From positions 1-41,660 of the IMG/VR virus record IMGVR_UViG_3300037246_000761: a stretch of 41,660 bases of DNA. One strand, 5' to 3'. This document shows positions 1 to 41,660 of this stretch, piece after piece. Every line of letters begins with the position of its first letter. The stretch's first letter is position 1. Source of the DNA: a virus. The notes under the pieces were generated by a model. It saw nothing but the letters and a program-made list of their open reading frames with translations. It did not search any database and was not told the origin of the DNA. The translations under genes and the position numbers were made by a program.

Positions 1-11
1 AAACAGTAAAT

Positions 12-287
12 ATGTGTTTACATTCTGCTTTTCGTGCATGTCAGCTTTTAATGGATAAAAAATCGAAAGACTATGGTGATGTCGATGAGTCTAGAAGCAG
101 TTATTTTCCATTCGGTGATAAATCATATGCGACAATGTTACACACTAAGATGGAAAGAATTAAAAATTTAATTGAAAACGATGAAAAACATAATTTTGAA
201 AGTCTTAAAGATACTGTAATGGATTTAATTAATTATGGTGCTTTTTATTATGCTTATCTTAATGAAAAGGAAAATGATAATGGGTAA
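12..287 (+). CDS. Nmad1/DUF1599-like protein, probably 5'-truncated by the window edge
   Basis: Small all-alpha protein with the pattern K-x-K-D-Y-G-D near residue 17, a central K-M-E-R-I segment and a C-terminal D-x-x-x-D-L-I-N-Y helix. I associate this layout with DUF1599 ('nucleotide modification associated domain 1'), which resembles MazG-type NTP pyrophosphatases. The frame stays open to the left edge (positions 3-11 have no stop) and no ribosome site is visible, so the true start may lie upstream. It overlaps the next gene, a dCMP-hydroxymethylase-like enzyme, by 8 nt. Inference: it may handle a nucleotide in the same pathway, for example by removing dCTP. Family assignment is by pattern memory only. 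Confidence 0.6.
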   Translation: MCLHSAFRACQLLMDKKSKDYGDVDESRSSYFPFGDKSYATMLHTKMERIKNLIENDEKHNFESLKDTVMDLINYGAFYYAYLNEKENDNG

Positions 288-1155
288 TCATATCCCAGAA
301 GAATTCCCTGAATATTTTAATATTGAACCTTGGTATAAATTATTTCAAGACGTAAATGAAGCCCCCGTCTCATCACCACGGGGTTTTAAAACAAAGGAAT
401 GTCTTTCGTATAAGTTTGAATTACTTGATCCTTTAAATCAAAGGTGGTGTTTATTCGGTGAACGTAAATTAAATATTGGATATACTTGTCTTGAATTCCT
501 TTGGTATTTACGAGCAGATAATTCTGATATTTCAATTGGTGATCATGCTAAAATCTGGCGAGAACTGGCAGCGAAAGGAGTTCTTCAGTCAAACTATGGT
601 GAATATATATTTAAACAAGGTCAATTACAAAGAGTGATGCAAGAACTAACAAATGATCCTGATAGCCGCAGAGCAAGTATTATGATATTACAGCCTGGGC
701 ATTTTAATGATCAAACAGCTGATATTCCATGCACACTTGGTTTAACATTTCAAATTAGAAACATGAGACTTAACATGCACACACACATGCGGTCGTCTGA
801 TATTGTTTTTGGAATGGGTATTGATATTCCATGCTTCACATGGACTCAAGAATTATTATGTAATTTATTGAAACGTAAATTCCCAACTTTAAAAATGGGA
901 ACATATTATCATACATCAGATTCGATGCACGTTTATGAAAGACATTTTGAAATGGTGAATAAAGTTGTAACATCTGATCCACTTGTTTTAAATGCTATCC
1001 ACGAACCTAAAATAAGCGGGTCTAGAGAAGCTGAGTTTATAATTAACAATGCTGATATTCTTTCGTATGAAAGAGATAAAATTCCTCCTGGGTATCATTG
1101 GGCTTTATGGCTTAATGATCAAGCACAATCTGAAATAGAAAGAAAACAAAAATGA
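280..1155 (+). CDS. Thymidylate synthase-fold enzyme, predicted dCMP hydroxymethylase (or dCMP methylase)
   Basis: 291 residues from ATG 280, preceded by AAGG at 267-270; an in-frame ATG at 274 is spaced too tightly. TS-family landmarks: P-D-S-R-R at 127-131, catalytic Cys151 in DIPCTLG, R-S-S-D at 171-174, and S-D-S-M-H-V-Y at 213-219 binding the sugar. The residue at the E. coli TS Asn177 position is Asp182. Known from the family: T4 dCMP hydroxymethylase has Asp179, 31 residues after Cys148, and here Cys151 to Asp182 is also 31. SNYG, PDSRR, MRS-D and VFG blocks match T4 gp42 as I remember it. The enzyme should therefore use dCMP rather than dUMP. Hydroxymethyl versus methyl product cannot be decided from sequence. 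It overlaps genes on both sides. Confidence 0.8.
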   Translation: MGNHIPEEFPEYFNIEPWYKLFQDVNEAPVSSPRGFKTKECLSYKFELLDPLNQRWCLFGERKLNIGYTCLEFLWYLRADNSDISIGDHAKIWRELAAKGVLQSNYGEYIFKQGQLQRVMQELTNDPDSRRASIMILQPGHFNDQTADIPCTLGLTFQIRNMRLNMHTHMRSSDIVFGMGIDIPCFTWTQELLCNLLKRKFPTLKMGTYYHTSDSMHVYERHFEMVNKVVTSDPLVLNAIHEPKISGSREAEFIINNADILSYERDKIPPGYHWALWLNDQAQSEIERKQK

Positions 1156-2138
1156 ATACTATAACATTAGGTGAAATGAATGATGCGTTAGACTCAGTAA
1201 AACAAGTTATTACTAAGACTGATGCACTTTGGCAAATTTATCATTTTAAAGATGGTGAATTAAAAGTACAAAGTCGTAATATGAAAGCTGGCATACCTGT
1301 TATGTTCGATGGGGAGATGATTGTTCCTATGGCTGATTACGATAAAATTATGAAAACATTAAGGGTTGATCCTGAAGTAATAATAGGACCAAAACAAGTG
1401 GTATTTAAATCAGGAAAAACTAGAGCAACATTATCGCAAATCCCTGTTGCAGAAGTTTTTAAAGTGGATGAATTAGAAGGTATAGAAATTGATCTTGATG
1501 AAAAATTCATGGAGAATTTAAAAATTCTTTACCCATTAATAGAAAGTGCTGATAATCCTGACTTTAAAAATTCAGTTATTTGCATTAATGGTAAAATGAT
1601 AGCTACTCATAAAGGTCAGATTATAATTATAACAGAACATGAAATCTTTGATGATGAAGATGTGAAGTGTTTATTACCTGCAGATTTAATAAGATTTTTA
1701 ATTAATAAAAAAGTACCGCCTGAAGAAATGATATTAAATAAAAACGCAGTCCAATTCAAATGGCCTGATGACTCATGGATAATCAGTTCTCTTGTCGCAG
1801 GTTCGGTTCCAAAGAAAATGTTTTCATTAATATCAAGTATTGAAGATTGTGAATGGGAAATGACTGATGAACATTCACAAGCAATACATGATGTAATAGC
1901 AATGGGAGCAAGTAGAATAACATTCGATGAAAGTGGAGCTTGGGCAGAAATTGATCAAGGGAAATTTAATACCGGTATAATGTTCCCTTTAAATGAAACT
2001 AAAAAATCTGTATGGGATACTAGACATCTGAAAATAGCTTTAAATATTGCTGATAAATTTGACTTTACACAACACCCGAAACCTGGGACATTTAGCGGAG
2101 AAGGAGTACGGGGTTTAATTGCTCCAATGTTAGGATGA
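1152..2138 (+). CDS. Putative DNA polymerase sliding clamp (beta-clamp-like)
   Basis: 328 residues, overlapping both neighbours by 4 nt (ATGA type) and lying directly before the DNA polymerase. The sequence shows alternating short strands and helices consistent with a repeated clamp domain. Middle-domain signals: F-K-N-S-V near residue 138, then A-T-H-K-G near 151 (compare the clamp pattern 'ATDGHR'), a P-A-D-L-I-R helix near 177, and S-S-L-V-A-G-S-V-P-K near 211 (compare 'rLieGkfPd'). Length is near bacterial beta clamps (about 366) and well above T4 gp45. Role inferred: processivity ring for the adjacent polymerase. Similarity is weak and based on pattern; structure prediction would settle it. 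Confidence 0.55.
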   Translation: MNTITLGEMNDALDSVKQVITKTDALWQIYHFKDGELKVQSRNMKAGIPVMFDGEMIVPMADYDKIMKTLRVDPEVIIGPKQVVFKSGKTRATLSQIPVAEVFKVDELEGIEIDLDEKFMENLKILYPLIESADNPDFKNSVICINGKMIATHKGQIIIITEHEIFDDEDVKCLLPADLIRFLINKKVPPEEMILNKNAVQFKWPDDSWIISSLVAGSVPKKMFSLISSIEDCEWEMTDEHSQAIHDVIAMGASRITFDESGAWAEIDQGKFNTGIMFPLNETKKSVWDTRHLKIALNIADKFDFTQHPKPGTFSGEGVRGLIAPMLG

Positions 2139-4081
2139 GTTTATTTCTTGATACACCAGATTGGACTAGACCAACAACGTTCCCTAAATTAAAAGGGTTA
2201 GTGGGATTAGATTTTGAGACTGAAGACCCTTACTTAAAAACCCACGGACCTTCTTGGGCTTTTGCTGGTATAGGTAAAGTAATCGGTATAGGTATTTCAA
2301 CTGATGATGGAGAATATTACTATCCTGTTGGTCATGATATTGGAAACATGGATGATATACCAAAAATATGGGCATGGTTAAAAGATGAACTAGAAACTAA
2401 CCCTGACCCTTCACTTGAAATGATCGTGATGAACTGGACTTATGAAATGGGTTGGTTCAGAAGAAATGGAATTAACCCTACTTGCCCAGTACGTGATCCT
2501 GGTATCGCAATGGCGTTAGTTGATGAATGTAGAATAAGTTATAGTTTAAACGCTATTTCCCAAACAGTTTTAGGGGATGGGAAATATTCTGATGATCTTA
2601 AATCTTATGCAGAGATGTTTGGACTTAAAGATTATATGTCGCAATTAAAGAAACTACCCCCTATGTATGTTGGTCCTTATTGTGAACAAGATGCAAAATT
2701 AGCAAAAGATAATTGGATCGAACTCCTCAAACAAATTGAAAGATTAGGTTTATCACGAGTATTAAAATTAGAGCATGAAGTAATGCCGGCTGTATTAGAT
2801 ATGCGATGGAATGGTATTCTTGTTGATGTTCCTAAAGCAAAAGAAACAGTTGATAAATTAAAAAAACAAGAACAAAAACTAATAAAAGAAATTAAAAGAC
2901 AATCTGGTTGTGAAGTAGAGATATGGGCACAAGACTCAATCGCTGATGCAATGACATTATTAGGTATAGAATACCCTGTTTCTAAATCCGGTAAACCATC
3001 GTTTCAAGCTGAATGGTTAGAAAATCATGAACATGAAGTTCCAAGAATGATTGTGAAAGCACGACAGCTTAATAAAGTTCAAGGTACTTTTATTCAATCA
3101 TACTTTCTTGACAACCAGTTTAATGGTCGAATTCATTGTACATTTACTCCTTTACGTTCTGATGAAGGTGGTGCTGTGACTGGACGATTCTCTTCTAGTA
3201 ACCCTAATTTCCAAAATCTCCCTGCTCGTAAAGGTGAATATGCAGCAATGGTTAGAGGTTTAGTACTTCCAGAAGAAGGTTGTCAATGGGCTGCTTTAGA
3301 TTATTCATCACAAGAACCTCGTTTAACTGTTCACTTTGCAGCTCTTGCAGGTTGTCCTGGTGCAGATATTGCAGTAAAAGAATATCTCGATAACCCCCGG
3401 ACAGACTATCATCAATTTGTTGCTGATTTGACGGGGTTGAAAAGGAAAGATGCTAAAGAAGTAAATTTAGGATTACCTTATGGAATGGGTGGTGCAAAAT
3501 TATGTAGAGAAAAACTAAAATTACCAACACGTTTTGCTATCTTTGGAAAATGGGGAAGTACTCCACAATATTTCGATGATTGGAATGATGCTTCTGCTTA
3601 TCAAGATAAACATCAAACAAGAAGTCCTATTGAAGTAGCTGGTGAAGAAGGTCAGAAGATATTGGATGCTTATCATGAACGTTTGCCTTATATGAAAAGC
3701 TTAATGAAGATGGTAACTGATCAAGCTGTTAAAAAAGGTTTTATTAAAACGTTGTTAGGAAGACATAGACATTTCATAGGCAAAGATGAAAAAGTAACAA
3801 AATATAATCGTAAAAAAGCTTTTTCATATAAAGCTCTTAATTCTTTAATTCAAGGAAGTGCTGCTGATCAAACAAAACAAGCAATGATTGATTTACATCG
3901 TGAAGGTGTGTTAATGCATGTCACTGTTCATGATGAATTAGGTATTTCTGTAGAGAATAAAAAACAAGCTGATGATGCTGCAGAGATAATGATGCAAGCT
4001 GCTCCATTAAAAGTTCCAACTATTGTTGATGTAGAGATTGGAAAAACATGGGCTGCAAGTATGGGTTTAGAAAGTAAGTAA
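2135..4081 (+). CDS. polA-like: Family A (Pol I-type) DNA polymerase with 3'-5' exonuclease
   Basis: 648 residues. Exonuclease motifs: D26-F-E28 (Exo I), N100-x3-E104 (Exo II) and Y182-x3-D186 (Exo III). Polymerase motifs: TGRFSSSNPNFQNLP at 349-363, motif A around Asp389 (LDYSSQEPR), motif B with Arg437, Lys441, Leu445 and Tyr449, and motif C His599-Asp600-Glu601. There is no 5'-nuclease domain, as in T7-type phage polymerases. The residue equivalent to E. coli Phe762 is Leu445. An insertion of roughly 50 residues follows motif B (about 455-505). It forms an overlapping block with the clamp and dCMP-modifying genes and is the replicative polymerase candidate. Confidence 0.97.
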   Translation: MSLFLDTPDWTRPTTFPKLKGLVGLDFETEDPYLKTHGPSWAFAGIGKVIGIGISTDDGEYYYPVGHDIGNMDDIPKIWAWLKDELETNPDPSLEMIVMNWTYEMGWFRRNGINPTCPVRDPGIAMALVDECRISYSLNAISQTVLGDGKYSDDLKSYAEMFGLKDYMSQLKKLPPMYVGPYCEQDAKLAKDNWIELLKQIERLGLSRVLKLEHEVMPAVLDMRWNGILVDVPKAKETVDKLKKQEQKLIKEIKRQSGCEVEIWAQDSIADAMTLLGIEYPVSKSGKPSFQAEWLENHEHEVPRMIVKARQLNKVQGTFIQSYFLDNQFNGRIHCTFTPLRSDEGGAVTGRFSSSNPNFQNLPARKGEYAAMVRGLVLPEEGCQWAALDYSSQEPRLTVHFAALAGCPGADIAVKEYLDNPRTDYHQFVADLTGLKRKDAKEVNLGLPYGMGGAKLCREKLKLPTRFAIFGKWGSTPQYFDDWNDASAYQDKHQTRSPIEVAGEEGQKILDAYHERLPYMKSLMKMVTDQAVKKGFIKTLLGRHRHFIGKDEKVTKYNRKKAFSYKALNSLIQGSAADQTKQAMIDLHREGVLMHVTVHDELGISVENKKQADDAAEIMMQAAPLKVPTIVDVEIGKTWAASMGLESK

Positions 4082-4083
4082 AG

Positions 4084-4112
4084 TTGTAAAATTATGAAGA
4101 ATGATATATAAT
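4084..4112 (+). promoter_or_regulatory. Sigma70-type promoter for the dCMP deaminase
   Basis: TTGTAA at 4084-4089, a 17-bp spacer and a perfect TATAAT at 4107-4112, starting 3 nt after the polymerase stop codon. AAAGGA follows near 4117, ahead of the ATG at 4130. This promoter lacks the GGAAAG spacer box seen in the three promoters further right. Confidence 0.7.
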
Positions 4113-4129
4113 ATAGAAAGGAATGAAAA

Positions 4130-4636
4130 ATGATTGTATCTACACATAAATGGGATAAGCGTTTTTTAGAACAAGCTTTAAAGATTGCTGAATGGAGTAA
4201 AGACCCTTCAACTAAAGTTGGGTGTGTTGTTGTGAACCCTGAGTCAAGGTCTATCCTTTGTACTGGATATAATGGCTTACCTAGAGGGATCAAGGACACT
4301 ACAGAACGCCTAACTGATAGGAATTTTAAGTATCACGTGACAGCTCATGCAGAAATCAATGCAATTTGTAATGCTGCACGTGATGGTGTTAGTATAAACG
4401 GAGCAACAGTATTTTCTACTTGGATACCATGTTGTGGTCATAAAGATGGATTATTCCCATCATGCTCTAGTGCACTTATTCAAGTAGGTATTAAAAGAGT
4501 AGTAGTACCAGCAATGGAAATTCCTGAACGTTGGAAAGAGTCGTTTGAATTATCAAAAGAATTATTTGAAGAAGCTGGGGTGGCTTTTGTAACTGTTGAC
4601 ATGGATGATACCCAATGCGAAGAGGTGACAAGTTAA
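4130..4636 (+). CDS. dCMP deaminase (deoxycytidylate deaminase)
   Basis: 168 residues, zinc-dependent cytidine-deaminase fold. K-D-P-S-T-K-V-G-C near 25, the catalytic H73-A-E75 motif, and zinc ligands Pro100-Cys101 plus a distal Cys112 followed by S-S-A-L-I-Q-V-G-I. The usual PCxxC is stretched: Cys102 follows Cys101 directly and the likely third ligand is eleven residues after Cys101. Reaction: dCMP to dUMP, feeding dTMP synthesis and possibly allosterically controlled by dCTP/dTTP. Strong ribosome site (AAAGGA) and its own promoter at 4084. It competes for dCMP with the enzyme at 280-1155, as in T4. The following gene overlaps its end by 22 nt. Confidence 0.9.
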   Translation: MIVSTHKWDKRFLEQALKIAEWSKDPSTKVGCVVVNPESRSILCTGYNGLPRGIKDTTERLTDRNFKYHVTAHAEINAICNAARDGVSINGATVFSTWIPCCGHKDGLFPSCSSALIQVGIKRVVVPAMEIPERWKESFELSKELFEEAGVAFVTVDMDDTQCEEVTS

Positions 4637-4803
4637 ATTTATATATGACAGTTTTATGGCTGACTTTTGCTGTGATTGCTTTTACTTTTATATTATTAAA
4701 TATTAAAAAAATAGCAAATGAAGAAGTAATGCTTTCATTTATCAGTACTTTTTTAATTTTAGTTATTTGTTTTATTGTAAAGATTTATAAAATTTTAAAA
4801 TAA
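4615..4803 (+). CDS. Small two-span membrane protein
   Basis: 62 residues with two hydrophobic segments (about residues 11-29 and 39-57) separated by a short charged loop, N-A/I-K-K-I-A-N-E-E. It begins inside the end of the deaminase gene (22-nt overlap), which suggests translational coupling; an alternative ATG lies at 4645. No family recognised. The gene ends just before the promoter cassette at 4805. Confidence 0.5.
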   Translation: MRRGDKLNLYMTVLWLTFAVIAFTFILLNIKKIANEEVMLSFISTFLILVICFIVKIYKILK

Positions 4804-4804
4804 G

Positions 4805-4871
4805 ACTATAGAAACTTTTTTCACATAATCGCAAAATTTCTATTTACATAACTATGGAAAGTTTGTATAAA
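4805..4871 (+). promoter_or_regulatory. Promoter cassette 1: sigma70 promoter plus two GGAAA-type boxes
   Basis: Core promoter TTTACA at 4843-4848, 17-bp spacer, TATAAA at 4866-4871. The spacer contains ACTATGGAAAGTTTG (4851-4865). A related box, ACTATAGAAACTTTT, lies at 4805-4819. The same two-box arrangement recurs at 6895-6961, and a one-box version at 6002-6030. Repetition of spacer sequence, which sigma70 does not need, points to a regulator-binding site. It drives the gene at 4919. Confidence 0.75.
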
Positions 4872-4893
4872 GAATTATTAATAGGCAACGATG

Positions 4894-4918
4894 CCCCAAA
4901 CGAATAAAGGAATTGAAA
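4894..4918 (+). promoter_or_regulatory. Conserved 5' leader with small hairpin, copy 1
   Basis: GGCA-ACGA-TGCC (4894-4905) can form a 4-bp hairpin. It is followed by CCCAAACGAATAAAGGA and the ATG at 4919. The second copy at 6975-7008 has GGC-AATGAA-GCC and the same CCCCAAAxGAATAA tail. Conservation of an untranslated leader suggests a translational or mRNA-stability role. Confidence 0.55.
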
Positions 4919-5398
4919 ATGACTAGATTAGCTAACTCCATTTGTAAAGAACTAACAATCAAACAGTTAACTGCTTTATATAATCAAAAAGCAGATCGTA
5001 AAATCAAAAAATTTGACTCAAAAGATAAAGCAGCAATACGTATTGGTAAATTGCTTGATGAAAAGTTGCTTTATTTAACAAAAGATTTGAAACATCTTAA
5101 ACCTCTTTCTGAATTATACTCTAAAGAACAGTATGAAAAAGTTACTGGACAAGAATATCCCCAACCCAAAAAACGTTCTGGCAGATACTCCCCAGACCAA
5201 ATCATAACTGTTCTTAGAGAACATCCTATTAAACGGGGTTCTAAACGTAACCCATATGAACATTATAAATCAGATATGACTGTTCAAGAAGCACTCAACA
5301 CTGGTGTGATTACGTCACGTGATTTAAATTGGGATGCTAAAGAAGATCGTCCTGGCGGTGCTGTAATTGAAATTAATGATCCTAAAGAAAGGAAGTGA
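4919..5398 (+). CDS. Conserved-looking phage protein of unknown function
   Basis: 159 residues from the ATG at 4919 with AAAGGA 9 nt upstream, so a TTG at 4913 is unlikely to be the start. The N-terminal half is basic, with K-K-F-x-S-K-D-K-A-A-I-R-I-G-K-L-L at about 32-48, resembling a short helix-turn-helix-like module seen in many phage early proteins. The C-terminal half has M-T-V-Q-E-A-L-N-T-G-V-I near 121. No catalytic motif is visible. First gene after promoter cassette 1; the next gene (YopX-like) follows its stop by 1 nt. Function unknown. Confidence 0.75.
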   Translation: MTRLANSICKELTIKQLTALYNQKADRKIKKFDSKDKAAIRIGKLLDEKLLYLTKDLKHLKPLSELYSKEQYEKVTGQEYPQPKKRSGRYSPDQIITVLREHPIKRGSKRNPYEHYKSDMTVQEALNTGVITSRDLNWDAKEDRPGGAVIEINDPKERK

Positions 5399-5399
5399 T

Positions 5400-5852
5400 A
5401 TGCGAGATATTAAATTTAGATGGTGGTATGAGTGCTTTAAGGGGACTGCTGTAAAAGATAAATATTTTGAATCCCATATTGTGAAGTATAGTGCTGAAAG
5501 TTACGCTCTTAGTATTATCTCTCGCGACTATCTTGCTAAGGGTATCAGTTGGGCCAGGCAACCTTTATTCGAACAATTCACAGGACTGACCGACAAGAAC
5601 GGTAAGGAGATTTATGAGGGGGATATAATACGCATTCATTATGACGATCCTATAGATGGGATTGTTAGATGGTTCAGTAGAGATGTTGACGAAGGAATGT
5701 ACGGTATGGAAACCGCGAAATGGGTTTTAGATAAATATTTATTAGAAGATAATGTTGAAGCTGTGAAACATGTTTATCATTTATCGTCTGAAAAATATAG
5801 GGAAGTAATCGGCAATATTCACCAGAATAATGATCCTAAAAAGGAGAACTGA
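5400..5852 (+). CDS. YopX-like phage protein
   Basis: 150 residues; start ATG 5400 (M-R-D-I-K-F-R, the usual YopX beginning) with AAAGGAAG just upstream. Hallmark block Q-F-T-G-L-T-D-K-N-G-K-E-I-Y-E-G-D-I-I at about 58-76, then a small beta-rich C-terminal part ending I-G-N-I-H-x-N-N-D-P. A longer than usual insertion sits between the hallmark and the C-terminal block. YopX proteins are common in phage early regions and their function is not established. Cotranscribed with the gene at 4919. Confidence 0.9.
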   Translation: MRDIKFRWWYECFKGTAVKDKYFESHIVKYSAESYALSIISRDYLAKGISWARQPLFEQFTGLTDKNGKEIYEGDIIRIHYDDPIDGIVRWFSRDVDEGMYGMETAKWVLDKYLLEDNVEAVKHVYHLSSEKYREVIGNIHQNNDPKKEN

Positions 5853-5853
5853 T

Positions 5854-5985
5854 ATGGAAAATCAATTAAAAGTATTAAAGCAAATTAATCACTATCTCAT
5901 TATTATTACTGCGATATTGTCAAGTTGGTTTGGGTTTACTATTGGGCAATGGCTTTCAGATTTAGGTGTGACTTTTCCTTTTTAA
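5854..5985 (+). CDS. Small single-span membrane protein, 43 residues
   Basis: ATG 5854 lies 8 nt after AAGGAG (5841-5846) and 1 nt after the YopX stop. It encodes 43 residues with one hydrophobic segment, I-I-I-T-A-I-L-S-S-W-F-G-F-T-I-G, at about 16-31, and ends at TAA 5983-5985. The strong ribosome site and tight spacing support a real gene despite its length. No family recognised. Confidence 0.55.
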   Translation: MENQLKVLKQINHYLIIITAILSSWFGFTIGQWLSDLGVTFPF

Positions 5986-6001
5986 GTTAATTAATAAATA
6001 G

Positions 6002-6030
6002 TTTACATAACCATAGAAAGTTGGTATACT
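6002..6030 (+). promoter_or_regulatory. Promoter 2 of the GGAAAG family (one box)
   Basis: TTTACA at 6002-6007, a 17-bp spacer and TATACT at 6025-6030. The spacer holds ACCATAGAAAGTTGG, a variant of the box in cassettes 1 and 3. I see no second upstream box and no GGC-GCC leader hairpin. It drives the small genes starting at 6065. Confidence 0.7.
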
Positions 6031-6064
6031 AAAACAGCGTTAAGCACAAATGAAGGAATGAAAA

Positions 6065-6259
6065 ATGAAGAAATTAAATACATTTTTATTTATCATAGTT
6101 GGTGGGATATTTTATATATCATTAATAGATTATTCAGCAAGTATCCCTACACTTTATCAAAGCATTAAAACGGGGTTATGTGTATATGTAGATGATCCTT
6201 TAAAACGATATTCATGTGAACGTCGACCACAAAAGTTTATACATAAGTGGGTGAAATAA
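6065..6259 (+). CDS. Small signal-anchored protein
   Basis: 64 residues; AAGGA about 8 nt before ATG 6065. N-terminal K-K then a hydrophobic segment at about 6-22, followed by a polar tail with two cysteines (C-V-Y-V-D-D and Y-S-C-E-R-R), suggesting a membrane-anchored or exported protein with a possible disulphide outside the cytoplasm. Its stop overlaps the next start (TAATG). No family recognised. Confidence 0.55.
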   Translation: MKKLNTFLFIIVGGIFYISLIDYSASIPTLYQSIKTGLCVYVDDPLKRYSCERRPQKFIHKWVK

Positions 6260-6699
6260 TGCCGCAGAAACTTAAAGCAAAAATTATTAAAGCACTTAAA
6301 GATAATAATTTAGTACAAGCAGTTATTCGAGAAGAGTGCAATAAAGATACAGAATTCCCAGTTGTAGAAATTGGAGATTTTTCAGAAATAAAAACTTCAA
6401 TCGGTACTCAAAAAACTTTAGTGGCAGTTGTGTTTACAGTTAAAGTCTGGACTTCAGATTTAGATAGAAAAACTAATACTGCTTTATTAGGTCGAGTGAA
6501 TAAAACAATTGGTGTATTAGATTTAACATCGAAGGAACATCTTGAACCTGAATTAAATGTTGAACATATCGCTACAAGAAAAATAATTGCAGGAAATAAA
6601 TTTGTGTATTGTGGTTTTTGTGTTTACTCTCTTGCTTTTATAAAGAAGACTAGAGAAAAAAGACTGCAACAAATAATGAAAGTATTTAATAATGGATGA
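6259..6699 (+). CDS. Unknown protein resembling DUF3168-type tail-completion proteins
   Basis: 146 residues from ATG 6259, overlapping the previous stop by 1 nt. N-terminal helix (L-K-A-K-I-I-K-A-L-K), then F-P-V-V-E-I-G-D near 32, a T-V-K-V-W-T-S strand near 60-66, a helix G-R-V-N-K-T-I-G-V-L and a late beta region. This order of elements recalls DUF3168/tail-terminator-like folds, though such genes normally lie in the tail module and a different tail terminator candidate is at 27460. It could be an unrelated early protein with a similar fold. Low confidence in function, good confidence that it is a gene. Confidence 0.65.
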   Translation: MPQKLKAKIIKALKDNNLVQAVIREECNKDTEFPVVEIGDFSEIKTSIGTQKTLVAVVFTVKVWTSDLDRKTNTALLGRVNKTIGVLDLTSKEHLEPELNVEHIATRKIIAGNKFVYCGFCVYSLAFIKKTREKRLQQIMKVFNNG

Positions 6700-6871
6700 A
6701 TATAATCGATGGATATTTGTTGCTGTTATGTATTTATTAATTGGGTTTTTAGTAAATGCAAAAACAGCAAGAATTCAAAAAGCATCAGGAAGAAAATGGA
6801 ACTCATGGATGGGGTTTATATTAATAGTTCTATGGTTCCCATTTCTAATCTTTCTGGTTATGAGTAAATAA
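6692..6871 (+). CDS. Small two-span membrane protein, 59 residues
   Basis: ATG 6692 overlaps the end of the previous gene by 8 nt and the frame runs to TAA 6869-6871. Two hydrophobic spans (about residues 7-21 and 40-57) flank a basic loop (K-T-A-R-I-Q-K-A-S-G-R-K). Overlap with the upstream stop suggests coupled translation. No clear ribosome site of its own and no family recognised. Confidence 0.5.
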   Translation: MDEYNRWIFVAVMYLLIGFLVNAKTARIQKASGRKWNSWMGFILIVLWFPFLIFLVMSK

Positions 6872-6894
6872 AACTTAACCTGCAATTTTTAAAG

Positions 6895-6961
6895 ACTATG
6901 GAAACTTTTTTCACTTTGATCGCATTTAATTATTTACATACTATGGAAAGTTTGATATAAT
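6895..6961 (+). promoter_or_regulatory. Promoter cassette 3: sigma70 promoter plus two GGAAA-type boxes
   Basis: TTTACA at 6933-6938, a 17-bp spacer and perfect TATAAT at 6956-6961. Spacer box ACTATGGAAAGTTTG at 6940-6954; upstream box ACTATGGAAACTTTT at 6895-6909. Distances and flanking text (TTCAC after the upstream box, ATCGCA between boxes) are nearly those of cassette 1, so the two are diverged duplicates or are held by selection. It drives the genes from 7009. Confidence 0.8.
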
Positions 6962-6974
6962 GATTTTACTAATT

Positions 6975-7008
6975 GGCAATGAAGCCCCAAATGAATAAGG
7001 AAAATGAA
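6975..7008 (+). promoter_or_regulatory. Conserved 5' leader with small hairpin, copy 2
   Basis: GGC-AATGAA-GCC at 6975-6986, then CCCAAATGAATAAGGA and ATG 7009. It is the counterpart of 4894-4918: hairpin position, the CCCCAAAxGAATAA tail and the ribosome site are conserved between two otherwise unrelated genes. Confidence 0.55.
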
Positions 7009-7269
7009 ATGACTAAATCAACACATAGTATTAAATTAGAAATTGAAGATTTAATTGTACAGTATAGAAAAACTGTATTCAGTGAATTAGATACAGCACT
7101 TAATAATTGTAAAACAATTAAAAATAAAATTAGAATGTTGAGTGATATTGTCAACAGTAATCAATCAAATTGGTCGGGTGGGTTTTCAATGAGTAATATG
7201 TTAGAACAACAAGTAAGAGAGATTGCAGCTGATAAACTTCGTGATGTTGTAATTCAAGAATTGGATTAA
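7009..7269 (+). CDS. Small helical protein of unknown function
   Basis: 86 residues. I chose ATG 7009 because AAGGA sits 7-12 nt upstream and the text before it is the conserved leader; an upstream in-frame ATG at 6973 would put coding sequence into that leader. Predicted mostly alpha-helical, with two amphipathic stretches (about 6-50 and 60-84) and an N-W-S-G-G turn between them. No motif recognised. First gene of the third GGAAAG-family operon. Confidence 0.6.
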   Translation: MTKSTHSIKLEIEDLIVQYRKTVFSELDTALNNCKTIKNKIRMLSDIVNSNQSNWSGGFSMSNMLEQQVREIAADKLRDVVIQELD

Positions 7270-7273
7270 ACTA

Positions 7274-7507
7274 ATGTCATTCTACGATAACTTTATTACA
7301 CCAGAAGATCAAGAAGTTTTGGATAGTGCTTTTAAATATGAAGTACGTAAAAGAAAACCTCTAGGGAAATATGACAGTGAAGATTTTACTGATAAGCAAT
7401 TTGCTTTAAAACGTCAACAAGAACTAGGTTTTAATTCAATCGTATATGCCCATGGATATATAGCAAGCCTTGGTGGTATTCATGCCGCAACGGTTATAAC
7501 TGAATAG
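7274..7507 (+). CDS. Small protein of unknown function
   Basis: 77 residues starting 4 nt after the previous stop. Acidic N-terminus (F-I-T-P-E-D-Q-E-V-L) then a basic stretch R-K-R-K-P-L-G-K and a glycine-rich end (Y-A-H-G-Y-I-A-S-L-G-G-I-H). No clear ribosome site beyond coupling to the upstream gene. No family recognised. Confidence 0.5.
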   Translation: MSFYDNFITPEDQEVLDSAFKYEVRKRKPLGKYDSEDFTDKQFALKRQQELGFNSIVYAHGYIASLGGIHAATVITE

Positions 7508-7521
7508 AAAGGAAATTAAAA

Positions 7522-7695
7522 ATGGAAAATCAATCAATTAATAGAGCTATTGCTAGCGCTAAAGAACAAGGTCGTAAAGAAGCTATAAATGAATGTCTTG
7601 TTATAGCTAATGAATATACTAATAATAGATATGAAATCTTAGGAAGTACAGCAGTAATTGCAAAGTATATAGTAGAGAAAATAGAAGCACTTTAA
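7522..7695 (+). CDS. Small helical protein, 57 residues
   Basis: ATG 7522 with GAAAGGA about 9 nt upstream, TAA at 7693-7695. The product is predicted to be helical, with A-I-A-S-A-K-E-Q-G-R-K-E-A-I-N-E-C then a second helix to the end. Its first four codons (M-E-N-Q) match those of the gene at 5854, but the rest differs. It falls just below common length cut-offs. Confidence 0.5.
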   Translation: MENQSINRAIASAKEQGRKEAINECLVIANEYTNNRYEILGSTAVIAKYIVEKIEAL

Positions 7696-7752
7696 ATTAA
7701 TAAAAGTTTGTAATCTGAGAATAATATTAAGGAAACTAAAAGTATTATTACA

Positions 7753-7812
7753 GGTGATCAGCTGGGACATAGTAAGATATGTAAAGAGACGGTTTTCATC
7801 TTCCTAGCACCA
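7753..7812 (+). ncRNA. Candidate structured RNA element with a tRNA-acceptor-like closing stem
   Basis: Within the 149-nt gap between genes, GCTGGGA (7761-7767) pairs with TCCTAGC (7802-7808) over 7 bp with one G-T wobble, and ACCA follows at 7809-7812. Inside, ACATA-GTAAGA-TATGT (7767-7782) forms a hairpin, and AAGA/TCTT can close a second. GGT at 7753 can also pair with ACC at 7809. The enclosed length, 34 nt, is far too short for a normal tRNA. It may be a mini tRNA-like RNA, a decayed tRNA or a leader element for the gene at 7845. Confidence 0.3.
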
Positions 7813-7844
7813 ATTAATTAAATTTTAAACAAAGGAATAAGATA

Positions 7845-8132
7845 ATGACTAAGAATAATAAACTAAAACAGAAATCACGTGCTCGTAGATATGTTTCAGA
7901 AATTCAAAAACAAATGTTTTCAAACTGGAAAGTCAACACGAATAGAGTATTAGGTTTTCTTGGTGTGACTATAAGGTTTTCAAACCAAACTGAGAACCAG
8001 ACTAAAAAAGAGTTGATTAAAAAAATGACTAATTGGCAAAACTCTCAATGGCAAAAATCATTTAAGGGTGAACCTAAGAAAAGGAACACTCTTGAAAATG
8101 TTGAAAAATTCGCAGTGATGGTTAAATCTTAA
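7845..8132 (+). CDS. Small basic protein of unknown function
   Basis: 95 residues, ATG 7845 with AAAGGA about 9 nt upstream. Strongly basic throughout (K-N-N-K-L-K-Q-K-S-R-A-R-R at the start; many K/N/Q later), so nucleic-acid binding is plausible, but no domain is recognised. It follows the possible structured element at 7753-7812. Confidence 0.55.
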   Translation: MTKNNKLKQKSRARRYVSEIQKQMFSNWKVNTNRVLGFLGVTIRFSNQTENQTKKELIKKMTNWQNSQWQKSFKGEPKKRNTLENVEKFAVMVKS

Positions 8133-8144
8133 AGGAAAATTGAA

Positions 8145-8354
8145 ATGTTTAGTGTAAGACAGAAAAGAGAAATATCAGATAAAATTCAAAACCTTCTTCG
8201 TAAAACAAATCATCCAGAATTACCAAATACTGAAATAGAGTTTTCTATTCATATTCATGGTGCTAATGACTGGTCTTGGGCTATTATTAAAAACAACTCA
8301 GCTATAACTAACCCAAGTGTTAACCCACATAATGAAACGTTAGATAGAGGATAA
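8145..8354 (+). CDS. Conserved small phage protein of unknown function
   Basis: 69 residues with AAAGGA before ATG 8145. Pattern: F-S-V-R-Q-K-R-E-I, then N-H-P-E-L-P near 22-27, E-I-E-F-S-I-H-I-H-G-A, W-S-W-A-I-I near 43-48 and P-S-V-N-P-H-N-E near the end. I recognise this series from small proteins in many tailed phages, usually annotated hypothetical. The conserved His/Trp/Asn positions suggest a compact fold. No function known to me. Confidence 0.75.
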   Translation: MFSVRQKREISDKIQNLLRKTNHPELPNTEIEFSIHIHGANDWSWAIIKNNSAITNPSVNPHNETLDRG

Positions 8355-8355
8355 A

Positions 8356-8619
8356 ATGATTAAATTATTAGATAAACACTATATTACAATTGTTAATATA
8401 TTAGCAACTATAAGTACAATATACATCATCATATTCACATATTTAAATAAAACATGGATGATCGAGGGAATAAATACTTCTTATACTGAATATTTAATAG
8501 TAGTTATACTTGTTGCTTTTGTGTTAGGAAGTTTTATTTGGTTTATGCTTTGGCTTATGTTAGGGATGATCTTAGAAGTTTTTGGTCCTCCATCAAATGA
8601 TACCGGGCATGGTCCGTAA
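8356..8619 (+). CDS. Two-span membrane protein
   Basis: 87 residues starting 1 nt after the previous stop. Hydrophobic segments at about 9-28 and 46-75, the second long, with a polar loop containing W-M-I-E-G-I-N between them. The stop codon TAA overlaps the helicase start by 1 nt (TAATG), so translation is probably coupled. No family recognised. Confidence 0.55.
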   Translation: MIKLLDKHYITIVNILATISTIYIIIFTYLNKTWMIEGINTSYTEYLIVVILVAFVLGSFIWFMLWLMLGMILEVFGPPSNDTGHGP

Positions 8620-10346
8620 TGAACCAGATAAATATAGATTTAACCCCGTCTGGAAAGTCCATCAATGTGACGGGGTCAATGAGTGGTCTGAGGGATTTAG
8701 AGGAAACGACAACAACCTATGCTACTTGGAAAGAACGTATCCTCAGACTCCCAGCTTCAAGATTAGCTTACGACGGTTTAATTGAGACTTGGCAATTACA
8801 TTGGAAAAATGAATACGAAGTTGTCGTTTCTCCGTCAGCTAAAGAACTGTTTGCAAAGTTAAAAAAGAAATCAGCAGAAGCAAAAGAAATTCTAAAACTC
8901 AAAGCACAAAATGCAGTTACCGTTGATGATTACGAATTCGGCGGTGAGTTTCCACCTTGGGATCATCAGATTAAATGTTTTGGATTAGCTAAAGGAAGAC
9001 CTGCTTTCGGGTTTTTCATGGAGATGGGAACTGGTAAATCTCGTGTTATTATTGATGAAGCTGCTTACCTTTATGAAAATGATTTAATTGATTTATGTTT
9101 AGTTATTGCTTATCCTAGTGGTGTTCCTGCACAATGGATTGAAGAAGCTGTCCCTACTCATATACCAGAACGTATTAAATATAAACCATGGGTGAGACGG
9201 CCAGGAAAAAAAATCCCAGAAGAAATATTCGAACCTTGTAAAGAATTAAAGTTCTATGCGATTAATGTTGAGTCGTTACAAGTTCAATCAGGGAAAGATT
9301 TAATTGAAAAGATATTAAAAAGCATCCCTAATAAACGTGTTTTACTTGTTTTCGATGAGTCAACTACTTTAAAAAATTCACAATCTAAACGATCTAAATT
9401 TGCATTCACATTAATACAATATGCTAATTACCGTCGTATTTTAACAGGTTGCCCGATTAGCCAAGGTCTTCATGATTTATATTCTCAATTCAAACTATTA
9501 GATGTTGATATTATTGGTGCGACAAGTTTAACCGGATTTAGAAATCGTTATTGTAAAATGGGACGTATTGAATATCGAGAGATTATCGGATATAAAAACG
9601 TCAGTGAATTAATGGAACGTGTACATGGATATACTTATCGCGTCAGAAAATCAGAATGTATGGACCTCCCTCCAAAAGTCTTCATCAACGTCCCCATTGA
9701 ATTAACCCCCGAACAAGCTAAATATTATAAGCAAATGAAAAACGATTTGTTTATCGCATTAGAGAACGGGGAAATAATTGATGGTGCTATGGGAGTAGCT
9801 CGCGTCTTACGATTACAACAAATTGTATGTGGGCATTTACCTGATATTAAAAATGAAAAAACTGTTGGATGGACTCCAATTAAAAATCATCGGCTTGATC
9901 GAGTGAAACATATTCTTAAATCAGTAGATGGTAAAACAATCATATCGTCGAGATTTAGCGCAGACATTACTCAGATGAAACTAATGCTTGGAGATGAAGC
10001 TGTTGAATATTCTGGTAAGGTTGGGCAGTCAGGGAAAGAAGAAGCAAAATACCTGTTTAAAAATGATCCTTATGTAAAATATTTAATAGGACAAACTCAA
10101 GCTATATCACACGGTCTTGATATGCCATATGCAAATAATATGATTAGTTATGCAAGAGATTATTCTTTTGAAAGATGGAAGCAAATTCAGGATCGTATTC
10201 ATCGAGGTGGACAAACTAAACAATGTAACTATTATATCTTTTTAACTCCAAATAGTGTGGATATATTAATTGATGATGTACTTAGAAAAAAATATAACTT
10301 TCAAAAGAAATGTCTTGATGAAGAATATTTGAAAAAGTTTTTATAA
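8619..10346 (+). CDS. SNF2-family (superfamily 2) DNA helicase/ATPase
   Basis: 575 residues. Motif I M-G-T-G-K-S at about 136-141, motif II D246-E-S-T (a DEAH-box variant), motif III L-T-G-C-P near 275-279 in place of the usual TGTP, motif V near I-S-H-G-L-D-M, and motif VI Q-D-R-I-H-R-G-G-Q-T. Two RecA-like lobes are expected, acting as an ATP-driven DNA translocase. In phage early regions such proteins are thought to act in replication or recombination; this is the only helicase-like gene in the window. Its stop codon abuts, without a base between, the end of the convergent gene at 10347. Confidence 0.95.
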   Translation: MNQINIDLTPSGKSINVTGSMSGLRDLEETTTTYATWKERILRLPASRLAYDGLIETWQLHWKNEYEVVVSPSAKELFAKLKKKSAEAKEILKLKAQNAVTVDDYEFGGEFPPWDHQIKCFGLAKGRPAFGFFMEMGTGKSRVIIDEAAYLYENDLIDLCLVIAYPSGVPAQWIEEAVPTHIPERIKYKPWVRRPGKKIPEEIFEPCKELKFYAINVESLQVQSGKDLIEKILKSIPNKRVLLVFDESTTLKNSQSKRSKFAFTLIQYANYRRILTGCPISQGLHDLYSQFKLLDVDIIGATSLTGFRNRYCKMGRIEYREIIGYKNVSELMERVHGYTYRVRKSECMDLPPKVFINVPIELTPEQAKYYKQMKNDLFIALENGEIIDGAMGVARVLRLQQIVCGHLPDIKNEKTVGWTPIKNHRLDRVKHILKSVDGKTIISSRFSADITQMKLMLGDEAVEYSGKVGQSGKEEAKYLFKNDPYVKYLIGQTQAISHGLDMPYANNMISYARDYSFERWKQIQDRIHRGGQTKQCNYYIFLTPNSVDILIDDVLRKKYNFQKKCLDEEYLKKFL

Positions 10347-10454
10347 TTACATACACCATGTTATAAAAGTTGCTAAAACATCACTCAATGCTTCTGAACC
10401 AATTAGTAAAAAAGGTATGCATGTAAATATTGCTATTGTCCAATTAGAGATCAT
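10347..10454 (-). CDS. Very small hydrophobic protein, 35 residues
   Basis: ATG at 10454-10452 overlaps the TGA of the preceding gene (10453-10451) in ATGA form, and TAA is at 10349-10347. The product is almost wholly hydrophobic (I-A-I-F-T-C-I-P-F-L-L-I-G near 7-19), fitting one membrane span. ATGA overlap with a lysis-region gene supports translation. It could be a small lysis accessory or a chance frame. Confidence 0.4.
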   Translation of the reverse strand: MISNWTIAIFTCIPFLLIGSEALSDVLATFITWCM

Positions 10455-10645
10455 TCCCAAATCTTCTCCCATGTTTTTGCGACAACAAATGCTATTGTAG
10501 AAACTGCCGCCATTAGAATAACCCAATATAGTTTTTTAGAATTTGCTGTTTGTTGTTTTATTCGCTCAATATCACTTTTCTTCCAATCTTCTAAATCTTT
10601 AACTCGTTTTTTTAAAAGCGCAAACTCAACCTCTTCCTTACTCAT
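10451..10645 (-). CDS. XhlA/holin-associated-like membrane protein
   Basis: 64 residues: an N-terminal coiled-coil-like stretch (L-L-K-K-R-V-K-D-L-E-D-W-K) and one C-terminal span (W-V-I-L-M-A-A-V-S-T-I-A-F-V-V). This plan matches XhlA/hemolysin-like phage lysis accessory proteins. Start overlaps the previous stop as ATGA, and its own stop overlaps the next gene likewise. Position at the end of the late operon near holin and spanin genes agrees. Family call is from architecture only. Confidence 0.55.
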   Translation of the reverse strand: MSKEEVEFALLKKRVKDLEDWKKSDIERIKQQTANSKKLYWVILMAAVSTIAFVVAKTWEKIWE

Positions 10646-11253
10646 TTTTCTTCCTTATCTGTTTCCATTTTTCTTTTATGTAATTCAGACTTATCTGATG
10701 AAGATGTTGAATTTTTGGAAGTTTTGCCATGTACCAGATAAGGGCTGCCTCTAAAGGGAATGAAAGAGGTAGAAGGAATGTCTCCCAGTGTTTTTGAAAT
10801 AGAATAATTATCGTATTGTAAATCAGTGTTAATTCGTGTTCCATTTGAATACCCTCCCAAAATCACAACAATCGCTTGGAGATAAGCAAGAATGTCTATG
10901 GAAATTTCATAATATCTTCTTTCAGTAATTTCAAAAGCAGTAGGATAATAAACAACCATCCACATTACTATATAAAAACCAATAACTGCTTTAGCTAAGT
11001 TGTTTTCTTTAACAAAATATATCAACAATAAACAAGCTAAAATATCATTAGCAAAATCAAAATAAATTCTAGACTCTGGATTATAGTATGTAATAAGTCT
11101 AGTTATTACAAAAGCAAATATTAAAATTGAAGTAATAGTAGTATAATCTGGATCAAACTTTATTAATGCAATTATTAATATTACGGTTAAAAGAGCTGCA
11201 TATATCCAACTATATATTGACATTAGAGAATATATGTAGCTCAATGTTGACAT
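10642..11253 (-). CDS. Multi-span membrane protein of unknown function
   Basis: 203 residues with about five hydrophobic spans in the first 140 residues (near 14-33, 38-58, 66-83, 87-105, 118-136) and a polar, serine/lysine-rich tail after about 150. Stop overlaps the next start as ATGA. No transporter or enzyme motif is visible. An overlapping frame of 68 codons on the same strand (10638-10844) is less likely to be the gene. It may belong to the lysis or superinfection-exclusion functions, but that is only context. Confidence 0.6.
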   Translation of the reverse strand: MSTLSYIYSLMSIYSWIYAALLTVILIIALIKFDPDYTTITSILIFAFVITRLITYYNPESRIYFDFANDILACLLLIYFVKENNLAKAVIGFYIVMWMVVYYPTAFEITERRYYEISIDILAYLQAIVVILGGYSNGTRINTDLQYDNYSISKTLGDIPSTSFIPFRGSPYLVHGKTSKNSTSSSDKSELHKRKMETDKEEK

Positions 11254-11255
11254 AA

Positions 11256-11705
11256 TTATCTACCACCACCACCGTTAAATGGTAAAGCAAGACCTGCTGT
11301 TTTTGCTTGACATGTCATAGCTTGATGCATGTCTGAAAGAATATCTCCAGCTTCTTCAATCATACAAACACAAGAACCTAAAGATAAACTATTAGTTCCA
11401 GATAAACTATCAAGAACATTATTTACTTTTTCCAAAGCATAACCCATCTCAACACGGTGACAAGTTAGATGAATATGTTGAATACCTACAGCAGTAATCT
11501 CAGAGTCATTACCTAATTCTGTAACAAGATTAGGTAATTCTGCGATTTTATCAAATGCTGTTTGAACAGCTGGTAAAGCATTACCTATATCACTAACTAA
11601 CGCAAGTGAAGCTGCACGACATAGTTCTTTTGCTCGAATATTCCCTATGGATATATTTAGAACAGAATCAAGAACTGGAATTGATGTTTTAGGTGTAGTA
11701 ACCAT
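11256..11705 (-). CDS. Alpha-helical protein with glycine-rich C-terminus, unknown function
   Basis: 149 residues, AAAGGA upstream of ATG 11705. Mostly helical with several cysteines (one near 29, others in H-L-T-C-H, S-C-V-C and M-T-C-Q), ending in G-G-G-G-R. No signal peptide or span. First gene after the dyad promoter at 11744-11776, hence separately controllable from the lysis genes upstream. No family recognised. Confidence 0.6.
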   Translation of the reverse strand: MVTTPKTSIPVLDSVLNISIGNIRAKELCRAASLALVSDIGNALPAVQTAFDKIAELPNLVTELGNDSEITAVGIQHIHLTCHRVEMGYALEKVNNVLDSLSGTNSLSLGSCVCMIEEAGDILSDMHQAMTCQAKTAGLALPFNGGGGR

Positions 11706-11743
11706 TAGATTTCCTTTAAATTAAATTTATTAGTTATTGTATG

Positions 11744-11776
11744 TTGTAATATATCATAATTAAGACTATATTACAA
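11744..11776 (-). promoter_or_regulatory. Promoter embedded in a 10-bp inverted repeat
   Basis: Reading leftwards: TTGTAA (11776-11771), 17-bp spacer, TATATT (11753-11748). The -35 and -10 elements lie inside the two arms of a perfect inverted repeat, TTGTAATATA at 11744-11753 and TATATTACAA at 11767-11776, with 13 bp between. This is a typical place for an operator. It faces the gene at 11256-11705. A weak terminator is an alternative, but the stem is very AT-rich. Confidence 0.6.
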
Positions 11777-11779
11777 CTT

Positions 11780-12220
11780 TTAATAATTAGGTACACCTTT
11801 CTTAACTATCTCCATTAGTTGCTTTAATTCAAACTCTATTTCATCTAACTCTGCTTGTAAATCTGATAAGTCTATAATCATATATTCAGGGACTATACCA
11901 TTATTACTTTGACGTGTTTGAGTTATTCGTTCTTTTTGAATACTAATCAGTTCTTTTACTTCTTTTCTTTGATCAGTAAAAATCTTTTGAGCAAAATTAA
12001 CATGACGTTCTGTCTGCTCTTGATTTTGCGTATACTGTCTTTGCTCTGATGCTTCAAGATCAGTTGTCATTGCAAAATAAGATAATACCCATGTTATAGC
12101 ACCCCCGATAACTATTACACTAGTCACAATACCAGCTAATAATTTACCTTTCTCTGCGACAAAAGCAATCACTAAACTCCAAGTAGTTTTTTCAACTGTT
12201 TCAGTTTTCTTCTTTGCCAT
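11780..12220 (-). CDS. Membrane-anchored coiled-coil protein, lysis region
   Basis: 146 residues from ATG 12220, chosen because GAAAGG lies 7 nt upstream; ATG 12223 is too close. Basic N-terminus, one span (about 28-50, I-V-T-S-V-I-V-I-G-G-A-I-T-W-V) and a long glutamine/glutamate-rich helical domain to the end. Topology resembles i-spanin or holin-associated proteins. It overlaps the o-spanin gene end by 20 nt. Exact role unknown. Confidence 0.65.
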   Translation of the reverse strand: MAKKKTETVEKTTWSLVIAFVAEKGKLLAGIVTSVIVIGGAITWVLSYFAMTTDLEASEQRQYTQNQEQTERHVNFAQKIFTDQRKEVKELISIQKERITQTRQSNNGIVPEYMIIDLSDLQAELDEIEFELKQLMEIVKKGVPNY

Positions 12221-12719
12221 CATCAATCCTTTCTTTATTAAAATCTTGAATAGCTTGATATCTATTTAATAACTGTTCTTTTAATCCTTGAATATCTATT
12301 CGTAGTTTATCAGTATAACCTGCCCATCTATTTAAATCTTTTTCAAACATTAATTGGCTTTCTGCTGGCCAACCATATAAAGCCCAAGAACAAGTTACTT
12401 CTTCTGTTAAGGCAGGTCCATAAACTAAAACAACATCTTCAGCTGTATTCATTCCTTCTTGACCTACAGTTCTCCAAGCTTCACAAGCTTCTACATAAAT
12501 CTTAGCATTTTCTAATGTAGTGACAGCAACCGGGGGTATAGTTGGTAATGGTCCTGGATCAATATCAATTCCCAGAATTGGAGGCGGCATCACCATTATC
12601 TTCTGAACTTGAACAGTGTGGGTTATTACTTGCCCAAGGTCCCCACGCCCTGCACACGATATCAGTAAGCCTGTCATTAGCAGCATTCCCACGTTGGAAA
12701 GGTTCTTTAACAGCTTCAT
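12201..12719 (-). CDS. Putative o-spanin (outer-membrane lipoprotein, Rz1-like)
   Basis: 172 residues from the ATG at 12719, in a different frame inside the i-spanin gene. N-terminal signal with lipobox L-I-S-C, the cysteine being residue 22, followed by a proline-rich stretch (P-P-P-I-L-G and P-G-P-L-P-T-I-P-P) common in o-spanins. The frame is open further upstream, but only this start gives a signal peptide at the N-terminus. It overlaps the i-spanin by 155 nt and runs beyond it. It is long for an o-spanin; the C-terminal 100 residues are helical. Role: links to the i-spanin and fuses inner and outer membranes at lysis. Confidence 0.7.
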   Translation of the reverse strand: MKLLKNLSNVGMLLMTGLLISCAGRGDLGQVITHTVQVQKIMVMPPPILGIDIDPGPLPTIPPVAVTTLENAKIYVEACEAWRTVGQEGMNTAEDVVLVYGPALTEEVTCSWALYGWPAESQLMFEKDLNRWAGYTDKLRIDIQGLKEQLLNRYQAIQDFNKERIDDGKEEN

Positions 12720-13050
12720 AATGTTCTGTGAGTAGCATGCGATCAAGTTGTGCAGTAACTTCTGCAGTTTTACGATCAGCATCCATAAGAGATTGTTGAG
12801 TTTCATTTTGTTTCTCCTGAGCAGTAACATTCATATTAAGAATAAAATTTGTTGTATCTTTATTATCAGCTAGTACATCTTTTAAAGTTTCTATTGAAGC
12901 TAAAGCAGATTCTTTTTCAGCAATCGCACTTGTTGTTCGAACCATTTCTTCATTCATTTTACCTTTATAATATAAAGTTCCAATGACACCTGAAAAAGCT
13001 GCTAAAGTTGTCAACACAAGACCTGCTGCTAGTATTTTTGACATTATCAT
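12565..13050 (-). CDS. Putative i-spanin (Rz-like)
   Basis: 161 residues from ATG 13050, with GGAG 9 nt upstream, itself inside the end of the holin gene. N-terminal span at about 4-27 (I-L-A-A-G-L-V-L-T-T-L), then a periplasmic helical domain rich in E/K/Q. Two cysteines lie near the C-terminus (I-V-C-R, P-H-C-S). Pairing with the overlapping lipoprotein at 12201-12719 is the classic spanin signature. Confidence 0.75.
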   Translation of the reverse strand: MIMSKILAAGLVLTTLAAFSGVIGTLYYKGKMNEEMVRTTSAIAEKESALASIETLKDVLADNKDTTNFILNMNVTAQEKQNETQQSLMDADRKTAEVTAQLDRMLLTEHYEAVKEPFQRGNAANDRLTDIVCRAWGPWASNNPHCSSSEDNGDAASNSGN

Positions 13051-13051
13051 T

Positions 13052-13267
13052 TTATACTTCTCCGTTATGTTTACCCCATTGACGAATACCTGCTGCAGCA
13101 ATCCAAGCTGTTAGTAATGCTGCATATGTTCCTGATACGATACTCCAATTAGTATCTGGTTTTAAATAAGTTGCAATAAATAACCCCGGAAATCCAAAAG
13201 AAACATTAATAGTTAACATCCAGCAACCAAATGGTCTCCATGTTTTAGATAATTTATCTCTAGTCAT
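13052..13267 (-). CDS. Putative holin
   Basis: 71 residues with two hydrophobic segments (about 12-32 and 42-59), short charged ends (M-T-R-D-K-L, R-Q-W-G-K-H). Size, span number and position 1 nt before the i-spanin start fit a small holin that would permeabilise the inner membrane. No endolysin gene is adjacent. The call rests on architecture and neighbours. Confidence 0.6.
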   Translation of the reverse strand: MTRDKLSKTWRPFGCWMLTINVSFGFPGLFIATYLKPDTNWSIVSGTYAALLTAWIAAAGIRQWGKHNGEV

Positions 13268-13282
13268 TTCTTTTCTCCAAAA

Positions 13283-13618
13283 TCAACAAGATTGAGTTTG
13301 AACGTATAAAGTCATATCATCAGAACAAGCTAATATTTGACCATTAGGGTGAGAAACATCAAATACTTTTAAAGTTGCTGGGAAGATTCCAATAGGCATA
13401 CTTTCAGCACCTAAATCAAATTGTAATTCACCTAAATTAGCAGTTGCAAGTATTGTGTTTTCTTCTCCACCAACTAACGTATCAATAGTTTTTGTATCAA
13501 CTTCTAATGTAAATTGAGTCGCAGCAGAAAAATCAATAGGGTTACCTTCACCTTCTTCAAAAAGAACTAGGGAAACATTATCTGATCCATCAAATACTTT
13601 AATAATAATTCGGGGCAT
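13283..13618 (-). CDS. Baseplate/fibre-associated beta protein (BppU N-terminal-like)
   Basis: 111 residues, GAG upstream of ATG 13618. Beta-rich with I-I-I-K-V-F-D near the start, L-F-E-E-G-E-G-N-P and I-F-P-A-T-L-K-V-F-D-V-S-H-P-N-G-Q near 79-95, resembling the small immunoglobulin-like domain at the N-terminus of some baseplate/fibre proteins. First gene after the dyad promoter at 13642-13670, leading into the lysis genes. Function uncertain. Confidence 0.5.
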   Translation of the reverse strand: MPRIIIKVFDGSDNVSLVLFEEGEGNPIDFSAATQFTLEVDTKTIDTLVGGEENTILATANLGELQFDLGAESMPIGIFPATLKVFDVSHPNGQILACSDDMTLYVQTQSC

Positions 13619-13641
13619 ATTTTTCTCACTTTGCTATTAAT

Positions 13642-13670
13642 ACTATATCGTAATTGACGATATTTGTAAA
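13642..13670 (-). promoter_or_regulatory. Promoter with a dyad in its spacer, upstream of the lysis cassette
   Basis: Reading leftwards: TTTACA (13670-13665), 17-bp spacer, TATAGT (13647-13642). A perfect 7-bp inverted repeat, ATATCGT-aattg-ACGATAT, occupies 13645-13663, within the spacer and touching the -10. Suggests operator control of the 13618-to-12201 genes. It differs from the GGAAAG family. Confidence 0.65.
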
Positions 13671-13679
13671 TTTTTATTT

Positions 13680-15584
13680 TTAATCAACATCTTCATTTCT
13701 AACTGTGATGATTGTTTTCGGGGTATTTAAAGTTAAAATTATTTCTGGAGTTACATTTGAAATATTAATACTTAAAATATCTTCAGGTAAAACAATAGGA
13801 TCACCGTTAGATTTTATTAATGTTAAAATTACTTTACCTGACAAAATATCTTCTACTTCCCCTGTTGCGACAACAGCTGTTCCATTAACAATAGCAGTTT
13901 CTGCTTGGGGAGTACCACTACAAGAATTAGAAACTATTCCGTCTCCACTTGCAGTAGCGGTTTCTGCTTGTGGTGTTCCATCAGCTAATACAATTTCTAT
14001 AACTATTCCATCACCACTGGCAGTAGCGGTTTCAGCTTGTGGGGTTCCATCAGCTAAACTTGAAGTTATTCCATCTCCACTTGAAGTAGCAGTTTCTGCT
14101 TGGGGAGTACCTGAAGCAACTATCGGTCCTGTAGCTGTTCCTGTTCCACTGGCAGTCGCTGTCTCAGCTTGTGGTGTTCCATCAGCTAAACTTGAAACTA
14201 CCCCAGCTCCACTTGCAACAGCAGTATCTGCTTGTGGTGTTCCATCAGCTAAACTTGAAGTTATTCCGTCTCCACTTGAAGTAGCGGTTTCTGCTTGTGG
14301 TGTTCCATCTGCTAAACTTGATACTATACTATCACTGTTAGCAGTTGCTGTTTCTGCTTGTGGTATTCCTGAACCAGTTACTAAACCAGAAACTATAGCA
14401 ACCCCACTTACAGTAGCAGTTTCAGCTTGGGGAGTACCTGAACCAGAATTTGAAACCACACTATCACTACTGACAGTAGCAGTATCAGCTTGTGGTGTTC
14501 CATCAGCTAAACTTGAAGTTATTCCATCACCATTTGCAGTAGCAGTTTCAGCTTGGGGAGTACCTGAACCTGCACTGTCTACAACTATTCCAGTTCCGTT
14601 GACAGTTGCTGTCTCAGCTTGTGGGGTTCCGCTGCTAGAGTTTGAAACTACCCCATCACCACTTGAAGTAGCGGTTTCAGCTTGGGGAGTACCATCTGCT
14701 AAACTTGAAGTTATTCCGTCTCCACTTGAAGTAGCGGTTTCAGCTTGTGGGGTTCCATCAGCTAAACTTGAAGTTATTCCGTCTCCACTGGCAGTCGCTG
14801 TCTCAGCTTGTGGTGTTCCATCAGCTAAACTTGAAGTTATTCCGTCTCCACTTGAAGTAGCGGTTTCTGCTTGTGGTGTTCCATCTGCTAAACTTGAAGT
14901 TATTCCGTCTCCACTTGAAGTAGCGGTTTCAGCTTGGGGAGTACCTGACCCAGTAATTGGAGCTGCACCAGTTTCTTCAAGATAAATTAACGACCCCCAG
15001 GTTTCGTCATTTGCACCAGCCGATGTTGACAACACTGTACCTTCAGTTCCGGTTGCCGTTAATATTCGTGTAGCAGAACCTGCTGACATATCAGCACCTC
15101 CACCAGTAGCAACTTCAAAAGCACCTTGTTTTGTAAATGAGTTTGACCATGAATCACCACTAAAATCATCATCTTCTAAAGCACCACAAGCAATAGCAAT
15201 TGTATTAGCGATGTCAGTTAACGCGCCAGAAAAAGTCACAGAATTTGCAGCTGATACAGCAACGTCTTCAGCTGCGTTAACCGTTAAAGACGTACCGCTT
15301 AATTCATAAAACCATGCACATTGTTGAACAGCATTAGAAGATCCAATTGTAACTGCGGTTTCAGTACCATCAGACGTTTTACCAAAGAAAGAAACTAATC
15401 GTGAACCTTCAGTAAAATTTCTTAATAGTGAATAACCTGTTGGTGTTGTTACTGTACCTGACCCAGTACGACGCACAATAACGGCAACTAACGTATTATC
15501 GCTGGTTGCCGTTGCGCCAAGATTAACTGTGATCGATGATCCACGATTCGAATTTGATCCTACATTAACAACAGACTGAACCAT
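13680..15584 (-). CDS. Tail fibre-type repeat protein with seventeen repeats of about 21 residues
   Basis: 634 residues, AGGAG 9 nt before ATG 15584. Residues 1 to about 212 form a beta-rich, Thr/Ser/Gly-rich domain resembling phage receptor-binding or fibre heads. Then seventeen repeats with consensus G-T-P-Q-A-E-T-A-T-x-S-G-D-G-I follow, most ending T-S-S-L-A-D. A final stretch of about 57 residues (K-V-I-L-T-L-I-K...) is a separate small domain. Not collagen-like (no G-X-Y). Probably an extended, surface-exposed virion protein, placed with the fibre genes. Repeats differ at fixed positions, as expected from unequal recombination. Confidence 0.8.
   Translation of the reverse strand: MVQSVVNVGSNSNRGSSITVNLGATATSDNTLVAVIVRRTGSGTVTTPTGYSLLRNFTEGSRLVSFFGKTSDGTETAVTIGSSNAVQQCAWFYELSGTSLTVNAAEDVAVSAANSVTFSGALTDIANTIAIACGALEDDDFSGDSWSNSFTKQGAFEVATGGGADMSAGSATRILTATGTEGTVLSTSAGANDETWGSLIYLEETGAAPITGSGTPQAETATSSGDGITSSLADGTPQAETATSSGDGITSSLADGTPQAETATASGDGITSSLADGTPQAETATSSGDGITSSLADGTPQAETATSSGDGVVSNSSSGTPQAETATVNGTGIVVDSAGSGTPQAETATANGDGITSSLADGTPQADTATVSSDSVVSNSGSGTPQAETATVSGVAIVSGLVTGSGIPQAETATANSDSIVSSLADGTPQAETATSSGDGITSSLADGTPQADTAVASGAGVVSSLADGTPQAETATASGTGTATGPIVASGTPQAETATSSGDGITSSLADGTPQAETATASGDGIVIEIVLADGTPQAETATASGDGIVSNSCSGTPQAETAIVNGTAVVATGEVEDILSGKVILTLIKSNGDPIVLPEDILSINISNVTPEIILTLNTPKTIITVRNEDVD
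13848..14945 (-). repeat. Tandem array of about seventeen ~63-bp units within the fibre gene
   Basis: Each unit encodes G-T-P-Q-A-E-T-A plus about 13 variable residues. Units are mostly 63 bp, some 66 or 69. Several are near-identical (for example the four at 14690-14945), showing recent duplication. The array keeps the opposite strand open for 426 codons, which is a by-product of unit length divisible by three. Confidence 0.9.
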
Positions 15585-15604
15585 TATAAACCACTCCTAA
15601 AAAT

Positions 15605-15991
15605 TTAGGCAGAAGCGGAATATGTAAAGCTTGTTATGCTTACTGTTGATCCTGCACCGATTGTTGTTGCACTAAGTTCAATATCACCACCACCAGAAGT
15701 AAGTGTGACAGTACCTTGAAATACTTCATTACCATCTTGATCTTTGACAATAAATTTAGTTACTGCTGATGCACTACCTGTCGCATTTGTATCATCAGTA
15801 GTCGCAGCAAGTGTCATAGTGCCACCTGATGAAGCGCCAAATGCTACAGCACTTAAAAGTATTGTAGCTACTTCAGCCGATGCACCTGTTTGAAACTCAA
15901 TAGTTCCTTCAGAACCTGCACCAGTATTAACAAGGTCATCAATTAAATTCGCTAACGCATCACGCGCAGCTGTTATATGTACTAAAGCCAT
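15605..15991 (-). CDS. Small virion-associated protein, unknown
   Basis: 128 residues from ATG 15991, with AGGAAAGG about 9 nt upstream; the frame is open further but lacks a site. A short helix (A-A-R-D-A-L-A-N-L-I-D-D-L-V) precedes a Thr/Ser/Gly/Ala-rich beta domain, as in small fibre or decoration proteins. Composition matches the neighbouring fibre gene. Function unknown. Confidence 0.65.
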   Translation of the reverse strand: MALVHITAARDALANLIDDLVNTGAGSEGTIEFQTGASAEVATILLSAVAFGASSGGTMTLAATTDDTNATGSASAVTKFIVKDQDGNEVFQGTVTLTSGGGDIELSATTIGAGSTVSITSFTYSASA

Positions 15992-15992
15992 T

Positions 15993-16187
15993 TTACAATA
16001 CCTTTCCTGCTTTACGCCATTTTTTAACATTTGCAATTAATTCATCATTATTTGCACGGATGTTATATTTTGCATTTTTCATATAACCAGAAATACCCCC
16101 GGATTTATGTTTATGTTCAAAATCTTTTAACACCGTAAATTGACCAATGATTGATGTATTAGGTGTGGATGCTATTACTGTCGCCAT
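15993..16187 (-). CDS. Small basic protein, unknown
   Basis: 64 residues, AGGAAA upstream of ATG 16187, stop 1 nt before the next start. Lysine-rich C-terminal half (K-N-A-K-Y-N-I-R, N-V-K-K-W-R-K-A-G-K). No motif recognised. Sits among fibre genes, so a virion or fibre-assembly role is possible. Confidence 0.5.
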   Translation of the reverse strand: MATVIASTPNTSIIGQFTVLKDFEHKHKSGGISGYMKNAKYNIRANNDELIANVKKWRKAGKVL

Positions 16188-16217
16188 TATGATTTCCTTT
16201 CATGAGACGGGGTTTAT

Positions 16218-16499
16218 TTAAAACACTAAATTATATATTATTACGACTATCAAAGGTGATAAAAAGTCCATAAGTTCAAAAACTTTAGGTGGGTATATTT
16301 GACTGCCGTACTCTTTACATCCATACCAACCCATCGCCCAACCGCAACCAAACCATCCAATACCGAACAAGCTGAATAATAAAATCCAACCGACGGTAAT
16401 TGACGCATGATGTAGACCAAGACCTTTGAACCATCCTTTTTTATCTATCTTGATGATAAACTTAGGTAATTTAATTTTTGAGAAATTTATGTTAATCAT
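16218..16499 (-). CDS. Membrane protein within the fibre region
   Basis: 93 residues. Basic N-terminus (K-I-K-L-P-K-F-I-I-K-I-D-K-K), one or two spans (about 35-57, G-W-I-L-L-F-S-L-F-G-I-G, and the last 16 residues), with C-G-W-A-M-G-W-Y-G-C between. Starts overlapping the S74 fibre stop by 4 nt (ATGA). A membrane protein between fibre genes is unusual and could be a lysis or exclusion function. No family assigned. Confidence 0.6.
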   Translation of the reverse strand: MININFSKIKLPKFIIKIDKKGWFKGLGLHHASITVGWILLFSLFGIGWFGCGWAMGWYGCKEYGSQIYPPKVFELMDFLSPLIVVIIYNLVF

Positions 16500-18337
16500 G
16501 GTTCAAGTACCTCTATTCTAGAAATAAGATCATTAATGATTGTTTTTAAGGACTGGTTTTCAGTATCAACTTCTTGAATGTAAGCCAACATTGGTGCTAT
16601 GAATTCATTATATCTCAAAGCGTGTGTTTCATCATTTTCACCTTCATTATAAACAGCGTAACCAGCCCAATCAAAATCAGGATCAATTGCATTCATTTCT
16701 GCTTTTACTGCTTGTGCCATATGCCCAGTATGAGGTCTTGAATGGGTTACAATACGTTGTTCAATTGCAAGTTCTTTTTCGTATTCTTCCATGACAGGTT
16801 TGTCAAAATAAACCTGTTCCATTTCACCAGTTTCTTTATTCTTACGTTTCTTTAGTTTACCATCTTTACGAATTTTAATTTTTTCAAAACGCTTTATTCT
16901 ATGTTTACAAGGAACTTCAATTTCATCAAACTCACCAGTTCCTTCATTTTCTACATATTCAATTTTAATTGCGTCAATTTCATCAACAGCTTGACGTTTG
17001 CCCATAATAGCGGGGACAGCCTTTTGAACAACTTTGTCTTTGAAGGTGAAAATGCGCGGTGAAAGGTTTTTCATTAACTGAACATATGGCGAACCTTTGA
17101 CAGCACCTTCATCATCTTTGCGATTTGCATCTGATACAGTTACAGCATTTTGAGTAAATACATTATCAAACTCTTTTGAAGCTGATCCAAGATCATATAC
17201 TTCTGTAGTTTCAGGTGCTAAACGAGCATTATTTAGATTAAGTTGTTCTGCTCCTGACGCCCAAAATTGAAACTGTTCTGCGGAATGAACATATAATAGT
17301 CTCCCTCTCTGATTAGCATTATCTGAAAAAACAAATCCTTGGGCAGATGTCATCGCACCTGGTCCTGTAAACTCCATATAGTTATTATCATCAATATTCT
17401 TATCAAGAACTAATAAACTATCAGCATTAAGTGGATTACCAGTTTTTCCTAGAGTCTCATCTACAAGATGCACTAATTTATCTGGATTATCAGTACCTAT
17501 TCCAATACTACCACTACCTTCAATAACTAATCTAACTTTCTGTGAACTTCCCCCAAGGAAATAATGACCAGCTGAACCATCCATACCTTCATAAACCATA
17601 CTACCCGCAACAGTAAACGGTAATGTACCTCCAGTTCCATCAGAACGATATAACGCTGGATTATTAATATTTACAACGGGGGTTGATCTACCATTTATGA
17701 ATCTAGTATATCCATATACAGTGTTTTCAAGTTCTCCAGTTTCATTAAACCCCGCAGCAGGAACATCAATACCCGTCGCTGTTTTAACTGTTAATTCCCA
17801 ATAAGTAGCACTACCGGAAGAGTTTTGTGATTTATTTCTTATTGCAGAAATACCTACACCTCCACCTGAAATATCTGAGTTCGTAACTTCCCAACCACCA
17901 ATAACTTGATCATTAACAAGAGCTGCATCAGTATTAGTTTGAGAAAAGTTAGGGGCTGTACCTTCTTGTTCTAAATCATTACCAATATTAATAATATCTG
18001 CGCCTGATTGATCTAATTCAGTACCTGGGATATGCCCTTGTAAAACATTCCAATGAGAACTATCAAACGTTTCAGGTCCGATAGGTAGATCATCTGGATT
18101 AGGGGCAAATACAGTACCAGCTTGTGTTACTGTTTCTTGAGCGGTTGTATATGTAGTTCCAGAATTATAAGCGGTAGGTGCTCCATAAACCTTAGCTGTT
18201 TTTATTACTCCAGTTAAAGTTTTTATTGTTCCACTTAATCGTGTCGTAGTTGTGTCTTGTGTAGAATTAGCAACATCACTAATTGTTTGTAAATCAACAC
18301 CAGCATTGTCTAAATCTGTTGCGCTTGGTTTAACCAT
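16496..18337 (-). CDS. Tail fibre/spike with C-terminal S74 intramolecular chaperone
   Basis: 613 residues. N-terminal part is beta/Gly/Ser-rich, with helical start (A-T-D-L-D-N-A-G-V-D-L). The C-terminal part begins S-D-A-N-R-K with Ser402 and Lys407, matching the Ser-Lys pair used for self-cleavage in S74 chaperones (endosialidase family). It ends with H-T-G-H-M-A-Q-A-V near 553 and L-R-Y-N-E-F-I-A-P-M-L-A-Y-I-Q-E-V then a coiled coil. The chaperone (about 212 residues) should trimerise the fibre and be released. No sialidase motif is visible in the fibre body. Confidence 0.88.
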   Translation of the reverse strand: MVKPSATDLDNAGVDLQTISDVANSTQDTTTTRLSGTIKTLTGVIKTAKVYGAPTAYNSGTTYTTAQETVTQAGTVFAPNPDDLPIGPETFDSSHWNVLQGHIPGTELDQSGADIINIGNDLEQEGTAPNFSQTNTDAALVNDQVIGGWEVTNSDISGGGVGISAIRNKSQNSSGSATYWELTVKTATGIDVPAAGFNETGELENTVYGYTRFINGRSTPVVNINNPALYRSDGTGGTLPFTVAGSMVYEGMDGSAGHYFLGGSSQKVRLVIEGSGSIGIGTDNPDKLVHLVDETLGKTGNPLNADSLLVLDKNIDDNNYMEFTGPGAMTSAQGFVFSDNANQRGRLLYVHSAEQFQFWASGAEQLNLNNARLAPETTEVYDLGSASKEFDNVFTQNAVTVSDANRKDDEGAVKGSPYVQLMKNLSPRIFTFKDKVVQKAVPAIMGKRQAVDEIDAIKIEYVENEGTGEFDEIEVPCKHRIKRFEKIKIRKDGKLKKRKNKETGEMEQVYFDKPVMEEYEKELAIEQRIVTHSRPHTGHMAQAVKAEMNAIDPDFDWAGYAVYNEGENDETHALRYNEFIAPMLAYIQEVDTENQSLKTIINDLISRIEVLEP

Positions 18338-18340
18338 TTT

Positions 18341-20869
18341 TTAAACTCCATCAAAATCATAATAGCGTGAGTCATAATTAATCGCATTAACACCTACTCT
18401 TTGATTATCACTAGTATCAGTTTCTGTCACAATGAAAGCAGTACCCACATCTTGTGTTGATTGTTCAACTAACGTGTATGTTGCAATTGCGTAATTAGTT
18501 TCAACGAAAGATAAACTTAATTCTAAATCTACTCCAATAGTAACAATGTTATCGGCGATAGTCAATATTTGTTCTGCGATTACTGTTCCATCAAATAATT
18601 GTAAAAATATTACCCAAGTAGTATCTACATCATCTGGGACGATCTGTGAAAGAGTTATTGCAACCCCGTTCACATCATCAACTGTTCCTGAATATAAACC
18701 CCCTTGTGTATCATCAGTTACAGCAATTCGATTAGATCGTCTTAAAAGATTAGCTTCTGACGTTGCAGAAAATCTTAAAGTTTCATAATTAAATACTATT
18801 TTTTGAAACGCTCTATGAGCATGCCAAGTAGCTTGATCTGAACTATTTACACCAACAGTTTCAAGTTTTTTTGGATTCACGGGGTTAGTAGCTCCTACTG
18901 TAATAGATAAGCGAGCGCCATCAATCGGAGAAGTATATATAGCTTCTACACCATCGTAATCATTTATATTACCAAAACTAACTGTTCTTACTTCAGTATC
19001 AGGGATTTTATTTCTATGATTAAATAATAAAGTAGAAACTGTATTAAGACCCTCAAACAACATACTTAATAAATTACCTGATCTATTAGGGAATGAGAAT
19101 ATCGCAGTACATACTGCTTCTGCCATTTCTTCAAACGATATTTGGTCATCATCGAATGTCCAGTTAAATTTTCGAGCATCATCATTACTAAATTGAACAG
19201 CTATAGCATTATCTTGTTCAAATATTTCTGCAAAATCAATATCATCAACTGTTAATCGCCCTATAAATTGATCTAATGCAGTAGCGATATATATATCACG
19301 ACCAAATTCAGAAGCAACATTACCTTGAGATACTCCTAAATTATCAAACGTTTCAATGATTCTAATCACATCCATTGATAGTTTTCTAGCTTTTCCTGAA
19401 ATTGCTTGTGAATTATTCTCTGTTGAAACATAAACTGTTGTTACTTCACCGAAATCTGTTTCATTTACAGGAGAAGAAGAATATAAATCTTTCCATTTAA
19501 CAGTATCAACTACAGTTGATGTTCCACTTAAAGTCGTATCTGTTAATCGTCTAGCTCTTACTTTAGCTCTACCTGTAAAACTAGGGGTTGCTTCTAAAGT
19601 TACCCCTATTTGTGCAGGTCCAGTTTCTCCACTTGCATCCCCTTCTAATGTAATTTCAAAAGTTTCAATTGGTCCAATATCAGCAAAGTCTTCATTAACT
19701 GGGGTAACTTCTATTTCAATATCAACATTTAATGATGTTCTTGTTACCCCATCATCCTCATATAAACCATTAGTAGCTACAAAATTACATATAATTTTTG
19801 TGGCATCAGGATCAGATACAAAAAATGGACCAATATAATTAGCTTCATCTGTTTGTACCATATTAACATCAGAAAGATCATCAGTTACTGGGCCTAAAGC
19901 AGCAAGTTTTACTTCCCAACCAAAATTAGGATCGTCAACTTCAAATTTAGAAGCTGTAATTGATCCAGTTTTAACAATATACTGTCCATTAAATCTAACT
20001 TTAGCTCCTGGTCCTGCACCAGAATCCCAAACAGCGTTAGATATAGTAATAGAATCACCATTATTCATTACAGTAGTAAAATCAACAGTTGCACCTGATG
20101 CTCTATCACAACGATCAGTTGCAGTAAAAAACACATCATCTCCACCTAAAAACGATACTTCATTTGGGGCTTGGAGATGTATTCCATCTACGTTTTGCAC
20201 TCTTGATGTTTCAACTAAAGGTTCTGTAATAGCACTACCAATTAGTATTTGAGGTGAACCAGAATTAGGAGAAGTATTTATATCATATAATTCTATATCA
20301 GTTCCTGAAATCTGCTCTGCTGGAGTATCTCCATCTAAAATATCTGAAGATGATAAAGAAAAACTACCACGACCGATACACATATATGCAAACTCAAATT
20401 CTACATTATTTATAAACTTTCTATAAGGAGAAGCTATTAAATCAGGATAAGCTCTAACACTTCCATATATATCAGCTATTCTCTGGCCTATACGAACTGT
20501 ATTTTGTTTTCCAGATAATGAATTATTAGGAGATCTTCTTTGTTGATTAGAAGGTGCAGTAGCTGGGTCAATAACAGGAGCAGATGGTCTAAATATAAAC
20601 GCAACTGCTACAGAAGCTACTACTATTCCTAAAATAACAAATCCAACAGTAATTGGATCTGAAGGATGCTCAATTACTGTAATTTCTGTACATTCTAGTA
20701 AAGTTCTAATGTCATTTTCACAAGTTGGGGTAATATCTATATCATCTTGATAAACTCTAGTTGTTTGAGGATTAAAACGTTCTTTTAACAATTTACCTAA
20801 TTCAGAAGGTTCAATTGTTAATTGTTCAATATTATTTGAAAAAGTATCTGTTTTAATATTAATTATCAT
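18341..20869 (-). CDS. Central tail tip / host-specificity protein (J-like)
   Basis: 842 residues, second largest virion gene. A small N-terminal domain, a hydrophobic segment (about 73-92, V-G-F-V-I-L-G-I-V-V-A-S-V-A-V) and then N-N-S-L-S-G-K-Q-N near 115 and I-Y-G-S-V-R-A-Y-P-D-L, which recall tip attachment proteins of lambda J type. Mid region is beta-rich with fibronectin-like strands. Gene order tape measure, two minor tail proteins, NlpC-like protein, J, fibre matches lambda. Role: baseplate hub that meets the receptor and triggers ejection. Confidence 0.8.
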   Translation of the reverse strand: MIINIKTDTFSNNIEQLTIEPSELGKLLKERFNPQTTRVYQDDIDITPTCENDIRTLLECTEITVIEHPSDPITVGFVILGIVVASVAVAFIFRPSAPVIDPATAPSNQQRRSPNNSLSGKQNTVRIGQRIADIYGSVRAYPDLIASPYRKFINNVEFEFAYMCIGRGSFSLSSSDILDGDTPAEQISGTDIELYDINTSPNSGSPQILIGSAITEPLVETSRVQNVDGIHLQAPNEVSFLGGDDVFFTATDRCDRASGATVDFTTVMNNGDSITISNAVWDSGAGPGAKVRFNGQYIVKTGSITASKFEVDDPNFGWEVKLAALGPVTDDLSDVNMVQTDEANYIGPFFVSDPDATKIICNFVATNGLYEDDGVTRTSLNVDIEIEVTPVNEDFADIGPIETFEITLEGDASGETGPAQIGVTLEATPSFTGRAKVRARRLTDTTLSGTSTVVDTVKWKDLYSSSPVNETDFGEVTTVYVSTENNSQAISGKARKLSMDVIRIIETFDNLGVSQGNVASEFGRDIYIATALDQFIGRLTVDDIDFAEIFEQDNAIAVQFSNDDARKFNWTFDDDQISFEEMAEAVCTAIFSFPNRSGNLLSMLFEGLNTVSTLLFNHRNKIPDTEVRTVSFGNINDYDGVEAIYTSPIDGARLSITVGATNPVNPKKLETVGVNSSDQATWHAHRAFQKIVFNYETLRFSATSEANLLRRSNRIAVTDDTQGGLYSGTVDDVNGVAITLSQIVPDDVDTTWVIFLQLFDGTVIAEQILTIADNIVTIGVDLELSLSFVETNYAIATYTLVEQSTQDVGTAFIVTETDTSDNQRVGVNAINYDSRYYDFDGV

Positions 20870-21212
20870 AAATAAAATACCTTAATCTTGAATATCTTTT
20901 ATTAAAAATAATCAAACTTTCTGCTCGTGAACGGGGGTATTCACAATGATGAACAATATTGTCAAAAAACACCCCAACATGGTATCTTCTTATTTTATGT
21001 TTATCGTTTTCTCCTCTAACAATACATCCCTCTATAGGTTCTTTAATTTCTTTAAATCCTGGTGCAGCCTTAAGTCGTTTTGAAGCAAATTTTGTATTTA
21101 CATAAGCAAAATCAGGAAGAACTATATTTAAAACTTCACGAAAAATTGCTTGAACATGATGCCAACAATGATAAGAATTATAGTTAAATGTTCTTCCTAA
21201 ATACTTATCCAC
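20859..21212 (-). CDS. NlpC/P60-like tail-tip peptidase (lambda K-like)
   Basis: 117 residues. Candidate catalytic Cys16 in Y-H-C-W-H-H at the start of a helix, and a following R-R-Y-H-V-G-V-F-F strand with the His, then H-H-C-E. This is the Cys-His order of NlpC/P60 enzymes. It lies between minor tail proteins and the J-like gene, where lambda K lies. It may cut peptidoglycan during DNA entry or only act in tip assembly. Overlaps both neighbours slightly. Confidence 0.7.
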   Translation of the reverse strand: MDKYLGRTFNYNSYHCWHHVQAIFREVLNIVLPDFAYVNTKFASKRLKAAPGFKEIKEPIEGCIVRGENDKHKIRRYHVGVFFDNIVHHCEYPRSRAESLIIFNKRYSRLRYFIYDN

Positions 21213-21708
21213 TTACAAATCCTCTCAACATTGGAAATCTTTCAATAGTAAATAATTCACCTGTTCTATTTATATTAATATTAGGAGCTTTAGCAACTAA
21301 AATTGATCTTCCTTTTGTTAAAGGTATATCAACTAAACGTAATACAAACGGTCCTTCTAAAATTGTTGTTAAATCATCAGAACGATAAGCCCTATAGGTG
21401 AATACAGGGTAAGTATCGAAAGTGTCTGCTTCTCTGATGTTTTGAATCTCTCCAGCAACTACACCTAAATCAGCTAACTCTATTTTTATACTATCATCAA
21501 TATTAGTTGATTGACCACTTCTAAGAACTTTCATCGGGGTAAATTCAAAAAACTGTTGTGATAAATCTTCTAATGTTACTGTAATTCCCTGAGAATTATT
21601 TCTTACTAAAAAATAATCCTGTGAAAAACTAGGATGAGTTATTTCAATTGTCTCATAGGCAAAAACCTGAGATGATGTGTTTAAGAAAAATTCTATTAAG
21701 TCTTCCAT
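21205..21708 (-). CDS. DUF1833-like minor tail protein
   Basis: 167 residues, beta-rich: Y-E-T-I-E-I-T-H-P-S-F near 18-28, then F-T-P-M-K-V-L-R and I-E-L-A-D-L-G-V-V-A-G-E-I at about 75-87. The pattern recalls DUF1833 tail-tip proteins encoded after the tape measure. Overlaps the neighbours by 1 and 8 nt, within the tail operon. Function inferred from position. Confidence 0.65.
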   Translation of the reverse strand: MEDLIEFFLNTSSQVFAYETIEITHPSFSQDYFLVRNNSQGITVTLEDLSQQFFEFTPMKVLRSGQSTNIDDSIKIELADLGVVAGEIQNIREADTFDTYPVFTYRAYRSDDLTTILEGPFVLRLVDIPLTKGRSILVAKAPNININRTGELFTIERFPMLRGFVSG

Positions 21709-22184
21709 CAGAATAATGTCGCCGGCATTGTTGTGTTAGTTAAAAATTCAAGGGTATTCAACCAGTTTAAAGTATCATCCCCGTAAGCACTGTATAAATC
21801 GAAATATGAAGAATTATAATCATCATCTACAAATTGTGGTTCTACTTCAAGCTGCATTGAAACAGTATGAGAAGTACCGCTTGATCGATCTAAAGAAAAA
21901 CTCCCAGGTATCATTATAGCTGAATATTCTTCTAAAGCATTATTATCTATTAATAAATCTATTTCAAAAGGTATTGCACCTTGATCAATAATAGTCTCAA
22001 AGAAACTAACTAAATATTGATACCCTAAATCATTAGTAAAAAATGACACATCTACAATACGAGAAGCGCCGTCAAAATCTTTTCTAGTACGACCAACACC
22101 ACCTTCTAATCCTACATAAATAACACCAGATTGAAACCTAACCCCATATGTAGCTTCATCAGGTATTAAAGTAAATTTGGTCAT
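21708..22184 (-). CDS. Minor tail protein (distal tail-like)
   Basis: 158 residues starting M-T-K-F-T-L-I-P-D, with F-F-T-N-D-L-G-Y-Q-Y-L-V-S-F-F and a beta region ending Q-L-E-V-E-P-Q-F-V. Length and place, directly after the tape measure and overlapping it by 4 nt, match lambda M/L-type or distal tail proteins that cap the tube. No specific family motif beyond that. Confidence 0.65.
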   Translation of the reverse strand: MTKFTLIPDEATYGVRFQSGVIYVGLEGGVGRTRKDFDGASRIVDVSFFTNDLGYQYLVSFFETIIDQGAIPFEIDLLIDNNALEEYSAIMIPGSFSLDRSSGTSHTVSMQLEVEPQFVDDDYNSSYFDLYSAYGDDTLNWLNTLEFLTNTTMPATLF

Positions 22185-25108
22185 GTTCTTCTCCTACTAG
22201 CTGAAGTACTTTCAGTAATTGCACGACTCATTGGACTGTTAGGAGATGTTAATGAAGCAGCAATAATTTTAGGACCTTCTTGAGCAACAACACCACGAGC
22301 AACTTCTTTAGCGATAATTCTAACTTGATTACTTGATATACGTTCAGTTGTAAATTTAGCGTTAGGTATTTGATTTATAATTTCAATTCTAACATTTCCA
22401 CCGGCACCGCCATTATTAATATCTTTTAAAGTTGATAGATTATTTCGTGTTGCATTCGCATTAACAACAAATTCACCGTTTGATAAACGAGCATTTATTG
22501 AGTCAGTTCTTGATCCTCCAGGACCAGATATTAAACCACCATCAGCAAATCCTGGGATAATAGCTGTTGCTTGAGATAATGCTGCTGTACTAGCGATAGC
22601 TGCAGCGGCTGGGGCAGCGTTAGCACCGAGAGTTGCTAAACTAGCTAATGCAGCTGCAGGAGCCCAAGCTGATGCCACTACAACTGCTTGTGCGACAGTT
22701 GCTGCAGTTGCTGCTGCTGCTATCGCTTGACCAAATGCTGCGTTTAAAGCTGCTTTTAACCCTAGTTTAATTAAGGAACCTACAAGTTCAATACCTATTG
22801 TCTTAGCTACGTTTCTTAAAGCTTCACCTAAATTTTCAGATTGAAATATAGCTGATGTTATTGCGTTAGAAAAACTATCTATAAATGTACCTACAGCATT
22901 TCCTAATGTTTCACTTAAAGCTGAACCTAAGTTTTGAACTCCTTGTGTCATTTCTGCTATTTTTAATAGGAAAGTATCTGCGAATGAACCTTCACCTAAA
23001 GCGACTTGTAACCCTAAAGCTTGAATTTCTAAATCTCTCAATACAACTGCAAACATTTCACCTGAAATTGCCCCGTTATCAAGCAAAGTATTTAAAGCAA
23101 TCATTTGTCTATTAAGATCTTCAAACGGGGTATTTAATTGTTGTAAAATCTGGTCTTGATCAGATAAAACTTGGTTTTGTCTTAAAGCAGTTTCAACCAG
23201 TTGTCTTTGTGTATTATTTAGAGCTTGACCTAAAGCATCTTCAGCAGCAAACAGCCCCGCTCTAATTTCACGTTCTTGATTTGATAATCCAAGTAATATT
23301 CTTTCACGTTCTAAACCTCTTAAAAATTCTGCAAATTCTGCAGGTTGTGTTGGCCCTGCTCTACCACCATCACCTTCTGAAACAAATCCAGGAATAGGGG
23401 CTGGGGCTATTGCAGGACCTACTACTCTAGGTTCGGTTAATACTTTAAAAACATCATCATCTACAAGTTTAATAAATCTTGTGTTTAAAGCAGTTGCTGA
23501 TGCAGATAAACCAATCAGCCATGTTTTATTAAAAGAATCAGCAACTGCTTTACCAATTCTTGCACCTAAATCATTTGCTTCTGAGAAAAACCCAGTTGGG
23601 TCAGCTAAAATCTCTCTTATAATTTGCCCAGTTTCAACAAAAGCCGCAATTATAGGATCGGTAATAGATTTTGCAATTGTAAAAATAATCGTTCCTAAAG
23701 CAGCAAAACCACCAATAACTCTATTTGCAAAAGTCTCAATAGCAAAAGCTCCTGCTTGTCCCCATGTAATGTGAGTATCTTCTATTATTTTATTTAAACG
23801 TTGATATTCATCAATTATAGCAGAAATACTTTCAATCACAAACCCTATTAATAAAGCGCGACCTAATAATTTAGCTGCACGTGTTGCTGTTATAAGAGCG
23901 CCTGTTAAAGTAAATGTTGCATTTGTTATTCCAGTTAAAACCCCTACTACACGTAATATAGGACCACCAGTTAATGCTAAAATTAATGATAACGCAGCAG
24001 TTCCTGCAGTTTCTAAATTTGCTGATAAAAATCTAATAGCATCAGCTAATCCATTAAAAAAACGTGTCGCGGCAGACTCTGGTCCAGTATCACCTAATGC
24101 AAGTATGAAACCTTCGTATGCAGATTTAACTGCAAGTAACGCACCATTTAGATTGTCATCCATAATCCTAGCAATACGTTCAGCTGTTCCACCTGCATTT
24201 TGTAAGGCAGCTGTCATTTCTATTACAGTAGGGATACTACTGCTCAGTACTTCAAACGCAGGTCCACCGCGATCTCCAAAAAGCTCTAAAGCTTGTCCTG
24301 TAGTAACACCAGCATTACGTAATGTAATTAAAGCATTTGTTAACCCTACTTGTGATATACGAACATCGTCTGCTGTTAAACCTAAATTTCTTAATATATC
24401 ATTTGTCTTTTTTGCTGGAGATTCTAGTTCTGATAAAACACGTCTTAAACCTGTACCAGCTAAACTTCCTTGAAGACCCGCATCAGAAAGAGCACCAATT
24501 GCTGCTGCAGCTTCTTCTATTTTAATTCCTAATCCAGCAGCCACTGGAGCTACGAATTTCATAGCGTCACCTAATTGACTAACATTTGTATTTGAACTAT
24601 TTGCTGCTAAAGCAAGAACATCAACCACTCTTGCTGTTTGGTCAACTTCTAATCGGAACCCTTTTAAAACATTTGAAGCAATATCAGCAGCCCGTGCTAA
24701 ATCTAAAGCACCAGCTTGTGCTAATTGTAATGTACCTTCGATTGAACCTAATACCTCATCAACCTCAAAACCTGCACGAGCTAAGAATGTCATACCATCA
24801 GCTGCTTGTGTTGCGGTGAAACGAGTTGTCGAACCTAATCGTTTAGCTTCTTCTCTTAAATCTTTAAATTGTATTATAGTAGCATTAGTAATTGCTTGTA
24901 CAGTGGACATTGCTTGAGAGAATTGAGCGATAGTTCTAGTTGCACTTACTAAAGCACGAAACCCTGCAAATGCAGCAAGAGCACCTGCTATTTGTGTTCG
25001 AAGACCAGCAGCTCTTCTTTCAGCGTTTCTTAAAGATTTTGAAACTTTCGCAGCCCCTTGCTGGGCTTGTCTAGGATCAATCTGAACTACTATCCGAAAG
25101 TCTACCAC
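22181..25108 (-). CDS. Tail tape measure protein (TP901-type core)
   Basis: 975 residues. The N-terminal 200 or so have the TP901-family core: I-D-P-R-Q-A-Q-Q-G-A, R-A-L-V-S-A, A-M-S-T-V-Q-A-I-T, and G-S-T-T-R-F-T-A-T-Q-A-A-D-G-M. Long helical stretches alternate with hydrophobic runs (about 365-425 and a very Ala-rich region near 815-870). Tail length scales at roughly 0.15 nm per residue in this family, so about 145 nm would be expected (estimate). It follows the G/GT chaperone genes as in lambda. Confidence 0.95.
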   Translation of the reverse strand: MVDFRIVVQIDPRQAQQGAAKVSKSLRNAERRAAGLRTQIAGALAAFAGFRALVSATRTIAQFSQAMSTVQAITNATIIQFKDLREEAKRLGSTTRFTATQAADGMTFLARAGFEVDEVLGSIEGTLQLAQAGALDLARAADIASNVLKGFRLEVDQTARVVDVLALAANSSNTNVSQLGDAMKFVAPVAAGLGIKIEEAAAAIGALSDAGLQGSLAGTGLRRVLSELESPAKKTNDILRNLGLTADDVRISQVGLTNALITLRNAGVTTGQALELFGDRGGPAFEVLSSSIPTVIEMTAALQNAGGTAERIARIMDDNLNGALLAVKSAYEGFILALGDTGPESAATRFFNGLADAIRFLSANLETAGTAALSLILALTGGPILRVVGVLTGITNATFTLTGALITATRAAKLLGRALLIGFVIESISAIIDEYQRLNKIIEDTHITWGQAGAFAIETFANRVIGGFAALGTIIFTIAKSITDPIIAAFVETGQIIREILADPTGFFSEANDLGARIGKAVADSFNKTWLIGLSASATALNTRFIKLVDDDVFKVLTEPRVVGPAIAPAPIPGFVSEGDGGRAGPTQPAEFAEFLRGLERERILLGLSNQEREIRAGLFAAEDALGQALNNTQRQLVETALRQNQVLSDQDQILQQLNTPFEDLNRQMIALNTLLDNGAISGEMFAVVLRDLEIQALGLQVALGEGSFADTFLLKIAEMTQGVQNLGSALSETLGNAVGTFIDSFSNAITSAIFQSENLGEALRNVAKTIGIELVGSLIKLGLKAALNAAFGQAIAAAATAATVAQAVVVASAWAPAAALASLATLGANAAPAAAAIASTAALSQATAIIPGFADGGLISGPGGSRTDSINARLSNGEFVVNANATRNNLSTLKDINNGGAGGNVRIEIINQIPNAKFTTERISSNQVRIIAKEVARGVVAQEGPKIIAASLTSPNSPMSRAITESTSASRRRT

Positions 25109-25128
25109 TTTAAATCCTTAAGTCAATT

Positions 25129-25883
25129 TTATTTATTTGGGTTATCTTTATCCCATTTTATATAAGCATTGTCCATTGCTCTAATAATTCGAATAAAAGA
25201 ATTAATAAAATCAAAATCAAGTTCTGACATTATCGCATAATCTTTTATCCTATCCCATGGGATAGGACCTATTCCCATCCCAAACGATCTGCAAGTATTT
25301 AAATCCCAAAATGCTTTTATATAAAATTCATCCCCATCTAATAAAACAGGTTCATCTTTAAACCACTCTGGTAATTTTCTACCTTTCTTTATACCAGACT
25401 TAATGGAATAACCATCTCTTTCAAGACGTAAATCCCATATAAGCCTGTCACTTAGTTTTTTTCCGCTTCCTCAATATCAATCTCATCAAAAAAGTTTGAA
25501 GGTAATTGAGCGTGATTACGTATTTCATCAAATATATAATTCGGTAAAGCTTCAAGGAATTCTTCACAAGCTTCTGTTGAATATGATACTTTTTTACCTT
25601 TATCATCAAGTACGTTTTCCCATCCTTTGACTATATGTTTAGGATAAAGTTGTTTATCTTCATCACGTGATTTAGCAACTTGCTCTGGGGTGATAGAACC
25701 TTTAATGCGAATCATAGTTGCTGCATTACGTTGTTGTTTTAAAACTTGATTATAATATGGTTTGTTTGCTTCAGTTGCCGGGGATAAAATAAGTATTGGT
25801 TCTCCGGTAATTTGATATAGAGTTATTCTTGTTTCCATGTCCTTACGAACATCGAGTTTAGTTAGATGACTAAATTTAGACAT
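25129..25883 (-). CDS. Tail assembly chaperone GT, produced by -1 frameshift
   Basis: Zero frame from ATG 25883 to 25455, then -1 frame to TAA 25131-25129, giving 143 + 108 = 251 residues. The slippery site A-AAA-AAC is at 25461-25455 (reading leftwards), directly before the zero-frame TAA. The extension has no useful start codon, begins L-S-D-R-L-I-W-D-L, and contains P-I-P-W-D-R-I-K-D-Y-A and F-I-R-I-I-R-A-M-D-N-A-Y-I, as expected of the T domain that binds the tape measure and tube protein. Located exactly where lambda G/GT lies. Confidence 0.85.
25452..25883 (-). CDS. Tail assembly chaperone G
   Basis: 143 residues without frameshifting, ending E-A-E-K-N. N-terminal S-K-F-S-H-L-T-K-L-D-V-R, then a charged helical C-terminal half (P-N-Y-I-F-D-E-I-R, F-D-E-I-D-I-E-E). 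Acidic end is typical of G-type chaperones. Follows the tail tube gene and precedes the tape measure. It should be made in large excess over the fusion. Confidence 0.8.
   Translation of the reverse strand: MSKFSHLTKLDVRKDMETRITLYQITGEPILILSPATEANKPYYNQVLKQQRNAATMIRIKGSITPEQVAKSRDEDKQLYPKHIVKGWENVLDDKGKKVSYSTEACEEFLEALPNYIFDEIRNHAQLPSNFFDEIDIEEAEKN
25455..25461 (-). promoter_or_regulatory. Programmed -1 ribosomal frameshift site (AAAAAAC)
   Basis: On the coding strand the codons are GAA AAA AAC TAA, so A-AAA-AAC lies in the X-XXY-YYZ phase, immediately before the stop. Both tRNAs can re-pair after slipping. I did not identify a convincing pseudoknot downstream. Confidence 0.85.
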
Positions 25884-25905
25884 AATGTCTCCTTGTTTAT
25901 ATTTA

Positions 25906-27447
25906 TTATGGCACTATAGGGAACTGAGAAACCCCTAGTGAATAGGTAAACGCTGAGGCTGGGTCACCGAACGCCATACCAGTTGTGTTAATTAAGACGG
26001 TTTCATTTACTGGGAATTCCCGAGCACCGTCGCCCATAGTCATGTTGGGGATATCAAAGTAAATACCACCATCATCATTCGTTAAACGCCAGTCAAGTGT
26101 GAGTGTTTCATTATTTCGAATTGCTGTAATAACTTCTGCGTTTGTAAATAACATTTGAGCTTCGATATCTACTTCAAAGTTACCTGTATTCATAAATTTA
26201 GCACCAAGAGTTTGTAAAACTTTTTCTCCAGATACATTATTATTTAATTGAATATTTAATGATTTAAAATCAGTAGATAACCCTTCTTCGATAATATCAG
26301 TAACTTGAAGTCTTGCAATGTCAGTTGTTGTACTGAATGCTGCTGTTTGATTAGGTTCTATAGGTGTAGAAGCCCCAGATTTTTGAGTATCAGTAGGATC
26401 ATCAGTATCTGTACCGATAAACCCTACTGTCACTACAGCCTTATCTGTAAGAGGAAGACTGAATGATAAAAGATTACATAAATTATCTAGAGAGTATTGA
26501 AACATATCAGCAGATGGGTTATCAAGACCTGGGAATGTAGTTTCAAATGTGATGAACTGTTCAACAAAATCAGAATCGTCAACATCAACGTTACGAATAA
26601 ATCTACCGAAAAGTAAATCAACAGTTTCACCTGCTCCTGTATCAGTTGCTAAAGTAGTATCTAATTTATCAAGATCAAGTTGACCTGCTGCGATAATTAC
26701 AATACGAGCATATCCTGCACCAGCAGAGAATTGTTCTGCAGACGTTAACCCGCCAATATGAATAAACTGACCTACAGTTAATCCTAAAGTTGTAAAGTCA
26801 ATATTATTAACAGCAGAGTTATTACCGCTTGATAAAACAGCTGTTGCTGGAGATACACCAACTGATGCTGCTGTTACGATAATCCCTAAATCACCAATCT
26901 CTGGACGAATTCCGCCAACTTCAAGTTCTGCGTTTGTAGGAGGTGAAGCTTCTGCTACAGTACCTGCGATTAGGATTTCAACATCAGTAGAAGCTGCATC
27001 CGCACTTAACGGTTTAAACCCATTATTTGCTGCAGTAATAAAACCCCGTGCAAACATTAATGAAATAGGACCACCAGTAGTAAATTGAAGTTTACCTCCT
27101 TGTGTTACATTTAAAGCTGGGACTGTATAACCTGTTCCTGTTACAGCAGAAGGAAAGAAATCAAGATCATCGTTAGTTGCAGCAGCAAAAGCAAAACATG
27201 ATATAAAATCATTTACAACATCAATAGTTAAATCATGTTCAAATTCTGCGCCAGAATCAAGATCAGTTACGACACCTTTTCTTCGTTGTCGATTTTTACT
27301 GATGGGATCACGGGGAACTGTTGTGATAGTTGCTCCGAAATTATTAATTGAGTTTGGCTCAAGAGTATTCCATTCTGTTGGGTCAATACCTTGAGCAGAT
27401 TGTAAGCCATAAGCTAATGTAATGTTATTAGTAAGAACGCGGGCCAT
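25906..27447 (-). CDS. Major tail tube protein
   Basis: 513 residues, beginning M-A-R-V-L-T-N-N-I-T-L-A-Y-G. Beta-rich with an early block D-P-I-S-K-N-R-Q-R-R-K-G near 48-59 and a late block F-K-S-L-N-I-Q-L-N-N-N-V-S-G. Position between tail terminator and tail chaperones identifies it as the tube subunit. It is long for a tube protein, so an added surface domain (Gly/Ala/Val-rich, roughly 150-290) is likely inserted. Confidence 0.75.
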   Translation of the reverse strand: MARVLTNNITLAYGLQSAQGIDPTEWNTLEPNSINNFGATITTVPRDPISKNRQRRKGVVTDLDSGAEFEHDLTIDVVNDFISCFAFAAATNDDLDFFPSAVTGTGYTVPALNVTQGGKLQFTTGGPISLMFARGFITAANNGFKPLSADAASTDVEILIAGTVAEASPPTNAELEVGGIRPEIGDLGIIVTAASVGVSPATAVLSSGNNSAVNNIDFTTLGLTVGQFIHIGGLTSAEQFSAGAGYARIVIIAAGQLDLDKLDTTLATDTGAGETVDLLFGRFIRNVDVDDSDFVEQFITFETTFPGLDNPSADMFQYSLDNLCNLLSFSLPLTDKAVVTVGFIGTDTDDPTDTQKSGASTPIEPNQTAAFSTTTDIARLQVTDIIEEGLSTDFKSLNIQLNNNVSGEKVLQTLGAKFMNTGNFEVDIEAQMLFTNAEVITAIRNNETLTLDWRLTNDDGGIYFDIPNMTMGDGAREFPVNETVLINTTGMAFGDPASAFTYSLGVSQFPIVP

Positions 27448-27459
27448 TATGTAAGTCTC

Positions 27460-27870
27460 CTATTTTGTTTCATTATATTCAAATATCGCTTCAATTACAA
27501 CTAAGAACCAAGATTTATCTACTCCTACTTCTCGGGCAATAACATCTTTAAACCTAATTGTTGTTCCTGAGATACGAGTACCTTCATAAACAGCTCTCGC
27601 AATTTCTACTAAATCATCCGATGATTTCACACCTGTGTTCATTACAGTAAAGACTTGGATGAATGCAATACCTTCTCTTAAAAATTTTCTATTACCTACA
27701 GCACCTAATGTTTCTTGAGATGAGTCTTGATGCCTTACCGCTAAACGAACCCAAGATTTATCTTCAGGTGGAGTAAACTTTTCATTATCAAAAGTCAAAT
27801 CAGTACGATTAGCCCACGCAACATTAAACACATTATAAATAGCTTCACGTGCAACTGATAAAGTAGTCAT
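27460..27870 (-). CDS. Tail terminator (DUF4128/lambda U-like)
   Basis: 136 residues: N-terminal helix, F-T-P-P-E-D-K-S-W-V-R-L near 32-43, L-G-A-V-G-N-R-K-F-L-R-E-G near 56-68, then F-I-Q-V-F and a final beta strand. This order fits tail terminators. Overlaps the neck protein gene by 4 nt and precedes the tube gene. It would close the finished tail end for joining to the head. Confidence 0.75.
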   Translation of the reverse strand: MTTLSVAREAIYNVFNVAWANRTDLTFDNEKFTPPEDKSWVRLAVRHQDSSQETLGAVGNRKFLREGIAFIQVFTVMNTGVKSSDDLVEIARAVYEGTRISGTTIRFKDVIAREVGVDKSWFLVVIEAIFEYNETK

Positions 27871-28280
27871 CTCAATATCACTCCTAAATCAATTCTTAAT
27901 GCTTTAGTAATTGCTGCTTGTACAAATCCAACAGGTGCTTTTAATGATGAACCGTTATTTAGAGATTTAATATAAGGGACATTGTTTGTAATAAACACAG
28001 GTCCTTGACTAAGTTTATATGAAATTGCAATTGTAGCTAATAATTGTTCTTGCTGACTTTTTAAACCAGGTTCTGCTGCTTCTGTTGCTTCTTTAGATAA
28101 ATTTTGTTCTGGGCCAGCTTCAGGTTTAAATACAGAAGCTAACCAATTTGCTCTTGCCCAACCAGTATCTACTGGGGTTGTTGCGATAAGATTAGCGGTT
28201 GTGTCTAATGTAAGCTTCTTAACAACTTGAGTCGTTAAAGCAGTAAGTTTGCGCATTACTTTATTTACTTCATCAACCAT
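27867..28280 (-). CDS. Neck / tail-completion protein (HK97 gp10-like)
   Basis: 137 residues. T-P-V-D-T-G-W-A-R-A-N-W near 35-46 and N-N-V-P-Y-I-K-S-L-N-N-G-S-S near 99-112, with A-P-V-G-F-V-Q near 115. These blocks are typical of HK97 gp10-like proteins that connect tail and head. Gene order agrees. Confidence 0.82.
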   Translation of the reverse strand: MVDEVNKVMRKLTALTTQVVKKLTLDTTANLIATTPVDTGWARANWLASVFKPEAGPEQNLSKEATEAAEPGLKSQQEQLLATIAISYKLSQGPVFITNNVPYIKSLNNGSSLKAPVGFVQAAITKALRIDLGVILR

Positions 28281-28284
28281 TTAT

Positions 28285-28794
28285 CTATCCTAATAATTTT
28301 ATTAAAAAATCTTTCACAACAACACTACTATTTTTTTCTGCTGTTAGTTCAATCGTTGCAATATTATCTCGGACAATTTCATTTCTAATAAATATTTCAT
28401 TATAAAGCGATATATCATGAGCCCCTGCTAATTTATAATCAAAATCTGTCACTAAAGGCATACGAAAATCATCAGGAGTTATACCTAATGTAAGATGCAT
28501 TGTTAATTCAGTATTAGGTAATGTTGTCGTTAACATTAAATGTAATCGTATACCTACTAAATCACCAACATTCAATAAAGAAAAATCAAGTTCACTAGTT
28601 AAAGGATTATATATAACAGGAACAGCAGGGTGTGCAAATATTAAAGAAGTACCTCCACCACCAAGACCGTCATTTGTTATTTTTGTTGGAACCCCAGCAG
28701 GAAGATCAATAGGAAAAGATTCTGTCCCAGCATCTTCAAAAAAATAAACACCAAGACTTAGATCAGATGGGTATGCTCTTGGGACTCTTGCCAT
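28285..28794 (-). CDS. Virion structural protein, unknown type
   Basis: 169 residues, beta-rich (L-G-V-Y-F-F, I-R-L-H-L-M-L-T-T-T, M-H-L-T-L-G-I-T-P) with a glycine run G-L-G-G-G-G-T near 43. Resembles a single jelly-roll or fibre-like decoration domain. Lies between neck and capsid-end genes in the same transcription unit. No family recognised. Confidence 0.6.
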   Translation of the reverse strand: MARVPRAYPSDLSLGVYFFEDAGTESFPIDLPAGVPTKITNDGLGGGGTSLIFAHPAVPVIYNPLTSELDFSLLNVGDLVGIRLHLMLTTTLPNTELTMHLTLGITPDDFRMPLVTDFDYKLAGAHDISLYNEIFIRNEIVRDNIATIELTAEKNSSVVVKDFLIKLLG

Positions 28795-28803
28795 TTATAT
28801 TCC

Positions 28804-29166
28804 TTACGATGTGTTACCTGATAAAACTACTTGTGCATATAAAGCACCTACTATATTCTGAAACTCTATTTTAACTTGTTGTGTATTTGCTGACCAATCA
28901 GTTTGCACAGTATCTTTCGCTTTTAAAGTCCCATTAGGTATTTCTTGAAATCCTTGGGGTTGATTAATTGTTTTAATTGTTATAACCGCAGTCCCACTTG
29001 ACGGGGTTACTGGTGTTAATCCATCCGCATCGTTAAAATAAATAACACCAATAAAAGTATGCGGATAACTTGGATTAGTATCTATGATTAAATCTCCATC
29101 AGCAATTAAAACAACTAGTGATGGATTTCTTATCGCTTCTAAGCGATATGTATATGGTTTTGGCAC
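28804..29166 (-). CDS. Virion structural protein, unknown type
   Basis: 120 residues, beta-rich, with T-Y-R-L-E-A-I-R-N near the start, V-I-Y-F-N-D-A-D-G and a C-terminal Y-A-Q-V-V-L-S-G-N. Probably an immunoglobulin-like or similar small beta domain. Paired with the 28285 gene, 9 nt apart. Function unknown. Confidence 0.55.
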   Translation of the reverse strand: MPKPYTYRLEAIRNPSLVVLIADGDLIIDTNPSYPHTFIGVIYFNDADGLTPVTPSSGTAVITIKTINQPQGFQEIPNGTLKAKDTVQTDWSANTQQVKIEFQNIVGALYAQVVLSGNTS

Positions 29167-29185
29167 TTAAAGACTCCATTTCCTC

Positions 29186-29566
29186 TTAAGTGTTTTCAGT
29201 GACAGCCTTTCTTTCAACACTTTTTGATTTATCACCAACAGCTTTTTTTGTTTTGCTTTCGCTAGTGGGTTTCTTTTTACTTTTATTATTAGTTTTTTTC
29301 TTTTTACTTTTACTAGTAGTTTTTTTATTGTTATCTGTTTTAACTTTTTCAGGTGCAGCTTTCTTTGGAGGAAAAATCAATAATTCAATATAACCGGCTT
29401 CCCACCATCGACGTAATTTATTAGGTGCCATTAAATCTTCAGGTACTTTATCACCTGGTTCATATGTTATGGATTTACTCCATTTAACACGTTTCCTAAA
29501 ACGCATTTCTGCATTCGGATCGAAACGTTGTCTCCAATGGCGTGATCTAAGTACTGGTTCAGTCAT
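29186..29566 (-). CDS. Small virion-region protein with long lysine/serine-rich tail
   Basis: 126 residues from ATG 29566, with AAAGGA 8 nt upstream; ATG 29575 is too close to it. Residues 1-65 are a compact domain (R-R-W-W-E-A-G-Y-I-E near 50-59). The rest is low complexity, made of K/S/T/N/E with repeated K-K-K and S-K-K-K, and should be disordered and strongly positive. Gene follows the capsid gene. It may bind DNA or capsid inner surface. Function unknown. Confidence 0.65.
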   Translation of the reverse strand: MTEPVLRSRHWRQRFDPNAEMRFRKRVKWSKSITYEPGDKVPEDLMAPNKLRRWWEAGYIELLIFPPKKAAPEKVKTDNNKKTTSKSKKKKTNNKSKKKPTSESKTKKAVGDKSKSVERKAVTENT

Positions 29567-29581
29567 AACTTTCATCCTTTA

Positions 29582-29616
29582 AATAAGGGGCGAGATATTT
29601 AAACCCCGCCCTTATT
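29582..29616. terminator. Hairpin after the major capsid gene
   Basis: AATAAGGGGCG (29582-29592) pairs with CGCCCTTATT (29607-29616) with one bulged G, loop of 14 nt. No strong T-run follows on either strand, so it may be a partial terminator or an mRNA-stabilising hairpin that favours capsid mRNA. Confidence 0.45.
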
Positions 29617-29632
29617 AATTAACCAACTGCTA

Positions 29633-30622
29633 TTAAGGGGCAACCGCTCCTAAGAAGAAAGCTCCTAAGTCAGCAGCGATAAGTTTTTGATCAAAGCTCA
29701 TTTGAATTTCAATACGATCTGACTCTAATGCTTCTCGACGGAATCGCTTAATACGACCACCCATAGCACCAGAACCCATAAGCCCAGTCCAACTGAATGT
29801 ATATCCAGCTGATGGTACAAGAATACCGGGGGTTGGGGTACGATAAGCAAGGAGGGCGTTTTTACCACCAATGAATGAATGAACATCAGCTTGCCCTTCT
29901 TTAGCTGTGTTTTGAATAGCATCCATTACAAGAACTTCATCTAATTCAAATAAAGCTGCAAGAGCATCACGATTTGCAATTGCTGGGCCAGTTGTTTGAC
30001 CACGATCAAGACGACCGATAATATCAGGATGATCAAGCAATGCATCATAAACAGGACGGCCAAGTACAATTACGTTAGGCATAAACCCTGTACTTTCGAG
30101 AACTGTTCTACGACCTGCACGAACATCTTCAATTGGAGTTGAAGCAGCTTCATCCCAGAATTGGAAATCACTACCAGTAGGTGCACCAGTAACCCCGTCT
30201 CGTTCGTTAGTCCAAACACCTGTTATGAAAAACGTTCCATTCCAAAGAACTTCTTTTTTAATTAAAGCTTTTTGAGAAACATAAGTCGTTGCGTCACGAT
30301 CCATTGATATAGGACTATCAGCATTAGCACGAACTTGATCAGGGATATCTTTATGAAATGCTCGAGTCCGAGCAAAGTAATTGTCATTCCCGATTTCATA
30401 AGTACCACCAGCAGATTCAGTACCTGGGGCGCGTTCTTCCATTTCATCACGGTTAAATTCACCACGATCATATGTAAAGAAAGCATCAGATTGTTTTAAT
30501 ACGGAAATGTTTGGAAAAACATTACTCGCAATAAAGTTACTCGCATTCTGGATAAATGCGATAGATATATTAGTCAGCGGCGCATTAATGTGGACGTCTG
30601 ACCGTGAAGGTTGTGTTGTCAT
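29633..30622 (-). CDS. Major capsid protein
   Basis: 329 residues beginning M-T-T-Q-P-S-R-S-D-V-H. Features: S-N-V-F-P-N-I-S-V near 34-42, A-F-F-T-Y-D-R-G near 47-54, W-T-N-E-R-D-G near 137, and F-S-W-T-G-L-M-G near 276. This is the layout of a large HK97-fold capsid family in marine and environmental phages. Lies after decoration and scaffold genes, and before a hairpin. No N-terminal delta domain is visible, in agreement with a separate scaffold. Confidence 0.85.
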   Translation of the reverse strand: MTTQPSRSDVHINAPLTNISIAFIQNASNFIASNVFPNISVLKQSDAFFTYDRGEFNRDEMEERAPGTESAGGTYEIGNDNYFARTRAFHKDIPDQVRANADSPISMDRDATTYVSQKALIKKEVLWNGTFFITGVWTNERDGVTGAPTGSDFQFWDEAASTPIEDVRAGRRTVLESTGFMPNVIVLGRPVYDALLDHPDIIGRLDRGQTTGPAIANRDALAALFELDEVLVMDAIQNTAKEGQADVHSFIGGKNALLAYRTPTPGILVPSAGYTFSWTGLMGSGAMGGRIKRFRREALESDRIEIQMSFDQKLIAADLGAFFLGAVAP

Positions 30623-30652
30623 TATATTATCCTTTTAGTTAAGTTGTCCAAA

Positions 30653-31075
30653 TTAAACACTATGCGGTGCTGCAATAGTTTGTGCAAGCATTCTGAATAT
30701 ATCACCATCGACAGCGCTTTCAAGAGCTACTCCGATCGCCATACTATCAGCAGCTAGTGCAGCTGCATTAGCTACCCCAGCAACTCGACCAGCTGTTACA
30801 TCAGGAACAATTAATTGTCCTGCAGTAATTGTTGCACCAGCTTTTACTGTTACAATACCTTGTAGCAAAACAACTGGAACATTTTGTCCATCAGTTGTTG
30901 CTGCACTATCAGGGTCTTCACCTAGCATACCGATAACTGTGTTAGCAACAGCAGTTGCTTTAATTACTTTACCGACATCAGAGTCGTCTTCTATTTGGAG
31001 GATTTCATGTAAATCTCCACGTAGATCTTCACCAGCTATCATATTAACTGATTGAATGTTTTCGAATGAAGCCAT
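30653..31075 (-). CDS. Capsid decoration protein (DUF2190-like)
   Basis: 140 residues, a Gly/Ala/Val-rich beta protein with L-L-Q-G-I-V-T-V-K-A-G-A-T-I near 69-82 and G-Q-L-I-V-P-D-V near 86. It resembles DUF2190/lambda D-type stabilising proteins. Immediately precedes the capsid gene (about 30 nt). Confidence 0.7.
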   Translation of the reverse strand: MASFENIQSVNMIAGEDLRGDLHEILQIEDDSDVGKVIKATAVANTVIGMLGEDPDSAATTDGQNVPVVLLQGIVTVKAGATITAGQLIVPDVTAGRVAGVANAAALAADSMAIGVALESAVDGDIFRMLAQTIAAPHSV

Positions 31076-31117
31076 TTCCTATACTCCTATATGTTAAGGT
31101 TGGCGATTAAAAATGGC

Positions 31118-31810
31118 TTAATTTAAAGCCTTTGCGTAAAGTTCTGATCCTTGATTAGTTTCAAGAACTTTAGTATATGCAACAGCATAAGTAACTTCAT
31201 GCTCAGTTGCATATTTTTTAGCGAGAGTATCAAGCTCTGCTTCTGGGGTACCATCAACAGGTTCACCACCTGCACCTAGAGTTTCATAAGCTTTACCCAT
31301 AGCAGTGTTTTGAGCTTTAAGAGATTTTAAAGCTTCTTCACGATCAACATCGTCTTTAATACTTTCAACAGATTTAAGCAAAGCCATATGAGTTTCAACT
31401 GAACCAGGAAGATTACTTAGATCATCTTCAGCACGTTTACGAAGATCAACCTCAGAAGCAGCTTTACGAAGTTTAGCATTTTCTTTTCGGTCAATATCAC
31501 CTTGCTTAGCTAGTTCAATCATACCAGCACCATCGCTTTTACGATACTCAACTCCAGAATCAGATTTATATATAACGGGGTTTTCATCTTCAGCATTTTT
31601 AATAGCTGCTTTCGCGATTAATTCACGATCGTCAGCTTCTTTTGCAAGGTAAGTTGTTTTATCATCATCTGACAGAGCGTCGTAATGTGATTTTTCAAGA
31701 GTACTAAGACCTGCCACTTTTTTGGAAATTTCCAATTCAGCTTTAAGTTCAGAGATTTCTTTATCAGCCGCTTTTTTAATATCTGCGGCAGTTTTTGTGT
31801 CTTTTGTCAT
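31118..31810 (-). CDS. Putative scaffold protein, short form from an internal start
   Basis: 230 residues in the same frame as the 417-residue protein, starting M-T-K-D-T-K-T at 31810. AGAGGAG lies 6 nt upstream, the strongest ribosome site in this gene, though it also encodes Glu-Glu of the long form. The product is a highly charged helical protein, as scaffolds are. This arrangement parallels lambda C/Nu3. Inferred, not proven. Confidence 0.5.
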   Translation of the reverse strand: MTKDTKTAADIKKAADKEISELKAELEISKKVAGLSTLEKSHYDALSDDDKTTYLAKEADDRELIAKAAIKNAEDENPVIYKSDSGVEYRKSDGAGMIELAKQGDIDRKENAKLRKAASEVDLRKRAEDDLSNLPGSVETHMALLKSVESIKDDVDREEALKSLKAQNTAMGKAYETLGAGGEPVDGTPEAELDTLAKKYATEHEVTYAVAYTKVLETNQGSELYAKALN

Positions 31811-32371
31811 ATCAGACTCCTCTTCATCAACACAAGTTATACCGTCTGCGACGGCGGCTTCAGCGAGTTTATCAAATAATTTTTCAAAATCGCTATTCTC
31901 TTCAAAAGTATTAACCCATTCAGGCTCTTCTTCAGATTTCTTTAAAATTTGTTTAGCATGTTCATGGCTTTCAATAAATAATTGTTTACTTATTTCATCA
32001 ATATCATGAGTATGGCCGTTTGCTTCACCAATAATTATCTCACCATCAACTTTCATTATCCATGGGTGAGTATGATTCTTTTCAGTAGTAGCCCCGGACC
32101 AGCTTGTTTCACCACCTGAAGAAAATCCTAACGCTTGGTTAGTTGACCAATCAAAATCTTTAATATTAATTCTATGAGCATGACTATCTTCAGATGTTGT
32201 TAAAATCATATCACCAAGAAACTTTGCAATACTATCTTCAAGATCAAAAGTATCACGTTTCATAATACGCATTGTCGCAGGAGCTTGTGCAGCTCGATCA
32301 ACCATAGAAATTTCAGAAATAGAGAACTTTCTCATAATCCGTTTTTTCTTTTTATCATCATGTTTTGGCAT
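31118..32371 (-). CDS. Capsid maturation/scaffold protein, long form
   Basis: 417 residues. N-terminus S-I-S-E-I-S-M-V-D-R-A-A-Q-A-P near 17-31 is typical of prohead protease substrates or XkdF-like proteins. A histidine-rich middle (S-H-A-H, N-H-T-H, G-H-T-H-D) follows; the C-terminal half is helical and charged, like a scaffold. An internal ATG (Met188) has a strong ribosome site, so a short form is likely. The clear protease-like gene is the neighbour at 33037. Confidence 0.7.
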   Translation of the reverse strand: MPKHDDKKKKRIMRKFSISEISMVDRAAQAPATMRIMKRDTFDLEDSIAKFLGDMILTTSEDSHAHRINIKDFDWSTNQALGFSSGGETSWSGATTEKNHTHPWIMKVDGEIIIGEANGHTHDIDEISKQLFIESHEHAKQILKKSEEEPEWVNTFEENSDFEKLFDKLAEAAVADGITCVDEEESDMTKDTKTAADIKKAADKEISELKAELEISKKVAGLSTLEKSHYDALSDDDKTTYLAKEADDRELIAKAAIKNAEDENPVIYKSDSGVEYRKSDGAGMIELAKQGDIDRKENAKLRKAASEVDLRKRAEDDLSNLPGSVETHMALLKSVESIKDDVDREEALKSLKAQNTAMGKAYETLGAGGEPVDGTPEAELDTLAKKYATEHEVTYAVAYTKVLETNQGSELYAKALN

Positions 32372-32378
32372 ATTTCAC

Positions 32379-33032
32379 CTAGCTTGTTTCATTGCCTGTG
32401 TCAATATAATATAAATCAATCGTACCGCTAACAGTTAAATCACCATCTGTTGTTAATGTAGCAGCTGCATTTAAAAATAAAGCCCCAGCAGCTGCATCAT
32501 CTAAAAATGCAAGGGCAGGGGTTGCTTGTTCATTTGTATGAGATTGCCAGATCGCTGGGTCAACATCGTCAGTCAACGCGTCTGTTAATACATCAATCAT
32601 AAGACCTGATAGTGTCGAATTAGAAGCGATTGCGCTACCGATACCGACTGTTATATCAGTTGCTGCGACAATACCAACTCCATCCTTGACCATTGATAAA
32701 TCAGTCTCTGCGGTAAGGATAAGTATATTACTATCAGGAAGATCAAGAATTTTAGAACCACCGAAATCATCTGCTTCTGCTATTGCTACAACTAAATCAG
32801 TTAAAGTAATTTTAGCATGTCTTACAACACGAATAACATCAGATGTTAAAACAGCTTCAGTAACATCAGAAACATCTAATGCACCACCACTTGAAGGACC
32901 AGTTGTTGAAGGAAGTTGATTTTCAAGAGTTGTTTCACCTGAAAAAGTTTCTGCACCAGAATGTGTGTTATCTGCTTCAAACGCTACAGGAGCCACGAAT
33001 AATTGATTATCACGATGTTTTGTTGCAGCCAT
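32379..33032 (-). CDS. Virion protein, Ala/Thr/Ser-rich, unknown
   Basis: 217 residues starting M-A-A-T-K-H-R-D-N-Q-L-F-V-A-P. Beta/Ala-rich, acidic, no cysteines; contains V-R-H-A-K-I-T-L-T near 69 and D-G-D-L-T-V-S-G-T-I-D near the end. Lies between protease and scaffold genes; a head decoration or fibre role is possible. No family recognised. Confidence 0.55.
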   Translation of the reverse strand: MAATKHRDNQLFVAPVAFEADNTHSGAETFSGETTLENQLPSTTGPSSGGALDVSDVTEAVLTSDVIRVVRHAKITLTDLVVAIAEADDFGGSKILDLPDSNILILTAETDLSMVKDGVGIVAATDITVGIGSAIASNSTLSGLMIDVLTDALTDDVDPAIWQSHTNEQATPALAFLDDAAAGALFLNAAATLTTDGDLTVSGTIDLYYIDTGNETS

Positions 33033-33036
33033 ATTA

Positions 33037-33444
33037 TCAATCCTCTACAAATTCATCTTGTATACGTTTCCCACCAATAGAAAATCCAGTAAATTCACCA
33101 GACTTATATTTAGCAAGTTGATCTGGTGAATCTGGTTTAATCGCAATCATAAGACCGGTAGTTTTCGTTTCTATATCAAATGCCTTAGCAATTTCAGTTG
33201 TCATCGGCCATGCAAAAACAACTTGCCCAGCTTCTTCACCTTTATGCATTATTTTAGATACACGAGAATTAGCCATAAAATCAGTTGCAGCTTCTAACAT
33301 CGCATCTTCTGGGATATGATCACCTTGTAAATCAAAATAATCTTCATCATCTACTTTACTGACAATTGCAAACCCCAAAACAAGTCCGAGGTTTTCATCA
33401 ACTTTAAATAACGTTATATCTGTTTTAGTGAATTCTTTTGACAT
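33037..33444 (-). CDS. XkdF-like prohead protease
   Basis: 135 residues from ATG 33444 (M-S-K-E-F); the frame is open upstream but only this start follows a promoter at 33478-33506. Conserved pieces: L-G-F-A-I-V-S near 22, D-L-Q-G-D-H-I near 37-43, I-M-H-K-G near 64-68 with the candidate catalytic His, and G-E-F-T-G-F-S-I-G-G near 117-126 with the candidate Ser. These match the XkdF phage-protease pattern. It would process scaffold or capsid proteins. Confidence 0.75.
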   Translation of the reverse strand: MSKEFTKTDITLFKVDENLGLVLGFAIVSKVDDEDYFDLQGDHIPEDAMLEAATDFMANSRVSKIMHKGEEAGQVVFAWPMTTEIAKAFDIETKTTGLMIAIKPDSPDQLAKYKSGEFTGFSIGGKRIQDEFVED

Positions 33445-33477
33445 ATTTATCTCTACGATACTTATACATTTATGTTT

Positions 33478-33506
33478 ATAATATCTAAAAGTTCGCAATA
33501 AGTAAA
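33478..33506 (-). promoter_or_regulatory. Internal promoter for protease, scaffold and capsid genes
   Basis: Reading leftwards: TTTACT (33506-33501), 17-bp spacer, TATTAT (33483-33478), ending 33 nt before the protease ATG. ATATCGTAAT at 33521-33530 lies just upstream and is also part of the dyad in the 13642-13670 promoter. The gap from 33445 to 33518 holds no gene. Confidence 0.55.
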
Positions 33507-33518
33507 CCCCGAATTTAA

Positions 33519-34502
33519 TTATATCGTAATATTCGTAATTCGAGTACTTACAGCACAACGACAATTTATTGTTTCAGATGCAGGAGCATTAGGGTCACCA
33601 GGAAAACGTAATTGATTACCTGCGTCTGAAATAAAAGGTTCATTAAAATCTGTTATTTGACCATTCATACCATCATGAGAATCACGAACACGATCATCAC
33701 GAGCAGTATGCCATTCTTGTTTAAGACTATCTGCTTGTAAGTCACCATCATTAACAGCTTGCTGAAACATTTCATGTGATCCTGAATTAACAGCACGTAA
33801 CGATTCAGTTCGTGCAATCATTTCAGAGCGCCATTTTAATTGCTTTTCAGAATAACGTCCAACCATACGATCAATCTGCTTTTCAGATAAAGGACTGTTT
33901 GTGGAAGCAGCGGTACGAACAGTTGAGTCAAATCTTTTATCACGTAACTCTCTACTTAAAGCAGATACTGAATTTCGTTCTAAAGCATCACGGTAATTAC
34001 CTATAGCAGATACTTGCCTTGATGTTAACCCAATACTATCTCTGAATAGTCGAGCCTGTTCACGGGGGTTTAAACCTCTTGTAATCCCTTCAGTGATTGC
34101 AGTTTGGGTTGTAGAACGCATATCTTCTGTGAACTGCTGTATAAATTGCAGCCGCTGACGTTTAAAGGCTTCCACAGCAAACACATTTGTCTGATCAAAG
34201 GATATTAACTTATCTAAATTCTCTGTAAGGAAATCTGCGGTATCAGCCCCTGCCCCAATAAATACTGCTTGTGTTGCGGTGGAGAAACGTACTGCTGAAC
34301 GTATCGCAACATCAAAAGCATCTTCAAAACGACCTTGAGAAAGTAAATCAGATAATTCATTTAATGTAAATTGGTTTTTAACATTCTGAATTAGAACAGT
34401 AAACAGGGCAGCAAGACGGGGTTCTGCTTTTTCAATTAATGCGATAAGCCGAGCTTCTTGGTCTTCGATTGTTACTTTTAATATTAAAGTTGACTGGGCC
34501 AT
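33519..34502 (-). CDS. Minor head protein, Mu F / SPP1 gp7-like
   Basis: 327 residues. Helical N-terminal half; C-terminal block with I-A-R-T-E-S near 230, E-W-H-T-A-R-D-D-R-V-R near 264-274, H-D-G-M-N-G-Q near 277 and a final E-T-I-N-C-R-C. This is the phage Mu F/SPP1 gp7 'head morphogenesis' signature. It typically follows the portal and joins the procapsid interior. Confidence 0.9.
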   Translation of the reverse strand: MAQSTLILKVTIEDQEARLIALIEKAEPRLAALFTVLIQNVKNQFTLNELSDLLSQGRFEDAFDVAIRSAVRFSTATQAVFIGAGADTADFLTENLDKLISFDQTNVFAVEAFKRQRLQFIQQFTEDMRSTTQTAITEGITRGLNPREQARLFRDSIGLTSRQVSAIGNYRDALERNSVSALSRELRDKRFDSTVRTAASTNSPLSEKQIDRMVGRYSEKQLKWRSEMIARTESLRAVNSGSHEMFQQAVNDGDLQADSLKQEWHTARDDRVRDSHDGMNGQITDFNEPFISDAGNQLRFPGDPNAPASETINCRCAVSTRITNITI

Positions 34503-34507
34503 TTATA

Positions 34508-34681
34508 TTATAACCAAACAAAGAGAGTTATAATTGCTAAAACAGCTGTGATACCGGTACTAATTATTTGAATAAGTTCACCTATATAATCATCACCTGC
34601 TTGAGGTCCATCTCTATTCATATATCGTATAACGATATTGATAATTATACTTATTCCTAACATCCATAATAAAATTGTCAT
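34508..34681 (-). CDS. Small two-span membrane protein within the head module, 57 residues
   Basis: ATG 34681 with GGAGAAG 5-6 nt upstream, TAA at 34510-34508. Two hydrophobic segments (about 2-20 and 38-57) flank an acidic loop (N-R-D-G-P-Q-A-G-D-D-Y). Strong ribosome site and fit to the gap between two head genes support it. It also contains the dyad ATATCGT-ata-ACGATAT (34622-34638). Function unknown. Confidence 0.6.
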   Translation of the reverse strand: MTILLWMLGISIIINIVIRYMNRDGPQAGDDYIGELIQIISTGITAVLAIITLFVWL

Positions 34682-34703
34682 TGTTCTTCTCCTTTAATTT
34701 AAT

Positions 34704-35072
34704 TTAATTCACCTGGCATTCATAAGTCGCAGCAGCAGGATCACGTTTTACTTTTAAGATTGATTTCGTTTCATTCTCAATTATAATCTTATCACCAGTC
34801 TTTGGTATTGCTTCATCTTGTATAGAAGCACCTAATAAAAGTATTAAATCAGTTGCCTCAGCTACAACAGTATCAGGACGTAAACGGTCAAGTGTGTCCT
34901 TAAATCCTTGGCAATCTTTACTTGTTTCAATTGGGTTAGTACCTGACGTTAAATCTGATGGTATACGTTGTCCTGCTTCTACGACAACAAGAACTGCATC
35001 AACAAGTCCACCTGCTTCGGTAATAGAATCGTTAATAATCCCTGCGATATCAATTCCGAATAAATCTGGCAT
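34704..35072 (-). CDS. Head-completion protein, conserved small phage protein
   Basis: 122 residues: D-L-F-G-I-D-I-A-G-I-I-N-D-S-I near 3-17, L-T-S-G-T-N-P near 41, and a final K-R-D-P-A-A-A-T-Y-E-C-Q. I know this layout as a small head-tail connector-region protein. Overlaps the adaptor gene by 1 nt. Probable head-closure (stopper) role. Confidence 0.65.
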   Translation of the reverse strand: MPDLFGIDIAGIINDSITEAGGLVDAVLVVVEAGQRIPSDLTSGTNPIETSKDCQGFKDTLDRLRPDTVVAEATDLILLLGASIQDEAIPKTGDKIIIENETKSILKVKRDPAAATYECQVN

Positions 35073-35647
35073 TAGGAGAACCCTTCCGTACGACCATAAT
35101 CATCGAACAATGGAGTTCCTGACTCAGATTCAGTTCCAAACGATTGACTTCCGATAACAGAATTAGTGTTTGAGACTGATGATGTAAAGCAATTCACTAA
35201 TTGCCAGACAGTATCATCTTGAATAGGATTACCTCTTGAAGATTTAAAGAATTCTACTGAAGCTGAACCAGCTTTAACCCGCTTAGTGTTAGTACCTGAT
35301 GTACCAGCATTAGCAAAATCACTATCAAGAGTAATTGATCCAGCTAAAACAGAACAACCGTTTTGAACCCCAACTGGTACTTCTGCATCAGGAAACGTTG
35401 TACCTTCACAATCTGATCCATCACGCGGCCATTGGTTTAATTGAGCAGGGTCTTCCTTTTCACCTGACCATGTAAGTAAATCTAAACGATTAGTCGCAGC
35501 AACTAAATTAGAACCTTTTTCATCAGTCGTTAATAAATCCCATGCTGTGTTTCTTGTAGGATCAACAGCGATATAATCATCTGTTTCAGCAACACTGGCA
35601 TACGAAACGTAATTAACAGAATTAATCGTAATTGTTGTTATTGTCAT
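35072..35647 (-). CDS. Head-tail adaptor (DnaT-like/gp6-like)
   Basis: 191 residues. N-terminal Y-A-S-V-A-E-T-D-D-Y and an A-A-T-N-R-L-D near 50 followed by Q-W-P-R-D-G near 72-77, typical of the small helical 'DnaT-like' adaptor family that binds the portal. Directly after the portal, 4-nt overlap. C-terminal half is Ser/Gly/Thr-rich and probably flexible. Confidence 0.7.
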   Translation of the reverse strand: MTITTITINSVNYVSYASVAETDDYIAVDPTRNTAWDLLTTDEKGSNLVAATNRLDLLTWSGEKEDPAQLNQWPRDGSDCEGTTFPDAEVPVGVQNGCSVLAGSITLDSDFANAGTSGTNTKRVKAGSASVEFFKSSRGNPIQDDTVWQLVNCFTSSVSNTNSVIGSQSFGTESESGTPLFDDYGRTEGFS

Positions 35648-37113
35648 GCTTCATCTCCATCAACTTCTTGATTACTAGGGTCTAAATTTTGTTCAGCAGC
35701 AACGTTACTAGTTTGTTGTTCTCGGTTTAACATACGTCTCATTTCATCTTCAAGTTCAGAACGTTCTGATTGCTTTTCAAGATTAAGTAATGTCACACCT
35801 AACAATTCACGTATATCGTTAATGACCGGATCATCAATATCCAACGGAGCACCTGCTCTAGCAAGATCATCAAGTGCACCAGTGATTTGTTTAACATCGC
35901 GGAATTGAGCAGCTTCAGTTTGGAACTTAGGCATTAATTCTTTATCCCAACCATTAAGTTGGAAAATCGTTTCAATAAAGTCTTTATCAAACTGTTCTTC
36001 CAATTCGATTAAAACAGAGTCAATCACTAATGCAAAGTTTGCTGATTTATCTTCAGATAAAGATCTGCTGCCAGTTGTCGTTCCGAGCATTAAATGTTCA
36101 ACCCCGAATAATCGAGCAAGAGATTGAGTCTCACGTTCAATCGCAACATTTAATTCACTTTGACTATTACTAGTGCCTTTTACAAGTTCAAAATCCCATT
36201 GTCGTATAGCTGAAGGGGTTGCTTTCTCATCATCAGAACGATATGTCGCAGAGTCAAGTAACAGTCCAAGTTTAGGATTCTTGATATGGTTTTCAACAAT
36301 ATCTTTTAACCCTTTTTCAATTTTAATTTTTTCTGCTTCTTTAATTGATCCATTCTCAACAGCCGCTGATAATACTGAGAAAGGACCGCGGCCAATAGGA
36401 ACCCCACGTAGGTCTGTTTCGAACCCTATTCCTTCTAATTCTAAATAATAATCAACACGATCGTTTATAATTGATGCTTGCCTAAATACCCCAAGACCTT
36501 CTGGAGAATCGTTAATCGAGTCATCAACAAGATATACTAATTTCTCCCGATTAAGATATATCTCTCTGCTTGTTTGAGGAGACTGCTGAACAACCCCGAA
36601 GACAGTACCGCTTGAGTCAGTATCCCATTTTGTGATTGTTCTTTGTGCACGGGGTTCTATATCTTTCATACCGATAACATTATCTGCACGCTTCTTAGCT
36701 GTCCATTCTTGAATTGAGAAACCATAGAAACGATACATAGCTGCACGACGTACAACACGATGCCAAGGAGTTGTCATATCATCCATCATGTCTTCAATTA
36801 ATTTTGCTAACTCCAATGATTTAGGATCATCTGGATCAGATGGTTCTACTTTCCATTTAGATTTCGATAATATGTTCAAGAAATATCGAACACCTGTTGC
36901 GATGATCTCTGTATTTGCAAGCATGTCACTATATGTAACGTATTTCTTTGTCCCGCGAAGTTTAGATTGCTTTTCTTGTTCATCAACAAAGCCGCCATAT
37001 ATCGCAGTTCCTGAAACACCTTCAGTTTTAGTTGGTGATGGTTTTTTTCCTCTTAACATTGAGAACACTGAATCTAGAAACGTTTCTTGTTCTGAATTTT
37101 GTATATTAGCCAT
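35644..37113 (-). CDS. Portal protein (DUF935/Mu gp29-like)
   Basis: 489 residues. Y-R-F-Y-G-F-S-I-Q-E-W near 108-118, P-R-A-Q-R-T-I-T-K-W-D near 133-143, and a helical region I-K-I-E-K-G-L-K-D-I near 223 followed by T-R/S-R-S-L-S-E-D near 347. These recall DUF935-family portals. Overlaps the large terminase gene by 8 nt and precedes the Mu F-like gene, as usual. It would form the dodecameric DNA channel. Confidence 0.85.
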   Translation of the reverse strand: MANIQNSEQETFLDSVFSMLRGKKPSPTKTEGVSGTAIYGGFVDEQEKQSKLRGTKKYVTYSDMLANTEIIATGVRYFLNILSKSKWKVEPSDPDDPKSLELAKLIEDMMDDMTTPWHRVVRRAAMYRFYGFSIQEWTAKKRADNVIGMKDIEPRAQRTITKWDTDSSGTVFGVVQQSPQTSREIYLNREKLVYLVDDSINDSPEGLGVFRQASIINDRVDYYLELEGIGFETDLRGVPIGRGPFSVLSAAVENGSIKEAEKIKIEKGLKDIVENHIKNPKLGLLLDSATYRSDDEKATPSAIRQWDFELVKGTSNSQSELNVAIERETQSLARLFGVEHLMLGTTTGSRSLSEDKSANFALVIDSVLIELEEQFDKDFIETIFQLNGWDKELMPKFQTEAAQFRDVKQITGALDDLARAGAPLDIDDPVINDIRELLGVTLLNLEKQSERSELEDEMRRMLNREQQTSNVAAEQNLDPSNQEVDGDEA

Positions 37114-38794
37114 GTCCTTGTCCTACTACAACTGGTCCCACTGGAATTTGATCTGGTTTCTTTAAAAGTAATCGAGCGAATGCTCGTGATGCTGCGTCGA
37201 TTTGATCAAGGAATTCTCCAGCTGGGAATACAGCAGCTTCATTAATAAATGTATCGTTCCAATCAGCTCTTAATATATAAACATTACCTGACTCTGCTTG
37301 TGCAGCTAGCGGTTTTGCTCTATCTTCTTTTGATCCTGACTCAGTTGAATGTCGCATTCTATATCCGATTAACAATTTAGCAAACGCTGATATCTGACTC
37401 TTACCTGCTTGGCCTGGGTCTTGTGGTAAATCTTGTTCAATATTGTACCCATCACGCTCAGCAGCTTTCTTTAAATTCGTATTCACTATCCCTGGCGTCC
37501 ATTGGCCACGAACTACATCCATTATAACTATATCTTCATCAATTGTAATCCCCATTTTTAATCCAACTGTAAATGCAGACTTTTTATCTTTAGATGATGC
37601 AAGGTCCCAGCCACGAACTACTTTCCGCATTTTACCTAATTCATTAAGACTGTCAATGATTGTGAAATCATTTTTCTGGAACATACCACCACCACGAGGA
37701 GCTGGTCGTTGTTGTAATTGACCGGCCTCAGCATAAGTACCGCCCCAAGATCGTAATGCCTTTTTAAGATCATCTAAAGATTCTTCTGGAAATCTAATAG
37801 GGTCAAGTAGTTCACCATCTTCAGTTCTAGGATCAACGTTATATTTAACAGCTTCTTGAGTAGCGATTTGATTTCCTGGTTTATAAGGAACCCAGCTCTT
37901 TGTCATATGATTAAAGTAAACTGTTTCTGGCTTTACGTCCATATATGATGGTTTAACTACTGAATAACATCTACGTTCTGGTTCAAACTCCATTGGCAGC
38001 ATTAAATGTTCATACCCCAGTTCTTCTGTTAATATAAGTCCTGCAACATCACGCTCATGCACTCTTTGCATTATTATAATAATAGCTGACTCATTTTGTT
38101 TGTTTAATCGAGTAGGGACAGTTTCTGCGAATGTTTGAAGTACATCTTCCCTTTGAACATCACTATCCGCACCTTTAACAGAATGAGGATCATCTCCGAT
38201 AACCCTGTCTCCCCGTTTACCTGTCATACTTTCTGCCGCACATGATTGACGCCAACCTGTTTTATCATTCTCATAATATATTTTAGCATTCTGATCGCCT
38301 TTGAACATGAATTCATGGCCCCAGTTTTCCTGATACCATTCAGAATTAATTAAATCACGGCAACGGACATTATCTCTAGTAGCAAGACCTTGTTCATGAG
38401 CCCAACTAATAAAACGAAGATGAGGCATGTTCATAGGACCCCATTCCCATGCTGGCCAGAACACATTTACAGTCATAGACTTTGTGCATCCTGGAGGTAC
38501 TGTGATTAGGAGTCGTTTGATATGACCATACGATACTGCTTGGAGATGATCACATATAGCTGACACACCCCAGTTTGCAACAAACTTAGTAGCAGGTTCA
38601 AGTGCATGCCAACCTTGTTTCATGAATTCAATTAATGAGTCCTCAGCTGCTAATTTATTCAATTCTCTGAGATATGGAACGGGGTTTTGGAGTGCTGCTT
38701 GAAGGATATCTTCTTTCTTTGCAAGATACTCTAACTGGTCTTCAGTATAGTTTGTTGTGTCAGGTCGTAGGGATGAGATATCGACATGGGTCAT
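37106..38794 (-). CDS. terL-like: Terminase large subunit
   Basis: 562 residues. ATPase Walker A variant P-P-G-C-T-K-S at 100-106 (a T replaces the usual G, as in a known branch of terminases), an R-G-D-R-V-I-G-D-D-P-H block that carries the Walker B-region acidic residues near 195-206, I-I-I-I-M-Q-R-V-H-E-R near 239, and the nuclease start V-R-G-W-D-L-A-S-S-K near 394. Packages DNA with the small terminase. Starts directly after the DUF6527-like gene stop. Confidence 0.95.
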   Translation of the reverse strand: MTHVDISSLRPDTTNYTEDQLEYLAKKEDILQAALQNPVPYLRELNKLAAEDSLIEFMKQGWHALEPATKFVANWGVSAICDHLQAVSYGHIKRLLITVPPGCTKSMTVNVFWPAWEWGPMNMPHLRFISWAHEQGLATRDNVRCRDLINSEWYQENWGHEFMFKGDQNAKIYYENDKTGWRQSCAAESMTGKRGDRVIGDDPHSVKGADSDVQREDVLQTFAETVPTRLNKQNESAIIIIMQRVHERDVAGLILTEELGYEHLMLPMEFEPERRCYSVVKPSYMDVKPETVYFNHMTKSWVPYKPGNQIATQEAVKYNVDPRTEDGELLDPIRFPEESLDDLKKALRSWGGTYAEAGQLQQRPAPRGGGMFQKNDFTIIDSLNELGKMRKVVRGWDLASSKDKKSAFTVGLKMGITIDEDIVIMDVVRGQWTPGIVNTNLKKAAERDGYNIEQDLPQDPGQAGKSQISAFAKLLIGYRMRHSTESGSKEDRAKPLAAQAESGNVYILRADWNDTFINEAAVFPAGEFLDQIDAASRAFARLLLKKPDQIPVGPVVVGQGHG

Positions 38795-39106
38795 TTATTC
38801 TTCAATCGCTTTCAACGGAATTGTCTTACCTGCTAGTTTATGAGTACAGTCGTTAAGGAACTTCATTTCCCCATTAGTAATAAATGAATGACAGACCTTG
38901 TTTATACGGTCTTTCCCATATGTATATGTAACTTTTAACGATGGTGATATTGTAGGTTTAACAAGATCGTTATTAAATGTCCAAATAGGTCCTGGGCCAT
39001 TAACATTAAAGCCATGCATCATTTCGCAACCTGAACAATCAAATATATAATCGTGTTGGTTTTTACCTTCTGCATCTGGTTCGTGCTGGAGTACATTGTT
39101 GGTCAT
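38795..39106 (-). CDS. DUF6527-like small phage protein, possibly zinc-binding
   Basis: 103 residues: F-D-C-S-G-C-E-M-M-H near 22-31, W-T-F-N-N-D, P-T-I-S-P-S-L near 51-57 and C-H-S-F-I-T-N-G-E-M-K-F-L-N-D-C-T-H near 72-89. The Cys/His set suggests a small zinc-like or disulphide fold. The pattern is common in phages near terminases (DUF6527). Overlaps the preceding 39-codon gene by 1 nt. Function unknown. Confidence 0.75.
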   Translation of the reverse strand: MTNNVLQHEPDAEGKNQHDYIFDCSGCEMMHGFNVNGPGPIWTFNNDLVKPTISPSLKVTYTYGKDRINKVCHSFITNGEMKFLNDCTHKLAGKTIPLKAIEE

Positions 39107-39225
39107 TATATAAGCGGCGGAACATTATTACCATAACGTACTATACATATAATTATTATACCCCATAATATAATACCAAATGGTAACCATATCATTAAAG
39201 ACTTAAATATATCAATGTTATTCAT
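39106..39225 (-). CDS. Very small single-span membrane protein, 39 residues
   Basis: ATG at 39225-39223 overlaps the small-terminase stop (TGA 39227-39225), and its TAA overlaps the next ATG. Hydrophobic stretch L-P-F-G-I-I-L-W-G-I-I-I-I-C at about 14-27. The exact fit between two genes with overlaps at both ends strongly suggests translation, at least as a coupling bridge. Confidence 0.6.
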   Translation of the reverse strand: MNNIDIFKSLMIWLPFGIILWGIIIICIVRYGNNVPPLI

Positions 39226-39758
39226 CATTCATCCTTTACCGGTTCAATTGTTTCCATATCTTCTTTAGGTGCTGTCGCATTCAAAAACATTCGAAGATTT
39301 TCACGATCATCATTCGTCATCGCTTTAACATCAGTTACATGACGATGAACTATTTCGCCTTTAATAGTTGTTGTCTGTTCGATTGAATGATGGTTTTTAA
39401 ATTCAGATAATTTAGCTTTAGCAAGAGTCAACAGAACACTGTTATCTATTTTAGTAATCCAATCCCCTGTTAGACGTCCTTGAAATGTTAATGGAACATC
39501 ATACCCATCAATACCATGTTTAATAATCTTTTCATAAATGCGATCAAGATGAGCTTCAAGTGCTTCTTCTTCTGCTTGAGCAAAATCAGGATTACGATTA
39601 CGATGATCAATGATTGTGTTAATACTTACACCAGCTGCTTTTGCTGCAAGTCCTTTTCTTCCGTTTTTTGTATATTCTTTTAAATATCTTCTTCGTCGTA
39701 CTGCATCGAATTTAATAGATGCAACTGGGATGATAACTAATGCGGTTGATTGAGACAT
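39225..39758 (-). CDS. terS-like: Terminase small subunit
   Basis: 177 residues. Basic N-terminal helix-turn-helix (R-R-R-R-Y-L-K-E-Y, then K-A-A-G-V-S-I-N-T-I near 40-49) followed by A-E-E-E-A-L-E-A-H-L and a helical C-terminal domain. Matches the design of small terminases that recognise the packaging site. First gene of the packaging-head operon; a promoter of the GGAAAG family lies upstream (39815-39843). Its recognised site is not identified. Confidence 0.75.
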   Translation of the reverse strand: MSQSTALVIIPVASIKFDAVRRRRYLKEYTKNGRKGLAAKAAGVSINTIIDHRNRNPDFAQAEEEALEAHLDRIYEKIIKHGIDGYDVPLTFQGRLTGDWITKIDNSVLLTLAKAKLSEFKNHHSIEQTTTIKGEIVHRHVTDVKAMTNDDRENLRMFLNATAPKEDMETIEPVKDE

Positions 39759-39814
39759 ATAATAACCCGAAAAAATACAAGAAATCTTACAATTAAGTCA
39801 ATTAAGTTAGTTCT

Positions 39815-39843
39815 AAAGTACCATCTTTCCCTAGCTATGTAAA
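39815..39843 (-). promoter_or_regulatory. Fourth GGAAAG-family promoter, driving the terminase operon
   Basis: Reading leftwards: TTTACA (39843-39838), a 17-bp spacer with TAGCTAGGGAAAGATGG, and TACTTT (39820-39815). The TTTACATA start, GGAAAG core and spacing match the left-arm promoters at 4843, 6002 and 6933; the -10 is weak. It overlaps the end of the nuclease gene. Confidence 0.5.
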
Positions 39844-40292
39844 TCGTTTTTGTTATTTTGATCTCTGTATATTTGCAGTAGAGAGCTTATGAGGTGCCAG
39901 AAATCCTTCATCTGAACTTCATAGTCCGGGGGTGGAATAGGTAAAATTTTGCTTTTTATGTCCTCGCGATCAACGATCATACGAATACTTTTCTCTGCTT
40001 TCCATATTTTTACACCATCTTTAAACTCTACAATAAATAATGACATCGCACCAACGTTTTGCCATTTCTGAAGATTAACAGCTTGCGGTCCTATTAACTT
40101 ATAAGGAAATTTAGACAGTTTACAGTCCTCCCAATTCCCAGGAACATATTTTAATTCCCAAACTAACATTACATGTCGAACTAACCCAAGCACATCTGCA
40201 AACCCACTTTTCCCTTTAACCTCAATTCGCTCCAGTTTACCGGGGATTTTGAAGGAATTTTTGATTTTCTTCCAAGTCTTCGATTCAGACAT
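39831..40292 (-). CDS. PD-(D/E)XK-type nuclease (VRR-NUC/resolvase-like)
   Basis: 153 residues from ATG 40292, 7 nt after GGAG (ATG 40295 is too near). Core: G-F-A-D33-V-L-G-L, then V-W-E46-L-K48-Y, i.e. D-x12-E-x-K, with upstream Glu24. A later G-P-Q-A-V-N-L-Q-K-W block is typical of these small phage nucleases. Possible Holliday-junction or replication-linked endonuclease. First gene after the TGTACA array. Confidence 0.75.
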   Translation of the reverse strand: MSESKTWKKIKNSFKIPGKLERIEVKGKSGFADVLGLVRHVMLVWELKYVPGNWEDCKLSKFPYKLIGPQAVNLQKWQNVGAMSLFIVEFKDGVKIWKAEKSIRMIVDREDIKSKILPIPPPDYEVQMKDFWHLISSLLQIYRDQNNKNDLHS

Positions 40293-40340
40293 CATTTTTC
40301 TCCGTTTTCATCCTAATTTCAGCAGTCCCAAACTTTCTAG

Positions 40341-40591
40341 TGTACACTGTGTACACCTAAATCCCTGGCACTATTACAATGTATACTATTTGGTATATAT
40401 ATCCCATATATACCCTTTTTTAGCATATTCTATATAGTTACTATATTATAGTGTACAGTTGTACAGTTATATATAACTATATAATAATAAACCCGTTTCT
40501 GCTGTACAAGATGATGTACAAGCAGTTTTTCGTAAATGTACAGTTGTACACGGTGTACAGTTTTCACAAAATAGGTGTACAGTTGTGTACA
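40341..40591. repeat. Array of eleven TGTACA palindromes, candidate origin or operator region
   Basis: TGTACA starts at 40341, 40350, 40452, 40460, 40503, 40515, 40537, 40545, 40554, 40576 and 40586. Within groups the spacing is 8-12 bp, between groups 22, 22, 43 and 102 bp, roughly multiples of one helical turn. TGTACAGTTGTACA occurs twice, with a 2-nt-longer variant at 40576. An AT-rich stretch (40376-40495) lies among the sites. Looks like iterons with an unwinding element, or a cooperative operator upstream of the late genes. Confidence 0.85.
40392..40420 (+). terminator. Possible + strand intrinsic terminator / dyad in the control region
   Basis: GGTATATAT-atccc-ATATATACC (40392-40414) is a perfect 9-bp inverted repeat followed by CTTTTTT. 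It would act on + strand transcripts, although neighbouring genes are on the - strand. Could equally be part of an origin or operator. Confidence 0.35.
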
Positions 40592-40651
40592 GTAGTTTTT
40601 TCATCATAATTAAAAATCCTTTAAAATTCACAATTTCCCCGCTAATTTAAG

Positions 40652-40825
40652 TTATTTCTTCCTAAAATCACTATATCGAAATAACGATAATAATTTCCTT
40701 AAAACATCAGTTTCTTTATGTGGAAGTGCTTTAGCTATCTCTGGAATTGATTTCGATTTATAATTTTCAGTTAAATATTTTACTTGATTTGCTGTCCAAA
40801 CAATATTTAATGTATAACTTTCCAT
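40652..40825 (-). CDS. Small helix-turn-helix (Myb/SANT/GcrA-like) DNA-binding protein
   Basis: 57 residues from ATG 40825 with AGAGGA upstream. V-W-T-A-N-Q-V-K-Y-L-T near 9-19, then I-P-E-I-A-K-A-L near 28-35 and a third helix T-D-V-L-R-K-L-L near 40-47. This W-T...L...I-A-x-x-L plan is that of Myb/SANT or GcrA-type HTH modules. It ends 61 bp from the last TGTACA site and is a natural candidate to bind it, though this is inference. Confidence 0.6.
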   Translation of the reverse strand: MESYTLNIVWTANQVKYLTENYKSKSIPEIAKALPHKETDVLRKLLSLFRYSDFRKK

Positions 40826-40850
40826 TTCTTTTATTCCTCTCAAAACCCCG

Positions 40851-40965
40851 TGTCCTCAGTATAATATCATAAAACAACAAACTAAGCTCTAATTCTCAAT
40901 CAAAACACACCAAAAGAACTAATCTCCAGAATTATCTTTACTAACGTGTAATAAATGTTCCATTG
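40851..40965. other. Short spacer without a supported gene
   Basis: The only frame with a start is a 14-codon one (40919-40963, reverse strand, M-E-H-L-L-H-V), with AAGG just before it. I regard it as unproven. AACCCCG at 40844-40850 flanks this spacer. Confidence 0.4.
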
Positions 40966-41055
40966 TTAACCTTCCATTTTATATATTTGATAAAAAACGT
41001 AAATAACTAAAGCGATGAAAACGGCATAGGTTGCACTAAGGATATACTCTCCCAT
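40966..41055 (-). CDS. Very small single-span membrane protein, 29 residues
   Basis: ATG 41055-41053 overlaps the previous TAA (TAATG) and the frame ends at TAA 40968-40966. Hydrophobic from about 6 to 23 (S-A-T-Y-A-V-F-I-A-L-V-I-Y-V-F). Overlap with the upstream gene supports coupling. Function unknown. Confidence 0.4.
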   Translation of the reverse strand: MGEYILSATYAVFIALVIYVFYQIYKMEG

Positions 41056-41261
41056 TATTTCTCTCCCTGAACGTCTGGTGATTGCATAATATGGTTTGTT
41101 AGAGGTTTTATTGCTTCCTCTAAACACGCATCATCGCAACCACCGAAAATTGAATTGTTCTCATAATAATCACCATTAATAATCCAAGCTATTGAATATA
41201 ATAATCCCGATGCCCAAAAAAAGATGGCGAATATAATAATACTTTGTTTAATTGTCGGCAT
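41055..41261 (-). CDS. Small membrane protein with a cysteine pair
   Basis: 68 residues from ATG 41261, with GGAGG 5 nt upstream. One span (about 6-25, S-I-I-I-F-A-I-F-F-W-A-S-G-L), then G-G-C-D-D-A-C-L-E-E-A and a polar end. A C-x3-C motif on the outside of the membrane may form a disulphide. Overlaps the preceding gene by 14 nt. No family recognised. Confidence 0.6.
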   Translation of the reverse strand: MPTIKQSIIIFAIFFWASGLLYSIAWIINGDYYENNSIFGGCDDACLEEAIKPLTNHIMQSPDVQGEK

Positions 41262-41514
41262 TATCGCCTCCGTTTGGAACGTATAGTTCTTGCAGAACCT
41301 TAAGACGTTCTTCAATATCTATTAATATTTCTCTCTCACTTCGGGGCGGATTTAATCTATTAGCTTCCATTTCCTCCACGGTGTAGAGAACATCTGCATC
41401 TCGTAAAACCTGAACAGCGAAATTAAAGGTCGTGTACAGGACAAAGCATATGACCCCCACAAACATTGACGCATATAAGACATCTTTCATTTCTTCTTTA
41501 GTCGGCATTTTCAT
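41248..41514 (-). CDS. Small single-span membrane protein
   Basis: 88 residues from ATG 41514 with GGGAG 7 nt upstream. Span at about 14-34 (M-F-V-G-V-I-C-F-V-L-Y-T-T-F), then a charged helical tail (E-R-E-I-L-I-D-I-E-E-R-L-K-V-L) ending V-P-N-G-G-D. The end resembles that of the gene cut by the right edge. Function unknown. Confidence 0.6.
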   Translation of the reverse strand: MKMPTKEEMKDVLYASMFVGVICFVLYTTFNFAVQVLRDADVLYTVEEMEANRLNPPRSEREILIDIEERLKVLQELYVPNGGDNADN

Positions 41515-41541
41515 CTTATTTCTCCCGAACATAAAGTAATT

Positions 41542-41622
41542 TCATAATAGGTACTCCTCAAAAGCCATATAGAACATCAAGCCCATAATGACGATAAATA
41601 AAAACCATTCAAATATGCTCAC
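41542..41622 (-). CDS. Very small single-span membrane protein, 26 residues, GTG start
   Basis: GTG 41622-41620 overlaps the upstream TGA (GTGA), with GGGGG near 41630. Hydrophobic F-E-W-F-L-F-I-V-I-M-G-L-M-F-Y-M-A-F, TGA at 41544-41542. Tentative. Confidence 0.35.
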   Translation of the reverse strand: MSIFEWFLFIVIMGLMFYMAFEEYLL

Positions 41623-41660
41623 GATCCACCCCCTTCATCGGGAACGTTAAGTATTTGCAT
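41619..41660 (-). CDS. C-terminal end of a gene cut by the right edge
   Basis: Reading leftwards from the edge, a frame ends at TGA 41621-41619 with L-N-V-P-D-E-G-G-G-S. The ending is like V-L-Q-E-L-Y-V-P-N-G-G of the gene at 41248-41514, so a paralogue may lie beyond the window. Confidence 0.45.
   Translation of the reverse strand: MQILNVPDEGGGS

Follow-up and report, generated by a model that had tools for sequence, protein, structure and literature searches.

The pac site of phage P1 is made up of repeated palindromic hexamers of the TGATCA type, which are positioned on two sides, bound by the small terminase and linked to the gene for that protein (terS). Replication origins with a comparable use of short repeats have been described in PICIs, where two sets of iterons always flank an AT-rich region and the whole is found directly 3' of the initiator gene (PMC6092414). 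A third design is that of pRN1, a PrimPol-SF3 replicon in which a large stem-loop is required for replication; similar stem-loops have been reported in several phages (PMC4234260).

The locus described here is located in an IMG/VR virus record, the whole stretch of which (41,660 bases, hereafter the window) was analysed. The contig is devoid of end repeats and may represent a fragment of a genome. Its left part contains rightward genes for thymidylate synthase, a clamp-like protein, a family A DNA polymerase, dCMP deaminase and an SNF2-type helicase. A leftward structural operon fills the sequence from ∼40.3 kb down to 10.6 kb, with terS, the gene for a DUF6527 protein and the gene for the large terminase subunit (terL) near its head. 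With its structural genes, the carrier looks like a tailed phage rather than a satellite. The largest intergenic gap of the contig (40296–40651; 356 bp, 31% GC) is bounded by two minus-strand ORFs, 40652–40825 (small HTH protein) and 39831–40295 (nuclease-like protein), and holds an array of TGTACA hexamers. Between the array and terS there is only the nuclease-like gene, and 583 bp separate the terS start from the inner array edge; the repeated hexamer is thus linked to terS. The features are as follows (parts of the element are unstranded).

40337–40595, unstranded: whole element, 11 TGTACA palindromes within one giant imperfect inverted repeat (folding, pairing and self-complementarity scan)
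40337–40359, unstranded: left outer arm CTAGTGTACACTGTGTACACCTA with sites 1 and 2; pairs with 40572–40595 (five probed pairs, pair probabilities 0.97–1.00)
40365–40386, unstranded: left inner arm with the degenerate TGTATA (40380); pairs with 40537–40561
40392–40414, unstranded: AT-rich hairpin GGTATATATATCCCATATATACC (fold)
40422–40493, unstranded: long AT-rich hairpin around sites 3 and 4 (40452, 40460), together with the stretch to its left a candidate unwinding region (fold)
40499–40525, unstranded: hairpin CTGCTGTACA...TGTACAAGCAG with sites 5 and 6 (fold)
40537–40561, unstranded: right inner arm with sites 7, 8 and 9; pairs with 40365–40386
40572–40595, unstranded: right outer arm TAGGTGTACAGTTGTGTACAGTAG with sites 10 and 11; pairs with the left outer arm
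40652–40825, minus strand: 57-aa HTH-like ORF, the neighbour on the other side of the element (weak PHROG matches to transcriptional regulators, E 0.002)
39831–40295, minus strand: nuclease-like ORF, the first gene downstream of the element (weak PHROG matches to phrog_2165, E 2.6e-6, and to phrog_843, Holliday junction resolvase, E 0.009)
39225–39758, minus strand: terS (phrog_4044, E 1.8e-24)
37106–38794, minus strand: terL (Terminase_6C, phrog_38)

Exact copies of TGTACA start at positions 40341, 40350, 40452, 40460, 40503, 40515, 40537, 40545, 40554, 40576 and 40586 (offsets 0, 9, 111, 119, 162, 174, 196, 204, 213, 235 and 245), and a one-mismatch scan added a twelfth near-copy, TGTATA, at 40380. 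Two sites are followed by ∼140 bp of mostly A+T with one more pair inside, and then by seven sites. From the base composition of the gap itself 0.11 copies would be expected; the whole contig has 18, seven of which fall outside the array, and the array is by far its densest hexamer cluster. A preliminary description of the locus had reported eleven copies in a non-coding, AT-rich region (40341–40591), and all 11 were indeed located, against ∼0.1 expected, in a gap of 31% GC. It had also described the spacings as close to whole helical turns. When a period of 10.5 bp was applied, the last nine sites displayed some phasing (resultant length 0.73, p 0.02; p 0.06 with a fitted period), but the full set did not (resultant length 0.43, p 0.19), and spacings of 8, 9 and 12 bp are not whole turns. 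Helical phasing of the sites is weak and partial at best. Readings of the array as LexA boxes (TGT-N8-ACA) or as P2 Ogr-type sites (TGT-N12-ACA) were rejected, since the former matches only two pairs 8 bp apart and the latter only one pair 12 bp apart.

Two further observations concern the contig. A minus-strand frame runs through the array (40467–40631), with AAAGGA nine bases before ATGATG, and would encode a 46-aa peptide that is rich in Cys and Thr because TGTACA in frame reads Cys-Thr; it is probably not a gene. Several other short-repeat clusters of the contig stem from a repeated ADGTPQAETATSSGDGITSSL unit in a tail-region protein (13680–15584).

The long-range symmetry of 40337–40595 is absent from the preliminary description, which saw the sites alone. 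In the outer arms, 40337–40347 pairs with 40585–40595 and 40350–40359 with 40572–40581. As TGTACA is self-complementary, any two copies can pair, and shuffling was therefore confined to the bases between sites. The fold was superior to that of such TGTACA-preserving shuffles (z −2.9 on the plus strand and −4.4 on the minus strand), none of the 200 being as good. The 280-bp stretch 40321–40600 is the most self-complementary of the contig, 5.3 SD off the trend with GC content. The second most self-complementary stretch, 30941–31360 (−4.0 and −3.7 SD), is found around the junction of the ORFs 30653–31075 and 31118–32371. The element thus contains a large stem-loop, as do the stem-loop origins of PrimPol-SF3 replicons (pRN1/BIP-1 type).

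In order to find relatives, IMG/VR was searched with the nuclease-like ORF and terS; no match was obtained and close relatives were not found. In a panel of 28 records, drawn mainly from relatives of TerL, capsid and polymerase, only two contained even one TGTACA pair, and neither had an array. A scan of viral contigs for two TGTACA pairs ∼100 bp apart retrieved nine contigs, compared with one for the reversed palindrome ACATGT, which served as control. One of the nine, IMGVR_UViG_3300043256_000135 (76,449 bp; hereafter G076), shares with the window phage 58% identity in the capsid protein, 45% in the portal, 43% in TerL and 33% in the polymerase, and is, judging from these proteins, a distant relative.

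G076 contains 34 copies of TGTACA, 16 of which fall into two clusters. Cluster B (73644–73930) has eight sites, spaced by 23, 22, 60, 77, 59, 22 and 23 bp, within a giant imperfect palindrome of ∼310 bp, an arm of which measures 37 bp; its fold reached z −9.7 and, on the transcribed strand, −11.3. It begins ∼200 bp upstream of the directly adjacent terS, the product of which matches phrog_4044, as does that of the window gene. Cluster A (35845–36107; L299:246–508), likewise a TGTACA inverted-repeat element, is situated past the end of the tail operon, ∼200 bp upstream of the SNF2 helicase gene, and the two clusters bracket the late operon. Nowhere else in G076 is self-complementarity as high as in clusters B and A, which overall are not AT-rich. 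The sequence between the sites differs from that of the window, while motif and locus recur: the two phages have in common the motif, the symmetry and the place upstream of terS. Cluster A provided the TGTACA pattern through which G076 was found, so that independent evidence comes from the kinship and from cluster B near terS, but not from the motif. An array at the same locus in related phages, to which the preliminary description had looked, was therefore found in one distant relative, with eight TGTACA upstream of terS, but not across the 28-record panel.

Two readings can be weighed on these data. According to the first, the fold would belong to a structured RNA in the late-operon leader, an antitermination or processing element. 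It is consistent with the better fold on the transcribed minus strand (z −4.4 versus −2.9 in the window, −11.3 versus −9.7 in cluster B of G076). However, palindromes in the DNA account for the fold on both strands, the exactness with which TGTACA is kept is not required of an RNA, and an Rfam search of the element returned no family; we regard an RNA function as very improbable. According to the second, the element would be an inserted MITE, a small transposable element with inverted repeats, in line with its terminal inverted repeats and with 14-bp near-direct repeats at 40305–40318 and 40598–40611. The target duplication at the ends is, however, not convincing, and there is no second copy in the contig. 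None was found in the phage and plasmid collections either, where blastn with the region returned short matches only and no real homologue. Furthermore, motif and locus recur in the distant relative with other sequence between the sites. Such an insertion is hardly credible.

The neighbourhood of terS points to a different possibility, which the preliminary description had also raised, namely a packaging initiation site at which the small terminase would bind the TGTACA hexamers and the large terminase would cut nearby, with the repeated TGATCA-type hexamers of P1 pac as precedent. In both phages the element is upstream of terS, immediately so in G076 and separated from it by the nuclease gene in the window. 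Among the matches listed, TGTACA arrays were also present near confirmed terminase genes: 0.4 kb (L148), 0.85 kb (L300) and 1.6 kb (L086) upstream of terS and, in related unclassified viral contigs, between terS and terL (L302:10232–10499) or beside terL (L301:176–454). Three more of the matches listed have arrays upstream of TerL (L131, L103 and L147). All of these are example loci and not a background-matched enrichment. In addition, relatives carry non-coding arrays of other short motifs upstream of terS (TCCGGA/TAGGCCC in L275:4569–5013, TAGTGGA in L283:1844–2110 and tandem TGATCA in L251:106–202), as would be shown by co-evolving TerS sites. In L010 and L012, what looked like 7-mer clusters upstream of TerL falls inside reading frames and was discarded.

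Several observations speak against packaging. The second element of G076 is 38 kb off, near SNF2; same-motif arrays occur at replication genes of mobile elements (see below); and the HTH regions of TerS proteins from TGTACA phages differ by eye. Neither the related Shewanella phage S0112 nor G010 and G020 have an array upstream of TerL. We also know of no pac site with a giant inverted repeat. This last feature is unevenly distributed among the terminase-proximal arrays: an inverted-repeat excess is seen in L148, less so in L300, and not clearly in L301, L302, L086 or L131. It groups the window with both clusters of G076 and with L148, L264, L265 and L112, apart from the plain arrays. Taken together, a packaging site seems rather unlikely, though it deserves consideration.

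Regulation of transcription, likewise raised in the preliminary description, offers another explanation of the same position. A phage regulator bound cooperatively to TGTACA would control the late operon headed by terS and, in the case of G076, also the operon led by SNF2. An HTH gene is adjacent, the minus-strand operon has its first ORF 42 bp downstream of the edge of the element, and both arrays of G076 are ∼200 bp upstream of operon starts. An operator does not, however, require extended complementarity between its sites, the arrays at VapE and DUF927 genes are 3' of the gene and not upstream of it, and no significant promoter excess was detected at the element. We consider an operator unlikely.

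Arrays of this motif also occur at replication genes. A scan of genomes for two TGTACA pairs 205–235 bp apart revealed a Butyricicoccus contig (L264) with 11 TGTACA at offsets 0, 9, 110, 120, 216, 238, 249, 259, 299, 320 and 341; the middle pair (110, 120) was outside the search pattern, yet is near 111 and 119 of the window. This array starts 68 bp past the 3' end of a gene for a VapE primase-helicase. The Butyricicoccus genome (G070) has three VapE genes (L264, L269 and L270), each followed within 38–68 bp by its own dense iteron array: GTGTACA (11 copies), GCGTCTACG (10–12 copies) and CTGTACTCA (13–15 copies), the latter two arrays, with iterons different from that of L264, being 38–58 bp past the 3' ends. 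In all three, iteron pairs or clusters are split by AT-rich DNA and form strongly self-complementary inverted repeats. An Oscillochloris contig (L265) contains 15 TGTACA starting 20 bp past a DUF927 primase-helicase gene. With TGTACA fixed in the shuffles, the inverted-repeat excess amounted to z −4.7 to −6.0 in L264 and −6 to −8 in L265. Phage G075 has a replication module that includes a PriCT_1/DUF5906 primase-helicase and, beside SSB, 16 TGTACA; the array of L112 precedes an 891-aa protein that is PrimPol-like by eye and has no Pfam match.

Other TGTACA clusters were set aside, either as tandem repeats with a regular spacing of 18–24 bp (L098, L138, L180, L187 and L194, the first four devoid of inverted-repeat excess) or as coding repeats inside reading frames (L119 and L303). 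In Lactiplantibacillus plasmids (L267:2359–2548 and L268), to which the short plasmid matches of the blastn search had led, a TGTACA cluster immediately precedes a ParA/DUF5388 operon; it displays an inverted-repeat excess in L267 and is possibly a plasmid centromere or origin.

Because the inverted-repeat group includes L264 and L265, at the 3' ends of primase-helicase genes, the balance tips towards replication. We tentatively favour, at somewhat less than even confidence, the view that the element is an iteron and inverted-repeat replication origin for a primase-helicase of the VapE/DUF5906/PrimPol family. Relatives encode such initiators: an 807-aa DUF5906 and VapE-like protein in G076, Prim-Pol+PriCT_2+DUF5906 in G011, DUF5906 in G015 and an NrS-1-like primase in Shewanella phage S0112. 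In G076, moreover, an element of this kind occupies the corresponding locus, and the primase gene is not accompanied by a TGTACA array.

Other facts count against an origin. Searches of the contig for VapE, DUF5906, DUF927 and Prim-Pol domains were all negative, and the element, flanked by the HTH and nuclease-like ORFs, is not 3' of an initiator (pri/rep) gene, unlike PICI origins; as no initiator was detected in the contig, membership in the PICI-origin class cannot be claimed. In G076 a long distance separates the primase gene (19.3–21.8 kb) from the two elements (35.8 and 73.6 kb), which are not AT-rich overall. Among the matches listed, TGTACA arrays adjoin terS or terL in unrelated phages, a position not to be expected if they were origins. 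The iteron origin with an AT-rich unwinding element, one of the proposals of the preliminary description, stands as the favoured reading, given the near-identical TGTACA layout 68 bp 3' of a VapE gene and the PICI analogue, but it lacks an initiator in the contig. The GC skew around the array, which had been put forward as a check, tracks gene direction and provides no independent origin signal. Literature searches on TGTACA as iteron or phage origin yielded nothing relevant.

If the element is an origin, an initiator, probably encoded in the part of the genome missing from the contig, would bind the TGTACA iterons, which are arranged as two copies at one edge, a pair within the AT-rich middle and seven copies at the opposite side. 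The intervening DNA would then melt, a step to which the long inverted repeat may contribute by being extruded, and would be the place where helicase and primase are loaded. An element with two purposes, conserved in the phage clade, may also be envisaged: one TGTACA palindrome at the head of the late operon would mark both the origin and the start of packaging; in G076 the opposite end of that operon has a second copy. Initiator and terminase would compete for the site or hand it over. We think this improbable.

Sequence rarely reveals the replication origin or the packaging site of an uncultured tailed phage. Short palindromic iterons inside a giant inverted repeat make a recognisable signature, and this came up independently next to primase-helicases of the VapE and DUF927 types and upstream of terS. 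Should these loci be origins, the PICI-like origin design would reach tailed phages, and this could help to explain the exchange of replication and terS modules between satellites and phages.

The preliminary description knew of no described phage element with this exact structure, which is too strong a statement, as PICI-type origins provide a published analogue and the P1 pac hexamers another. In PICI/SaPI origins, as in the element, an AT-rich stretch separates two sets of short iterons, and terS can also sit downstream in the same direction. The element differs in the lack of an initiator gene directly upstream, in having iterons that are exact palindromes and are enclosed as a whole in a giant inverted repeat, and in its carrier, which with its structural genes resembles a tailed phage rather than a satellite. 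The three Butyricicoccus arrays, known from sequence alone, resemble it in their iteron pairs or clusters split by AT-rich DNA and in their strong inverted repeats, L264 having the identical motif, also in 11 copies; they are, however, directly at the 3' end of VapE genes, and genome and flanks are unrelated. With the pRN1-type origin the element shares a large inverted repeat, needed in pRN1 by the PrimPol-helicase, but in pRN1 this is a single stem-loop of ∼100 bp and no iteron array is reported as origin. P1 pac similarly has several palindromic hexamers linked to the small terminase gene, whereas the element has a different hexamer, includes no Dam site and forms a giant inverted repeat, and its kind occurs twice in G076.
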